A stretch of 64,000 nt of DNA from assembly GCA_009667805.1 (NCBI GenBank), contig CM019064.1, positions 72,910,400 to 72,974,399 of the forward strand, given 5' to 3'. Below the pieces are notes generated by a model. The model had not been told where the DNA came from. It did no database searches and was given only the letters and a program-made list of their open reading frames with translations. The DNA is from Leptobrachium leishanense (taxonomy: Eukaryota; Chordata; Amphibia; Anura; Megophryidae). Position numbers and translations under genes: made by a program. This document shows, in pieces, positions 1-64,000 of this stretch; position 1 is the first letter of the stretch; each line of letters opens with the position of its first letter.

Positions 1-183
1 ATAAAAAAAATCTAAAAGTGAAAAAGCGATTCTATTATTTGCTAAAAATAAAAACTGAACGCTGATCCCGCCCATTTAATTTTAAATAACTCAGTGTATA
101 CAAACGTCAGTGTGTGAGACAAAACAATCCTGCTTACTACTGCACATTTATTTTCGTATTTTATTTATTTTTTTGAACCCACT

Positions 184-268
184 GCAACTGGTCATGCCTA
201 GCTCCTAGCTAATGAGGGTCCAACAAACCCGAAACAGCCTTGTCCTAGGAGTGGCTTTGACCAGTTGC
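184..268 (+). ncRNA. Type I hammerhead ribozyme motif, core-mutated
   Basis: Stem I is formed by GCAACTGGTCA with TGACCAGTTGC (outer, 11 bp) and CTCCTAG with CTAGGAG (inner, 7 bp). Stem III is ACA/TGT with loop GCCT, and the predicted cleavage site is after GTC at 244. Two changes are harmful. The conserved CUGAUGA box reads CTAATGA, changing invariant G5 to A. The last pair of stem II is a C-A mismatch. The architecture is clear but self-cleavage is not expected from this copy. Confidence 0.82.
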
Positions 269-369
269 ATAAACCTTATCTCTGCTAAAAAGCCATAGTA
301 TGGCATAGCATTGATTTTAGGGTTCTGTGTAATAACAGACCCAGGATGCATAAAAGTGCGACAGATGTC

Positions 370-377
370 ATTTGCAT
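370..377 (+). promoter_or_regulatory. Octamer motif ATTTGCAT in hammerhead repeat
   Basis: Perfect octamer, present at the same place in the right-hand repeat unit (63942-63949). Octamers are the distal element of snRNA-type promoters, and newt satellite 2, another hammerhead repeat, is known to be transcribed from an snRNA-type promoter. I could not identify a convincing proximal sequence element, so a promoter role is inference. Confidence 0.45.
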
Positions 378-557
378 ATCCTACTTAGAATTCCTTGCTG
401 CATATGGGGAATGTAGCACAGGAGCTCTGGGATGCAATTCTTTGAATTGCTGTGATGTGCAAGTGGCTTCTGCAATAATAGACATAACTAATTGCAGCGT
501 GAAAGCTTTTTATCTCACTTTGTGTCCTACACCACAACCCTTGTAAGATATATATAT

Positions 558-1979
558 AGTCAGGTCCAGATATATTGGGACATTGAAACAATTCTAACAT
601 CTTTGGCTCTATACACCACCACAATGGAGTTGGAATGAAACAAACACAATGTCCTTTAACTGCAGACTGTCAGCTTTAATTTGAGGGTATGTACATCCAA
701 CTCAGGTGAACAGTGTAGGACATACAGCAGTTTGCAGATGTGCCTCCCACTTGTTAAGGGACCAAAGGACAGAATAATAATCATAAATCAAACTTTCCCT
801 TCTTAATACTTGGTTGCAAATCCTTTGCAGTCAATCACAGCCTGAAGTCTGGAACGCATAGACATCACCAGGCCTCTACTGCAACTGTCTTCAGTTCCTG
901 CTTGTTCTTGGGGCATTTTCCCTTCAGCTTTGTCTTCACCAAGTGAAATGCATGCTCAATGGGATTCAGGTCAGGTGATTGACTTGGCCATTGCATAACA
1001 TTCCACTTCTGTCCCTTCAAAAACTCTTTGGTTGCTTTTGCATTATGCTTTGGGTCATTGTCCATCTGCACTGTGAAGAGCCGTCCAATGAGTTCTGCAG
1101 CATTTGGCTGAATGTGAGCAGATAATATTGCCCGAAACACTTCAGAATTCATCCTGCTGCTTTTGTCAGCAGTCACATCATCAATAAATACAAGAGAACC
1201 AGTTCCATTGGCAGCCATACATGCCCACGCCATGACACTACCACCACCATGGTTCACTGATGAGGTGGTATGCTTAGGATCATGAGCAGTTCCTTTCCTT
1301 CTCCATACTCTTCTCTTACCATCACTCTGGTACAAGTTGATCTTGGTCTCATTTGTCCATAGGATCTTGTTCCAGAACTTTGAAGGCTTTGTTAGGTGTT
1401 GTTTGGCAAACTCTAATCTGGCCTTCCTGTTTTTGAGGCTCACCAATGGTTTACATCTTGTGGTGAACCCTCTGTATTCACTCTGGTGAAGTCTTCTCTT
1501 GATTGTTGACTTTGGCACACATACACCTACCTCCTGGTGAGTGTTTTCTGTGGTCTCCCGGGTCTTTTAGTGTTGCTGAGCTCACCGGTGCGTTCCTTCT
1601 TTTTGAGAATGTTCCAAACAGTTGTTTTGGCCACACCTAATGTTCTTGCTATCTCTTTGATGGGTTTGTTTTGTTTCTTCAGCCTAATGATGGCTTGCTT
1701 CACTGATAGTGACAGCTCTTTGGATCTCATCTTGAGAGTTAACAGCAACAGATTCCAAATGCAAATAGCACACTTGAAATGAACTCTGGGCCTGTTATCT
1801 GCACATTGTAATTGGGTTAATGAGGGAATATCGCACATCTGGCCATGGAACAGCTGAGAAGCCAATTGTCCCATTACCTAAAGCACATGTGTTTGTTTCA
1901 TTCCAACTCCATTGTGGTGGTGCATAGAGCCAAAGATGATAGAATTGTGTCGATGTCCCAATATTTCTGGACCTGACTG
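558..1979 (-). mobile_element. Tc1/mariner element, family 1, copy A
   Basis: The terminal inverted repeats carry AGGTCCAGA.ATATTGGGAC inward from each end. The right end is followed by TA at 1980-1981; the left end lies in a TA tract and has lost its first base. The family has long (over 200 bp) inverted repeats, as seen complete in copy B (37678-40203). Copy A has lost about 120 bp of the inner part of its right repeat. The transposase runs on the minus strand between the repeats and is broken. The element follows directly on the hammerhead repeat. Confidence 0.93.
865..1730 (-). pseudogene. Tc1-like transposase, broken (family 1, copy A)
   Basis: A cut-and-paste transposase remnant. The start MRSKELS (1730) opens the N-terminal paired-like helix-turn-helix region (KQAIIRLKKQNKPI, then GVAKTTVWNI). 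A GRPQK hook-like motif follows near 1550. The DDE domain contains WTNETK, HGGGSVMAW, MDNDPKH and SPDLNPIEH. The first catalytic Asp, present as WTDETK in copy B, is Asn here. About 75 bp is deleted near 1525, removing residues between the two DNA-binding halves and shifting the frame. A further deletion near 865 removes the C-terminus after VEAW. Neither lesion is in copy B, so the copies decayed independently. The product would be inactive. Confidence 0.92.
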
Positions 1980-1987
1980 TATATATT

Positions 1988-2600
1988 TATAAAAAATACA
2001 AAACAGCAATAGGTTGCACTCAACCTCAAAACTAAGCGGGTGCATCTAAGACATCAAATACAAAACACCAAGAAAGAGCACTCCATATTATTGACCACCT
2101 TCTTCCATTTTCTGTGAAAACAAAATAGTTTTAAAAATGCTCAAAATACCTGACTGAGGTAAAATGATGGGGATTCAGTTCACAAAGTTATGATCATAAT
2201 TTGCTTAAGCCTGTCACAGTCGCCAATGTACCCCATCTTTGACAGGTCCTATTTAACTTGACCGAGTTCGCACTTAAGGGATCAACTCACCCTAAAGCTC
2301 ACCGGCAGCTCGAGGCCTTTATAGGCTGTCATGGTGGAGCACCTGTGAACAGGGAGGGGTGCATACCAAATGAGAGTTGTCAGCTCCCTATATATAAAAT
2401 ACAAAACAGCAAAAGGTTGCACTCAACCTCAAAACTAAGCGGGTGCATCTAAGACATCAAATACAAAACAGCAAGAAAGAGCACTCCATATTATTGACCA
2501 CCTTCTTCCATCATTTTCTGTGAAAAAAAACACAGTTTTAAAAATGCTTAAAAAACCTGAGATAAAATGATGGGGATTCAGTTCAGTTTTGAGGTAAAAC
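1988..2600. repeat. 402-bp head-to-tail repeat, about 1.5 units
   Basis: The segment beginning AAAACAGCAATAGGTTGC near 2000 recurs near 2402 with high identity, giving a period of about 402 bp. Each unit starts next to a TATATA tract and carries a small palindrome, AGGTTG-CACT-CAACCT. The same unit occurs inverted and direct at 28975-29615. No protein, ribozyme core or TSD was recognised, so the class is unknown. Confidence 0.8.
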
Positions 2601-3914
2601 TCAAATTACATTTAAAAAACCCAATAAATTCGGCACATTGTCATTTGAGAAACATTGTTGAGTGTATCCATAAAGAGTAAATATTGCACGTATAATACAT
2701 CAATATAAATTGAGAGAAATCCTGATTCCTGTATTTTTAATCTCATACAACTATAATACATAAATGCTTTATACATCATAATATTTCACAGCATTGTGTA
2801 TATTTTTAAACTGTAAATGTATGAACATCAATATGGTCATGACCTAAACAGTGTGAATCGTATGGTTACCATTGTTAAAGTGCTTTTCTGTTCGAGTGGA
2901 TTTATTCACAGATTATTTCCCCAATGCTCAGTTCAAATGTTTCACATTCCTATCTCTATATTTGTCTTGTCAGAAACGCAGCTTTTAAATGTTTCATAAA
3001 ATAAATGCTGAATAAGAAATTGAAAATAGAAGAATTTTGATCTATTCACACAAAAAGAATAATTCACAATTCAGTGGTGCTGTGTGTTGCAAGTGCATAA
3101 GAAGTGACTTTTCAAGGGGGCAAGTCCTAAAACAATAAGGGCACTAATCCATAGTTGGCGCTATGTAGCGCCTCAATGTGTAAGCGTTATAGCACCAGGA
3201 TAAGTATGTTTAACGAATGAAACCATATTACATACGTTTGCGTATTGGATTTTGTGCTAGCTTCCGCGAGCGTACTGTACTTTGCGCATTCTATACTTAA
3301 CATGAGGAGCATAAACATGCATTAACGTTTCGATAAGTAAGGTATTGCAAAGTGTTAGCACAAATTACCATCGGAACGCGCAAAGGCAAAATTTTAGCAC
3401 ATGCTAAAAGCTGGTGCTAAATGATTTTGCAAATGCAAAATCATTTAACACCCCCTAAATCCTATGGAATCCAGGAGGTGATACTCGTGGCGGCACGGAA
3501 TCGCTACCGCAAGTATCACTGCAGTTAGCACTGCATTTCGGAACAAGGGGTCAGCTGGCACCTGCCCCAGAATACCAGATTTTCCCCGTTAGCATCCAAA
3601 TGTTAACATTAACTATAGAATAGTGCCCAAAGTGTGGGAACTCCAAGATTTCTGCCTCCCAATTAACCAAGTCATTTCTCAATTAACCCACCACTCACAT
3701 TCAAATTTGATATTAATATGTGATATAAATAATATTTTTTTACTAAACATAGAAATGTATGATTGAATATCAAAATAAAAGTTTTATAGCCCATGGGGTC
3801 AATGGAAACTCCGTTCTACCTGCTAAAATAGTGGCAGAACTGCATTCCAACACGTTCAAGTAGACCCCTGATTTTTATGAACTTTCTGGTCTCACCATTC
3901 TGAGACAGCACACA
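2600..3914. other. No gene; unclassified AT-rich sequence
   Basis: No coding region or complete transposon was recognised. Around 3150-3190 there is a short palindrome (GGCGCTATGTAGCGCC). From about 3290 the sequence resembles other copies of a dispersed repeat at 34970-35260, 59270-59750 and 63190-63430 (TATACTTAACATGRGGAGC). Confidence 0.5.
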
Positions 3915-3922
3915 GTAAGGAG

Positions 3923-4851
3923 TAGAGATGTACATTCATTTTGGAAAAATTCGGAATTCGGAACGAAATTTGTAAATTCGTATTTCGGAAGTACTTCCAA
4001 AATAACGAATCAATAAGATCCGAATTCGAAAGGAAACAAAATGGTACCTAACAAATTTAATTCGTTATACACTGTGTCATCAAAATAAAAGAAAAATTTG
4101 ATTTTTTTTGTGTTCCGGAATTCGAATCGTTATTAACTATCGAATCGATATAGAATTGATATATCAAACATCGAATCGATCTTAAATTAAAATACATACA
4201 ATAGTAATAAGTAATAGTCAGCAAACAACTTTATGAAACAAATAAATTTTGTTTCACAAGCACCTGTCCCTGTTAATTTGACTCAAATACTAAATCTCTG
4301 AGATAGCTTAAATATTTAACCCTAAATTGTCTTTTAACAGCAAAATTTGATTAATTGGGGTTTGATTTAGTGATCCAAATTAGAATTGATATCAAATATC
4401 GAATTGATATCAATTATCGAATTTGATATCAACTATCAAATTGATATCAACTACCGAATTGATCTTAACTTACAATACAAGTATAGTCAGCAAACGACTT
4501 TATAAAACAAATTAATTTAGTTTCACTGTTTAATTTGACTCACATACAAAATCTATGACACAGCTTAATATTTAACCCTAGATTTTTAACCCTTTTAACA
4601 GCAAAATTTAAATAATCGGGGTTGTACTTAGTGATCCAAAATTCGAATTGATATCAAATATCGAATTGATATCAATTATCATATTTGATATCAACTATCA
4701 AATTGATATATGAAATTTGAATTGATATAAAATTTTGAATCAATCCAAAACTAAACTAAACAAAATACGAATCGAAATTAGTTCCGAAATTCCAAAAACG
4801 AAATTAATTTAAAGCAAAACAAAATGAATTTTTCAGCCGAGCACATCCCTA
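3923..4851. mobile_element. Non-autonomous hAT-type element, AT-rich
   Basis: The ends read TAGAGATGT and ACATCCCTA. They are flanked by 8-bp direct repeats, GTAAGGAG (3915-3922) and GTAAAGAG (4852-4859), with one mismatch. An 8-bp TSD with TAGRGATG ends is the hAT pattern, and the ends resemble those of the large hAT at 15097-20789. The interior holds two copies of a block about 269 bp apart (GTCAGCAAAC at 4217 and 4486), both followed by clusters of GAATTGATATC repeats. No transposase is encoded. Confidence 0.85.
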
Positions 4852-5013
4852 GTAAAGAGAGTAGGTAGGTAGAGCAATCTTGAATCACAATCCTGCCAAG
4901 TCATGGAAATAGGAAATCTAGGGCCAAAGAGTTCCATGCTCCCAGCTTCATGCTACCAATAAATGTGGTGTCCCAAATGCCTTACCATATGTTGCTCAAA
5001 CAGTAAAAAAACT

Positions 5014-5323
5014 TCTTATACAGAAGTGGATGATTTATGTATAGGGTCAGGCTTTTCATACGTAGTTCAAAAAGAACGAAAGTATAGTGCAGTCCAGTGT
5101 GGAAAAGTCCTCTGTTATTATAGTAATGTAGCAAACTCACACAGCCGAAGCCTGGGTCAAGAGCTGTGGGCTCCGGCTGTGTGAGTTTGCTAGATTACAG
5201 TAATAATTGAGACATTTTTCATACTGGACTGCACTATATATGCTTTATTTTATGAGTCTTTTTTTGAGCTGTGTGTGAAAAGCCCGACTTTATCTATGAA
5301 TCATCCATTTGCTTCTCTGTAAG
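5014..5323. mobile_element. Foldback MITE, 310 bp
   Basis: Nearly the whole element is an inverted repeat. The left arm runs from CTTATACAGAAGTGGATGAT through AGTGCAGTCCAGT to ACTCACACAGCCG. The right arm has the complement, CGGCTGTGTGAGT, ACTGGACTGCACT and ATCCATTTGCTTCTCTGTAAG. A short spacer (GAAGCCTGGGTC, GAGCTGTGGG) separates the arms. It has no coding capacity. The superfamily is not determined because the TSD is unclear. Confidence 0.8.
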
Positions 5324-5402
5324 ATGTTTTCTGCTGCTTGAGTGACACGAGGCGCTGCACTGGTGTAGACTATTTATTGGTCGTATTGAGGGGAGCACCT
5401 TA

Positions 5403-6345
5403 TTAACCCCTTAGTGACCGGGCGGTTTTACTCAAATCCGTCCTTTAGTGACCGCTGCTGTTTTTACGTTTCTGCGCTGTTCGTGTTTAGGTCAAATTTT
5501 CCTCTTACTCGTTTTTTTTGTATTTATGTATATCGTGCTTGTAACACCAGTCCGTCGTTCTGCAGCTGTTCCTCTTTCCATGTTTTTGTTTTTAATCCCA
5601 AATGGGAAGTGTTTGGTGCGTGTATAAATAAAACCCACCATCCCTGCCTCTCCTTGGCTGAAAAGCAGCAGGAGGGGCTTGGAGCTGCTCAGTAGAGCGG
5701 CTTTTTGGTTACAATTGTTAGGTACTCACTCTGTAAAGAGGTGCCGTGAAGTGGCGAGTGAGCTTACGTTGCAATGGCCATTGAAACAAACAAAAACCTA
5801 AATTTTGTTGTACATGGAACACATAGAAACGAGCGCAGATGACACCTTTTTTTCCTTGTTATGTTTTATACATTAACTGGGCTGTTACTCCTGGCAGTTG
5901 CTGCCGCTCCGGTGAGTATGGGCGCGACGCCATTTTTTCTGTATTTATGTATATCATGCTTGTAACACCAGTCCGTCGTTCTGCAGCTGTTCCTCTTTCC
6001 ATGTTTTTGTTTTTAATCCCAAATGGGAAGTGTTTGGTGCGTGTATAAATAAAACCCACCATCCCTGCCTCTCCTTGGCTGAAAAGCAGCAGGAGGGGCT
6101 TGGAGCTGCTCAGTAGAGTGGCCTTTTGGTTACAATTGTTAGGTACTCACTCTGTAAAGAGGTGCCGTGAAGTGGCGAGTGAGCTTACAGGCAATGGCCA
6201 TTGAAACAAACAAAAACCTCAGTTTTGTTGTACATGGAACACATATCCTATAATTTACTATAAAAAAATATGAAACATGACAACAAAATGGTAAAAACAC
6301 ACTTTTTTACCCAATACCCAATTTTTACATGTTTTTGCTTTTTAA
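5403..6345. mobile_element. piggyBac-like repeat with internal tandem duplication
   Basis: It starts TTAACCCCTTAGTGACC, a TTAA target followed by a CCCC-type end typical of piggyBac-like elements. The block beginning GTATTTATGTATATC at 5519 is repeated from 5940 (period 421 bp, about 315 bp conserved, only a few differences), so the duplication is young. A degraded copy of the family lies inverted at about 23965-24320. No transposase is visible. Confidence 0.6.
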
Positions 6346-7171
6346 CCCCTTCACTGCTGAGCCAGTTCACCTAAGTGCGCTGAGCTCATTCTGACTGTTT
6401 TTTGCTCATTATTTTTAGATGACATCCTAGGTCCTATTTAACTGACCCCCCCAGACAAAAAATATATATATTTTTAAAAATATATATATATATTTTTTTT
6501 AATTTTTTTATTTTATTATTTTTTTTTTTTACACCAAACCTAGTCATTATTAGGCCTTTCCAATGATGTCCAACATGACCCACTAGCTGCCGCGGATCGG
6601 GAGATAAGGGGATCCAAATGATCCCCCTATCTCCCCTTGGCAGCTAGGGGGTTAACTGGCCCACTGATATCCTCACACATATGGTGGGGATGTCAGTGGG
6701 TGGGGGGCGACCTGGAGGCTTGGCTGACATCCAGGATGTCAGCCACCTCCAGGTTTAAATCGCGACTCAGCGCCGATTGGCGCCGAGCCGCGATCCGGCA
6801 GCAAAACTGTTAACTTTATAAAGCGCTGAAAAGGGGAGACTCTCCCCTTTCCAGCTGGGTAAAAAGCTAATTTCTAGGTGCCATAGTTGGAGAGATAGAG
6901 GGCTCCAAAGGACCCCCTCCACTTCCTGGGTTTCAATGCAGGCACCGGGGGCACCTGCCGATGATGTCTCCACGCAGCGTGGTGACGTCATTGTGCTCAT
7001 CGGCCACTCTAAATCAGAGGGGCAGGCTTCCTCCCTGCCAGAACTCCGTTGGAGCCAGCGAGTGAGGTAAGTATCGGGCGGGAGGGAGGTTAGGAGCCGC
7101 TGATGTACAATACACGTCCGCGGATCTAAGAGAGACCCGTGGGCAGGACATACATGGTATGTCAGCAGTTG
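6346..7171 (+). mobile_element. piggyBac-like non-autonomous element
   Basis: It is bounded by TTAA at 6342-6345 (followed by CCCCTTCACTGCTGAGCC) and TTAA at 7172-7175 (preceded by CAGCAGTTG). The interior shares blocks with the other elements of this family: a GATCGGGAGATA segment, TGACATCC..GGATGTCA stem sequences and a GC-rich right half. The join between this element and the upstream repeat also occurs at 23.95 kb, so the two may form one composite unit. Confidence 0.65.
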
Positions 7172-7219
7172 TTAAGGAATGGGACTCTTAGTGACAATTA
7201 CCACTCATACCTTGATTAA

Positions 7220-8352
7220 CCCTTTCGCTGCTGAGCCATTTCCCCCCTGTGTGCTGAGCTCATTTTTACCGGTTTCGCTCATTATGTTTAAATGCAATTT
7301 TTTTATACGACCCAGACAAATTATATATCGTTCTTTCCAGCAGACTCGAAGATTCATAAGATATCATTATATATATGTATACGTCATGTCATGCCTGAAT
7401 ATTATAACAAAAAAATGCAATAAAATTAGAATTTTCAATATAGCGTGTAAAGTGTTATTTTCCACATTTTATCATCCGAGCCTTTGCGTTTATATTTTCT
7501 ATGGGGAGCGCTTGTTAAGAAAATTAAAAATGGGGGCTCGTTACATTTTTTTGGGGGGAAATTACGTGATTTTTAGCAAACCCCCCCATAGAAAAAATCG
7601 TTAGTGCAGCAACATTGTTCACATTATAATTGAAATGGGAACAATATTGCTGCATTAATGAAACAAATAAAACAGTTTTTTTTACTTTTATAAATTTATT
7701 TTTTATTTATATTTTTATTTTTAATTTTTTCTCTTTACTTTTAACATGGTCATGTTTGGTATCATTGGAAAGGCCATGCACTGCTAAACATTAGCCCCTA
7801 GCTGCCACGGATCGGGAGATAGGGGGGTCAGATAGGTGGCAGCTAGGGTTTAACTCCCGAACTGACATCATCACGTACATGCGTGATGACGCCAGTAGGC
7901 AGGGGGAGATCCCAGAGGCTTGGCCGACATCCAAGATGCCACCTCCGGGAGAGGTCCACGAACCGGCCCCTAAGGGATTAAAGGCAGCCACCGCTTGGAA
8001 GGGCAGGCTGTGCCCTTCCAAGCGGTGCCTGCGTTTTTTTTTCTGTCCCTTACAGATGGGGATGGAGAGAGGTCCAAAGGACCCCCCTCCCCCTCAGGCA
8101 CCTTCCCTGCTTTGGCGGGGGGGTACCTGGAAAAGATGTCATCTCGTCCGGAGCCATGACACTATTCATGCCGGCCAGGGTACCGGAGGCTGGGCTGACA
8201 TCCAAGATGTCAGACCGCACCGGGAGGCTGCAGCAATCAGCCAAAATACAGGCCGATCGCCTCTGCAATGGCAGGACGCACTCAGCACGTCCTCCGGCAG
8301 CCAAGTCCCTGCGTGGCTGGAAACGCTGAGCGCGTCCAACACAGCAGAGGGG
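7220..8352 (+). mobile_element. piggyBac-like non-autonomous element
   Basis: TTAA target duplications lie at 7216-7219 and 8353-8356. The ends are CCCTTTCGCTGCTG and CAGCAGAGGGG, matching inverted repeats of the CCC...GGG piggyBac type. The left half is AT-rich and the right half GC-rich with many inverted GACATCC motifs. No transposase gene is present; the longer ORFs here are incidental. The best-bounded member of its family in the window. Confidence 0.8.
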
Positions 8353-8578
8353 TTAATAGTTTGTTTCTATTCTCTAAATATTAAATAAATGTATTCGTGA
8401 CCAATTGAACACTGACATAGTGATATGGGAGGATGTTTTGACACTGGCACATATTTGTGGTTTACATACTCTACACTGTGCTAGAACAAAACTGAATTTG
8501 TATTAAAATATTGTATGTAATTCACTTTCTTGGATGAAATATCTAAAACTTGTATTTACTTCCATATACAAATCTATA

Positions 8579-9531
8579 GAGGTTATTCAGAGATAGACGT
8601 TCTGGCCCCAAAATGTTACCAAACAGGGAGTTTACGTTTCGGGGCCATTCGGCTATTCAGAGAGCAGGCAGTTCACCAAATTTTGGCAAACTGCCAGCAA
8701 AAACGGTGCTGTTAGAAGGCAGTGAAATCCCCCATAGAGAAGCAATGGTTAATCTATTCAGAGAACAACGAACAGCAGTGAAAAGTTGCCAAAATGCCCT
8801 GCTGGTCGGTATTTTCATTCGGCAGGTTTATTCAGGCGAATCCCAAAGGCTTAAATGTTAAAAATATTCCTGTTTTACATAGAAACATAGAAAATGTCGG
8901 CAGATAAGAACCTTTCGGCCCATCTAGTCTGCCCAATTACATGGATACTTTACCTGGATTTATCTTTTGTTTAGGATAGCCTTATGCCTATCCCATGCCT
9001 GCTTAAATAAGTTTTTATCCAATATCTAATAAACCGTTTATTATTTTAATCTGCAGTAAAGTCTCTTTATTCATTGATTTTTTTAAGATCTTTCAGGCAT
9101 TTTTTCAGCAAAATTTTTTACGTTTTTTTTTCTTGTAAGCGTTTTTTCTTTTTCTGTAACATCCTTTTTATTATCATTCATAGGACCTTATATGTAAATT
9201 CCAGGCATTTTTGTTCAGTAGTTATTTTGCAAACAGTGTTTAAATTTTGACACTTTTAATCATATTGTTTTTTTGCTTTTTTTTTATCCCGTTCCTCAGT
9301 TTGCCGGCTTTTTCCGGTGGCTGGTCTGCGCTGTGATCGGCGGCTCATTGGCTTTTTCCGATGTGTTTGGTGTTTTTATGGAGGTTCCGGCAGGTTTTCT
9401 GTGAATGTGTGGCAGGTTTTCCCTGCACTCCGATGACCCTCCCGTGAATGCTGAATTCACCACAGGTTGGGGAACTTTGATTCCCCGAAGTGCAGGTAAG
9501 TATGGGGAAAGAGAGAGCACCAAAATGTCGG
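8579..9531. mobile_element. Harbinger-type MITE, family A, right-truncated
   Basis: The left end is GAGGTTATTCAGAGA. The interior has the family blocks CGGCTATTCAGAGAGCAGGC, AGTGAAATCCCCCATAGAG, TTAAAAATATTCCTGTTTT and GCAGTAAAGTCTCTTTAT. The right half is recognisable up to GAGAGAGCACCAAAATGTCGG, where a SINE begins and the terminal 20 or so bases are missing. Superfamily assignment comes from other copies with 3-bp TSDs. No coding capacity. Confidence 0.75.
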
Positions 9532-9735
9532 CTGGGTGGAGTAGAGGTAACATCACTGCTCTGCGTAGAGAGAGCCTGTGGAGACATGGGTTTGATCCCA
9601 ACGAGCACCTCTTTCCAGTAAGTGTCCTTGGGCAAGACACCTAACGGTACATACTCGCTACCCAGGACATACTTGAAAAGAAGAGAAATCTCAATGTATC
9701 CTTCCTGGTAAAATCCTTTCTCCAAAAAAAAAAAA
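9532..9735 (+). mobile_element. tRNA-headed SINE with Rex1-like LINE tail
   Basis: The 5' part resembles a tRNA, with a B-box-like GGTTTGATCCC near 9590 and a weak A-box upstream. The middle has GTCCTTGGGCAAGACACCTAA, close to the central core of V-type SINEs. The 3' part (GAGAAATCTCAATGTATCC onward, 9687-9720) is the same as the 3' end of the Rex1/CR1-like LINE at 51581-53964. It ends in an A-rich tail. SINEs use such shared tails to borrow the LINE reverse transcriptase. Confidence 0.85.
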
Positions 9736-9739
9736 AACC

Positions 9740-10590
9740 TATGTGTATAAAAACCTGGGCTTTATTGCAGATGAGCCAGGAATAGTCAGTCGATAATGGG
9801 AAAATATGGCTTAAATAATAGCATCTGCAATTTACAGCTGTATTATGAGTGACGCAGAATATTATCATCTTGAGTCAAAGTAACTGGGACCTACTAACAG
9901 ATACAGAAAGCAGCTCTGCTCACCTCCACAAGTAGTGTCTCATGGAGTCCCATGGACTCCCGGAGACCAGAAAGGACCAACCAGGAGATGGCGTGTATAC
10001 GATCTTGAAGGTCTGGACACTGGGAAGTAATTGTTTTCACTGTTTTTCTGCAAGCAGCATGGAGAGGCAGTGGATTGCACCATACTCTGGACTATGGGGC
10101 AAGAGTGAGTATAGATTTTTTCTATGTCTATTTTTTTGAGTTTAGTGATTTTAGATTTGCAAAATCACATAACAACATGTTCTGAGAGATGTTATTTTAT
10201 TTATAGTAGTAGAAAAGAGGATTCCTGGCATTACAATCAAAGGTGGCAGTGTTTTTATTTGGGTATTGCAAGTTTGACAAATGTTGCCCACAGCCAGAAA
10301 GTTGCCAGCACCCATATAAAACCACTTATCTATGATTGGTGTCCCTGGAATCCTGTCTTCTGCTACTGTGGATATTTTGGAGAATTTGGCCTCCTGACAC
10401 CCTAACAGGTCCAAACCTAGGGTCCCTTTCAATGATGTGACTGTTATATTAGGCTTTTGTGTGCACTCTCCAATTTGTTTTTGTTATTCGTGGTATTTTA
10501 TTTTTTATAGTGTCTCAAGACAAGAAAAGTGAAGGACCTTGGAATTGTTTGTTTTTCTCTGGCTATCCACAAATTAGTACTTCAGATGTT
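9740..10590. other. No recognised feature
   Basis: No gene, repeat family or transposon boundary was recognised. Short ORFs on both strands near 10124-10432 have no recognisable domain. Confidence 0.4.
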
Positions 10591-10594
10591 TTAT

Positions 10595-11270
10595 TAATCT
10601 TTATTATTAATCTATTTATAAAGCACCAGCATATTACGCAGCGCTGTACAATGGGCACAGTATAGACAGGGTTACAATATGTTGACAAACCAGTACAGGA
10701 GGAGACGAGGGCCCTATTCCCATGGGAACTCACAATCTAGAAGGGTTGGGGGTGAATCAGGAGGAGAGGACTGCTAGGTGAGAGTGATGGACTGGTTGCG
10801 TCACTGAGTCGGGTGGTAGGCTTCCCTAAATAGGAGAGTCTTAAGGGAGCGTTTGAAGGAAGGGAAAATAGGGGAAAGTCTGACCGTATGAGGGAGAGTG
10901 TTCCAGAGGATGGAGGCTGCGTGTGAGTAATCATGCAGTCTATCATGGGAAGAGGTGATGCGGGGAGACACTAGTCGCAGGTCACTGTTTGACCTTAGGG
11001 AGCGGGCTGGGTGTATTGGTGATTAGTGAGGACAAGTAGTGAGGAGCTGAATTAGTGAGAGCTTTGTAGATCAGGGTAAGGATTTTGAATTTAATTCTAC
11101 AGTGGATGGGGAGCCAGTGAAAGGACTCACAGAGGGGAGCGGCAGAGACAGAGCGGCGGGTGAGATAGATGAGCCTGGCAGAGGCATTCAGAATGTATTG
11201 TAGGGGGGAGGCGGGAGAGAGGGAGGCCAGATAAGAGATACAAAGTATAGGAAGCATTAATTTATAATTA
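10595..11270 (-). mobile_element. L2/CR1-like LINE 3' end, truncated
   Basis: On the minus strand, 11257-10982 encodes the C-terminal region of a LINE ORF2: ILNASARLIYLTRR, SFHWLPIHCRIKFKI and ALTNSAPHYLSSLI. It continues in other frames with SILWNTLPHTVR and FKRSLKTLLFREA (10930-10800). These are the post-RT motifs of L2/CR1-type elements. The 3' end is GCGCTGCGTAATATGCTGG then TTTATAAATAGA; the same tail occurs at 23472-23518. The 5' part is missing and the frame is broken. Confidence 0.8.
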
Positions 11271-11279
11271 GCAGGTGCA

Positions 11280-12240
11280 GCAGCCAGCGGCTTGGCTGGA
11301 ATAGCAGGGAAGGTGTTGTGATTTATGAGTGGAGCTGGTACTTGAGTGGAGCTAACTTGAAATAGGGCCCATGGTTTTTTCTTAATTCAATTAATGGGCT
11401 CACTAAAGCTCATCCACCAATTTTAAGTGGCAGATCGACTATTTGCTATCCATTTGAGTAGAACAATCTTTATTTCCCTTTCCATTAGCATGCTATCTCT
11501 AATTGCTAATTAGTTCTACCTAATACAGTTCAGTGATGTTCCCAGTCATAGAATTAATGGATTTCCTTCAGGGTCAGGTGAAGCTTTACTTAGATCTGAA
11601 TGTGTATGTATAAATCATTATAAAATGTTCTTTCTGACGTATGAATATTGTGAGAAGCACATATTTTCTCTCCTACGCATATTAAGGAGGTGAGGCTTGG
11701 CTTTCACTTTCTTGCCAATTATTTGGTGTACATTTATTAAATTAAAGCAGTAAAACTAGGGAAATCTCACAGCGACTGTATATAAACATTACATTATATC
11801 AATATATTAAGAGACTATGCTTTTCTGCATGTTAAAAGATTACTGGAAATGAAAATGAAATTTGATAATTTTTAACTCCATGCCTAACAAGAAAAGAATG
11901 TAGCTTATCAATAATTTCCATTTGTGGTACATGGGAAGGGGTTAATGAAGCCAATAAGCACAAACATTGAATAATCCATTTGAAGTTGACGGTATACTTG
12001 ATTTGAATCTGATTTGATTAGTAAATGAGCACATTCAGCATGTTTTGTTTTGAAATTCATAATTCTTGACTCAACCTGTACAGATTCAGCGAAGGGAATA
12101 TGAATGGGAAATTCATTTTAATCACTTTCTAAACTTATTTTCAATATTTCTTCCTTACCCTCTCTACTGCCCCTATTCCAATCCAGCCTCTTTACTAGCA
12201 GCTGGCCTCAGAGTAAAATCGAGGTGTAGAGTATTTGCTC
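11280..12240. other. No recognised feature
   Basis: AT-rich sequence with no coding region, tandem repeat or transposon end that I can support. Confidence 0.4.
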
Positions 12241-12244
12241 CAAT

Positions 12245-12537
12245 ATGTGCTTGCGTTTGGACTCTGCATTTTAAAAAGACCTGAAGCTAGTACATATCAC
12301 CCACTGCCACAGCGCTTGCGTTTGGACTCTGCATTTTAAAAAGACCTGAAGCTAGTACATATCACCCACTGCCACAGCGCTTGCGTTTGGACTCTGCTTT
12401 TTAAAAAGACCTGAAGCTAGTACATATCACCCACTGCCACAGCGCTTGCGTTTGGACTCTGCATTTTAAAAAGACCTGAAGCTAGTACATATCACCCACT
12501 GCCACAGCGCTTGCGTTTGGACTCTGCATTTTAAAAA
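12245..12537. repeat. 65-bp tandem repeat, about 4.5 units
   Basis: The unit runs from CGCTTGCGTTTGGACTCTGC through TTTTAAAAAGACCTGAAGC to CACCCACTGCCACAG. Copies are almost identical (one A/T difference), so the array is recent. A partial unit recurs at 12786-12833 outside the array, followed by short-period CCCT and CATC repeats. Confidence 0.92.
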
Positions 12538-12785
12538 GGTACCAGCGATCAACATGTCATCTGCAATTCTAATCCACAATCTCAACTTTAATCCTACTGT
12601 TAATATTTTATGCTTGCATCTATCTATTAATATTTTGGCTGTTTGTTTTTTGTTTCTTTTCATGTTGAATGTATACTCTGCTTTTTTAAACAAATGCTCT
12701 CAAACGGTTGCCCCTCCCTCCCATGTCGTAAAATATGCTTTCCCTCAACAGACCACATGCCCTAACTCAATGACCTCTTTCTCCT

Positions 12786-12910
12786 ACAGACCTGAAGCTA
12801 GTACATATCACCCACTGCCACAGCGCTTGGACTCTGCTGTCTCTGCTGTCCCTCCCTCCCTCCCTCCCTCCCTCCCCACCCATCCATCCATCCATCCATC
12901 CATCCACCCA
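12786..12910. repeat. Stray 65-bp unit plus (CCCT)n/(CCAT)n microsatellites
   Basis: GACCTGAAGCTAGTACATAT to AGCGCTTGGACTCTGC repeats the adjacent minisatellite unit. It runs into CTGCTGTCTCTGCTGTCC, then CCTC repeats (from about 12848) and CCAT repeats (to about 12905). Confidence 0.85.
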
Positions 12911-12994
12911 CCCAGTGCTGGTTTGAAATTTGTAGCTTACTTTCCAGCTGCTTCCACTTTGCAAATCACCCTAATTAACCCAAGGTGTTAGCCC

Positions 12995-13175
12995 TTCCCA
13001 TGATATGTTAATCTGTATTTTTGTGTTTTGTTTTTAATTTCTTGCATTTTATTACTTTGTATTTCTGTAACTGTAACACTTCAATGTTCTTGAACCCAGG
13101 ACATACTTGAAAACGAGAGAAATCTCAATGTATCCTTCCTGGTAAAATCCTTTGCAAATAAATAAATAAATAAAT
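12995..13175 (+). mobile_element. Rex1-like LINE 3' end, short copy
   Basis: It matches the 3' untranslated part of the LINE at 51581-53964 (complement): GTTAATCTGTAT, TTGCATTTTATTACTTTGTA, CAATGTTCTTGAACCCAGG and AATCTCAATGTATCCTTCC. It ends in (AAAT)n. Only the last 180 bp or so is present, as usual for a 5'-truncated insertion. Confidence 0.85.
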
Positions 13176-13523
13176 TTCATGGAACCCAATATGTCCCTGC
13201 TATGACCTCTGCAGAGCATGCACTAGCAGGAGCCATAAAGGAAGGGATAAGGATGCCAGCAACTATTTGTACTCAGTCTCCCACTATTTGCAGCAAGGAA
13301 GCGATGGACCCACATACCTTCTCCATCGTGTGATGAGAGGTGTTTTGCTCAGAGAAGCTTCGCAACAAAGTTTTTTTTAGATTGATCAATTTAAAGAAAT
13401 AAAAGACACGTTAATAAGATCAGATGACAGTTTATTCAAATAGGACAAGACAATTTAAAGAAACAGTTTGTTTGAATAGGATAATACAAAATAAATATTT
13501 CACCATTTGAATTGCAACACATT

Positions 13524-14284
13524 CAGGGTTATTCAAAGAGAATCAAAGTCACCGCGTGTTCGGTGACTTTTCGTTCTCTTCAATTTGGGCCGATTCGGCA
13601 ATCACATTTCGGCGATCCTGCGGTGTATTCAGCAAGCACCACAGGGCCGTCGAAACACAGGGAAAACACAACGTAAAAGTCACTGCAAAAACCCGCCGAA
13701 TGCTCGCCGAAACCCGCAAAAACATCTGGATTAACTCGCCGAAGACGGCGGAAAAACACGAGCAGGAGTCGATCACACGCAGTGAAGCCGCCGTAAAAAG
13801 CCGACACCGCAGACGATTGCAGTGAATAAATTAGCAAAACAGTTTGCTTGAATGTTTGAAAAGTGAAACGCTGTTTGCAAAGGAACTACTGAGCGAAAAT
13901 GTCTGAAATTTACATATGAGGTCCAAGGAATGATAGTAAAAAGGGCTGTTACAGAAAAAATAAGTAAAGTTAAAAAAAATCAAGAAAAACAAAATCTGAC
14001 TTTTTTGAAAAAAAAATCAAGAAAAATGCTTAAAATATCCAAAAATGGCAGGGCATTTCGGGAACCTTTCACTGCTGGTTTGTGTTCTCTGAATAGCTGA
14101 AGCAGTGCTTTTTTATGGGGATTTCACTGCCCTTGAACAGGCACCGAATGTGCAGGCAATTCGCTAGGATTTCTCGAATTACCTGCTCTCTGGATAGCCG
14201 AATGGCCAAGAAAGGTAACCGAAAGCTGATTTTCAGCGTTCGGTTACCTTTCTCCAGCCATTCGGATCTCTTTGAATAACCCTG
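13524..14284. mobile_element. Harbinger-type MITE, family A
   Basis: The ends are CAGGGTTATTCAAAGAGA and TCTTTGAATAACCCTG, near-perfect inverted repeats. Subterminal segments are also palindromic (GTTCGGTGACTTTTCGTTC on the left; CTGATTTTCAGCGTTCGG on the right). Flanking triplets are ATT and ATA, a 3-bp TSD with one change. 761 bp, with no coding capacity. Confidence 0.85.
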
Positions 14285-14289
14285 ATAGA

Positions 14290-14940
14290 GTAATGATGTT
14301 ACTCCACCAAGCCAGGTGTCAGATAGCATAAAAAGAAAGTTAAACAACGAGTTATTTAGTGCGAATCACCATTTTAACCATTTCATTTACATTTAAAAAT
14401 CAACATTTTAACCATTTCATTACAAGAGGTAAGTATGTTTTTTTTATTGCTTTATTTTGCTCTTTATTTTGCAAAAGAGAAATCACTTAACACTGTGTTC
14501 TGGCAGTCAGTAATTCTTTTGAAAATATAGGCTAGGCTCCAGCATGGAACAGCCTACCATGGAAGAACAGCTCCCCTAATCAGATGTGCAAATTGACACC
14601 TCCTGTACAAAGTATAATAGATGTTAATCTACAGTAAGGAGGCCCCATGAACAAGTCGCAAGCAAGGCTTGCAGCAAGGTCGAGATAGCACCTCCAGCCA
14701 TTAGGGCATTGACTGGAGCTGATATGCATATCGGTTCCAGGCAATTTCTTAATAGCAATAGTGGAATCGGGCACTTGGTGTACCTTGTGCTTAATTACAA
14801 ACACTAATCATTCATCAAAACGTAATTTTAGAATGAATGATTACATCTGAGGATTTGAATACATTATATCCGAACATATAATGAAGGCAGCTTGAAATTA
14901 TGACCTTGAATGCTAATCATATATGGTGCAGAGAATATTG
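14290..14940. other. No recognised feature
   Basis: No coding region or repeat family recognised. A TTAACCCTTTCACT motif at 14941-14954 may be the end of a degraded piggyBac-like element. Confidence 0.35.
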
Positions 14941-15675
14941 TTAACCCTTTCACTCCTAAGTGATTTTTTCCATAAAACCATTGGCAGGAATTTCCCCATA
15001 CAGTGCAATTTCGTGGCAGTTTGGCTATTCACAAAGCTGTCAATTCGCCAAATAGTGGAAAATTGCCAGCGAAATATGATGCAGTTTGCCGCAGATTAGG
15101 GATGAGCCGAACACCCCCCGAGTTCGGTTCGAGCCCAAACCCGAACTTCCCATTTGTTCGGGACCGAACCCAAACCCGAACCCCCATGCAAGTCAATGGG
15201 GCTGAAAATTCGGTTTTTTAGAGTGCCCTCCAAGAGGGCATATATGCTACATATTTGCCATAAAAGGTGTATGGGGGTCCGGGTAGTGCCCTGGGGTACA
15301 GGAAACAAGGACAAAAAGTTTTAAAAAAACGTTTTTAAAGGGACAGTGAGTTTTCCATGAAATAAGGGTGAAAAATTCCTTCAAATATCGTGCCTAGGAG
15401 GTCCCCATAACCTGCCCGTGAAGTGGCGGATTTCTAGGATGTATAGAAACACTTAAAAACAAATAAATGACGTTTCATATGACGGTAAATGCTTTTCCTT
15501 TAATCTATACATAAACAACTGCTTGGGGCGGCAGCCTCTATGAAAAGACATTTTAGGACGCGTAGAAAAAGTTTAGTGTTTTTTTGGGCTAAATTATTGT
15601 GAAACTTATGCAGGCTTTGGATGAAAGTAACAATAGGTGCTTTAAAATTGGGCTTTTAGCGTCGGCAACAGTGCC

Positions 15676-16420
15676 GTCACACCGTAACCCCTCTGAGGAT
15701 ATGAATCTGATACAAGCGTCAATGGCAGTGCACCCAGATATTGTGCCTTTAGTGTCAGGCATGCAAGTACTATCATACAGTAACCCCTCTGTGGTATTGT
15801 GGAAGAGTGCAGGGGTGGACCATGCGGTCCTATATTGAAAAGTGTTTTTTTTTTATCTGTTAATGGGCGTCAGTGCACCCAGATATTGTGCCTTTAATGC
15901 CAGGCCAGCAAGTATCATCATACAGTAACCCCTCTGTGCTATTGTGGAAGAGTGCAGGGGTGAACCTTGCGGTCCTATATTAAAAAGCTATGCATCTGGT
16001 TAAGGCGTCAGTGCACCCAGATATTCTGCCTTAGGTGCAAGACTGCCAGGGCAGCAAGTATCATCATACAGTAACCCCTCTGTGGTATTGTGGAAGAGTG
16101 CAGGGGTGGACCATGTGGTTCTATATTGAAAAGTGTTTTTTTCATCTGTTAATGGGCGTCAGTGCACCCAGATATTGTGCCTTTAATGCCAGGCCATCAA
16201 GTATCATCATACAGTAACCCCTCTGTAGTATTGTGGAAGAGTGCAGGGTTGGACCCTGCGGTTCAAAAAAATAAAATGATATAAATCTGGCACAGGCGTC
16301 AGTGCAGCCAAATATTGTGCCTTTCATGGCAACAAGTGCCTTCACACCGTAACCCTTTTGTGGTATTGTGGAAGAGTTCAGTGCTGGAGGTTTTGTGAAT
16401 GCAGAAGAGGACATCCCCTA
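15676..16420. repeat. Tandem repeats near hAT left end (135-150 bp period)
   Basis: Six degenerate repeats, keyed by GTAACCCCTCTGTGGTATTG at about 15676, 15777, 15921, 16071, 16213 and 16348. Most include GGCGTCAGTGCACCCAGATA. They sit just past the transposase stop codon. Their position suggests a role in transposase binding, as subterminal repeats have in other hAT elements, but this is inference. Confidence 0.85.
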
Positions 16421-16421
16421 T

Positions 16422-19400
16422 CTATTCTATTACTTCAGCATCAGGGGATTGATAGCTGCTGATCCAGGACTGATTCATTTTTATAATTGTCAGCCGGTCT
16501 ACAGAGTCGGTGGACAGACGCACTCTTTTGTCTGTGACAAAACCTCCAGCGGCACTGAACGTCCTTTCGGAAAGCACGCTAGATGAAGGGCAACCTAGTA
16601 GCTGCATAGCATATTGGCTAAGTTCTGGCCAGTGATCCAATCTCAACACCCAGTAAGCCAGTGGATCATCTGCTGGAAAGGTATCCAGGTCTGCCCTTGC
16701 CCCTAGGTAGTCCTGCACCATATGGTGAAGACGCTGGCAATGGGTGCCTACATTTGACATCCTTGGGTGTCGAGGACTAAAAAAATTTAAAAATGCATCA
16801 GTCAAGTGGCCCTGGCCTTCACCGCTTTTTCTCTGATCACCTGCAGCCTCAGAAGCACGTGTGTCAGCACTTGGTAATCTAACAGTGCCTGGAAAGGTGT
16901 TACACAAGTTTCGCTTTAGAGCGTCCTCAAGTTTTGTCATCCTGTGCTCCCTCTGTGTGAGCAGGATGAGCTCTGTAACTTTCCCCTTGTATCGTGGATC
17001 AAGAAGGGTTGCCAACCAGTAATGATCCCTCTCCTTGATAGCACGAATCCTGGGGTCCTTTAGCAGGCTTTGCATCATTAGGGAGCCCATGCAGCGTAGG
17101 TTGGAGGTGGCATTAGCTGCCGCGTCTTCCTGGTCAATGAGGATGACCGTATCGTGCACTTCCTCCTCCCAGCCACGCACAAGCCCTTCTGTTTCTGGGA
17201 ACACAAAACCCTGCCTTGAGGAATCCCCACCTTCAATGCCCCCACTACTTAAATAGTCCTCCTCCTCCTCATCCTCCTCCTGTCTGATCTGAGTAGGACC
17301 CGCTGGAATGCTGTCTGCGGAAAGACTGGTGCCTTGAGAGCTAGGAAAGGCCTCCTCTTCCTCCCACTGCTCTGCCTCTAGAGCCACATCTATAATTCCC
17401 CGCAGACTGTGCTCCAGCAGGAACACTAAAGGAATTGTGTCACTGATGCATGCACTGTCCCTGCTCACCATCCTCGTTGCCTCCTCAAATGGTGACAGTA
17501 CAGTGCATGCATCCTTGATCAGCCACTGCGAGGGGGAAAAAAAACAAGTTGACCTGAACCTGTCCTTGTGCCATACTCACACAGGTACTCGTTGATGGCC
17601 CTCTGCTGCTTGTGCAGACGCTGCAGCATTGCTAATGTCGAGTTCCACCTGGTGGGCATGTCACAGATCAGACGGTTTGTGGGAAGGTGGAATTCTCTTT
17701 GAATTTCTGCCAGGCGAACGCTTGCTGGGAATGACCGACTGAAGTGGCTGCAGACTTTTCTGGCCTGGATGAGAAGCTCTGGCAGCCCTGGGTACTTGGT
17801 TAAGAAACGCTGTACCACCAGATTTAGGACGTGTTCTAGGCATGGTACATGCGTCAATTTACCCTTGCGTAGGGCGGAGAGAAGGTTGCTGCCATTATCG
17901 CAGACTACCATTCCCAGCTCAAGCTGGCATGGTGTTAACCATCTCTGCACCTGCCCCTGCAGAGCTGACAAAATTTCTGACCCGGTGTGGCTCCTGTCCC
18001 CTAAACAAACCAGCTCAAGCACAGTATGGCATCTTTTTGCTTGAGCCATTGCGTAGACCCTGTCAGGCGTCGGTTTAACTGCCACTTCGCCAGAGACAGA
18101 GGAGGAGGAGGAGGAGGAGGAGGTGGTGGTGGTGGAGCAGACAGACCTCATACAAGCAGCTTTCTGGAGGCGTGGTGGATGAACAAGCTCCAGCACAGAG
18201 CCCCGTCTTGGATCATTCCCAGCTGCAATCAGAGTTACCCAGTGTGCCGTGAAGGAAATGTAACGACCCTGTCCATGCTTGCTGGACCACGTGTCTAAAG
18301 TCACATGCACCTTGCTGCTGACTGCCTTTCCCAATGACTGGATAACATTGTCTTCCACGTGCTGGTATAGTGCTGGAATGGCCTTGTGTGAAAAGTAATG
18401 GCGTTTTGGAACCTGCCACTGTGGTACAGCGCATTCAGCAAATTCACGGAAGGGAGCAGAGTCCACCAGCTGGAAAGGCAGCAGCTGCAATGCGAGTAAT
18501 TTTGCTAAGCTGGCATTTAGACGCTGTGCTTGGGGATGGTTGGGACTATATTTTTTCTTTCACTGCAGCAGCTGCGGCAACGTAATCTGACTGCGTAAAT
18601 CTTCAGATACTGGGATGATGTCACATTGTGAGGAAGGATCTGCTTGTACATCCATTACTGTACCATCATCCCTGTCGGTGGAGGTTGTAGGCAATTGCAT
18701 GGCAGGACATACAGTGTGGGTAGAGACAGATGAGGAGGAGGAGGACCTACGCAAAGTTTTGCCCCAACGGGATGTGTGGCACTTGTTCATATGTCGCCTC
18801 AAGCACGTGGTACCCAAGTGTCTGGTGTTTATCCCACGCTTCAGCCTCCTCTGACATAGATTACAAATAGCATCACTGGGGTCTGCTGCACAGTTCTTAA
18901 AGAACTCCCAGACAGCAGATTTCCTGCATGTGTTCTTTGAGACAACAGCGCTCTGCACCGGAGCAGCTCTGACATGTGATGCCTTGGACTGGCTAGTGCT
19001 ACGGTTGATCACAGAGGATGTTGTGCCTCATGTTTGCTGTGCCTCCTCCTCCTCCCCCTCCTCCTCACTTGATTCCTCAGTTCGATCTGGCACCCAGGTG
19101 GAGTCAGTGACCTCATCATCATCAATGTCATCTTCACCCCCTATCTCCTCGTCACTGGAGCCAACTTGGCAGTATGCTACAGCTGCTGGGGCAACATGAG
19201 TGCCAGTTATTTGTGTGTCATCACTGGCACCCCCTTCCTCTAGGTTGATTATACTCCCTTGCTCAACCTCAGAGATTGAATCAGAGCACTGTACTTGCTG
19301 CGCATCCTCAAGCATTGTAGTCAAACAATTCAGCTGACTCCTCCGTGTGGGATAGCGAGGCTACGGCAGGAGTAGCTGTGGACATGGAGGCTGCATTAGA

Positions 19401-19673
19401 TGCTTTGGCAGCTGAGGTGGACTGTAAAGCACTAGAAGCCTGGCTGGCAGAGGACTCGGAGGATGAGAATGGCCTGATTAGCCAATCCACCAAGTCCTCT
19501 GTATGTTGCTGCTGCTTAAGACGGCCAGCACCAGTTAGAAAGGACAAGCGTGCCCCTGCAGAGGATGCACCACGTCCACCACGACCAGAGACACAGCCTC
19601 CCGACACAGGGGCTGCTTGCCCTCTTATCTGTGTCTGGGAGCGTCTGCCTGTCCTTTTTGTTCTTTCAGACAT
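16422..19673 (-). pseudogene. BED-finger hAT transposase, broken
   Basis: A DDE-type hAT transposase reading from about MSERTKRTGRR (19673). Order of parts: basic Ser/Ala-rich N-terminus; acidic stretch (SSDEEIGGEDDIDDDE); BED zinc finger (AVWEFFKN, CNLCQRR, CLRRHMNKCH; about 18880-18750); catalytic core with VTLDTWSS and VVCDNGSNLL; CLEHVLNLVVQRFL; and the C-terminal dimerisation region DPLAYWVLRLDHWPELS and SSVLSERTFSAAGG, ending ...DAEVIE at 16422. Breaks: a frameshift near 19308-19324, TGA at 19028-19030, TGA at 18560-18562, and a frameshift in a T/C run near 17520-17545. The first TGA may be CpG decay of an Arg codon. Apart from these, the catalytic motifs are intact, so loss of function is fairly recent. 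Confidence 0.93.
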
Positions 19674-19795
19674 GGTGAGTGATATATAGATTAATATATA
19701 CAGAACTCTGATTCAACTCTGGTATAAAGATTTAAATAACTCTGGTATAACTCAGTGAGACACACTGATAGCTGGCAGCCAGTGACAAGAGACAT

Positions 19796-20370
19796 ATCAC
19801 CTTAATTCACAAATATTTTAAATAAATTAGTGAGCCCCAAAACACAGCGTGGTACTTTTTGTATGACGAGACACAGATCACCTTAATTCCCAAGTGTTTT
19901 AAAGAAATTAGTGAGCCCCAAAAAAAATTGCTGGCTGTGTGACAAGACACAGAAGATCACCTTAATTCCCAAGTGTTTTAAAGAAATTAGTAAGCCCCAA
20001 AATACAGCGTGGTAGTTTTTGTATGACGAGACACAGATCACCTTAATTCCCAAGTGTTTTAAAGAAATTAGTGAGCCCCAAAATACAGCGTGGTACTTTT
20101 TGTATGACGAGACACAGATCACCTTAATTCACAAGTGTTTTAAAGAAATTAGTGAGCCCCAAAAAAAATTGCTGGTTGTGTGACGACGAGACACCGAAGA
20201 TCACCTTAATTCCCAAGTGTTTTAAAGAAATTAGTGAGCCCCAAAAAGATTTGCTGGCACAGTGACAAGACCCAGAAAATCACCTCAATTCACAAATGTT
20301 TTAAATAAAGTTGTAAACCCCAAAAAAACTTGCTGGCACAGTGACAAGACACACATCACCTAAATTCCCT
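19796..20370. repeat. Tandem repeats near hAT right end (about 80 bp period)
   Basis: About eight units keyed by ATCACCTTAATTC, followed by GTTTTAAAGAAATTAGTGAG and CCCCAAAA, at about 19798, 19877, 19956, 20037, 20117, 20199, 20278 and 20355. Two alternating variants differ after CCCCAAAA (ACAGCGTGGTA versus AATTGCTGGC). They lie upstream of the transposase start, between it and the terminal inverted repeat. Confidence 0.88.
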
Positions 20371-21653
20371 GATATTTGGTCAAAATGAGACCCCCCCAGA
20401 CCCCCCCAGTAGCGTGGCAGACCGGCAGTAACAACACGCACAACTATCTTCTTTGAAATCTCCTCTGAAATGCGTGCAGAATCGGCGCGTTGAAACCTTA
20501 TATAGTGTGCTGCGGGACTTAGCTCTGTGAGCCCATGATTGGGCAAAACTTGCCCAATCTGGACTCTGAGCGGTGATTGGCATAGTGTTCAACCAGTCTT
20601 GCACCAGACTTGTGGTCAGGTGCAAGGCTGTAGCCAATTACGAGCTTCAGGCAGTGGGAAAATGCATTGTGGTCCATTGTGGTCGAACATGCGGCGATCA
20701 CCCGGAAATGTTCGGGGTTCGCGATCCGCCCGAACAGGCTAAGTTCGGGTCGAACCCCGAACCGTCCGAACCCGAACAGCTCATCCCTACTGCAGATAGC
20801 CACAATTCAGCGACCTTCAGCAGCAGTGAAATTGTCCCATAGAGAAGTAATGTTTAATCTATTCAGAGAACACCGAACTGCACCGAAATGTTAGGGAAAT
20901 TTCCAAACTTTCGGCGGTTCATTTCAACAAGTTTAAACAGACAAATTCCATAGGAGTCAACGTATACAAATATTTGTGTGGCACAAATATTTGTCTGCCA
21001 AAACTTGCTGGCACAGTGACAAGACACACATCACCTAAATTCCCTGATATTTGGTCAAAATGAGACCCCCCAGACCCCCACAGTAGCGTGGCAGACCGGC
21101 AGTAACAACACACACAACTATCTTCTTTGAAATCTCCTCTGAAATGCATGCAGAATCGGCGCGTTGAAACCTTATATAGTGTGCTGCGGGACTTAGCTCT
21201 GTGAGCCCATGATTGTGCAAAACTTGCCCAATCTGGACTCTGAGCGGTGATTGGCATAGTGTTCAACCAGTCTTGCACCAGACTTGTGGTCAGGTGCAAG
21301 GCTGTAGCCAATTACGAGCTTCAGGCAGTGGGAAAATGAATTGTGGTCCATTGTGGTCGAACATGCGGTGAACACCCGGAAATGTTCGGGGTTCGCGATC
21401 CGCCCGAACAGGCTAAGTTCGGGTCGAACCCCGAACCGTCCGAACCCGAACAGCTCATCCCTACCGCAGATAGCCACAATTCAGCGACCTTCAGCAGCAG
21501 TGAAATTGTCCCATAGAGAAGTAATGTTTAATCTATTCAGAGAACACCGAACTGAACCGAAATGTTAGGGAAATTTCCAAACTTTCGGCGGTTCATTTCA
21601 ACAAGTTTAAACAGACAAATTCCATAGGAGTCAACATATACAAATATTTGTGT
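20325..21653. repeat. Tandem duplication of hAT right end plus flank
   Basis: 20325-20979 and 20999-21653 are near-identical (about 655 bp). Each begins AAACTTGCTGGCACAGTGAC, contains the hAT right terminus and the host-MITE flank, and ends ACAAATATTTGTGT. A 20-bp filler (GGCACAAATATTTGTCTGCC) lies at the junction and is itself partly inverted-repeat to the neighbouring sequence. The junction is within non-transposon flank, so this is a DNA duplication rather than a second insertion. Confidence 0.92.
20502..20512 (-). promoter_or_regulatory. Candidate TATA box of hAT transposase
   Basis: On the minus strand the sequence CACTATATAAGG lies about 830 bp upstream of the first transposase ATG and inside the right subterminal region. 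It is the best TATA match there and is correctly oriented. It is also present in the duplicated right end (near 21175). The transcription start is not demonstrated. Confidence 0.4.
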
Positions 21654-22419
21654 TTTTATTCATTTTTTTATTCAATAGTTTATCATTTTCATTTGCATCA
21701 AAAAAGCTTTTCTATTTACTTATTATTTAGAATTTATTAGGTACTTTTCTGGATTTTTCTAGGCAAAATTTATGATTCCCAATTTTTTTTTAATGACTTT
21801 TTTTCTTATTCTGTAACAGACCGTTTCATTATTTTTTATAGGACCTTTTTTATTATTTCCATGCATTATCATACATTTTTATAGTTTTTAAACACCTATT
21901 TTAAATAGCAGAGTCAGTTTTTTTTTTCCTGTACGGGGGCTGAATGGCGGCTCTCTTCGGCGGCGTTCAGCGCTCGGCAGTGGCGTTCTGATCGGCTGAT
22001 CCCATTAGGCTCACTTTGGGGACCCTGAAGTAAATACTGAATTAACCGCAGGGTCGGTGAACTGAAATCATCGAAGCACGCCGAACGAGAGAGCACTGAA
22101 ATTTCGGTGCTCTCTGAATAACCCCTAATGTGCTGTGTGCTCCTTTTCTTGCTGGCTGCTTGGCAGTGGCACCTGATGGTACCCTGATATTTGTGTTATT
22201 TAAATAAATTCCGCACAGTGCAAGTCAATAGGTCTTTTGTATGGACATCTGACCCATAAATTCCACTCTAGGCCCAATGGCAAATGCTGTATAGACACTG
22301 GGAGGGGGGGCAGCTTATAACACAAAATATCACACAATGGATGCACACAGTGACACATATAGAGCAAAATATTTTCTTAAATAATCATACAAGAGAAAGG
22401 CAAAGTAAGATATCATCAA

Positions 22420-22591
22420 TGCATGGCGAGAGCCTGTGGAGTCATGGGTTCGATCCCAGCGAGCACCTCTCCAGTAAGTGTCCTTGGGCAAGACACCTAA
22501 CGGTACATACTCACCACCCAGGACATACTTGAAAACAAGAGAAATCTTAATGTATCCTTCCTGGTAAAATCCTTTCTCCAAAAAAAAAAAA
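22420..22591 (+). mobile_element. tRNA-headed SINE with Rex1-like tail
   Basis: A B-box GGTTCGATCCC at about 22448, then GTGTCCTTGGGCAAGACACC, then the LINE-type tail GAGAAATCTTAATGTATCC and TTCCTGGTAAAATCC with an A-rich end. Here the B-box is canonical. The head is shortened, lacking the A-box region seen at 9.53 kb. Confidence 0.85.
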
Positions 22592-22599
22592 TATATAAG

Positions 22600-23465
22600 A
22601 TAAACACAATAAGGAGGACATTTCATTTTTTTGGTGGTCTTCATGGCATCAAGTTTACAAAAGCTTTGGTGATGTTTAAACCAGACTTGAATCTATGTAT
22701 ATTAAATGACACAGGTATATGCTGGCACAGGCAATAAAAGGAAAACATACCATGGTTATAGAATGCACCTTATATTTTTGTCTTTATTCCGAGACCGGCT
22801 GTATGAATAGTAGATTGCTTGGTATTCTTGTCTTGTAAGGGTCAATAGCTGCCTTCAGAAGCACAGAAACTGCTTTCAACAAAGTGCAGTGAAGTCTTGA
22901 ACATTTCACATGGAAAAAGGTAATTCATTTGAATGATAACAAGCTTTTTTTCTTCTTTCTGATCTATTTTACAGATTTGTAGACGGGTATAAAATTGTGA
23001 CCTTACCTCAGACTCACATAATATTGCAGTTCAGAAATTATTGGAACTTCTTGAAAGACAAGCCAGATGATTTGCATAGCGAAGCTGTTCATACAAGCAG
23101 GGATACGGCTAAAGGTTACACATCTAGTTTTCTATATGAGTGGTCTGTTTCTTCTAAATTATTGATAGAGAATACCTTTATGAAATTATGTTCTGGGTTG
23201 GAACATATTGAATCACTTTGCAAGATCTCTTCGACAAAGAGAGAACGAGAGAGAGACAGAATCATGAGTATTTTTTCTTTGTAGAAATCGCTTCAGGTTA
23301 CAATATAACATTAAATAAAGCAGGCACAAATTTAACACAAAAGCAAGAATTTTTAAAAAAGTGTCACTTGGTAATCACAGTAATCAATATTGTTTATTTT
23401 TTAAAAACTTTGCAGAGGTTATCTACGAAAACGTCTGTACTGTATGGTGGTTGCTAAAGTTCCAG
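22600..23465. other. No recognised feature
   Basis: No supported gene or repeat. An ORF at 22997-23284 (95 residues) has no recognisable motif. Confidence 0.35.
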
Positions 23466-23471
23466 TTACAA

Positions 23472-23518
23472 GTATTTATAAAGCGCCAACAAATTCCGTA
23501 GCGCTGTAAAGCATTGGC
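23472..23518 (-). mobile_element. L2/CR1-like LINE tail fragment
   Basis: TTTATAAAGCGCCAACAAAT and CCGTAGCGCTGTA match, on the same strand, the 3' tail of the LINE end at 10595-11270. Only the tail is present. Confidence 0.6.
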
Positions 23519-23564
23519 AATATTTATTATGCTGTGCTAGGGAAGTGCTACCTTATTTTCAATA

Positions 23565-23632
23565 TTGAAATAAATGAGAGAAATCTCAAAGTATCCTTCC
23601 TGGTAAAATAATACTTTATAAACAAATAAATA
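23565..23632 (+). mobile_element. Rex1-like LINE tail fragment
   Basis: AATGAGAGAAATCTCAAAGT, TCCTTCCTGGTAAAATAA and an AAATAAATAA tail: the shared LINE/SINE 3' end, extremely 5'-truncated. Confidence 0.75.
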
Positions 23633-23744
23633 ATTTGCTTCTCTGTCATTGCAGTATTCAGGCTGCATTTCTCCAAGGTGATCTGCAAAATCTAGCCTGG
23701 TTGAGGATCCTGAGGACAGATTTGGGAAACACTGAGCTAGAGGA

Positions 23745-24320
23745 TCATGTGTGGTATCATTGGAAAGGCCAGAGCATGATGATACCAAACAAGACTAGGT
23801 TTGGTGTAAAAATAAAAAAAAATATGAATTAATTAAAAAATAAGATTTGTTTGTCTGGGAGTATAATAAAATAGTACTTCAAATCACATTTAAACATGAT
23901 GAGCTTAAAATGGTCAAAATTAGCTCAGCACACAGAGGTGAACTGGCTCAGCAGGTTAAATAGCAAAAACATGTAAACATTGGGTATTTCTAAACTCAGG
24001 ACAAATTTTCGAAATGATTTACCCGGGGTCTTTTCTGGCTGTTGTAGATTTTGGGGGTCAAGTTCGAAAAAGTGTGTTATTTCCATTTTTTTTATATTTC
24101 AGAATTTTTTTATAGTAAATTATAAGATATGATGAAAATAATGGTGTCTTTAGAAAGTCCATCTAATGGCGAGAATAACGGTATATAATATGTGTGGGTT
24201 CCATTAAAGAGTAAGAGGAAAATTAGAGCTAAACACAGACAGCGCAGAAATGTAAATACAGGAGTGGGTACTTTCGGACTGACAATAATAAAACCGCCTG
24301 GTGACTATGAGGCTAAGCGG
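23745..24320 (-). mobile_element. piggyBac-like composite repeat, inverted fragment
   Basis: In the complement it matches parts of 5403-6450. It includes the same junction in which GTTTTTGCTA is followed by TTAACC and then GCTGAGCCAGTTCACC. The left part (23745-23960) resembles the interior of the TTAA elements (TATCATTGGAAAGGCC, GATACCAAACA). It is degraded and truncated at both sides. Confidence 0.55.
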
Positions 24321-24329
24321 TCGCTGAGC

Positions 24330-25600
24330 ACTACAAAGCATAATTCATCTCGAATCCAAGTGAGTAACATCTTCATCTACTCATTATATCAATTGAATTA
24401 CAGTCTGTGCTATGTTTTTGTTCTCTTGTTCCTTCACAGGTTAATGACAAGACTTCTTAAGAAGCACACTTCTTGCGTTCAATTGTTTTAGAACTGATGG
24501 ACTATGTATATACTTACCTTGTCATAATGCTAAGTCATTTCCCATTAAACCACTGGGTCCTCCAAGTGGTTTTATGGAAATTTACTTGATGATGAAGGAG
24601 TTAATGACATTTTCCTGAGATAAAGCTTTCTTAAAGTAGGTGAGCAAACATATAAATTTCAATGAAATCCTATTTCCAGCAGCGCGTACTATTTTACTGT
24701 TTGTTGGTAAAGAGAATGTGTCATACGATGTTCCTACGCATTGTACCCTAGAAGAATTTGATTTACAATTCAACACAGCTGGTAAATTATTTAACTATGC
24801 AGATAAAGGTTACTGTATAGATAAATATACCTTGAGGCGCCACAATAACATACCTCCCTGAAGGTGAAAGCTGTAATCTTAGTTTTCTATTCCTATCGTA
24901 AATCTTATTCTCTTAATTCAGTGTGGGGCAGAATAACAGAAAATGATAAATTTCAGCTGGTGAGAATTTATGTCTCTGCATGATTAATTAATGGTATATA
25001 CAACTGTAAAAAATTAATGCACTTTCCAAGAACACAAATCTCGTATTGCGTTTTTTTTTATGTAGATGAGCAATCTCACTTCAAATGTAATATGCACTGT
25101 TTGACTTACTTTACATTCCCAACTAAATTCATTAAAAATGCTAGTTTTATCCAAGAATATCATACAAATACAAAAACAATTCTGCCTGTGCATGCAATAC
25201 ATTTAAAATGTGGAAATTACGTTTCAAAATACTTTTAATATCATATGGACCATAGGTGAAACAGTTGCAGATTTCTACCACAATTCGCAATGATTATTTA
25301 TCCTCTGAGATTTAATAATGGCACTAGAAGATTTCAGGTTGTGATTTGACTACACACATTAACCCCTTCACTACCATGATTGTGTTTACATGAACAGCAG
25401 TAGCAGACAGAGCAGCCCAAGATCACATTAACACGATCTGGAGCTGTGCTGTATCATTGCAAATGAAATTCATTTGTTGCAAGAAAATTTTGTTTGCAGT
25501 TGGGCTCCAGAAGGTGCCCTCAGTTTAGCACCTCAAGCATGACACCCAAGGTGTTGCAATAGTTTTTAGAAGTAATTATCTGTGTGTAACACAGAGATAT
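24330..25600. other. No recognised feature
   Basis: AT-rich, no supported gene. A TTAACCCCTTCACT motif at about 25359 and a TTAA near 24600 hint at degraded piggyBac-like ends without clear partners. Confidence 0.35.
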
Positions 25601-25826
25601 TAACTCTTTCCGGTCTTATGTCGGAATATATCTGACACAACCTTTTGCAGGTTGCCTTCCAATGTCGGATATACTTCGACATAGGACAGGCCTGGCAACT
25701 GGATACTCCGGGGTCCCATGGAGCTAAGATCCACCTTTCTCCCAAACTGTGGCAGCTAGAGGGGCATTATGGCATCATTGGAAAGGCCAGAACATGGCCT
25801 TTACAATGTTACCAAACATGATCAGG

Positions 25827-26708
25827 TCAAGCTCGGGTCAGACCAGCGCAGTGTTTCTGTCCGTGTTGCCGCACATATTAACGTCCGTGGTAGCATACAT
25901 TTATGATCAATAGATGCCCACACACGAAGTAAGTCCGCACGGAAGTGTGGACGCACAACGGACTAGGCAAATGTTAGTCAAGAACGTAAAACCGCTAGAA
26001 CGGATGTGCGGAGTGCGCCACGTCCGCAGTGTACACGTAGCTTTGTGTGTGACTGATGGAATGTAGTCAGACGGACTGCATTTTTGACGTCCAGCATTTT
26101 TGATGGACAAAATATTTTTCATATTAATTTTATTTCCCATCTACATCAGTGAAAAAAAAAGTCGGTCACAAAAACGGACCATGTGGCCAATACCTTGTCG
26201 TCAGTCAGAAAGTACGTCCGTTGTGCACAGACGCACAGTCCGCACAGAATGCATTAGTCTGACCTGAGCCTTAAGACGTAGTGTTCACGTCCGTGATTGC
26301 GCCTAAAAGTACGTCCGTGATAGCATGAAAGAAAGTCCATTGGAGCCCGACACATGAAGTACGTCCGCACTGAACTGCGGACGCACAACGGCCGCGGCAA
26401 ACGGACGCAAGGCAGGCAAGAACGTACAACCCCTAGAACGGCCGCACAAAGTGCGCTGCGTCCGCAACGTCTGCATAGCTTTGTGTGTGAGTGATGGAAC
26501 GTGGTCAGACAGACTGCATTTATACGTCCAGCATTTTTCACGGACAAAATGGTTTTGCCTTTTAATTTATTTTTCCTCCTACATCCGTCAAAATATACCT
26601 CAGTGAAAAAAACGGCCTGTGTGGCCACTACTGTGTCTTCCGTACTGACGTACGTCCGTGTGCACGGACGTACAGTCCGTAGAAATCACGCTCGTCTGAC
26701 CCTAGCCT
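25827..26708. mobile_element. Divergent Harbinger-type MITEs, family B, head-to-tail pair
   Basis: Two units with the family's ends (GCTCGGGTCAGACC left; GTCTGACCTGAGCC near 26270; CGTCTGACCCTAGCC near 26705). Equivalent blocks, such as AAGTACGTCCGCACTGAACT, recur about 430 bp apart. Both are rich in CG dinucleotides (ACGTCCG motifs). They are a more diverged subfamily than the copies at 27.2 and 44.5 kb. No coding capacity. Confidence 0.75.
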
Positions 26709-26719
26709 AAGTGTAACAA

Positions 26720-27680
26720 AAAATTAGACAAAATAAATAAACATAAAAAATGCATTTTTAATTTTATTTAATTTATTAATGCAGCACTATTGTTTACTTT
26801 TCAATTATAGTGTGAACAATGATGCTGCACTAATGAAAAATGTTGTTTTTTCAGTTTTAACTAAAATTGCGTATTTTCTCAGAAAAATATAGTAATGAGT
26901 TCCCATTTATACATTTTTTAACAGGTGTACCCAATAGAATATATAAACTTGGATGATAAAATGTAAAAAAATTATTTTACACGCTGTAGATGATCGAAAT
27001 TTTAATGGAAATTCACATTTTTAAAAAAAATGTTGTTTTTAGTATTCTGACAGGACTTGAAGTATACATATATTAATGATTTATTATGAATCTGCCGTCT
27101 GCTGAGAAAAAGGATAAATATAATTTGTCTGGTTTGTATAATAAAAAATAACTTCAAATCGCGTTTAAACATGATGAGCACAAAACAGTAAGGCTAGGTC
27201 AGACTGAGGCAGTGCGAACGCGCGTTCTGGCGCACATAATCACGGCCGCACTAGCAGCAGATGACGGGCAATGACAGCCAATATACGAAGTACGGTCGCA
27301 CAAAAGTCCGGCCGCGCAACGCAAGTGGAAAATGAACGCATTTTTTCGAGAACGTTAAACCGCTGGTACTGACGTACAGAGTGCGCTGCGGCCGCATAGC
27401 AGCGTGTGTGCGTGATTAGGAGATGTCAGACGCTGCTAGTGTGCGGCCAACATAACGTTCAAACAGCCGGATTTCCCTAGACTTCTTTTCACCCCATCGT
27501 CATGAAATACGTCCAGAATTGCGCATCGTCTGACCACTTAAGCGTATTCCGTGAAAAAATGCGTGCGCACGCATCGACGTACATTTTGACGGTGGCCGCA
27601 GAAAATGCGCTCATCTGTCCCTAGCCTAAAAATGAGCTCAGCACACGGAGGTGAAATTGCTCAGCAGTGAATGGGTTAAA
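26720..27680 (-). mobile_element. piggyBac-like element split by a MITE
   Basis: Complement of the TTAA family: it ends GCTCAGCAGTGAATGGGTTAA (TTAA at about 27676) and has the family blocks CATGATGAGCACAAAAC and TATTAATGATTTATTATGAA. The family B MITE at 27192-27626 is inserted within it, after AAACAG. Confidence 0.7.
27192..27626 (+). mobile_element. Harbinger-type MITE, family B
   Basis: 435 bp from GGCTAGGTCAGAC to GTCCCTAGCC, flanked by direct TAA triplets (27189-27191 and 27627-27629). The uninterrupted target CAGTAAAAATGAGC is visible in a sister element at about 32670, confirming a 3-bp TSD. TWA triplet TSDs define PIF/Harbinger. The interior is palindromic and CpG-rich. Nearly identical to the inverted copy at 44501-44936. 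Confidence 0.9.
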
Positions 27681-27689
27681 AACTTTAAT

Positions 27690-28960
27690 ACAATGAGAAA
27701 ATATAAAGACTAACATAATATAAGGTTTCAGAAAAGTAATTGTAACGGTTATATAAAATTTAAAAGTGGTTTTTTTTGGGACGGTGAATTAAATATGACC
27801 AGCTGGCGCACATACTGAAAGTTTATTTGTCAGCATAGGGTTAATTTGCTGCAGCAGGGACCCTCAATTGCAATAGCCCCTTTTCACCAGCAGATATCTG
27901 CCTGTTAAGAGGCATTAGTACAGTAAATCATGCATTAATTGTATACTGGGACTATTCCTACTCTATAATCCATTCAAAGTGATTTTTTTTTTTAATATTC
28001 ACTGGTTCCTGGAAGTGGATTTCTGGAAAATTATTTGGTAGTGAAGGGGGTTAAACTCGCGTGTCTTGTTTGATAATTTCTCAAAAAAGAAGCACTCTCG
28101 TGTGTGCAGTTTAAGAAGGACAAAACAGTGTGTATGTGTCTGTGTCCGCACAGTCACAGGGCGCTGTAGCACAGTCCTGTGTGTAAGTATGGCATTCAGT
28201 CTCTCTCCACGGTTCAAAAGTTTATTTCTGCAACAGTCAGAAAGTAACAAAAGAATGTGATCCTTTGTCAACCCTTTTTCTCAACCTGCCAGCCACAGAG
28301 CTTCACCTTGCTCACTCTCTTCTCACTGCTTCCTTACACTCAGGAAAAATTTAACAACCTGACAACTAACAGGTGGGGGAAACTTTGTGGCAAGCAATTA
28401 AAAAAACACATGTTGCCCTCCTGGGCTTAAACAACCAAATCATCTCCTACAAATATAGGGGTAATATACCTGTCATCATAAATCACTTCCCTCACCTTAT
28501 CACAATACACAAATAGTTAAAATAAAATATATGTGTATATAAAAATATCATCTGCCCTCTATATAATAATATCTGCCAAAAACAATTATTGTTTAGCTTA
28601 TGTGGAATATATACAATTTTATTGTTGAACACCAACTTCATCTTATACAATGTCATATATCATAGCTGTGCTCAGAGGTCTTGCTGGTGTGCCCAGACAC
28701 ACCCTAATGATGGGTGAAGAGGTGCTCTTTCACCTCCTAATCCTTGACATTTTCTCCTCCTCCTTGACATTTTAGATGTCCCTTATATGTTTCATGACGG
28801 ATGGCATAAAAACTGACTATGTCTCTGATTACAGGCTTGTTATTTCTAATGAAAAATGTGTATTTTGTGCAAAATCTTCTAACCATATATTTTCAATTTA
28901 AAAATGTTCAGTGGGTGCACACCCTAATTTAACAGGCTGCATACGCCAGGGATATACAGT
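27690..28960. other. No recognised feature
   Basis: No supported gene or bounded repeat. The stretch 28040-28400 (GTTTATTTCTGCAACAG and flanks) has an LTR-like look but neither a matching second LTR nor a primer-binding site was found. Confidence 0.35.
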
Positions 28961-28974
28961 ATATAACGTATATA

Positions 28975-29615
28975 TATATATATATAATACAAAACAGCAG
29001 AAGGTTGCACTCAACCTAAAAGCTAAGCGGGTGCATCTAAGACATTAAACACAAAACACCAAGAAAGAACACAAAGTATGATCATAATTTGTTTAAGCCT
29101 GTCACAGTCGCCAATGTACCCCATCTTTGACAGGTCCTATCTAACGTGACCGAATCTGCATTTACAGGATCAACTCACCCTGGAGCTCCCCGGCAGGCAC
29201 TAGGCCTTTATAGGCTGCCATGGTGGAGCACCCGTGAACAGGGAGGGGTGCATGCCAAATGAGAGTTGTCAGCTCTCTATATATAAAATACAAAACAGCA
29301 GAAGGTTGCACTCAACTTCAAAACTAAGCAGCCTATAAAGGCCTCAAGCTGCCGGGGAGCTCCAGGGCGAGTTGATCCTGTAAATGCAGACTTGGTCAAG
29401 TTAGATAGGACCTGTCAAAGATAGGGTACATTGGCGACTTTTACAGGCTTAAGCAAATTATGATCATACTTTGTGAACTGAATCCCCATCATTCTACCTC
29501 AAACAGGGTTTTTTTTGAACAGTTTTAAAACCAGGTTTGTTTTGGCCACAGAAAATGATGGAAGAAGGTGGTCAATAATATGGAGTGCTCTTTCTTGGTG
29601 CTTTGTGTATATAAA
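28975..29615. repeat. 402-bp repeat family, direct and inverted copies
   Basis: 28982-29280 is a direct copy (AAAACAGCAGAAGGTTGC to GAGAGTTGTCAGCTC). After a second partial start at 29285, sequence from about 29325 to 29610 is the inverted complement. The locus is therefore a large imperfect palindrome flanked by TATA tracts. Related to 1988-2600. Confidence 0.8.
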
Positions 29616-29619
29616 TATA

Positions 29620-30725
29620 TATATATATTTTATAACAATTATGACATGTTCAGTGTATATAACATCATACCATTTTATATATTCAAAATGATCAGTATTC
29701 ATAATGCTGCAACCTTGCTCCGAGTTCTTTAGATGTATCTACCCCTCATAACTCATAGACTGAAAATCCATTTAGCTGCTGAGTATCATTGCATTTCTTG
29801 GAGGTTTAATCGCCTCTGTTGGATAATCACAATCATTTCAATAATGTTTCCTATTTGACTATAATTGTACTGAGTTTGCATTTAGTTGAGGGGAAAAAAA
29901 ATCAGTTCACAGTAACTGAATATTTAAGAACTGCTTCAGGCAGGACAGAGAAATATGTTGTGGAACGAAGCCTAGTTTCTGCTGTTATACTGTATTAGCC
30001 ACACAGGACTGCTTGTGCACTTCCAATCATATGATAAACGGCAGACAAGCATAGCAGCAAATGCAATGATTGTTCTGGGAGGAAAAGCATTGTTTCCATA
30101 GTCATCACAACTAAACTAACTTCTATGACATTAATACAGATCTACGATCAAGTGCAGAACAACAAATAGCTTAGTTTACTATTAATGTGGCCATTTCTAG
30201 GCCGACTAAAAAACGATTGGTGGTTTTTTTCTTATGATAAAGAAAAATGTTGGAACAAACCATCAGCAGGAATTGCGCTAAGAGATTCACGTCTTAAATA
30301 ACACTTCCAGCAAAAAATCCTTTTAAAATAGGCTCACGTTTTGTAGATTTCAACATTTTTGCAATTTTTTAAAACCACCCATATAAAGTTGTATCCTAAG
30401 CAAAAAACATTTATGGTAATTATTTTATTGTTGTTATTACTATTATCAACCTCATTTACATAGTACCAAGAGCTTCGGCAGCAATTTACAAAAAGGAATG
30501 GGGAATTAAACTAACATAGCTGCAAACAAACCTAGGAACCAGAGTCAAAGGGTATTGAGGGCCCTGCTCAAATGAGTATACAAGCTAGAGGAACTATTAC
30601 ACAATGAACATTATATTTAAAGTTCACCTGCGGTCTGTTATAGAAATGTTTGATATGTGTTTTCTTGTAGCTTAATTAAACCAGTAAATCTTTTTATTTT
30701 ACAACTTCAAATGGAGTTTTTTTTT
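29620..30725. other. No recognised feature
   Basis: Ordinary AT-rich sequence without supported genes, transposon ends or tandem repeats. Confidence 0.4.
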
Positions 30726-30734
30726 TATGTTTAA

Positions 30735-32711
30735 CCACTTGGCTGCGGCGGATGCGCTGAGCGCGTCCTGCCAAGTGATTTCACTGTGCTATGGACGCGC
30801 TCAGCACGTCCATGCACAGGAGGTGCCTGAAAGGGAGGGGGGAGGTCCTTCGGACCTCTCTCCCTCCCGATCGCGGGGCTCCAGCGGCTGAAGTCAGGCA
30901 CGGTTTGGAAGGGCACAGCCTGCCCTTCCAAACCGTGCCTGCCTTTAACCCCTTGGATGCCGGATCGCGATTCGGTGCTGAAAAGCGACGAATCGTGATC
31001 CTCTCCCGAAGCTGGCCGACATCTTGGATGTTGGCCAAGCTTCCGGGAATACCCCCTGATGCATAGCACGATGACACCAGTCCTGGAGTTAACCCCTAAC
31101 TGTCACCAATGGTGGAGATAGGGGGTTCATTGGAACCCCCTATCTCCCAATCCGTGGCAGCTAGGGGTTAATGTTTGATATTGCTGGATTGGCCAAAGCA
31201 TGGCCTTTCCAATAATACCAAACATGATCATGTAAAAATAAAAAATAAAAAAATAAAAATAAACAAATATTTTAAAAAAATTGATAAAAAATAAACATGT
31301 TTTTTTGTTTGTTTGTTTTGTTAATGCAGCAATATTGTTCCCATTTCAATTATGATGTGAACAATGATGCTGCACTAACGATTTTTGTAAGCAGTGCATT
31401 TGTTAAAAATAGCTAAATTTTCCCCAAATAAAATGTAACGAGTCCCCATTTCTACAGGGTTATCCAAAGAGATTCGAAAAGTCATCGCACGTTCGGTGAC
31501 TTTTCGTTCTCTTCAATTTGGTTCCTTTTGCCGATCCCATTTCGGTGACCCTGCGGTGTATTCAGCAAGCACCACAGGGTCCCCGAATTGCAGGGAAAAG
31601 CTGCCGCAAACCTGACGAAAACTAACCGCAAAACCCACCGAATGCATGCAGAAAAGCCACAAAAACATCTGGATAAACCCGTTGAAAAGCCCGAGCAGGA
31701 GCCGAACAGGAGCCGATCACACCCAGCCGAAGCAGCCGGAGACCGCAGACGAGGGAGGTGAGTAAATTAGCAAAACCGTTTGTATGAATATGTGAAATTG
31801 AAACGCTGTTTGCAAAGAAACTACTGAGCGAAAATGTCTGAAATTTGCATATGAGGTCCAGGGAATGATAATAAAAAGGGCTGTTACAAAAAAATAAGCA
31901 AACTGAGAAAAAAAAAAAAATCTGACTTTTTTTAAAAAAAAAAAAATCTGAAAAATGCTTAAAGTATCCTAAAAAATTTATAAATAAAGAGACTCTTTAC
32001 TGCAGAATTTTACAATGAACGTTTTATTAGATATTGAATTAAAACAGGAATATTTTTAACATTGAAGCCTATGGGATTCTCCTGAATTAACTTGCCGAAT
32101 TAAACCACCGAATAGCAGAGCATTAGGGGAACCTTTCACTGCTGGTTTGTGTTCTCTGAATAGCCGAATCAGTGCTTTTTTATGGGGATTTCACTGCCCT
32201 CGAACAGGCACCGTATGTGCAGGCAATTCGCCAGGATTGCGAATTGCCTGCTCTCTGGATAGCCGAATGGCCAAGAAAGGTAACCGAACACTGATTTTCA
32301 GCATTCGGTTACCTTTCTCAAGCAATTCGGATCTCTTTGGATAACCCTGCTAATTTTTTTAGCAAGCGCACCCCATAGAAAATATAACCGCAAATGCTCA
32401 CATGTTTAAATGTGAAAAAAAACACTTTACACATGGTAAATTATTAAATTCTAATTTTATTGCATTTTTTCTTATAATATACAGATATTATATCAGTATA
32501 TCAGATGTATATTATAATATACAGACAGGACATGACGTATACATATAATAATGATATATTATGAATCTGCCGAGTCTGCCGGAAAGAACGATATATAATA
32601 TGTCTGGGTCATATATTAAAATAAGGCTTCAAAACGCGGTTAAACATGATGAGCGAAACCAGTAAAAATGAGCCCAGCACACAGGCGTGAAATGTCTCAG
32701 CAGCGAAAGGG
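30735..32711 (-). mobile_element. piggyBac-like element containing a MITE
   Basis: TTAA at 30731-30734 and 32712-32715; ends CCACTTGGCTGCGGC and CAGCAGCGAAAGGG. The GC-rich half contains opposed copies of GTCCTTCGGACCTC-type and GCACGGTTTGGAAGGGC palindromic blocks. A family A MITE occupies 31455-32349, so the underlying element is about 1.1 kb, the same as the clean copy at 7220-8352. Confidence 0.8.
31455..32349. mobile_element. Harbinger-type MITE, family A
   Basis: CAGGGTTATCCAAAGAG to CTCTTTGGATAACCCTG, with perfect CTA triplets on both sides (31452-31454 and 32350-32352). Very similar to the copy at 37772-38644, including the CCGATCCCATTTCGGTGA and ACCACAGGGTCCCCGAATT blocks. Confidence 0.9.
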
Positions 32712-32880
32712 TTAATATAACTCCTTGTGGAGGCGGCCATCTTTATCTGGTTGTGGGAGTCAACCTTTCCTCACATCGTGGGATAGTTCATCTGTATAGG
32801 ACGGATGTAATATTAACTCTCACAAGATCAGGTTTTAATTTGTTTTTTCTTCCCCATCTCACTGCTTAGCTGCTATGCAA

Positions 32881-32900
32881 ACACACACACACACACACAC
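32881..32900. repeat. (AC)n microsatellite
   Basis: Ten AC dinucleotides followed by an AT-rich tract, directly upstream of a Tc1 insertion. Confidence 0.95.
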
Positions 32901-32919
32901 ATATATTTAAATATATATA

Positions 32920-34165
32920 CACTATATTGCCAAAGGTATTCGCTCACCTGCCTTGACTCGCATATGAATTTAAGTGACATCCCATTCCTAATCCATAGGG
33001 TTCAATATGACGTCGGTCCACCCTTTGCAGCTATAACAGCTTCAACTCTTCTGGGAAGGCTGTCCACAAGGTTTAGAAGTGTGTTTATGGGAATTTTTGA
33101 TCATTCTACCAGAAGCGCATTTGTGCGGTCACACACTGATGTTGGACGAGAAGGCCTGGCTCTCAGTCTCCGCTCTAATTCATCCCAAAGGTGTTCTATC
33201 AGGTTGAGGTCAGGACTCTGTGCAGGCCAGTCAAGTTCATCCACACCAGACTCGGTCATCCATGTCTTTATGTACCTAGCTTTGTTCACTGGTGCACAGT
33301 CATGTTGGAAGAGGAAGGGGCCAGCTCCAAACTGTTCCCACAAAGTTGGGAGCATGGAATTGTCCAAAATGTCTTGGTATGCTGAAGCACTCAGAGTTCC
33401 TTTCACTGGAACTAAGGGGCCAAGCCCAGCTCCTGAAAAACAACCCACACCATAATCCCCCCTCCACCAAACTTTACACTTGGCACAATGCAGTCAAACA
33501 AGTACCGTTCTTCTGACAACCACCAAACCAAGACTCGTCCATCAGATTGCCAGATGGAGAAGCGCAATTCATCACTCCAGGGAGCGTGTCTCCATTGCTC
33601 TAGAGTCCAGCGGCGGCGTGCTTTACACCACTGCATCCAAAGCTTTGCATTGCAATTGGTGATTATGGCTTGGATGCAGCTACTTGGCCATGGAAACCCA
33701 TTCCATGAAGCTTTCTGCGCACTGTTCTTGAGCTAATCTGAAGGCCACATGAAGTTTGAAGGTCTGTAGCGATTGACTCTGCAGAAAGTTGGCGACCTCT
33801 TTGCACTATGCGCCTCAGCATCTGCTGACCCCGCTCCGTCAGTTTACGTGGCCTACCACTTCGTGGCTGATTTGCTGTTGTTCCCAAACACTTCTATGTT
33901 CTTATAATACAGCTGACAGTTGACTGTGGAATACTTAGAAGCAAGGAAATTTCACGACTGGATTTGTTGCACAGGTGGCATCCAATCACAGTTCCACACT
34001 GGAATTCATTGAGCTCCTGAGAGCGTCCCATTCTTTCACAAATGTTTGTAAAAACAGTCTGCATGCCTAGGTGCTTGATTTTATATACCTTTGGCCATGG
34101 AAGTGATTGGAACAACTGATTCTGATTATTTGGATGGGTGAGCGAATACTTTTGGCAATATAGTG
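32920..34165 (-). mobile_element. Tc1/mariner element, family 2, copy A
   Basis: The inverted ends are CACTATATTGCCAAAGGTAT and GCGAATACTTTTGGCAATATAGTG. The left flank ends in TA; the right has TG, a decayed TA. It is 1246 bp long with a minus-strand transposase filling most of it. The sister copy is at 50419-54044. Confidence 0.93.
33002..34031 (-). pseudogene. Tc1-like transposase, broken (family 2, copy A)
   Basis: Starts [17 protein letters not shown] (34031). Features: helix-turn-helix (CNKSSREISLLLSIPQSTVS); GRPRKLTE hook-like motif; second DNA-binding helix ([14 protein letters not shown]); DDE domain with [24 protein letters not shown] and SPDLNLIEHLWDEL. It ends after IAAKGG with TGA at 33002-33004. 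Lesions: TAG after IIRT (near 33893) where copy B has TGG, and frameshifts near 33640-33660 and 33410-33450. The catalytic residues D, D and E are all still present. Expected intact length is about 340 residues, normal for Tc1. Confidence 0.92.
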
Positions 34166-34444
34166 TGTATATATATATCACAGTAGGGAAGGGTTAATAT
34201 TTGGACCTTACCAAGAATCTGTTTCTGTTCAAGGACTAGGGAGGGCAGCCCAGACTTATCTATCTTCTGGTGATTTTGAGATCAGACTGACGCCAGCTCT
34301 GGGGGAGTGTTCTCCTACTGTGCCGAGCCATAAATCACTCCCTAAGGACATAGCTAACAGGAAGCTCAGAGAGATTAGGTTCAGGAGATGTTTCAAATGA
34401 GCAAAAGTTGTTTCTTGCTATAAGTGGTGCAGTTTAAACACCAA

Positions 34445-34576
34445 GGGCAGTATTACAAAGTTGGTGCTAACTTAACCAGAGCTGTCGTAAACTTACTAAA
34501 AGCCATTATAGCCTATCGAGGTTTTAAGTTTACAAGAAGCTCTGGTTAAGTTAGCACCAACATTGTAATACTGCCC
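34445..34576. mobile_element. Foldback MITE, 132 bp palindrome
   Basis: GGGCAGTATTACAAAGTTGG and GTGCTAACTTAACCAGAGCT are complemented by AGCTCTGGTTAAGTTAGCAC and CCAACATTGTAATACTGCCC. The two arms are almost perfectly complementary, with about 35 bp between them. The near-perfect pairing implies recent origin. No coding capacity. Confidence 0.88.
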
Positions 34577-34969
34577 CAAATGTATTTTCTTACAAGTGAT
34601 ACATTTGGCTTCCTAACAAGAATAGAAGTAGCCTTAAGCGAAGTTAACATTGCTAGGACAGGGGCGTGTCCTGGTACTCAATCAAGATGGTCTCATAGGA
34701 CCAATGCTCCCGACCTAGCCGCCAATTCTTATGCTGTTTTGTCCACTTTAAGGAACCATGGTAAATGAGAAGAAGAGGATGGCGGACCCCTCACTCCCAG
34801 GCACTCAGTGCCTGACATTTACGGGAACCCTGGATGGGTTTGCAGGTACCAACTGGCATGGCCTTGAGACCAGACGCCCAAGCTCCGGCCTCCCTCTCAG
34901 GGTTGGGAGAGGCATGGCTCGATGTTAACCCCCACACCTGGAGGATTGTGGAGATGGTGGCTGCTCTAC

Positions 34970-35260
34970 AGCTCTAAAATGGTGCTAACTGGTACCGCTG
35001 ATTCTGTGGAATCAGTTATCACCAGCTGAAACTCCCCAAAAGTAACCAGATACTCACCCCCTCATCCTGCGGCACGAGCGGTGGCTCCGATCCGCTGCTA
35101 CTGGCAACTGGAAGCAGAGTGAGAAGAGGGGAAAATAGTCCCCAGTCTCCTTCGCAAATCAATCCGTGACCCTGCATAATCTCGTGTGAGTGAGATCGTG
35201 GCAAGTCACGTGACTCGGAAGCACAAGCCATCAGCGTTGTGAGTATCCAGGAGATTAGCA
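34970..35260 (+). repeat. Dispersed repeat (family F), fragment
   Basis: Shares GGTGCTAACT, GAATCAGTTATCACCAGCTG, AACTCCCCAAAA and GGTGGCTCCGATCCGCTGCT with 63190-63430, and in the complement with 59270-59750. No ends, TSD or protein were recognised. The surrounding 34580-36080 otherwise holds nothing I can name. Confidence 0.6.
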
Positions 35261-37401
35261 TTGCGTTCCGATGCAGGCTGCTGAATCCGTGCCTCCCCTG
35301 GAATATGGTAATAAAACGTGAAAGCCAAGCGGAAACCTGCAGGCACAGGTTTTCCCTGTTAGCGTTCCTGTTTTAGCGAGGGGCACGGAGTAGTGCCCTG
35401 GGATGGATGCAGGTGGGCAAGGAAGATGAGATAGAGGTTGAGGCACCGACCTGCTTGGGATCATCCTGGTAGAAATTGAGGGATTGTGCAGGGACTTTGA
35501 CATGTTACCATTAGTCTGATTAAAACCCTGAGATGTTCTTTTTTTTTTTTTTATTACTCTGTTACTCTCCTATTCCGTGAAATATATTTTGCTCTATATT
35601 CCCGTATTTCCTTTTTCTACAGATCATGCTTGGCGACAGTTAGGGACAATTATTCCGTATTGTGTGGTCATAATTTAGTTTGTTTAATTTCTTGTTTCTT
35701 CACACGTCTTTCTATAGCTATTTGTCTTTGATTTTGAGTTCTACTACTCTGGTACCATCTCCCCAGAGATTTTGGCGTGTTCATATCAGGGTTTGGATGA
35801 CGGTTGGATGACGGGGTACCACTTTTAGGTGTCTCTTCTCATCCATCTGACCTCTTATACCTCATTGTTTTTCCCCTTCTTGTGACTTACATTTGACTCT
35901 CTTCTGCTTCCTGTTCTTCACTTTTTTTCTTCCTCATCTACTTATCCCCTCATTTATCTCCCTACCCGTTTTCATTGGTCTGTCCTTTTCATTAGGCTAG
36001 TAGGTGGCAGAGAGAGATGATATTTTCTCACAAGCCCTAACAGTTCATATCTTATAATACCCAATGTCCCCATGATCTCAAGGTCAGTCCTTGAGAATGC
36101 ATATAGCGTTTAAACAAACCAACAACTTTGGTGATGTTCTTCACAAGTTTTTGATACTAATGTATCGCCTGATCTTTGAATTGGGAGGCAGATAAGACTA
36201 CTATTAGAGGTCTATTTATTGCTAGAGCTACAGCACAGAAAAAGGCTCGAGCGGCCAGGGTTGCGAGATCAGAGTTTTGGAAGCGTCACATAAGACTGAT
36301 CATTCTGTTGCTGCATACCAGCAGCTTGTAGATGGAAGTAAGCACTTTAATGACATCCTAAACGCTAATATTCACTTCCAAGTGGTTAAAATAAAATTAT
36401 TTTTCACTTTACAGGAAAATAAACCAGGCCAACTTCTGAACAAGCTTCTTAGTTGCCAGCAAGGGGCTTTTCATGTGCTGCACATTAATCCTGGTGATGG
36501 TACTTTGACCTCTCATCCTGATCAGATATTGCAAGCATTTGCAATGCTATTACCATTGTATAATAGTGGTGGGGACTCAAGGGGAGAGGAGTCAAGGGAA
36601 TGCATTGCCCAAATTCTTATCCAATTTATGCAATACCATTGGGGTCTGTCTTATGGAAGTACAAGCCTTGATACTGGATGAACCGATTGCTCAAGAGGAA
36701 TTAGCAACCGCCCTTAAAACCATGAAGACCAAAATAAATACCCAGGCCCGGATGGTTTCCCTGTTGTATATTATAAAACCTTTGCTTAAACATTGTCACC
36801 TCATTTGATCACCATGTTTAATTTGACATGTACTGGCGCTTGTTTTTCCCCGCCCACTTTAGCTTCCACTATTTGAGTAGTTCCTAAACTGGATAAAGAC
36901 CTTTACGATTGCAAGAATTTTAGGACCATAAACGTTTGTTGAATTGTGACCTCAGCTTCTTGCAAAGATTCTTGCAGACCGCCTCAAACCGTTACTACCA
37001 TCTATTTTGGTGCAGATCTTGTAGGCTTTACTCAAAGCCAGAGACGCGACTACTAGAGTTTTGGATGCTATCATTTTATCTAACAAAAGTGGTGAAGGTC
37101 TCCTTCTCCTTTCCACCAACGCTGAGAAAGCCTTTGACAGGGTGCACTGACACTTCTTGTTCTAAACATTGGAGGCCTTTGGTTTGCCTGAACACCTCCT
37201 GCTATGGATATATGTTTTTTATGACGCTACTACGGCTCGTGTGAGGTCATTGTGGTCCTATCGTCATCATTTCTCATTACCAATGGTATGAGATAGGGCT
37301 GTCCTCTCCTCTGTTTGCTTTGTTTTAAGGGTCTTTTAGAGGTGATTCGCAGAAATGTGAGAATAATAGGACTTCAAGGGGCTCATTCTAGACATAAGAT
37401 T

Positions 37402-37507
37402 TCCACATTTTTTTTATTTATTTTTTTGAGAAAGGATTTTACCAGGAAGGATACATTGAGATTTCGCTCGTCTTCAAGTATGTCCTTGGTGGCGAGTATG
37501 TGCAGAT
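37402..37507 (-). mobile_element. SINE/LINE tail insertion
   Basis: In the complement: TACTCGCCACCAAGGACATA, CTTGAAGACGAGCGAAATCT, CAATGTATCCTTCCTGG, then an A-rich tail. The TACTCGCCAC block is found in the SINEs, not the LINE, so this is a 5'-truncated SINE. It sits inside the L1-like relic. Confidence 0.8.
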
Positions 37508-37771
37508 GACCTATTTTTTTCATTCCTAAACCACGAGACTTCCTGTCGCCTCTAATGAAACACCTCACTCTTTTTGGTGGGGTTTCGGGTTACAAGATAA
37601 TCTGGAAAAATCGCATTTGCTCAGTATACATTTATCACGAATGTATGCTTCTTATGTACGTCATAATTTTACATCTACAGTGAGGTCCAGAAATATTGGG
37701 ACATCGACACAATTCTAACATCTTTGGCTCTATACACCACCACAATGGAGTTGGAATGAAACAAACACTAT

Positions 37772-38644
37772 CAGGGTTATCCAAAGAGATTCGAAAAGTC
37801 ACCGCACGTTCGGTGACTTTTTGTTCTCTTCAATTCGGTTCCTTTTGCCGATCCCATTTCGGTGACCCTGCGGTGTATTCAGCAAGCACCACAGGGTCCC
37901 CGAATTGCAGGGAAAAGCTGCCGCAAACCTGACAAACTACCCGCAAAACCCACCGAATGCACGCCGAAAACCCACAAAAACATTTGGATTAACCTGCCAA
38001 AAACCACGGAAAAAGCCCGAGCAGGAGCCAATCACACACAGCCGAAGCAGTCGACACAGCAGAAGAGGCAGTGAATAAATTAGCAAAATAGTTTGTGTGA
38101 ATGTGTGAAAATGAAACGCTGTTTGCAAAGAAACTACTGAGCGAAAATGTCTGAAATTTACACAGGAGGTCCAGGGAATGATAATAAAAACGGCTGTTAC
38201 AGAAAAAATAATAAACTTAAAAAAAAATCAGAAAAATGCTTAAAATATCCTAAAAAATCTATAAATAAAGAGACTCTTTACTGCAGAATTTTGATAATGA
38301 ACGGTTTATTAGATATTGAATTAAAACCGGAATATTTTTAACATTGAAGTCTATGGGATTCTCCTGAATAAACTTGCCGAATTAATCCACGGAATGGCAG
38401 GGCATTTCGGGAACCTTTCACTGCTGGTTTGTGTTCTCTGAATAGCCGAAACAGTGCTTTTTTATGGGGATTTCACTGCCCTCGAACAGGCACCGAACAA
38501 GTACCGTATGTGCAGGCAATTTGCCAGTATTTGGCGAATTGCCTGCTCTCTGAATAGTCGAATGGCCAGGAAAGGTAACCGAACGCTGATTTTCAGCGTT
38601 CGGTTACCTTTCTCAAGAAATTCGGAGCTCTTTGAATAACCCTG
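37772..38644. mobile_element. Harbinger-type MITE, family A, nested in Tc1
   Basis: CAGGGTTATCCAAAGAG to GCTCTTTGAATAACCCTG. The undisturbed Tc1 sequence (copy A and the opposite repeat) reads ACACAATGTGC or ACACAATGTCC. Here the flanks read ACACTAT and AATGTGC, so exactly 3 bp (AAT, left copy now TAT) was duplicated. 873 bp, non-coding. Confidence 0.93.
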
Positions 38645-38806
38645 AATGTGCTTTAACTGCAGACTGTCAGCTTTAATTTGAGGGTATGTACATCAAACTC
38701 AGGTGAACGGTGTAGGACTTATAGCAGTTTGCAGACGCGCCTCCCACTTGTTAAGGGACCAAAGGTAATGGGACAGAATAATAATCATAAATCAAACTTT
38801 CCCTTC

Positions 38807-39845
38807 TTAATAATTGGTTGCAAATCCTTTACAGTCACTCACAGCCTGAAGTCTGGAATGCATAGACATCACCAAATGCTGGGTTTCATCCCTGGTGATG
38901 CTCTGCCAGGCCTCTACTGCAACTGTCTTCAGTTCCTGCTCGTTCTTGGGGCATTTTCCCTTCAGTTTTGTCTTCAGCAAGTGAAATGCATGCTCAATGG
39001 GATTCAGGACAGGTGATTGACTTGGTCATTGCATAACATTCCACTTCTGTCCCTTCAAAATCTCTTTGGTTGCTTTTTCAGTATGCTTTGGGTCATTGTC
39101 CATCTGCACTGTGAAGCGCCGTCCAATGAGTTCTGCAGCATTTGGCTGAATGTGAGCAGATAATATTGCCCGAAACACTTCAGAATTCATCCTGCTACTT
39201 TTGTCAGCAGTCACATCATCAATAAATACAAGAGAACCAGTTCCATTGGCAGCCATACATGCCCACGCCATGACACTACCACCATCATGCTTCACTGATG
39301 AGGTGGTATGCTTAGGATCATGAGCAGTTCCTTTCCTTCTCCATACTCTTCTCTTCCCATCACTCTGGTATAAGTTGATCTTGGTCTCATCTGTCCATAG
39401 GATCTTGTTCCAGAACTGTGAAGGCTTTGTTAGGTGTTGTTTGGCAAACTCTAATCTGGCCTTCCTGTTTTTGAGGCTCACCAATGGTTTTACATCTTGT
39501 GGTGAACACTCTGTATTCACTCTGGTGAAGTATTCTCTTGATTGTTGACTTTGACACACATACACCTACCTCCTGGAGACTGTTCTTGATCTGGCCAACT
39601 GTTGTGAAGGGTGTTTTCTTCACCAGGGAAAGAATTCTTTGGTCATCCACTACAGTTTTTTTCCGTGGTCTCCCGGGTCTTTTGGTGTTGCTGAGCTCAC
39701 CGGTGCGTTCCTTCTTTTTGAGAGTGTTCCAAACAGTTGTTTTGGCCACACCTAATGTTCTTGTTATCTCTCTGATGGGTTTGTTTTGTTTCTTCAGCCT
39801 AATGATGGCTTGCTTCACTGATAGTGACAGCTCTTTGGATCTCAT
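38807..39845 (-). pseudogene. Tc1-like transposase, broken (family 1, copy B)
   Basis: More complete than copy A. From MRSKELS (39845) it has the helix-turn-helix (TLGVAKTTVWNTLKK), GRPRKK, the second DNA-binding half (TPFTTVGQIKNSLQEVG, VSKSTIKRIL), and the DDE domain with WTDETK, HDGGSVMAW, MDNDPKH and SPVLNPIEH. The C-terminus VEAWQSITRDETQH to CKGFATNY is present, stopping at 38807. Lesions: a 1-nt frameshift near 39490, and TGA replacing the Trp of VMQWPS near 39030. The Asp in SPDLNP also appears changed to Val. The first catalytic Asp, lost in copy A, is kept. Confidence 0.92.
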
Positions 39846-40437
39846 CTTGAGAGTTGACAGCAACAGATTCCAAATGCAAATAGCACACTTGAAATTAACT
39901 CTGGGCCTTTTATCTGCACATTGTAATTGGGGTAATGAGGGACTATCACACATCTGGCCATGGAACAGCTGAGAAGCCAATTATCCCATTACCTTTGGTC
40001 CCTTAACAAGTGTGAGGCACATCTGCAAACTGCTGTAAGTCCTACACCATTCACCTGAGTTGGATGGACATACCCTCAAATTAAAGCTGACAGTCTGCAG
40101 TTAAAGCACATTGTGTTTGTTTCATTCCAACTCCATTGCGATGGTGTATAGAGCCAAAGATGTTAGAATTGTGTCAATGTCCCAATATTTCTGGACCTGA
40201 CTGTACGTGGTGTGACACTCAACTTAAATATGTGGGTATTTGGATTACAAAGAACTCTGGTCAACTTTTTGACTCCAAGTTTGGCTACTTGTTAAAGGAA
40301 TTTAAGACAGGCTTGCCGTCCTCTCGCCTCATTTTTCGCGGATGGGGCATGTGAATGTACCCAAAATGAACGTGATATCTTGGCTATTATATGTTCTTCA
40401 AGAATTGCTAATATCCCTTCTGCATACGTTCTTTAGA

Positions 40438-40631
40438 GCAGTGGTCCTCAAACCGGGTCCTCCGGGTCCACTAACAGGCCAGGTTTGCCAGATATCTGAA
40501 GTACAGCACAGGTGATATGATTTGCTGCTCAGTGATTGCAGGTTTCAGTCTGATTTTCCCCCAAAGGAATCATTAAAACCTAACCTGTTAGTGGGCACTG
40601 AGAACCAGGGATGGTCATTGGGGACCACTGC
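40438..40631. mobile_element. hAT-type MITE, 194 bp
   Basis: GCAGTGGTCCTCAAACC to TTGGGGACCACTGC, with flanks TCTTTAGA and ACTTTATT agreeing at 5 of 8 positions. CAGTGGTYCTCAA ends are typical of hAT MITEs in vertebrates. It interrupts the L1-like relic. Confidence 0.7.
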
Positions 40632-41055
40632 ACTTTATTCTTTATTTCTTGCTTTTGTCTGGTCTAAGGGCTGACCAAGAGTGCAATTGGCGCTTTCTGT
40701 CGCCCAAAGATAGAGGGGCATCTGGCGTTTTTAGATTGGATTGGATTTTAGATTGGATGCTCACTCAATGAGACAAGTTTAGAAGAGAAATTGGCAGATC
40801 ACCCTTTGTGGACTGCCCTTGGTTACCTTTGCACCAACTGTGACTTTGGTACACTCATTTGGCCTCTATCAAGATACATTGCAGCTGTGGTGCGTGATCA
40901 GGGGACCTTTTAGCTTATTGCCCTCTCTATCGCCCCTCCTAAAATGGAAAATGACCTTATTTCTACCATGTCTAAATTAGGGAATCAAAGCATGGAAATA
41001 AGGGTCGATTTCTATTCCCACCTATGTTTCCTCCATAATATGGTTGAGGTTTTAA

Positions 41056-41494
41056 CCCCTTCACTGCTGAGCCATTTCACCTCTGTGTGCTGAGCTCATT
41101 TTTACACATCATGTTTAAACGCGATTTAAAGTCAAGTTTTATTATACGACCCAGACAGATTGTATATCCTTTATTTCGGCAGACTCGGCAGACTCATAAT
41201 ATATCATTATAATATGAATTTGTCATGTCCTGCCAGAATGCTATAACAAAAAATGTAAAGAAAAAGTGAATTTCCATTAAAATTTCAATCATCTACAGCT
41301 TGTAAAGTAATTTTTTTCACAGACTATCATCCAAGCCTTTGCGGTTATATATTCTAAGGGTACGCTTGTTAAAAAAATTATAACTGGGAACCCGTTACTT
41401 TATTTTCTGAGAAATTATGTAATTTTCGCTAAAAAAACCTTAGTGCAACATCATTGTTCACACTATAACTGAAATGTGAACAATAGTGCTGCAT

Positions 41495-41527
<33 letters not shown>

Positions 41528-41850
41528 TGTTTTTTTTTTTTTATTATTTTTTAAAATTGTTTTTACTTTAACATGGTCATGTTGGGTATCTTTCCAATGA
41601 TACCAAGATACCAAACATTAACCTCTAGCTACCATGGATCAGGAGATAGGGGGTCCAAATGACCCCCTTATCTCCACCATAGGGAAAGCCCTTGGCAGCT
41701 AGGGGTTAATTCTCATACTGACGTGCCATGCGTGATGACGTCAGTGGGCGGGAGGATCCCGAGAGGTTTGGCTGACATCCAAGATGTCAGCCATCTCCAG
41801 GCGAGGTCCGCGATCTGGTGCCGAATCGTGGACATGCACCTAAGGGGTTT
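41056..41850 (+). mobile_element. piggyBac-like element, right end degraded
   Basis: TTAA at 41052-41055 followed by CCCCTTCACTGCTGAGCC, then the family interior (ACGACCCAGACAGATTGTAT, (TAA)n near 41497, GATCAGGAGATAGGGGG, CTGACATCCAAGATGTCAGC). The right end near 41845 reads AAGGGGTTTGAC, with TTAA lost. Beyond it, TTGGGAACCACTG at about 41880 looks like a leftover hAT-MITE end. Confidence 0.65.
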
Positions 41851-41894
41851 GACCTGTTAGAGGTACTTGCGGACCGCGGTTGGGAACCACTGTG

Positions 41895-42549
41895 ATTGAC
41901 CAACCTAAGATCTATCTTAAAGTAGTTATCATACTCCTCCTCTGAAGACTGTGGGCATGCTGAAAGTTTGCAGGCTGAAGACTGGAGGCCAAGAAAAACC
42001 TGTATATATTGAGAGTGAGCATAAGGGTCTCTCTCAAACAAGGTGCAAATATATGGCCCTGACAATTAACTGGGCCTAACCCACTCAGAAATAAATAAAA
42101 AAAAACACAACACCTAGGAGGAGTAAGAAGACTGCTCCCACACTCCCCTAACTGGCAGGGACATGGTGCCAGATATAATCACAGAATTAGGTAAAGCCCA
42201 CAGACCATGGTCTTTATTGAAAGAAAATAATAAACAGAAATATATCAAAAAACAACCACACACAAAATCTTAAAAGAAAGGTACATATAGGTCAGAAATG
42301 AACCTTCAAATAGGACACTTCCATGGTAGCTTAAAAGTATCTCTTTACACAGAGTGAAAATTCAAAGAGCCACAATACAACATTATATCAGCAGGCCACA
42401 CACATAGAAGCCCATACGTACGCAACATAAATGATGAAACGTGAGAAGCACAGATAGCACAGTAATTACTGTCACAGACCAATTTACTAAGCAGACTAAA
42501 TTACATATTAGTATATAAATGAAGCACAGCACCGCTGCATACCAAGACC
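41895..42549. other. No recognised feature
   Basis: No supported gene or bounded repeat before the minisatellite begins. Confidence 0.4.
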
Positions 42550-44014
42550 ACACTGCCGGGCAGCACCTTTACAGTATAATTAATGCAGCATATGATTCCT
42601 CACACTGCTAGGCAGCACCTTTACAGTATAATTAATGCAGCATATGATTCCTCACACTGCTGGGCAGCACCTTTACAGTATAATTAATGCAGCATATGAT
42701 TCCTCACACTGCCGGGCAGCACCTCTACAGTATAATAATGCAGCATATGATTCCTCACACTGCTGGGCAGCACCTCTACAGTATAATAATGCAGCATATG
42801 ATTCCTCACACTGCTGGGCAGCACCTTTACAGTATAATAATACAGCATATGATTCCTCACACTGCCGGGCAGCACCTCTACAGTATAATAATGCAGCATA
42901 TGATTCCTCACACTGCTGGGCAGCACCTCTACAGTATAATAATGCAGCATATGATTCCTCACACTGCCGGGCAGCACCTCTACAGTATAATAATGCAGCA
43001 TATGATTCCTCACACTGCTGGGCAGCACCTTTACAGTATAATAATGCAGCATATGATTCCTCACACTGCCGGGCAGCACCTCTACAGTATAATAATGCAG
43101 CATATGATTCCTCACACTGCCGGGCAGCACCTTTACAGTATAATAATGCAGCATATAAATCCTCACACTGCTGGGCAGCACCTCTACAGTATAATAATGC
43201 AGCATATGATTCCGCACACTGCTGGGCAGCACCTTTACAGTATAATTAATGCAGCATATGATTCCTCACACTGCCGGGCAGCACCTCTACAGTATAATTA
43301 ATGCAGCATATGATTCCGCACACTGCCGGGCAGCACCTCTACAGTATAATTAATGCAGCATATGAATCCACACCCTGCTGGACAGCATCTCTACAGTATA
43401 ATTAATGCAGCATATGATTCCTCACACTGCTGGGCAGCACCTTTACAGTATAATTAATGCAGCATATGATTCCTCACACTGCCGGGCAGCACCTCTACAG
43501 TATAATTAATGCAGCATATGATTCCGCACACTGCTGGACAGCACCTCTACAGTATAATAATGCAGCATATGATTCCGCACACTGCCGGGCAGCACCTCTA
43601 CAGTATAATTAATGCAGCATATGAATCCACACCCTGCTGGACAGCACCTCTACAGTATAATAATGCAGCATATGATTCCTCACACTGCCGGGCAGCACCT
43701 TTACAGTATAATAATGCAGCATATAAATCCTCACACTGCTGGGCAGCACCTCTACAGTATAATAATGCAGCATATGATTCCTCACACTGCCGGGCAGCAC
43801 CTTTACAGTATAATAATGCAGCATATGAATCCTCACACTGCTGGGCAGCACCTCTACAGTATAATAATGCAGCATATGATTCCTCACACTGCCGGGCAGC
43901 ACCTCTACAGTATAATTAATGTAGCATATGAATCCACACCCTGCTGGACAGCACCTCTACAGTATAATAATGCAGCATATGATTCCGCACACTGCCGGGC
44001 AGCACCTCTACAGT
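42550..44014. repeat. 51/52-bp minisatellite, about 28 units
   Basis: The unit is TGCAGCATATGATTCCTCAC, ACTGCCGGGCAGCACCT and CTACAGTATAATAA. Units with TATAATAAT are 51 bp and those with TATAATTAAT are 52 bp. Variants CTGGG/CCGGG and CTCTAC/CTTTAC alternate, and a distinct variant (GAATCCACACCCTGCTGGAC) recurs near 43362, 43618 and 43925, showing higher-order duplication. Blocks of 51-bp units keep frame, giving long repetitive ORFs on both strands. These are a by-product of a unit length divisible by three, not genes. Ends next to a family B MITE. Confidence 0.97.
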
Positions 44015-44029
44015 CTGACTCTAGCTTTA

Positions 44030-44456
44030 GGCTGGGGTCAAACCAGCGCACTTTTAACGTGCGTTCTGGCGCACTTAATTACAGCCGCAATAGCAGCAAA
44101 TGACGGGCAATGACGGCCAATATACGAAGTACGGCCACAGAAAAGTCCGGCCGTGCAACGCAAGTGGAATTTGAACGCATTTTTTCGAATACGCAGAACC
44201 GCTAGTACTGACGTACAGAGTGCGCTGCAGCGGCATAGCGGCATGTGTGCGTGATGAGGAGATGTCAGATGCTGCTTATGTCCAGCCTACATAACGTCCA
44301 GATGCAAAAAAGTGTTTTATTGACGATCCGTAAAAAATCAAGCACGAAAATGCGCGTCGTCTGACCGTTTTTGCGCATTCCATGAAAAAATACGTCACTG
44401 CGTTCGGACGCATTTTTGACTTTCGTGGGGAAAAATGCTTTCGTTTGACCCTAGCC
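44030..44456 (+). mobile_element. Harbinger-type MITE, family B
   Basis: GGCTGGGGTCAAACC to GTTTGACCCTAGCC, flanked by TTA on both sides (44027-44029 and 44457-44459). Same interior blocks as the copy at 27.2 kb (GTTCTGGCGCAC, AATATACGAAGTACGG, GTCCGGCCG), somewhat diverged. Confidence 0.9.
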
Positions 44457-44464
44457 TTAACCGG

Positions 44465-45035
44465 CGCGATGTGTGCATCTTCTGAGAAGATACGCTATTA
44501 GGCTAGGGACAGATGAGCGCATTTTCTGCGGCCACCGTCAAAATGTACGTCGATGCGTGCGCACGCATTTTTTCACGGAATACGCTTAAGTGGTCAGACG
44601 ATGCGCAATTCTGGACGTATTTCATGACGATGGGGTGAAAAGAAGTCTAGGGAAATCCGGCTGTTTGAACGTTATGTTGGCCGCACACTAGCAGCGTCTG
44701 ACATCTCCTAATCACGCACACACGCTGCTATGCGGCCGCAGCGCACTCTGTACGTCTGTAGCAGCGGTTTAACGTTCTCGAAAAAATGCGTTCATTTTCC
44801 ACTTGCGTTGCGCGGCCGGACTTTTGTGCGACCGTACTTCGTATATTGGCTGTCATTGCCCGTCATCTGCTGCTAGTGCGGCCGTGATTATGTGCGCCAG
44901 AACGCACGTTCGCACTGCCTCAGTCTGACCCTAGCCTAATAAGTGTAGCGGGGAAGCCGGCTGCTCATTTTGTATCGCTCCCTCTACACTAATAACATAT
45001 CTTCTCAGAAGCTGCACACAGCGCACTGGTGTGTG
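44465..45035. mobile_element. Inverted-repeat element hosting a family B MITE
   Basis: GTGTGCATCTTCTGAGAAGA followed by TACGCTATTA is matched in inverted order by TAATAACATATCTTCTCAGA and AGCTGCACAC. Between them lie the MITE at 44501-44936 and a short GC-rich stretch. The host looks like a short foldback element of about 130 bp. Superfamily unknown. Confidence 0.6.
44501..44936 (-). mobile_element. Harbinger-type MITE, family B, near-identical to 27.2 kb copy
   Basis: 436 bp. Its complement follows the element at 27192-27626 almost base for base, with only a handful of differences visible over the whole length. Flanks are TTA (left) and TAA (right), which fits a TWA target but with one mismatch. 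Suggests recent amplification of this subfamily. Confidence 0.9.
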
Positions 45036-45039
45036 CAGC

Positions 45040-45430
45040 TTCTAACAGCATGGGAGACGGGAGGCTGCGCTTGTTGGTGGATCCAGGAATCAGGTGAGTA
45101 TTAGAAAGAAAGAAAAGTTTTATTTTATGTTCCTGGGGACATTTAAAAATGTCCTCGGATTTAATTTTTTTTAAAAAATGTGTCGCCTCTCCTTAGCCTG
45201 GTGGTCAGTGGGGGGTTCCCTGGATCCTGGTTGTGGGGGGGGGGGGTCTGACGTGGCCACAGGTGCAGTGGCTCCCTCCCTGTGCTGCTTTTCTCTGCCA
45301 CATGCACCCGACCGGCCAGTCCGCACTGTCGCAGCTTTGTCATCCGGCATCCATTCGCTCCTCAAGGGGGTCCTTGGGAGGCCCCGCAAGGCTGCCCTCT
45401 ACAGTGCCTGATTAGAGGGCCGCGTCTGCC
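45040..45430. other. No recognised feature, GC-rich
   Basis: GC-rich stretch (including a G10 run near 45235-45246) with overlapping ORFs in several frames and no protein motif. No promoter or gene is supported. Confidence 0.4.
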
Positions 45431-45431
45431 T

Positions 45432-45720
45432 GATGTTTTAGCAACAAGGTGTGGGAAATGTTGAATCCCATAGGCTTCAATGTTAAAAATATTTCCGTTT
45501 TAATTCAATATCTAGTAAACCGTTGCTTATAATATTCTGCAGTAACGAGTCTCTTTATTTTTAGATTTTTTTTGATTTTTTTAAGCATCTTTTAAAAAAA
45601 ATTCATTTTTTTTCTGAACTTTTAGCGAACATCCCGAAATGTTTGCAGTTTGCGAACGTTCGAAAAGCCGATGTTCGATCATCGAACCGATTTGCACTGG
45701 CAGCCTATCCCTATCCAGCG
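45432..45720. mobile_element. Family A MITE fragment
   Basis: ATGTTAAAAATATTTCCGTT, TTAATTCAATATCTAGTAAA and CTGCAGTAACGAGTCTCTTT match the middle of the family A MITEs. Ends are missing. Confidence 0.7.
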
Positions 45721-45954
45721 GTGGTCTGACTTCCTTGAAATAAGACCCTGATTTTATACCCCTTCCCGGCACACTAACGTCATTGCGACTTGCGCGATAA
45801 CGTCAGTTTCAGGCGCCTCCCGGCAAAGCCGGAAGAGCACCTGAAAGGACAAGGGGGTCGATCGGGAGGAGGTTAAAGTAAAACAGAGGCAGCGCTGGAA
45901 AGGTCGCAGTGTGACCTTTCCAGCGCTGTTTCTCTTTAACCTCTGAGGTGCCGA

Positions 45955-46930
45955 ACCACGATCCAGAGCATGGCCTTTTCAATAATACAAACATGACCAT
46001 GGTACAAGTAAAAAAAAATATATATATATATATATATAAATAATAATAAAAACTTTAAAAATAACATTTTAAAAATATAAAAACGTCGGATTTTTTGTAT
46101 TTTTTTTAATGCGGCACTATTGTTCACATTTCAATCATAATGTGAACAATAATGCTGTACTAACAATTTTTTGGGGGTTTTAGCTAAAATCACGTAATTT
46201 TGCTGAAAAATAAAATAATGGGTTCCCAGTTCTAATTTTTTTAACAAGCGTACCCCATAGAATATATAACCGCAAAGGTTCGGATGATAAAATGGGAAAA
46301 AATGTATTTTTACACGCTGCAGATGATGATTGGAAATTCACAGTTTTTAAAAATTTTCGTCATAACATTCTGGCAGGGAATGACGAATACATATAATAAT
46401 GATATATTATGAATCTGTCGAAAACAGGATATACAATTTGACTGGGTCTTTTAATAAAACGTGACCTCGAATTGCGTTTAACTCCTTCACTGCCAATATC
46501 GAGATATCTCGGTATGCTGATCCGCAGCCCAAAAGCAAATGAAATTCGCTTGCTGCAAACGAATTTCGTTAGCTTTTGGGCATAATGCCCAAAGAGCTAA
46601 AACTGTAAAATGAGCTGCTCAAAGCTCTGAAATATCAGGCTCTCAGCAACTGATGCAGGGAGATATAGAAGAAAATAGATCTGCTGGTAAAACCTCTAGC
46701 TCAATTTGGCAGTAGATGGCGCCATCAACTGGCCAAAAATAGTCTATTTATAGTAAGACATACAATAGGTATAAAAACTCAAATTTTTTTTTTTAATTAA
46801 TAAAAAATTATTTTACAAAAAAACGCAGGTTCCTGATGCTGTTTTTTTTGAAAATCACTTGGTAGTGAAGTGGTTAAACATGATGAGCAAAAACGGTATA
46901 AATTAGCACAGCACACAGAAGTGAAAAGGT
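45955..46930 (-). mobile_element. piggyBac-like family, inverted degraded copies
   Basis: In the complement it shows the family interior: ATGACCATGGTACAAG-type start, TGTGAACAATAATGCTG, TAATGATATATTATGAATCT. A TTAACTCCTTCACTGCC end lies near 46480 and a GTGAAGTGGTTAAACATGAT junction near 46870. At least two overlapping or nested copies are implied. Boundaries are approximate. Confidence 0.5.
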
Positions 46931-47164
46931 CCATCTGCAGACATCTGTATGGAATATAAATCTTTTGCAATTGTTTCAGTTTTTCATATGCTCCCTGTAC
47001 CAATTAAAAAGCTTTTGAAATATCCATTTGATTTGTCTGGAAATATTTGGACAACTGTGTTGTTAAATCAATTAGTCGAAGAATAATTTGAGCGTGAGGA
47101 TTGTTTCATAATTGACCAGGAATTCTGCATATGATTTTGCTTGGAAAACGAACCTCAGGTTTTG

Positions 47165-47500
47165 ATGACACACTGGGTTATTCGCTTTTCACTGCGGGTT
47201 ACTTCAGCGATCCCATTTCACTGAATTCACTATTTACTGTAGGCTCACCATAGTGTGCCGAAGACCGAGTTGCAGAAACCTCATGAAAAAGTTGGCGAAC
47301 GTCACCGAAGAGCACCTAAGAGCGGTGAAATGGCCTTGGTTAAAATCACTGAATCGCAAAAAAGAATAAAACACAACTCTCCTAATATCTGTTTAAACCA
47401 ATAAAAATGCATTAAAATGTGTCTAAATCATAAAAAGATTCTTTAAAAATTAATAAAAAGGTCTGTCACCAAATTGAAAAGAATTATAACTTTTTAGGCT
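47165..47500. mobile_element. Family A-related MITE fragment
   Basis: GGGTTATTCGCTTTTCACTG, CAGCGATCCCATTTCACTGA and the AT-rich centre resemble family A. The right part is cut where the family B insertions start. Confidence 0.5.
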
Positions 47501-47506
47501 GGGGTC

Positions 47507-47897
47507 AGACGAACGCAGTGCGAACGTGCGTTTAGGCTGGGGTCAGACCAGCGCATTTTTAACGTGCGTTCTGGCGCACTTAATCACGGCCGCACTAGCA
47601 GCAAATGATGGGCAATGACAGCCAATATACGAAGTACGGTCGCACGAAAGTCCGGCCGCGCAACGCAAGTGGAAAATGAACGCATTTTTTCGAGAACGCA
47701 GAACCGCTAGTACGGACGTACAGAGTGCGCTGCGCCCGCTAGCGGTGTGTGTGTGTGATTTGGAGACGTCAGACCCTGCTCGTGTCCGGCCAACATAACG
47801 TCCAGACGCAAAAAGTTTCCTGCTTTGGATTCGTAAAACATCACGCACGAACATGCGCATCGTATGACCGTTTTCGCATATTCCGTGAAAAATACCT
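47507..47897 (+). mobile_element. Family B MITE, nested double insertion, truncated
   Basis: GGCTGGGGTCAGACGAACGC begins at 47507 after TTA. Only 28 bp later a second GGCTGGGGTCAGACC start at 47535, also after TTA, takes over and continues the interior to about 47897. A second copy has inserted into the first near its end. The right ends of both are missing. Confidence 0.75.
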
Positions 47898-48795
47898 GGT
47901 ATTAGGTAGACAGATTGAGCGGTTGATAGGATTAGCAACCTGGAGGGAAGACCCATAGACTGAGATCATGCGGTATGACCTGTACCCAGGCCTGGTATTC
48001 GGCAGACAGATCGAGCTGTTGATACAATTAGCAACCTAAAAGGGCAGACCTTCCAAACAAAAACATGCGGTACAAAATATGCATACACACTCTGTGATTA
48101 CAGCATACAACAAGTACACACATAAGGGTTAATCATAAGAATCGTCAGTAGGCAGTCCAGGACAAGCAACATAAGCAAGGTCCTCGTACTAGCAGAAAGT
48201 CGGCAACAATACAATAGTAACACTGAGAAAACTCAAGAGTCAGCTGGCGATGCGTTAAAATAACTCCACGTCAGGGCGATGAGCATAGTCTCGTACTTAA
48301 GTACTTAAGGCCGGTGGCTCCGCGTCATCACGCTAAGCCCCCGCCCCTTCAGATGCCGATTGGCCAGCTTGTACTCCTGGCACCCAACCAGCCAGCAATG
48401 CTGCTGGGTGCCCAGACCCCCAGGCAGCGCCGCAGGGGCCGAAGACGTGACAATATGTCTAGGGCTGCCTTAACCCACACATCTTTATCTCCCGTTACAC
48501 ACACCTCAAACCCATTCAGCCAGACAACATTTGCCAAATACAGGGAATCTTTGCACCTGTTACCAGGGTTGGATTTACAATTTGTCAAAATAAACATTTG
48601 CTGACAGGTGCCCACCACAGAGGGAGGTGCTTTGATATGTAATGTTTTCCAGATTTCTGTGCCTACAGGCTCTTGAGATGTAAATCCGGCCCTGACAGCA
48701 ATAGACGGTTTTCAAAAAGTAAATACAGATGTGCTTAGTGATACAAAAATACAGTATGCAGATATGCTTGTGAATATGAATGTATGGGGTATATA
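47897..48795. other. Unclassified; imperfect 95-bp duplication
   Basis: CTGGTATTAGGTAGACAGAT at 47896 recurs as CTGGTATTCGGCAGACAGAT near 47991, with matching GATTAGCAACCT downstream. The rest, including a GC-rich block at 48300-48460 with an inverted repeat (CTGGCACCCA/TGGGTGCCCAG), holds no gene I can support. Confidence 0.5.
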
Positions 48796-50414
<1,619 letters not shown>

Positions 50415-50552
50415 TATACACTATACTGCCAAATGTATTTGCTCACCCATCCAAATAATCAGAATCAGGTGTTCCAATCACTTCCATGGCAACAGGTATA
50501 TAAAATCAAGCACCTAGGCATGCAGACTGTTTTTGCAAACATTTGTGAAAGA

Positions 50553-51580
50553 ATGGGTCGCTCTCAGGAGCTCAGTGAATTCCAGTGTGGAACTGTGATA
50601 GGATGCCACCTGTGCAACAAATCCAGTCGTGAAATGTCCTCGCTCCTAAATATTCCACAGTCAAATGTCAGCTGTATTATAAGAACGTGGAAGTGTTTGG
50701 GAACGACAGCAACTCAGCCACGAAGTGGTAGGCCACGTAAATTGACGGAGCAGGGTCAGCGGATGCTGAGGCGCATAATGCGAAGAGGTCGCCAACTTTC
50801 TGCAGAGTCAATCGCTACAGACCTCCAAACTTCGTGTGGCCTTCAGATTAGCTCAAGAACAGTGTGCAGAGAGCTTCATGGAATGGGTTTCCATGGCAGA
50901 GCAGCTGCATCCAAGCAATACATCACCAAGTGCAATGCAAAGCGTCGGATGCAGTGGTGTAAAGCACGCCACCACTGGACTCTAGAGCAGTGGAGACACA
51001 TTCTCTGGAGTGACGAATCGCACTTTTCCATCTGGCAATCTGATGGACGAGTCTGGGTTTGGCGGTTGCCAGGAGAACGGTACTTGTCTGACGGCATTGT
51101 GCCAAGTGTAATGTTTGGTGGAGGGGGGATTATGGTGTGAGGTTGTTTTTCAGGAGCTGGGCTTGGCCCCTTAGTTCCAGTGAAAGGAACTCTAAATGCT
51201 TCAGCATACCAAGACATTCTGGACAATTCCTTGTTCCCAATTTTGTGGGAACAGTTTGGAGCTGGCCCCTTCCTCTTCCAACATGACTGTGCACCAGTGC
51301 ACAAAGCAAGGTCCATAAAGATATGGGTGACAGGGTCTGGTGTGGATGAACTTGACTGGCCTGCACAGAGTCCTGACCTCAACCCGATAGAACATCTTTG
51401 GGATGAATTATAGTGGAGACTGAGAGCCAGGCCTTCTCGTCCAACATCAGTGTGTGACCTAACAAATGTGCTTCTGGAAGAATGGTCAAAAATTCCCATA
51501 AACATACTCCTAAACCTTGTGGACAGCCTTCCCAGAAGAGTTGAAGCTGTTATTGCTGCAAAGGGTGGACCGACATCATA
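50553..51580 (+). pseudogene. Tc1-like transposase, two in-frame stops (family 2, copy B)
   Basis: Starts [17 protein letters not shown]. In a single frame it shows the helix-turn-helix, [60 protein letters not shown] and RRVEAVIAAKGG. TGA at 51138-51140 replaces the Trp of IMVWG; TAG at 51411-51413 replaces the codon after WDEL. No frameshift. The last residues run into the inserted LINE. All catalytic acidic residues remain. Confidence 0.94.
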
Positions 51581-53964
51581 TTTATTTATTTATTTATAAA
51601 GGATTTTACCAGGAAGGATACATTGAGATTTCTCTCATTTTCAATTATGTCCTGGGTTGAAGAACATTGAGTGGTTACAGAAATACAAAATAGTAAAATG
51701 CAAGATATTAACACAAAAACAAATATACAGATTAACAGAAAAATAAATATGTAGGAAATAAAGTCATTATGTTACATGTTTACAGGTGCATGCCGTATTG
51801 AGGTATGTTAATAGGGAACTCTTAAGGGACTTTAGACTGGGGGAAGATTTGATGGTGTCTGGGAGGTTATTCCATATTTGCAGTGCTCTGTTGGAAAATG
51901 AGGATCGAGCCACTTTCTTTTTGTATTGCGGTATTGCAAGTAAGGTGCTGGTCCTAGATCTGAGGTTATAGGATGAGGGAACTGCTGGGGCAATCAGCCT
52001 ATTCAGGTAGGGTGGTAGCTTCCCAGAAAAGCTCTTAAACACCAGGTTGGAAAGGTGAAGGGTGTGTCTAGATTCCAGCGATGGCCAGTTTAGTTCTTTT
52101 AACATGTCACAATGGTGGGTCATGTAGTTACATTGTAGCACAAAACGGCAGAATGAGTTATACAATGTAGTAAGTTTCTGGAGGTGTGTTTGAGGGGCAG
52201 CTGCATACACTACATCTCCGTATTCAATGCTGGCATAAGCATTTGCTGTACAATCTGCTTTCTTACCGCGGGGCTCAGGCAGGATTTGTTTCTGTACAGG
52301 GCACTTAGTTTGGGGTAGAGTTTAGATGAGAGTTTTTCGATGTGGGGGCCAAAAGATAGATTTGGGTCTAACCACATACCTAGATATTTGAGAGAAGTGA
52401 CTGTAGTCAACGTGTCATTTGATCTTGTCCTCACACATAGATGGGGTGTTTGCAATTTGTGTAGTTTAGGTGCGGTTCCAAAGAGCATTGTAACAGTTTT
52501 GTCAGCATTTAGAAAAAGTTTGTTATCTGTGATCAACTTTTCTACCCCTTTGAATTGTTCTTGCAGCACGGCCTCCAGCTGCAGGAGATTTGGTTGGCTG
52601 GTATAGATTACAGTGTCGTCTGCATACATGTGTACAGTTGAGGCTTTGCAGACATTGGGCAGATCATTTATGAATATTGTGAATAGCAGGGGGCCGAGTA
52701 TCGAGCCTTGGGGTACACCGCACGTGACTGGGAGGGGAAGGGAAGTGCTGTCAGAAATGGACATATATTGCAACCGATCAGACACCTATGATTGGAACCA
52801 GGTTAGCGTGCTATCACCAATACCAGAGTTTTTAAGTTTTTGTAATAGGATGCACTGGTCTACAGTGTCAAAGGCCTTGGCAAAATCAAGGAAGATGGCT
52901 CCAGTTAGGTTTCCTTGTTCCATGCCCGCTTGGATATCATTACAAACTTTTAAAAGGGCAGTTGCAGTTGAATGATTTGGACGAAAGCCTGATTGATCTG
53001 GGGTTAAATAGTTCCGATACTGATAAAAATCACATAATTGAGTGTAGACACATTTTTCCAGAATTTTTGACATTACAGGGAGCAATGATATTGGACGGTA
53101 GTTGGAGACCAAAGTACTGTCACCACTTTTATGGATAGGTACCACTCTCGCAGTCTTCCAGAGTTTGGGTATGTATCCAGTCGCCAGTGATTCATTGATT
53201 AGGTTTGCGACAGGTTTTGCAATTGCTGGCGCACTGATTTTCAGCAGCATTGCCGGGATTTGGTCAGGTCCAGACTGGTATTTCATTTTTTTGGTTACGG
53301 AGAAGTTTAGTGATGACACTGACAGGCACTGGTCTAAAACTGAATTTCTCTGCATTACAGGGTCTTTGCGCAGTTGGTGGGGCCTGACCTGTGTGCGGCC
53401 TTTCTGATTGCGTGTCGTTTCCTAGCTTAGCAATCAGGGTGGTGGCGCATCCAACAAAATAATTATTAAAAGCATTTGCTACATCTAGGGGGTGTTGTAC
53501 AGTTTGGTTGTTTACTATGACAGCAGCCGGTTGGGAGTGGATGGGAGGTGCTTGCATGTTACTTATGGTTTTCCAAAAATTTCTAGGGTTTTATATGTTA
53601 TTGTTTAAATTTTCATTGAAGTATTGGGCTTTAGCCATTTTTGATTGTTTTGTGCAGGCATTCCGGTGTTTTCGGTATTCACAGTGATCGTTCATGGATC
53701 CAGTACTCTTGAAATTTGACCACAGGGAGTCTCTATACTGGTACATATGCGTGAGGTCAGCTGTAACCCAGGGGAGGTGGGCCCCTTTTACTCACACTTT
53801 GTGGAGTGGGTTATGGGTGTTCCAGACTTTCAGGAGCTCGGATTGAAAGTAATCAATTGCACAGTCCAGGTCTGGGATTAGGTTTAGTCTGTACCATGGG
53901 AGCTGTTTGAGATCATTTAGGAAGGATTCAAGATTAAATTTCTTGAAAGACCTGGTGATTATTA
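51581..53964 (-). mobile_element. Rex1/CR1-like LINE, 5'-truncated
   Basis: A non-LTR retrotransposon on the minus strand. Its 3' end is at 51581 with an (AAAT)n tail preceded by AATCTCAATGTATCCTTCC. It carries the RT and C-terminal part of ORF2 but no endonuclease, so the 5' part was lost. Its 3' tail is shared with the SINEs at 9.5, 22.4 and 37.4 kb and with short LINE ends at 13.0, 23.6 and 57.1 kb. Inserted in a Tc1 element. Confidence 0.92.
51767..53950 (-). pseudogene. Rex1/CR1-like reverse transcriptase, broken
   Basis: Motifs in order: YRDSLWSNFKSTGSMNDH and NPRNFWKTISNM (53780-53560); SGPDQIPAMLLK; ARVVPIHKSGD then NYRPISLLP; DQSGFRPNHSTATALL; AIFLDFAKAFDTVD (catalytic Asp); GVPQGSILGPLLF; MYADDTVIY (catalytic YADD); KTVTMLFG; LKYLGMWLD; and the C-terminal YAAAPQTHL, LNWPSLESRHTLH and RALQIWNNLP (to 51767). 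Lesions: stop near 53590, frameshift near 53300-53355, TAG at 52786-52788, and a 1-nt frameshift near 52210-52240. The catalytic FAKAFD and YADD residues are intact. Rex1/CR1 placement is from overall motif style and not from a tree. Confidence 0.88.
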
Positions 53965-54439
53965 CCTTTGGATTAGGAATGGGATGTCACTTAAATTCAT
54001 ATGCGAGTCAAGGCAGGTGAGCGAATACTTTTGGCAATATAGTGTATATATATAAAATGAATACTTGTAGCAGTGTTTTACTTTGCATCTGTATCTCTTT
54101 CTCTCTCCTTACACTATTGCAGCACTCCATCCCCTATGTTCTAGTTTGCTCTCTATTATTTATGGGTTTAGTACCTTTGATTTCTTTATTTTCCAGTATA
54201 GTCAACAAGTTTTTTTTCATAGCAGTAGCCAGCATTGAACTGGTGAACACAATCTTTTTTGACCTTACATCTTATTTTATTGAAACCAACACGTAAAGGT
54301 TTGTCGAACTAGGGTAATATAAAATATGGACAAAAAAGAACAGCCAGTCGAAGGTATTTAGAAAAACACAAATTAGCATCGATTTTACCCTCACCTTGTG
54401 ATTTTCTGTCTGTGAGCACTATAGAAAATACACGTTAAA

Positions 54440-55120
54440 GGGGTTATTCAGAGAGATCTGAAATGTCGCCGAAATGTAACCGGACACTGAAATTCAGCGT
54501 ACGGGGACATTTCGGGGCCATTAGGCTATTCAGAGAGCAGGCACTTCTCCAAATTTTGACAAATTGCCTGCCAGTACAGTGCCTGACCGAGGGCAGTGAA
54601 ATCCCCCATAGAGAAGCAATGGTTTGTCTATTCAGAGAACACCGAACGGCAAAATTGCCGAAAGGCCCTGCTGTTCGGTGTCTTCATTCGGCAGGTTTAT
54701 TCAGGCGAATCCCATAAGCTCAATGTTAAAAATATTCCTGTTTTAATTCAATATCTAATAAACTGTTTGTTATTTTATTCTGCTGTAAAAAGTCTCTGTA
54801 TTTATAGTTTTTTTAGGATCTTTTAGGCATTTTTTGGGATTTTTTGGCAACATTTTTTTCGTTTCTTTATTTTTTAAATTGTATATTCTTTTTTCTATAA
54901 CAGACCTTTAGTATCATTCATTGGATCTTATATATATATATTCCAGACATTTTCGTTCAGTAGTTTTTCTTTCAAACAGCGTTTAAATTTTGAACCTTTT
55001 AAGCATACTGGGTTTTTTTTAAAAGAAAAAATACCACGTTCGTCTGCTTGTCGGGTCTTTCCGGCGGCTGCTCTGCGATCGGTGGCTCGTCGGGTTTTTC
55101 CCATGGGGATAGAACTCTCC
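54440..55120. mobile_element. Harbinger-type MITE, family A, right-truncated
   Basis: GGGGTTATTCAGAGAG start, then ATTAGGCTATTCAGAGAGCA, GTGAAATCCCCCATAGAGA and TTAAAAATATTCCTGTTTT, as in the copy at 8.6 kb. The right end is replaced by a foldback element from 55124. Confidence 0.75.
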
Positions 55121-55123
55121 ATC

Positions 55124-55443
55124 CCCAACAAGAATAGGCACGTCAATGCTGACGGTGTACACCCTGGTCTTTTGAAAAGAGGCTATACAAGCATAGATAC
55201 CATAAAAGATTCAGAAAAGGCCACAAAATTTCCCAAATTTATTAAATAATAAAGGATATAATAGCTAAAATATACAATTTGCAATATTCACAAGGTGTAG
55301 TGTATTTTTACTATATCCTTTTTTCATTTTATAAAATTTGGCCAATTTTGTGGCCTTTTCTGGATCTTTTATGGTATCTATGCTTGTCTTTTCAAAAGAC
55401 TGCAGTATACACCGTCAGCAGCGACGTGCCTATTCTTGTTGGG
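55124..55443. mobile_element. Foldback MITE, 320 bp
   Basis: The left arm CCCAACAAGAATAGGCACGT, GCTGACGGTGTACACC, AAGCATAGATACCATAAAAG and AAAAGGCCACAAAATT pairs with the right arm AATTTTGTGGCCTTTTCTGG, CTTTTATGGTATCTATGCTT, GTATACACCGTCAGC and ACGTGCCTATTCTTGTTGGG. Arms are about 115 bp. No coding capacity. Confidence 0.88.
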
Positions 55444-55449
55444 AAGCAG

Positions 55450-56600
55450 AGCACCGGCATGTGGAGGTGATGAGGTCTAAGAGTTCCTGTACTTTATTAT
55501 CCATGCTGAGATAGTTTAGAGCCAACTGTATAATGGCTCACAAATGAGTGAGTGTATTTCCTATTGTGGGATATTTGGGACTCATTATACTTGATATACT
55601 GCGCAATGTATGTCCCATTTTCTCTATTTTAGGAGGTTACACCACAACAAGAAGATATTTGGATTTTCTCTTTATTGCATGTGGATATATTTTGCGCGAG
55701 GACTGTTTTATTTTAAAATAGCAGAAAGAGGGGAAAAAAAAAATAACCATAAAAGAAAATCTTATTTTTGATGACTGGGATTTGAGATGGTCTCAGAAAC
55801 CATATTTTAAGATTGTGTTTTATATGCTGATTGTTTTATCCGACTAGTCTCCAATCCCACTTTTCATTTAAATTGGTCATTATCTTTTCTCCTATTTTCA
55901 AAATGTGCTGTCAACAATCACAGGGCACTACTGCGGAGACAGTAGGGTGATTTCATTTTCGAGCTCAAGGTTCTTATAAGGTGCAGTACTTTGATCCACA
56001 GCGCGCATGGAGATAATTTGTGTTGCTGAAGGTCACGGTGAAATGATTCACAGAAATCTGGAGCGATGTTGTGTGACGTAAAAAAACACACAGCTGTGAA
56101 TGGAGATAGATCCGGGCATGCATCCTGAAAGCATCTTTTAATCTTTGCAGGTTACTTCTTCCAGAGTAGAATATCATGTAGAGAAATATAGAAGAAAATA
56201 TTACTTGCTGTTAGAGCCATTTGGAAAAAGACTGCAGCGTAGTGGGGTTTATTCACGAACTAGTGATTACAAAGTAACAGTAAAATGATAGCACTAAGAC
56301 TGTAGAGAATATTATAGAACACCGTTATGTTACTTAATACTGTTTAAAATAATTTAAATACCATAATCTGCATTGCAGGATGACTACAAAATAATCTAGA
56401 TCAATAAATAAGGCCACAGAGCTGCCTTTCTATTTTTAAGCAATATATTTTTATTCTTCTCCCGATAAATATATATGATTGATGTTTGTTTTGGATTATC
56501 TATCCACTTTTAAGTACTGTTTGTAGACAAAGAAAGTGTCTCAATCCTCATTTTCCTACAGAGCACCGCAAATATGGAATCATATCCACCAGTCTAAAGA
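55450..56600. other. No recognised feature
   Basis: AT-rich sequence without supported genes or repeats. Confidence 0.4.
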
Positions 56601-56606
56601 CCCTTA

Positions 56607-57031
56607 GGCTAGGGTCAAACAAATGCATTTTCACATCGACCGTCAAAGAGTGCGTCCGAACGCATTGACGTATTTTTTACGGTGGACGGGAAAGCGGTCA
56701 AACGATGCGCATTTTCGTGCGTGTTTTTTTTACGGATCGTCAATAAAACATTTTTTGCATCTGGACGTTATGTAGGCCGGACATTAGCAGCGTCTGACGT
56801 CTCCTAATCACGCACACAAGCCGCTAGCGGACGCAGCGCACTCTGTACGTCAGTACTAGCGGTACTACGCTCTCGAAAAAATGCGTTCGTTTGCCGCTTG
56901 CGTTGCACGGCCGGACTTTTGTGCGGCCGTACTTCGTATATTGCCCGTCATTGCCCGTCATTTGCTGCTACTACGGCCGTGATTAAGTGCGCCTGAACGC
57001 ACGTTAAAAATGCGTTAGTCTGACCCCAGCC
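56607..57031 (-). mobile_element. Harbinger-type MITE, family B
   Basis: GGCTAGGGTCAAAC to GTCTGACCCCAGCC, with TTA on both sides (56604-56606 and 57032-57034). 425 bp, interior as in other copies but in the opposite orientation (CGTACTTCGTATATTG, GTGCGCCTGAACGCACG). Confidence 0.92.
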
Positions 57032-57104
57032 TTAAGAGTTCTCTGTTAATATACCTCGATACAGAATGCACCTGTAAACATGTAACAGTGAGTACATTCC
57101 TTGC

Positions 57105-57272
57105 ATATTTATTTTCTGTGTTAATCTGTATATTTGTGTGTTGTTTTTTATATCTTGCATTAATTACTTTGTATTTCTGTACAAATCCAATGTTCTTGAA
57201 CCCAGGACATACTTGAAAATGAGTGAAATCTCAATGTATCCTTCCTGGGAAAATACTTTATAAATAAATAAA
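57105..57272 (+). mobile_element. Rex1-like LINE 3' end, short copy
   Basis: TTCTGTGTTAATCTGTATAT, TTGCATTAATTACTTTGTAT, CAATGTTCTTGAACCCAGG, GAAATCTCAATGTATCC and a (AAAT)n tail; the same part of the LINE as at 12995-13175. Confidence 0.88.
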
Positions 57273-57279
57273 TTTCAAT

Positions 57280-59080
57280 TAATTAATATGTATGTCATTT
57301 CTTAGTGGATATACTGCTCTCTTAAGCTTTTCACTACAAAAAAATCATGATTTTTGAATTGGAATATAAAGAAAAGTGAAATCAACATATAATATCCCAT
57401 TTGCATACCTTTATATGCATGATTACTGTTATCCAAGGGGTGACACTGAAATATTCTGTGAAATTACTTGTCACCCTGTATTACTGTAAAGAAGTCACAA
57501 AGAGCAGCCCTCACCGTCATCGTAGCAAAAAGCTCAAAAATGACTTGAGAAAAATCCAGTGTCAGGATTGAAATGCTGCAGTTCCCAAGAAAGCTCCTTT
57601 CCCTATCGCGCCTTGTGTGATCAGTCCATTTCTTAATTGGATGTCTAATTTTTTTTTGGCTGGTGATCAAGGACTGATGAATTCTTGGCCAGTTCAGTAC
57701 ATCTACCTCTACACCTTCATCCGCATATAGTTGTAACAAAAAGGCTTAAAAAACACTTTACTGCTGCATTACAGCAACCAAGGAGAACCCTGGGGACTCA
57801 TGGATACAGGGATAAGATCCAGGTGGTTATAATTGCTAAAAATCCTTGTACAGTACATATACAACATGTTACAAATAATTGCCATATGCAGGCATTATGC
57901 CACATACAGAGATCTACTCTAATTTGTGGAAGCTGCACTGCTAATAATCTTGTTCTGATCACAACAAATAACCATAAGCAGGATATATGACCATTTTTAT
58001 AACCTTTCTTTTTCAAATTCACTGCAATTGACACTAAGGTCATCTCTGTCAGTATGGTAATAATGAAGATCCCTTTAGAAATTGTGCAAGAAAAGGGACA
58101 CCATATAGAGTTTAGAACCTTTTATCCCACCAATATCTATGCAAAGGATAACTTGAAAACCTGAAAAATTAGGTTCAGTAAGTTTACATTATTTTAATTT
58201 TAAACACATTTTGTTGATCCCAGATGAGGTTTTCCAAGTTGTTGTAGTTGAATGAGTAAGGAGGCCGCCTGTTGCTCTGGTTTTTCTATGCTGCTTTACA
58301 TTCGTTAATGGTGTTCTTGGCTGTGCCATAGGCATAAACGGTATCCTCAATTGTGTTCCAGTTTTGCCTTCTCCTTGGTGATGTCATGTCTGCCTCAGAG
58401 GAGAATGGGTGACATAATTGTTGGGTAACATAATAGCAAAGTTTCCCTCTTGGTTGAAAATATGTCCGATTTGCCTCTCCACTAGGGGAGAGCCAGTGCT
58501 ACCAAATCCCTGTTTCCAAGATGTTAAAATATAGGCCTACCTTCCGCTTCAACTACCTGTCCCAAAAGTCTCATGCTATTTGGTTTGTCTTATTCTTCCA
58601 CACCTATACACTTCTTCAGCTCAACCTTTCTCTCTTCTGCAAGTCACCTCTCTTTGTCCCCTCTCCAGTCCCATCTATTTTCTGCCCTCAGGGCCCTATG
58701 AGTAATAATAAAGTTGATACATATTAGCATGTATTTATTAACACTGTCCAGGTAAGAGACGTTTCTCTAGAGATTATTTAAGACCAAACTACTTTAATTA
58801 ATTCTCTCATTTCTGTTAGTTTAGCTCACAGTAGTACATGGTCTATAATTATGCTGGAACATCTCACATTGTTGCTAAGTTTAAATCACAGCTGTTGTGA
58901 GGTTATTGACCTTCTTATTTGCCACGCAATTTAATCTTCACATTTAAATGCAATAGACAATTGGAATGACAACAAATACAACATAGTTTATAAACACTTA
59001 TATAAAAACCTGACATTAAACATACTGTGATATGTGTACACTGTAGTTCAGAAAAAAATATTTTGAAGATGAGTTTTCCT
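57280..59080. other. No confident feature; possible Myb-like fragment near 58.3 kb
   Basis: Mostly AT-rich without recognised repeats. On the minus strand at about 58375-58210 one frame gives RRQNWNTIEDTVYAYGT, KNTINECKAA, a stop, then KNQSNRRPP. This faintly resembles the Myb/SANT-like domain of Harbinger accessory proteins. The resemblance is weak. Confidence 0.25.
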
Positions 59081-59084
59081 ATAA

Positions 59085-60020
59085 CCCCTTCACTGACAAG
59101 GGTTTTCCATTAAACCACCAGCAGTAACCTGTGAATTTTTAGAAAATCTCTTTACATTATCATTCATTCTTTTAACCCTGTGACCATCACACACAAACCA
59201 ATGCATGCACATAGAAACACACATGCACACACACACAGTGTAAATGCACTATAATTACTATTTCGGGGCATCGGGAGACTGTGCACACTAGCTGAAAGGT
59301 GTAGGAACCACATGACGGCTGCTAGCCTCCAGGATGCTTGCGGCAGCGCTAACGCGTTGATGCGTGCATCCCCTCCTGAAGTCCATAGGACTCCATGGAG
59401 GCTAGTGCTGCTGGGTCACGTGACCTGCAGGATCTCGCCTCTCATGAGATCCTGCAGTCCTGTGGAGTGACCACGGAGGGAGACTGGGGACTTTTTTCCC
59501 CAGTCTTACTCTGCTCCCAGCAACTAGAAACGGCAGATCGGACCACTGTTCTCGCCGCTGGATGAGAGGGGAGTATCTAATATTTTGGTGGTTCCAGCTG
59601 CTGACAACTGCTTCCGTGCAATCAGTTAGCTACAGAATAGATCTGTGGCTAACTTTTCAGTTAGCCACAGCAGTGAGTAATTAGCGTTAAGACTTTGTGA
59701 TCCTAATACTAATTAATCTTTGTGCTCCCCATATTAAATCCTTAACGATGGGCGGGGTTACAGGTACGCCTCTCCATCAGGTGCTGTCGTGAACTGCAGA
59801 TTGCAGCTTGCCCCTGCAGCTGACATGGCACGTGTCATTGGCTGCAGGGGATGGCCTGATTTCAGACTTTCTCCCTGCAGCCAATAACACGAGGCGTGTT
59901 CAGGCTCCGGGGAGGGGCTGAGGTGGCCCGTTGAAGACAGCGGGGCGTACCTGTACAACCTTTGCCTTCAAAGCCCTCTCGCCACCAGGACAGTATAGCA
60001 CGTCCTGAGGCGCAAGGGGT
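59085..60020. mobile_element. Possible piggyBac-like element with family F interior
   Basis: The left end reads AACCCCTTCACTGACAAGGG; the right reads GCGCAAGGGGTTAA. The interior 59270-59750 is the complement of dispersed family F seen at 63190-63430 and 34970-35260. Only the right TTAA is preserved. Boundaries are tentative. Confidence 0.45.
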
Positions 60021-60189
60021 TAAGCATAGGGAGGGCAAAGTACAGTAAGCTTGTACTAAAAAGTGCTAATTCCGATATGCTAACAGATTTTTCTAACCCA
60101 TTAGGGATCGGGAGGTGATCTTTGCAGCAAGCTAACGCTCATTTATGTGAGCACTAGCACTAGCGTAAAGGAGGTGAAAGGGCCCAAGT

Positions 60190-60990
60190 CTTTGCCAATG
60201 CAGAATTTCTTATTAAAGTTCTTGTTTTCCTCTCAACACTAGTCTAGATTTTTCAGAGCGTTTTACTGAAACTAGCACATTGAGTCTACATAGATCGATC
60301 TATATTTTTGATAATGACTTGATAGTTTGACAAGCATATTGTTTGCTCCCCAGCATTAACCAAGCTTGCTGTAATACATAATTGTGTTTCCTTTTTCTCA
60401 TTTATTTCAGTTTTTGCTATGAAATTACCATTCTTTTGATTTGAAGGTCATAATTGCATGTTATTAACACTTTACTAAACCAATATTTCCATTGGCAGGT
60501 ACTGATAGCGCAATTTTATCTCCATTCCATGATAAAAAAGCTATATTTAAACCTACAATACTGCACAGTATTGTAAAAATAAATGAGAAATATTTCAATC
60601 CAGTTATGTATGTTTCAGGGTGAAAAGCGACAGGTTTCCCCAAAAAAATTCTAGAAAACAAACAATAAATATCTCCAGTCCAGGAAGTACACAATGTCAA
60701 AGTAATGAATGTTTTTCAGTCTCTACATGATTTCATTCATAACAAATCAATCATGTTTGGATTCTGCAATATCCCTCCCACGGTGCAATTATGTACTTAA
60801 TCTAAATCTATTCAACAACCTTAATTAACTATTCTTTGTGTTTATAGACTTCAAGAAATACAGCATTATAATTAAGGATTGTAGAATATATATTTTTATG
60901 TATTATGTATGAATATATATATATATATATATTAAGCATTTCAATTGTGCTCTGCAACAAAATTCACAGATATTAAAATTATAGTATTCG
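60190..60990. other. No recognised feature
   Basis: AT-rich sequence, one short (TA)n near 60915. Nothing else supported. Confidence 0.4.
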
Positions 60991-61220
60991 CTCAGTATAG
61001 CTTCCAGACCTGAAGAAGAGAGGTATACTCTCAAAAGTCTTTGAAATGTAATGCTAGTCCAATAAAAAAAGGTATCACTACGTATTGCTATACTTTGGTG
61101 ATTTTGGCATCTGACTAACACGGCCTGGGCCGTAGGAAGGGCGAGGCGAGTGAGGCACGTGCCTCGGGCACAGCTGTGTAGGAGCGCAGCTAGTGCTAGT
61201 GCCGCTGGTCTATCAGATTC

Positions 61221-61684
61221 ATCAGTGAGATTCCTCCCACTAGGGGGAGGAACTCATGGGGGAGTGTGGCTGGATGGAAGGTGCTGGAAACAGATGGACG
61301 GCCCCTGCTGGATGGGAGGAACTGATGGGTGGGCGCAGCCACCTCCGTGGGTGTATCTGGCCGAAGGAGCACATCCCTGCATCGCCGCCTGACAGGGGGG
61401 TGGGGCCAGATCGCCCTCACTCTCTTACCTTGGTAGATGCAGTGTCTCCTGACAGGGGAGGGCAGGTGCTTCACCTCACCACTCACATTCTCCACAGCTC
61501 CTGTGGTACAGTTTAAGAGCTAGCACTCTCCCTTCTTATGTTTCTTTTGCTTTTATAGGTTTAATGTGCCCTGTCTTAGCCCCAACCCCCTCCCTGCCAT
61601 GCACACAGCGAGTGTTTCCAGCACCTCCCATTCAGCCACACTCCCCCACGAGTTCCTCCCCCTAGTGGGAGGAATCTCACTGAT
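61221..61684. repeat. Inverted repeat, arms about 72 bp
   Basis: ATCAGTGAGATTCCTCCCAC at 61221 and AGGTGCTGGAAACA at 61279-61292 are complemented by TGTTTCCAGCACCT at 61613 and GTGGGAGGAATCTCACTGAT to 61684. Spacer about 320 bp. Lies within the hAT-like insertion. Confidence 0.88.
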
Positions 61685-63189
61685 AGAACACTTGCACAGA
61701 GACAAGGAGCAGCTAGGAGGGCAATAGGGAATAAGCAGCCTGCAGATTCGTGCAATTTACCTTATGCTGAGTGGCCTTATGGGCAGTATAGTGGCCAGCT
61801 GCTACATTAGGAAACTGGTCTCAAATAATTAGGGAAGGTGCCAGCAGTTCTTCACCTCCTGACCCCTGTGGGTGGTGCTACCACCTGATTGCAGGCAGCA
61901 CAGGGAGTTTTGTATTAGGCTCATGCTTTAGTGTCTGACAGTCAGAGCCTCCTGCTACAAAAGGAAAGGTATTGTAACCGGAATCCACTTGGTTCACTCG
62001 GGACGAGGCCGGACCGGACACAAGCAAGGATTGTCTGAACACGAGTCTCTTCAGGAAAGGCAAACTTTATTGTGATATCACAACAGATGCTCAAACAGGA
62101 TTCAATCGCAAAGAATGAGCCCCGAGTCCCTCGTGACATCCAATCTTATACCCCAAATACATAATTAGGTACATCCCAATTAGCCCACCTCCCGATGACA
62201 CTCTCCCACCTCACGTGGGTTAATACCTCCCTTAACCTAATACAAAGACATTCCATTACTTGGCCGTAAATTGGCAAACTTTATGTTAGTTTCAGTGAGT
62301 CATGATTAGTTGCTTTTCCCATCCTGGGCTGCGCCCTCCTCCTTTGCTCCTACAATCACTTGTTACAGCTAACACCTGGTCTGATCTCTATGCTCCTTTG
62401 TCTCTCAGCGGGCCTCAACGACCTAGGTGAATCTACTCCTCTTTCTGCCCTTCCGTCCCAGGAACAGCCTAGACCTTTCTCAAACTTCTAATTACTTTTT
62501 CTGCTAATCTAACACATTCCTAAATTTCTACGTATGCCTCATTCTAGTTTCAACTAAAGCTTGCCTAGTTATTTTCAAGTGAACCAATATTCTGAACAAG
62601 ATGGTCGCCTGGCTTGTAATGGTGGCCATCTTCCAGCCTATTTCCACTTCAGTATCACTGCTATCTGCAAGAGCCCAGCTGTCTGCAGGGGTTAATGATA
62701 ATCTCCCAGAACATGGTCCACCTGGTATCTGCAGAGTCGTGGAGACCAAGGAGGAAAGGAAAGTCCATGCCCTGTAAAAACAAGCAAACCTCACAGGTAC
62801 ATGGTGCAAGGGTTGTGCTGTTCTTCATTAAGGCACCAAGTAGTACATCTCATCTGAATACTGTGAGCTGCAGCCAGGGGTGTCCAGTGCTTGTATTTAC
62901 CCTCGGAGGAAAGAGTGTGAGCCCAGGAGAGCAGGGGAAAGCTAGAAATCAAAGGCTTGGTCCATCTATTTCTAAAGACACAGCACACTAATACTGACAT
63001 TACTATCACTGTCCAGCAGCTCTGTGTGTAAACCATGTAAAGATCATTCATAACATACAGAGCCAACTCACACTACTATCACTCTCAGGCAGAGCTCAGA
63101 GTGTGTGTTTCAACAGCACAGAGCCCACTCCAACTCCCAGCACTAAAAGCACTTATAAAGATATAGAAATTTCATTAATAAAAAAAAAA

Positions 63190-63430
63190 TTGCACTCCCT
63201 ATACTTAACATGGGGAGCGCAAAGTCCTAACGCTAATTACACTCCATTGTGGCTACTTAAAAGTTACCCACAGCTAGACGCTGGTGCTAACTCATGCTTC
63301 TTCTGCAGAATCAGCACCAGCTGGAACCCCGCCAAAAATCACATACTTGCCTCTCATCTCACAGTGCAAAAGGTGGTCCGATCCACTGCTTCTGGTCATG
63401 GGCAGCATCCAGGAGCTTAGCACTGCACCA
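63190..63430 (+). repeat. Dispersed repeat (family F)
   Basis: CTATACTTAACATGGGGAGC, GACGCTGGTGCTAACT, CAGAATCAGCACCAGCTGGA and GTGGTCCGATCCACTGCTTC. Its complement is at 59270-59750 and a direct fragment at 34970-35260. Class unknown. Confidence 0.65.
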
Positions 63431-63755
63431 CTGGTCGTAGACTCTGATTTTTAAAATTATGTGGGGGGGGGCACAATTTTCTGTTTTTGCCTCGGGTGCA
63501 AAAGGCGCTAGCTACAGCTCTGAACACGGCTTATCACATTTACACTAGAGTATATATATATATAGGGTTCCTTGCTGCATATGGGGAATGTGGCACAGGA
63601 ACTCTGGGATGCAATTCATTGAATTGCTGTGATGTGCAAGTGGCTTCTGCATTAATAAACACACTTACTATAGTGTGGAGGCTTTTTATCTCACTTTTAG
63701 TCCTTCACCACAACCCTTGTAGACACTAATTTACCCTACGGTCCAAGCATCCACT

Positions 63756-63840
63756 GCAACTGGTCATGCCTACCTCCTAGCTGATGAGGGTTCAACAAAC
63801 CCGAAACAGCGTTGTCCTAGGAGTGGTTTTGACCAGTTGC
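63756..63840 (+). ncRNA. Type I hammerhead ribozyme, complete core
   Basis: Self-cleaving RNA motif. Stem I: GCAACTGGTCA with TGACCAGTTGC (11 bp) and CTCCTAG with CTAGGAG (7 bp), separated by an internal loop of 7 and 6 nt. Core CTGATGA at 63781-63787. Stem II GGGTT/AACCC with loop CAACA. GAAA at 63803-63806. Stem III ACA/TGT with loop GCGT. Cleavage predicted after GTC, between 63816 and 63817. All invariant core positions (CUGANGA, GAA, A15.1-U16.1, H17 = C) are present. The very short stem III matches the amphibian satellite type, which tends to work best as a dimer or with stem I-II loop contacts. Activity is not shown here. Confidence 0.93.
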
Positions 63841-63941
63841 ATAAACTTTATCTCTGCTACAAAGCCACGGTGTGGCATAGCATTGATTTTAGGGTTCTGT
63901 GTATTAACAGATCTAGGATGCATAAAAGTGAGACAGAGGTC

Positions 63942-63949
63942 ATTTGCAT
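63942..63949 (+). promoter_or_regulatory. Octamer motif ATTTGCAT in hammerhead repeat
   Basis: Same position in the unit as at 370-377; conserved between the two copies despite divergence around it. Candidate distal element for snRNA-type transcription of the array. Confidence 0.45.
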
Positions 63950-64000
63950 ATCCTACCCAGGGTTCCTTGCTGCATATGAGGAATGTGGCACAGGAACTCT

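Follow-up and report, generated by a model that had tools for sequence, protein, structure and literature searches.

A dispersed hammerhead retrozyme of Leptobrachium leishanense with insertion anatomy pointing to Penelope-type mobilization

We present here a hammerhead-bearing element at the right end of a 64,000-nt stretch of the Leptobrachium leishanense genome (GenBank assembly GCA_009667805.1, contig CM019064.1, forward-strand positions 72,910,400 to 72,974,399), hereafter the window. We read it as a single insertion from a retrozyme family that is non-autonomous and apparently non-coding, spread by the Penelope-like element (PLE)-type cycle proposed below, a reading to which we assign a probability of about 0.75. 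The element is an ordinary-looking, well-preserved animal non-LTR retrozyme that forms no array, and its anatomy points to PLE-type mobilization. The family is dispersed, and its copies carry a type I hammerhead, end in two preferred 3′ zones, lie at (TA)n targets, have ragged 5′ ends, and occur in head-to-head pairs.

The element and its hammerhead

A (TA)n run at 63551 to 63564, the probable target, lies 5′ of the element. It is followed on the plus strand by a full 395-bp unit at 63565 to 63959 (unit positions 1 to 395, from repeat alignment; GC content, 44.3%) and by positions 1 to 41 of a second unit at 63960 to 64000. The 395-bp period given in the initial annotation of this DNA is real, with 63564 to 63605 matching 63959 to 64000 at 98% over 42 nt and a spacing of 395. 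The tandem array claimed there does not hold up: when the sequence was extended rightward past the window edge, the second unit continued at 99% identity to unit position 166 (L009, 1960 to 2125) and then stopped at the second of the two preferred 3′ sites, adjoining (TA)n. An inverted copy begins six bases past the element end, tail to tail across the (TA)n. The plus-strand element therefore measures 395 + 166 = 561 bp, or 1.42 units, with a single hammerhead, so that the locus alone should release no 395-nt monomer; in place of the 395-nt monomers previously expected on transcription, this copy would give one cut. Long head-to-tail arrays, the mark of a satellite, were not found, with 1.42 units here and a longest sampled arm of 894 bp. 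Of the newt-satellite or retrozyme class proposed earlier, the type I hammerhead in a 395-bp repeat is retained and the satellite array is replaced by dispersed insertions.

The hammerhead lies at 63755 to 63841 on the plus strand and is identified from sequence, pairing, fold, and a sub-threshold Rfam match. All core bases and three stems are present, confirming a ribozyme that had been placed at 63756 to 63840. The core comprises CTGATGA (63781 to 63787) and GAAA (63803 to 63806). Stem II pairs 63788 to 63792 with 63798 to 63802 (5 bp), and stem III pairs 63806 to 63808 with 63813 to 63815 (3 bp; stem and loop ACAGCGTTGT, 63806 to 63815, from sequence and family alignment). Stem I has two parts, a proximal one pairing 63774 to 63780 with 63817 to 63823 (7 bp) and a distal one pairing 63755 to 63766 with 63830 to 63841 (12 bp, 100% complementarity), for a count of 19 bp rather than the 18 bp stated before. 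The last base of the GTC cleavage triplet is C17 at 63816, and the known hammerhead mechanism predicts self-cleavage between it and C at 63817. The fold of 63756 to 63840 reaches −40 kcal/mol (z, −6.1; as low in 0 of 200 shuffles), and its minimum-energy form keeps stems I and II while pairing the stem III bases otherwise.

A scan of the whole window with Rfam at the gathering threshold gave 0 matches. With an E-value threshold, positions 62800 to 64000 gave a match to RF02275 (Hammerhead_HH9) of 23.4 bits (E = 0.0044) over model positions 1 to 77 of 77, which lies below the gathering score of 52 that defines membership in RF02275; the covariance-model check suggested earlier thus finds the motif below threshold only. 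HH9, known from an intron of C10orf118 in amniotes, was likewise the best Rfam match of four other copies and so of 5/5 sequences, at full model length but at 19.9 to 26.3 bits, far below 52. Besides its type I hammerhead, complete in core bases and in all three stems, the element has other marks of a retrozyme: a unit of 395 bp (range, 150 to 450), GC content of 44.3%, no LTR, and multiple copies (3,155 core matches).

The window holds a second, older copy at 179 to 545 on the plus strand, overlooked in the initial annotation along with the insertion signature. It consists of unit positions 187 to 392 (93% identity) followed by 4 to 157 (89%), with its 3′ end at zone 2 adjoining TATATATATA. 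Its hammerhead is probably dead because G5 of the core is changed to A at 211, giving CTAATGA. Other features of the window are Tc1/mariner transposase fragments at 865 to 1566 (−), 49266 to 50060 (−), and 50394 to 51140 (+), with matches to HTH_Tnp_Tc3_2, DDE_3, and the Sleeping Beauty HTH; the C-terminal region of a hAT transposase at 16422 to 17576 (−), beside a frame at 17519 to 18559 that has no Pfam match; a reverse transcriptase fragment (RVT_1) at 52786 to 53421 (−; E, 2.5e-14); and a 51-bp tandem repeat at 42549 to 44014 (28.5 copies, 93% matches).

Insertion anatomy and template across the family

Searched across the 3.54-Gb assembly with up to 2 mismatches allowed, a 31-base core pattern matched 3,155 times; a second pattern, of 32 bases and lying downstream of the cleavage site, matched 3,715 times when no more than 1 mismatch was allowed. 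The reversed form of each pattern gave 0 matches. The copies are scattered over many contigs. Three sets of loci were sampled: 20 regions (L009 to L028) plus L003, chosen for long matches; 27 of 30 returned loci, chosen by identity to unit positions 25 to 98, with two excluded as the window itself (L059 and L060) and one as a repeat of L017 (L063); and 20 of 100 places listed on one contig, chosen by an exact match at unit positions 258 to 289. This selection biases lengths, 5′ ends, and conservation, and the selected columns were excluded from conservation tests. The insertions sampled, at 68 loci, are single and dispersed and measure about 60 to 890 bp. Nearest-neighbor identity among them has a median of 96.0% and a best value of 97.5% (74 arms of at least 250 bp), so these are not very recent insertions.

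The unit was mapped on the 68 loci as 113 arms, 108 of them with a readable 3′ end. Two zones covering 68 of the 395 unit positions hold 91 of the 108 3′ ends, and 17 lie outside both. Zone 1 (unit 90 to 116; 63654 to 63680 in the window) holds 46, which a base-by-base reading shows ending in AATAAACAC(AC). Zone 2 (unit 140 to 180; 63704 to 63744) holds 45, ending in GTAGACACTA. Between the two preferred ends the family alignment places an AC-rich hairpin, CACACT-TACTAT-AGTGTG in the window copy (63660 to 63677) and CACACT-TATTAT-AGTGTG, with variants, in the family. We infer that zone 1 marks a first internal start of reverse transcription and zone 2 a second, the latter being the one used by the window copy in its next unit.

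An alternating TA run of at least 8 adjoins 66 of the 108 3′ ends, compared with 2 of 95 control stretches taken 150 bp downstream and 17 of 1,703 40-mers from the window. In the 5′ flank of single arms (TA)n was found in 20/55 cases versus 4/48 controls, and the 5′ ends themselves are ragged. Arms meet at their 5′ ends, head to head, at 25 of the 68 loci; with arms of at least 60 bp the number is 23, and canonical 3′ ends lie on both outer sides at 18 of these. Tail-to-tail loci number 5 of 68. This insertion anatomy matches the PLE signature and supports PLE-type mobilization. In one arm among the 108 (L093, 183 to 273, −), the 3′ end coincides exactly with unit 252, where the hammerhead would cleave, as though copying had begun at the end of a cleaved RNA.

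The arms also bear on the form of the template. Over a third of them (34/90) span more than a full unit. Of the 66 that reach the cleavage site, only 3 stop there (unit 250 to 256); most templates were therefore joined at that site, as a circle or an uncut multimer, which are alike in sequence. In the third sample all 22 arms cross it. Cleaved RNA as the main template, which a peak of 5′ ends at the cleavage site would have indicated, was rejected on the basis of those 3/66 arms plus the L079 arm, which lacks a canonical 3′ end. At least 4 of the 68 loci (L011, L013, L024, and L072) carry a pair of hammerhead regions separated by one unit on a single strand, a lower bound given that many sampled regions are short. 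L011 has two full tandem units at the 395 period (a dimer plus tail). Both cores are intact in L024 only, and source loci capable of yielding monomers should therefore be a small minority.

The hammerhead core is intact in 45 of 63 aligned family copies and broken in 18. Its minor-allele frequency is 1.9% versus 6.1% for the rest of the unit (p = 0.0014); conservation of the hammerhead as a whole was not significant (p = 0.12). Covariation in the hammerhead stems was no better than in shuffles, with 94.8% of cells paired in each and 2 stem pairs changed on both sides versus 1.3 in shuffles. The commonest stem III and loop, ACAGCGCTGT, occurs in 44 of 63 copies and is a perfect palindrome, and for this reason cleavage would probably be best in the dimer. 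A dimeric mode has been reported for amphibian hammerhead motifs, which the palindromic stem III fits (PMC7229834). The circular 395-nt monomer is predicted to be rod-like, at −151 kcal/mol versus −103 (standard deviation, 5.2) in shuffles (as low in 0 of 60), and circular folds of 7 other units gave z-scores of −5.5 to −9.3 against simpler shuffles.

The octamer ATTTGCAT at 63942 to 63949 (+) is conserved in the family, with a minor-allele frequency of 1.8% versus 6.1% (p = 0.004), and is the third least variable of 229 8-mers, although low-variation windows near it adjoin the region used to select one sample and may be partly biased. We take it to be an Oct-1/DSE-like motif, and a promoter role for it would be a guess. 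Newt satellite 2 has an snRNA-type promoter, of which our literature search found no account. A promoter of this type was considered for the present unit and rejected: the octamer is conserved and the PSE-like stretch at unit 139 to 158 is not.

Comparison with Penelope-like elements and rival explanations

The closest parallel to this anatomy is PAc, a PLE of the anole. In PAc, an AC-rich stem-loop is described as containing two adjacent internal sites at which reverse transcription starts; the segment from one start to the other makes up an optional genomic "tail," targets are AT rich, and the two target strands are each cut and then extended (PMC11167929). Hammerhead mutants of PAc had no effect on insertion in vitro, which is evidence against a needed role for cleavage, and the PAc study regarded unprocessed RNA as the main substrate (PMC11167929). 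Like PAc, the retrozyme has two 3′ ends that are internal and placed at an AC-rich stem-loop, lies at AT-rich targets, shows apparent both-strand priming, and carries a type I hammerhead, which in PAc is part of the leader; the retrozyme differs in having no coding sequence for reverse transcriptase or GIY-YIG, in a hammerhead with a proper stem III, and in 3′ ends that lie about 240 to 305 nt downstream of the cleavage site. In rotifer Penelopes, a tail of 31 bp may be present or absent, inverted copies are most often head to head, and palindromes occur at the junction; their pseudo-LTRs (pLTRs) have been argued to mobilize other sequence in trans (PMC3846280). The family thus has the features of PLE machinery, namely two internal 3′ ends, an AT-rich target, and head-to-head inverted copies. 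A 395-bp unit without a reverse transcriptase plus GIY-YIG open reading frame (ORF) is not itself a PLE.

PLEs are present in the genome, where a GIY-YIG profile search gave at least 49 matches (150 of 1,534 candidates scored). Reverse transcriptase and GIY-YIG occur together in two of three frames tested, with both over the cutoff in L051 and reverse transcriptase under it in L034. In one PLE leader family, every pair of copies lying within 6 kb on opposite strands (13/13) has a head-to-head arrangement. At least 8 copies of this leader (query L057:1-460:−) start at query 146 to 158, just upstream of the hammerhead, perhaps at the transcript start. An apparent pair of 3′ ends in one PLE family was rejected as alignment drop-off, and neither paired 3′ ends nor (TA)n targeting was established for the PLEs of this genome. 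A responsible PLE partner carrying unit sequence was not found in the sampled PLE loci: when the unit was compared by blastn with 30 GIY-YIG loci among the matches listed, the one match was at chance level (E, 1.2), and the unit tail region scored 18.5 against PLE loci, the same as its reversed control (18.5). Truncated PLE ORFs lacking their 5′ parts lie about 150 bp from retrozyme copies at L010 (21 to 1609, −) and L082 (203 to 1051, −), with (TA)n between.

Such neighbors raise the question of whether the unit is the pLTR or leader of a PLE in which the coding part has been lost or has become rare, forming a family of solo pLTRs and no independent retrozyme. Type I hammerheads in PLE leaders and solo pLTRs are both described (PMC3846280, PMC11167929), some retrozyme copies have a PLE ORF fragment no more than 1.5 kb away (L010 and L082, with L020 as a weaker case), and the unit with its hammerhead is spanned by a stop-free stretch of 133 codons (63565 to 63959, unit 159 round to 162), a length reached in 4 of 500 shuffles. 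The (TA)n between ORF and retrozyme copy in L010 and L082 leads us to read these as separate insertions, however. Among the matches listed, 17 of 30 PLE loci have, by pattern match, a hammerhead of the minimal type, in which stem III is much shorter than in the canonical hammerhead of the unit. No Pfam domain matches the stop-free stretch, even with the E-value limit relaxed to 10; among 12 other units compared, 5 have it at 133 codons or more, and in 6 it is interrupted (81 to 112 codons). On balance the solo-pLTR origin seems unlikely.

We judge it less likely still that a LINE-type reverse transcriptase (APE or other) moves the retrozyme, with (TA)n as a target preference and the inverted copies as products of twin priming. 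LINE copying begins at the RNA 3′ end, usually at poly(A) or a 3′ repeat, and LINE twin priming is known to invert the 5′ part only. The retrozyme copies have no poly(A), their two internal ends flank a hairpin, and the inverted pairs keep full 3′ ends on both outer sides at 18 of 23 loci. In favor of this rival, LINEs are present in the genome (as in the fragment at 52786 to 53421), and a 15-bp TSD of Nematostella repeats has been read as LINE-like (PMC4918200). Spread as satellite DNA, through unequal exchange and extrachromosomal circles with the ribozyme incidental, as was once thought for newt satellite 2, is highly improbable here: tandem units at an equal period do exist (two full units in L011), but copies lie on many contigs and mostly span about 0.2 to 2.3 units, 3′ ends fixed in two zones, with 5′ ends that are ragged, would not be expected from DNA amplification, and the hammerhead core is more conserved than the rest of the unit.

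A proposed cycle and its relation to known systems

In the PLE-type cycle that we favor, the few loci that contain at least two units would give rise to multimeric RNA, which the type I hammerhead would cut, probably best as a dimer; a host ligase would then close the 395-nt monomers into circles. A PLE-type reverse transcriptase with a GIY-YIG endonuclease would cut a (TA)n site, begin copying inside the RNA at one of the two sites flanking the AC-rich hairpin, and run along the template for 0.2 to 2.3 units; extension of both target strands would leave two copies joined head to head. We infer the cleavage, the circles, the PLE enzyme, and the both-strand priming from the family anatomy. Taken in its full form, with the retrozyme as a SINE of Penelope elements whose PLE-type enzyme primes at the two hairpin-flanking sites, on both (TA)n strands, from a circular template, we give the scheme an even chance.

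Among amphibian repeats, the element resembles the 350-bp repeat with HHR_Amex2 of the axolotl, as described in PMC7229834, in its type I hammerhead, unit of 150 to 450 bp, GC content below 50%, absence of an LTR, apparent absence of coding sequence, two-pair stem III under a tetraloop, and predicted stable self-paired circle; stem III of the unit has two pairs plus A15.1-U16.1 under the tetraloop, in the manner described for the axolotl motif (PMC7229834). It differs in being dispersed, mostly as 0.2 to 2.3 units, whereas the axolotl repeat forms long arrays, and in three features that do not figure in that description (PMC7229834): 3′ ends fixed in two zones, targets of (TA)n, and pairs joined head to head. 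With newt satellite 2 (Epstein and Gall 1987) it shares an amphibian hammerhead of type I whose stem I is extended and whose stem III is prone to dimerize, a likeness of description; the newt repeat is of about 330 bp, and the element is an interspersed one of 395 bp. The repeat hammerheads of Xenopus tropicalis (Perreault 2011, PMC3088659) are near in kind, again by description.

PLEs have been proposed as the movers of animal retrozymes on the basis of shared hammerheads, tandem copies, and co-occurrence (PMC7229834, PMC7761336). Our search of the literature from 2020 on found none joining retrozyme, Penelope, and target-primed reverse transcription, and we make no claim of first publication for the signature. 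What the family offers through its 3′ ends is a concrete signature, indicating which 60 to 70 nt of the RNA a reverse transcriptase should recognize. An origin from an amphibian repeat has been proposed for the amniote intron ribozymes HH9 and HH10 (PMC3088659), and the present family is a live relative that bears on that proposal.
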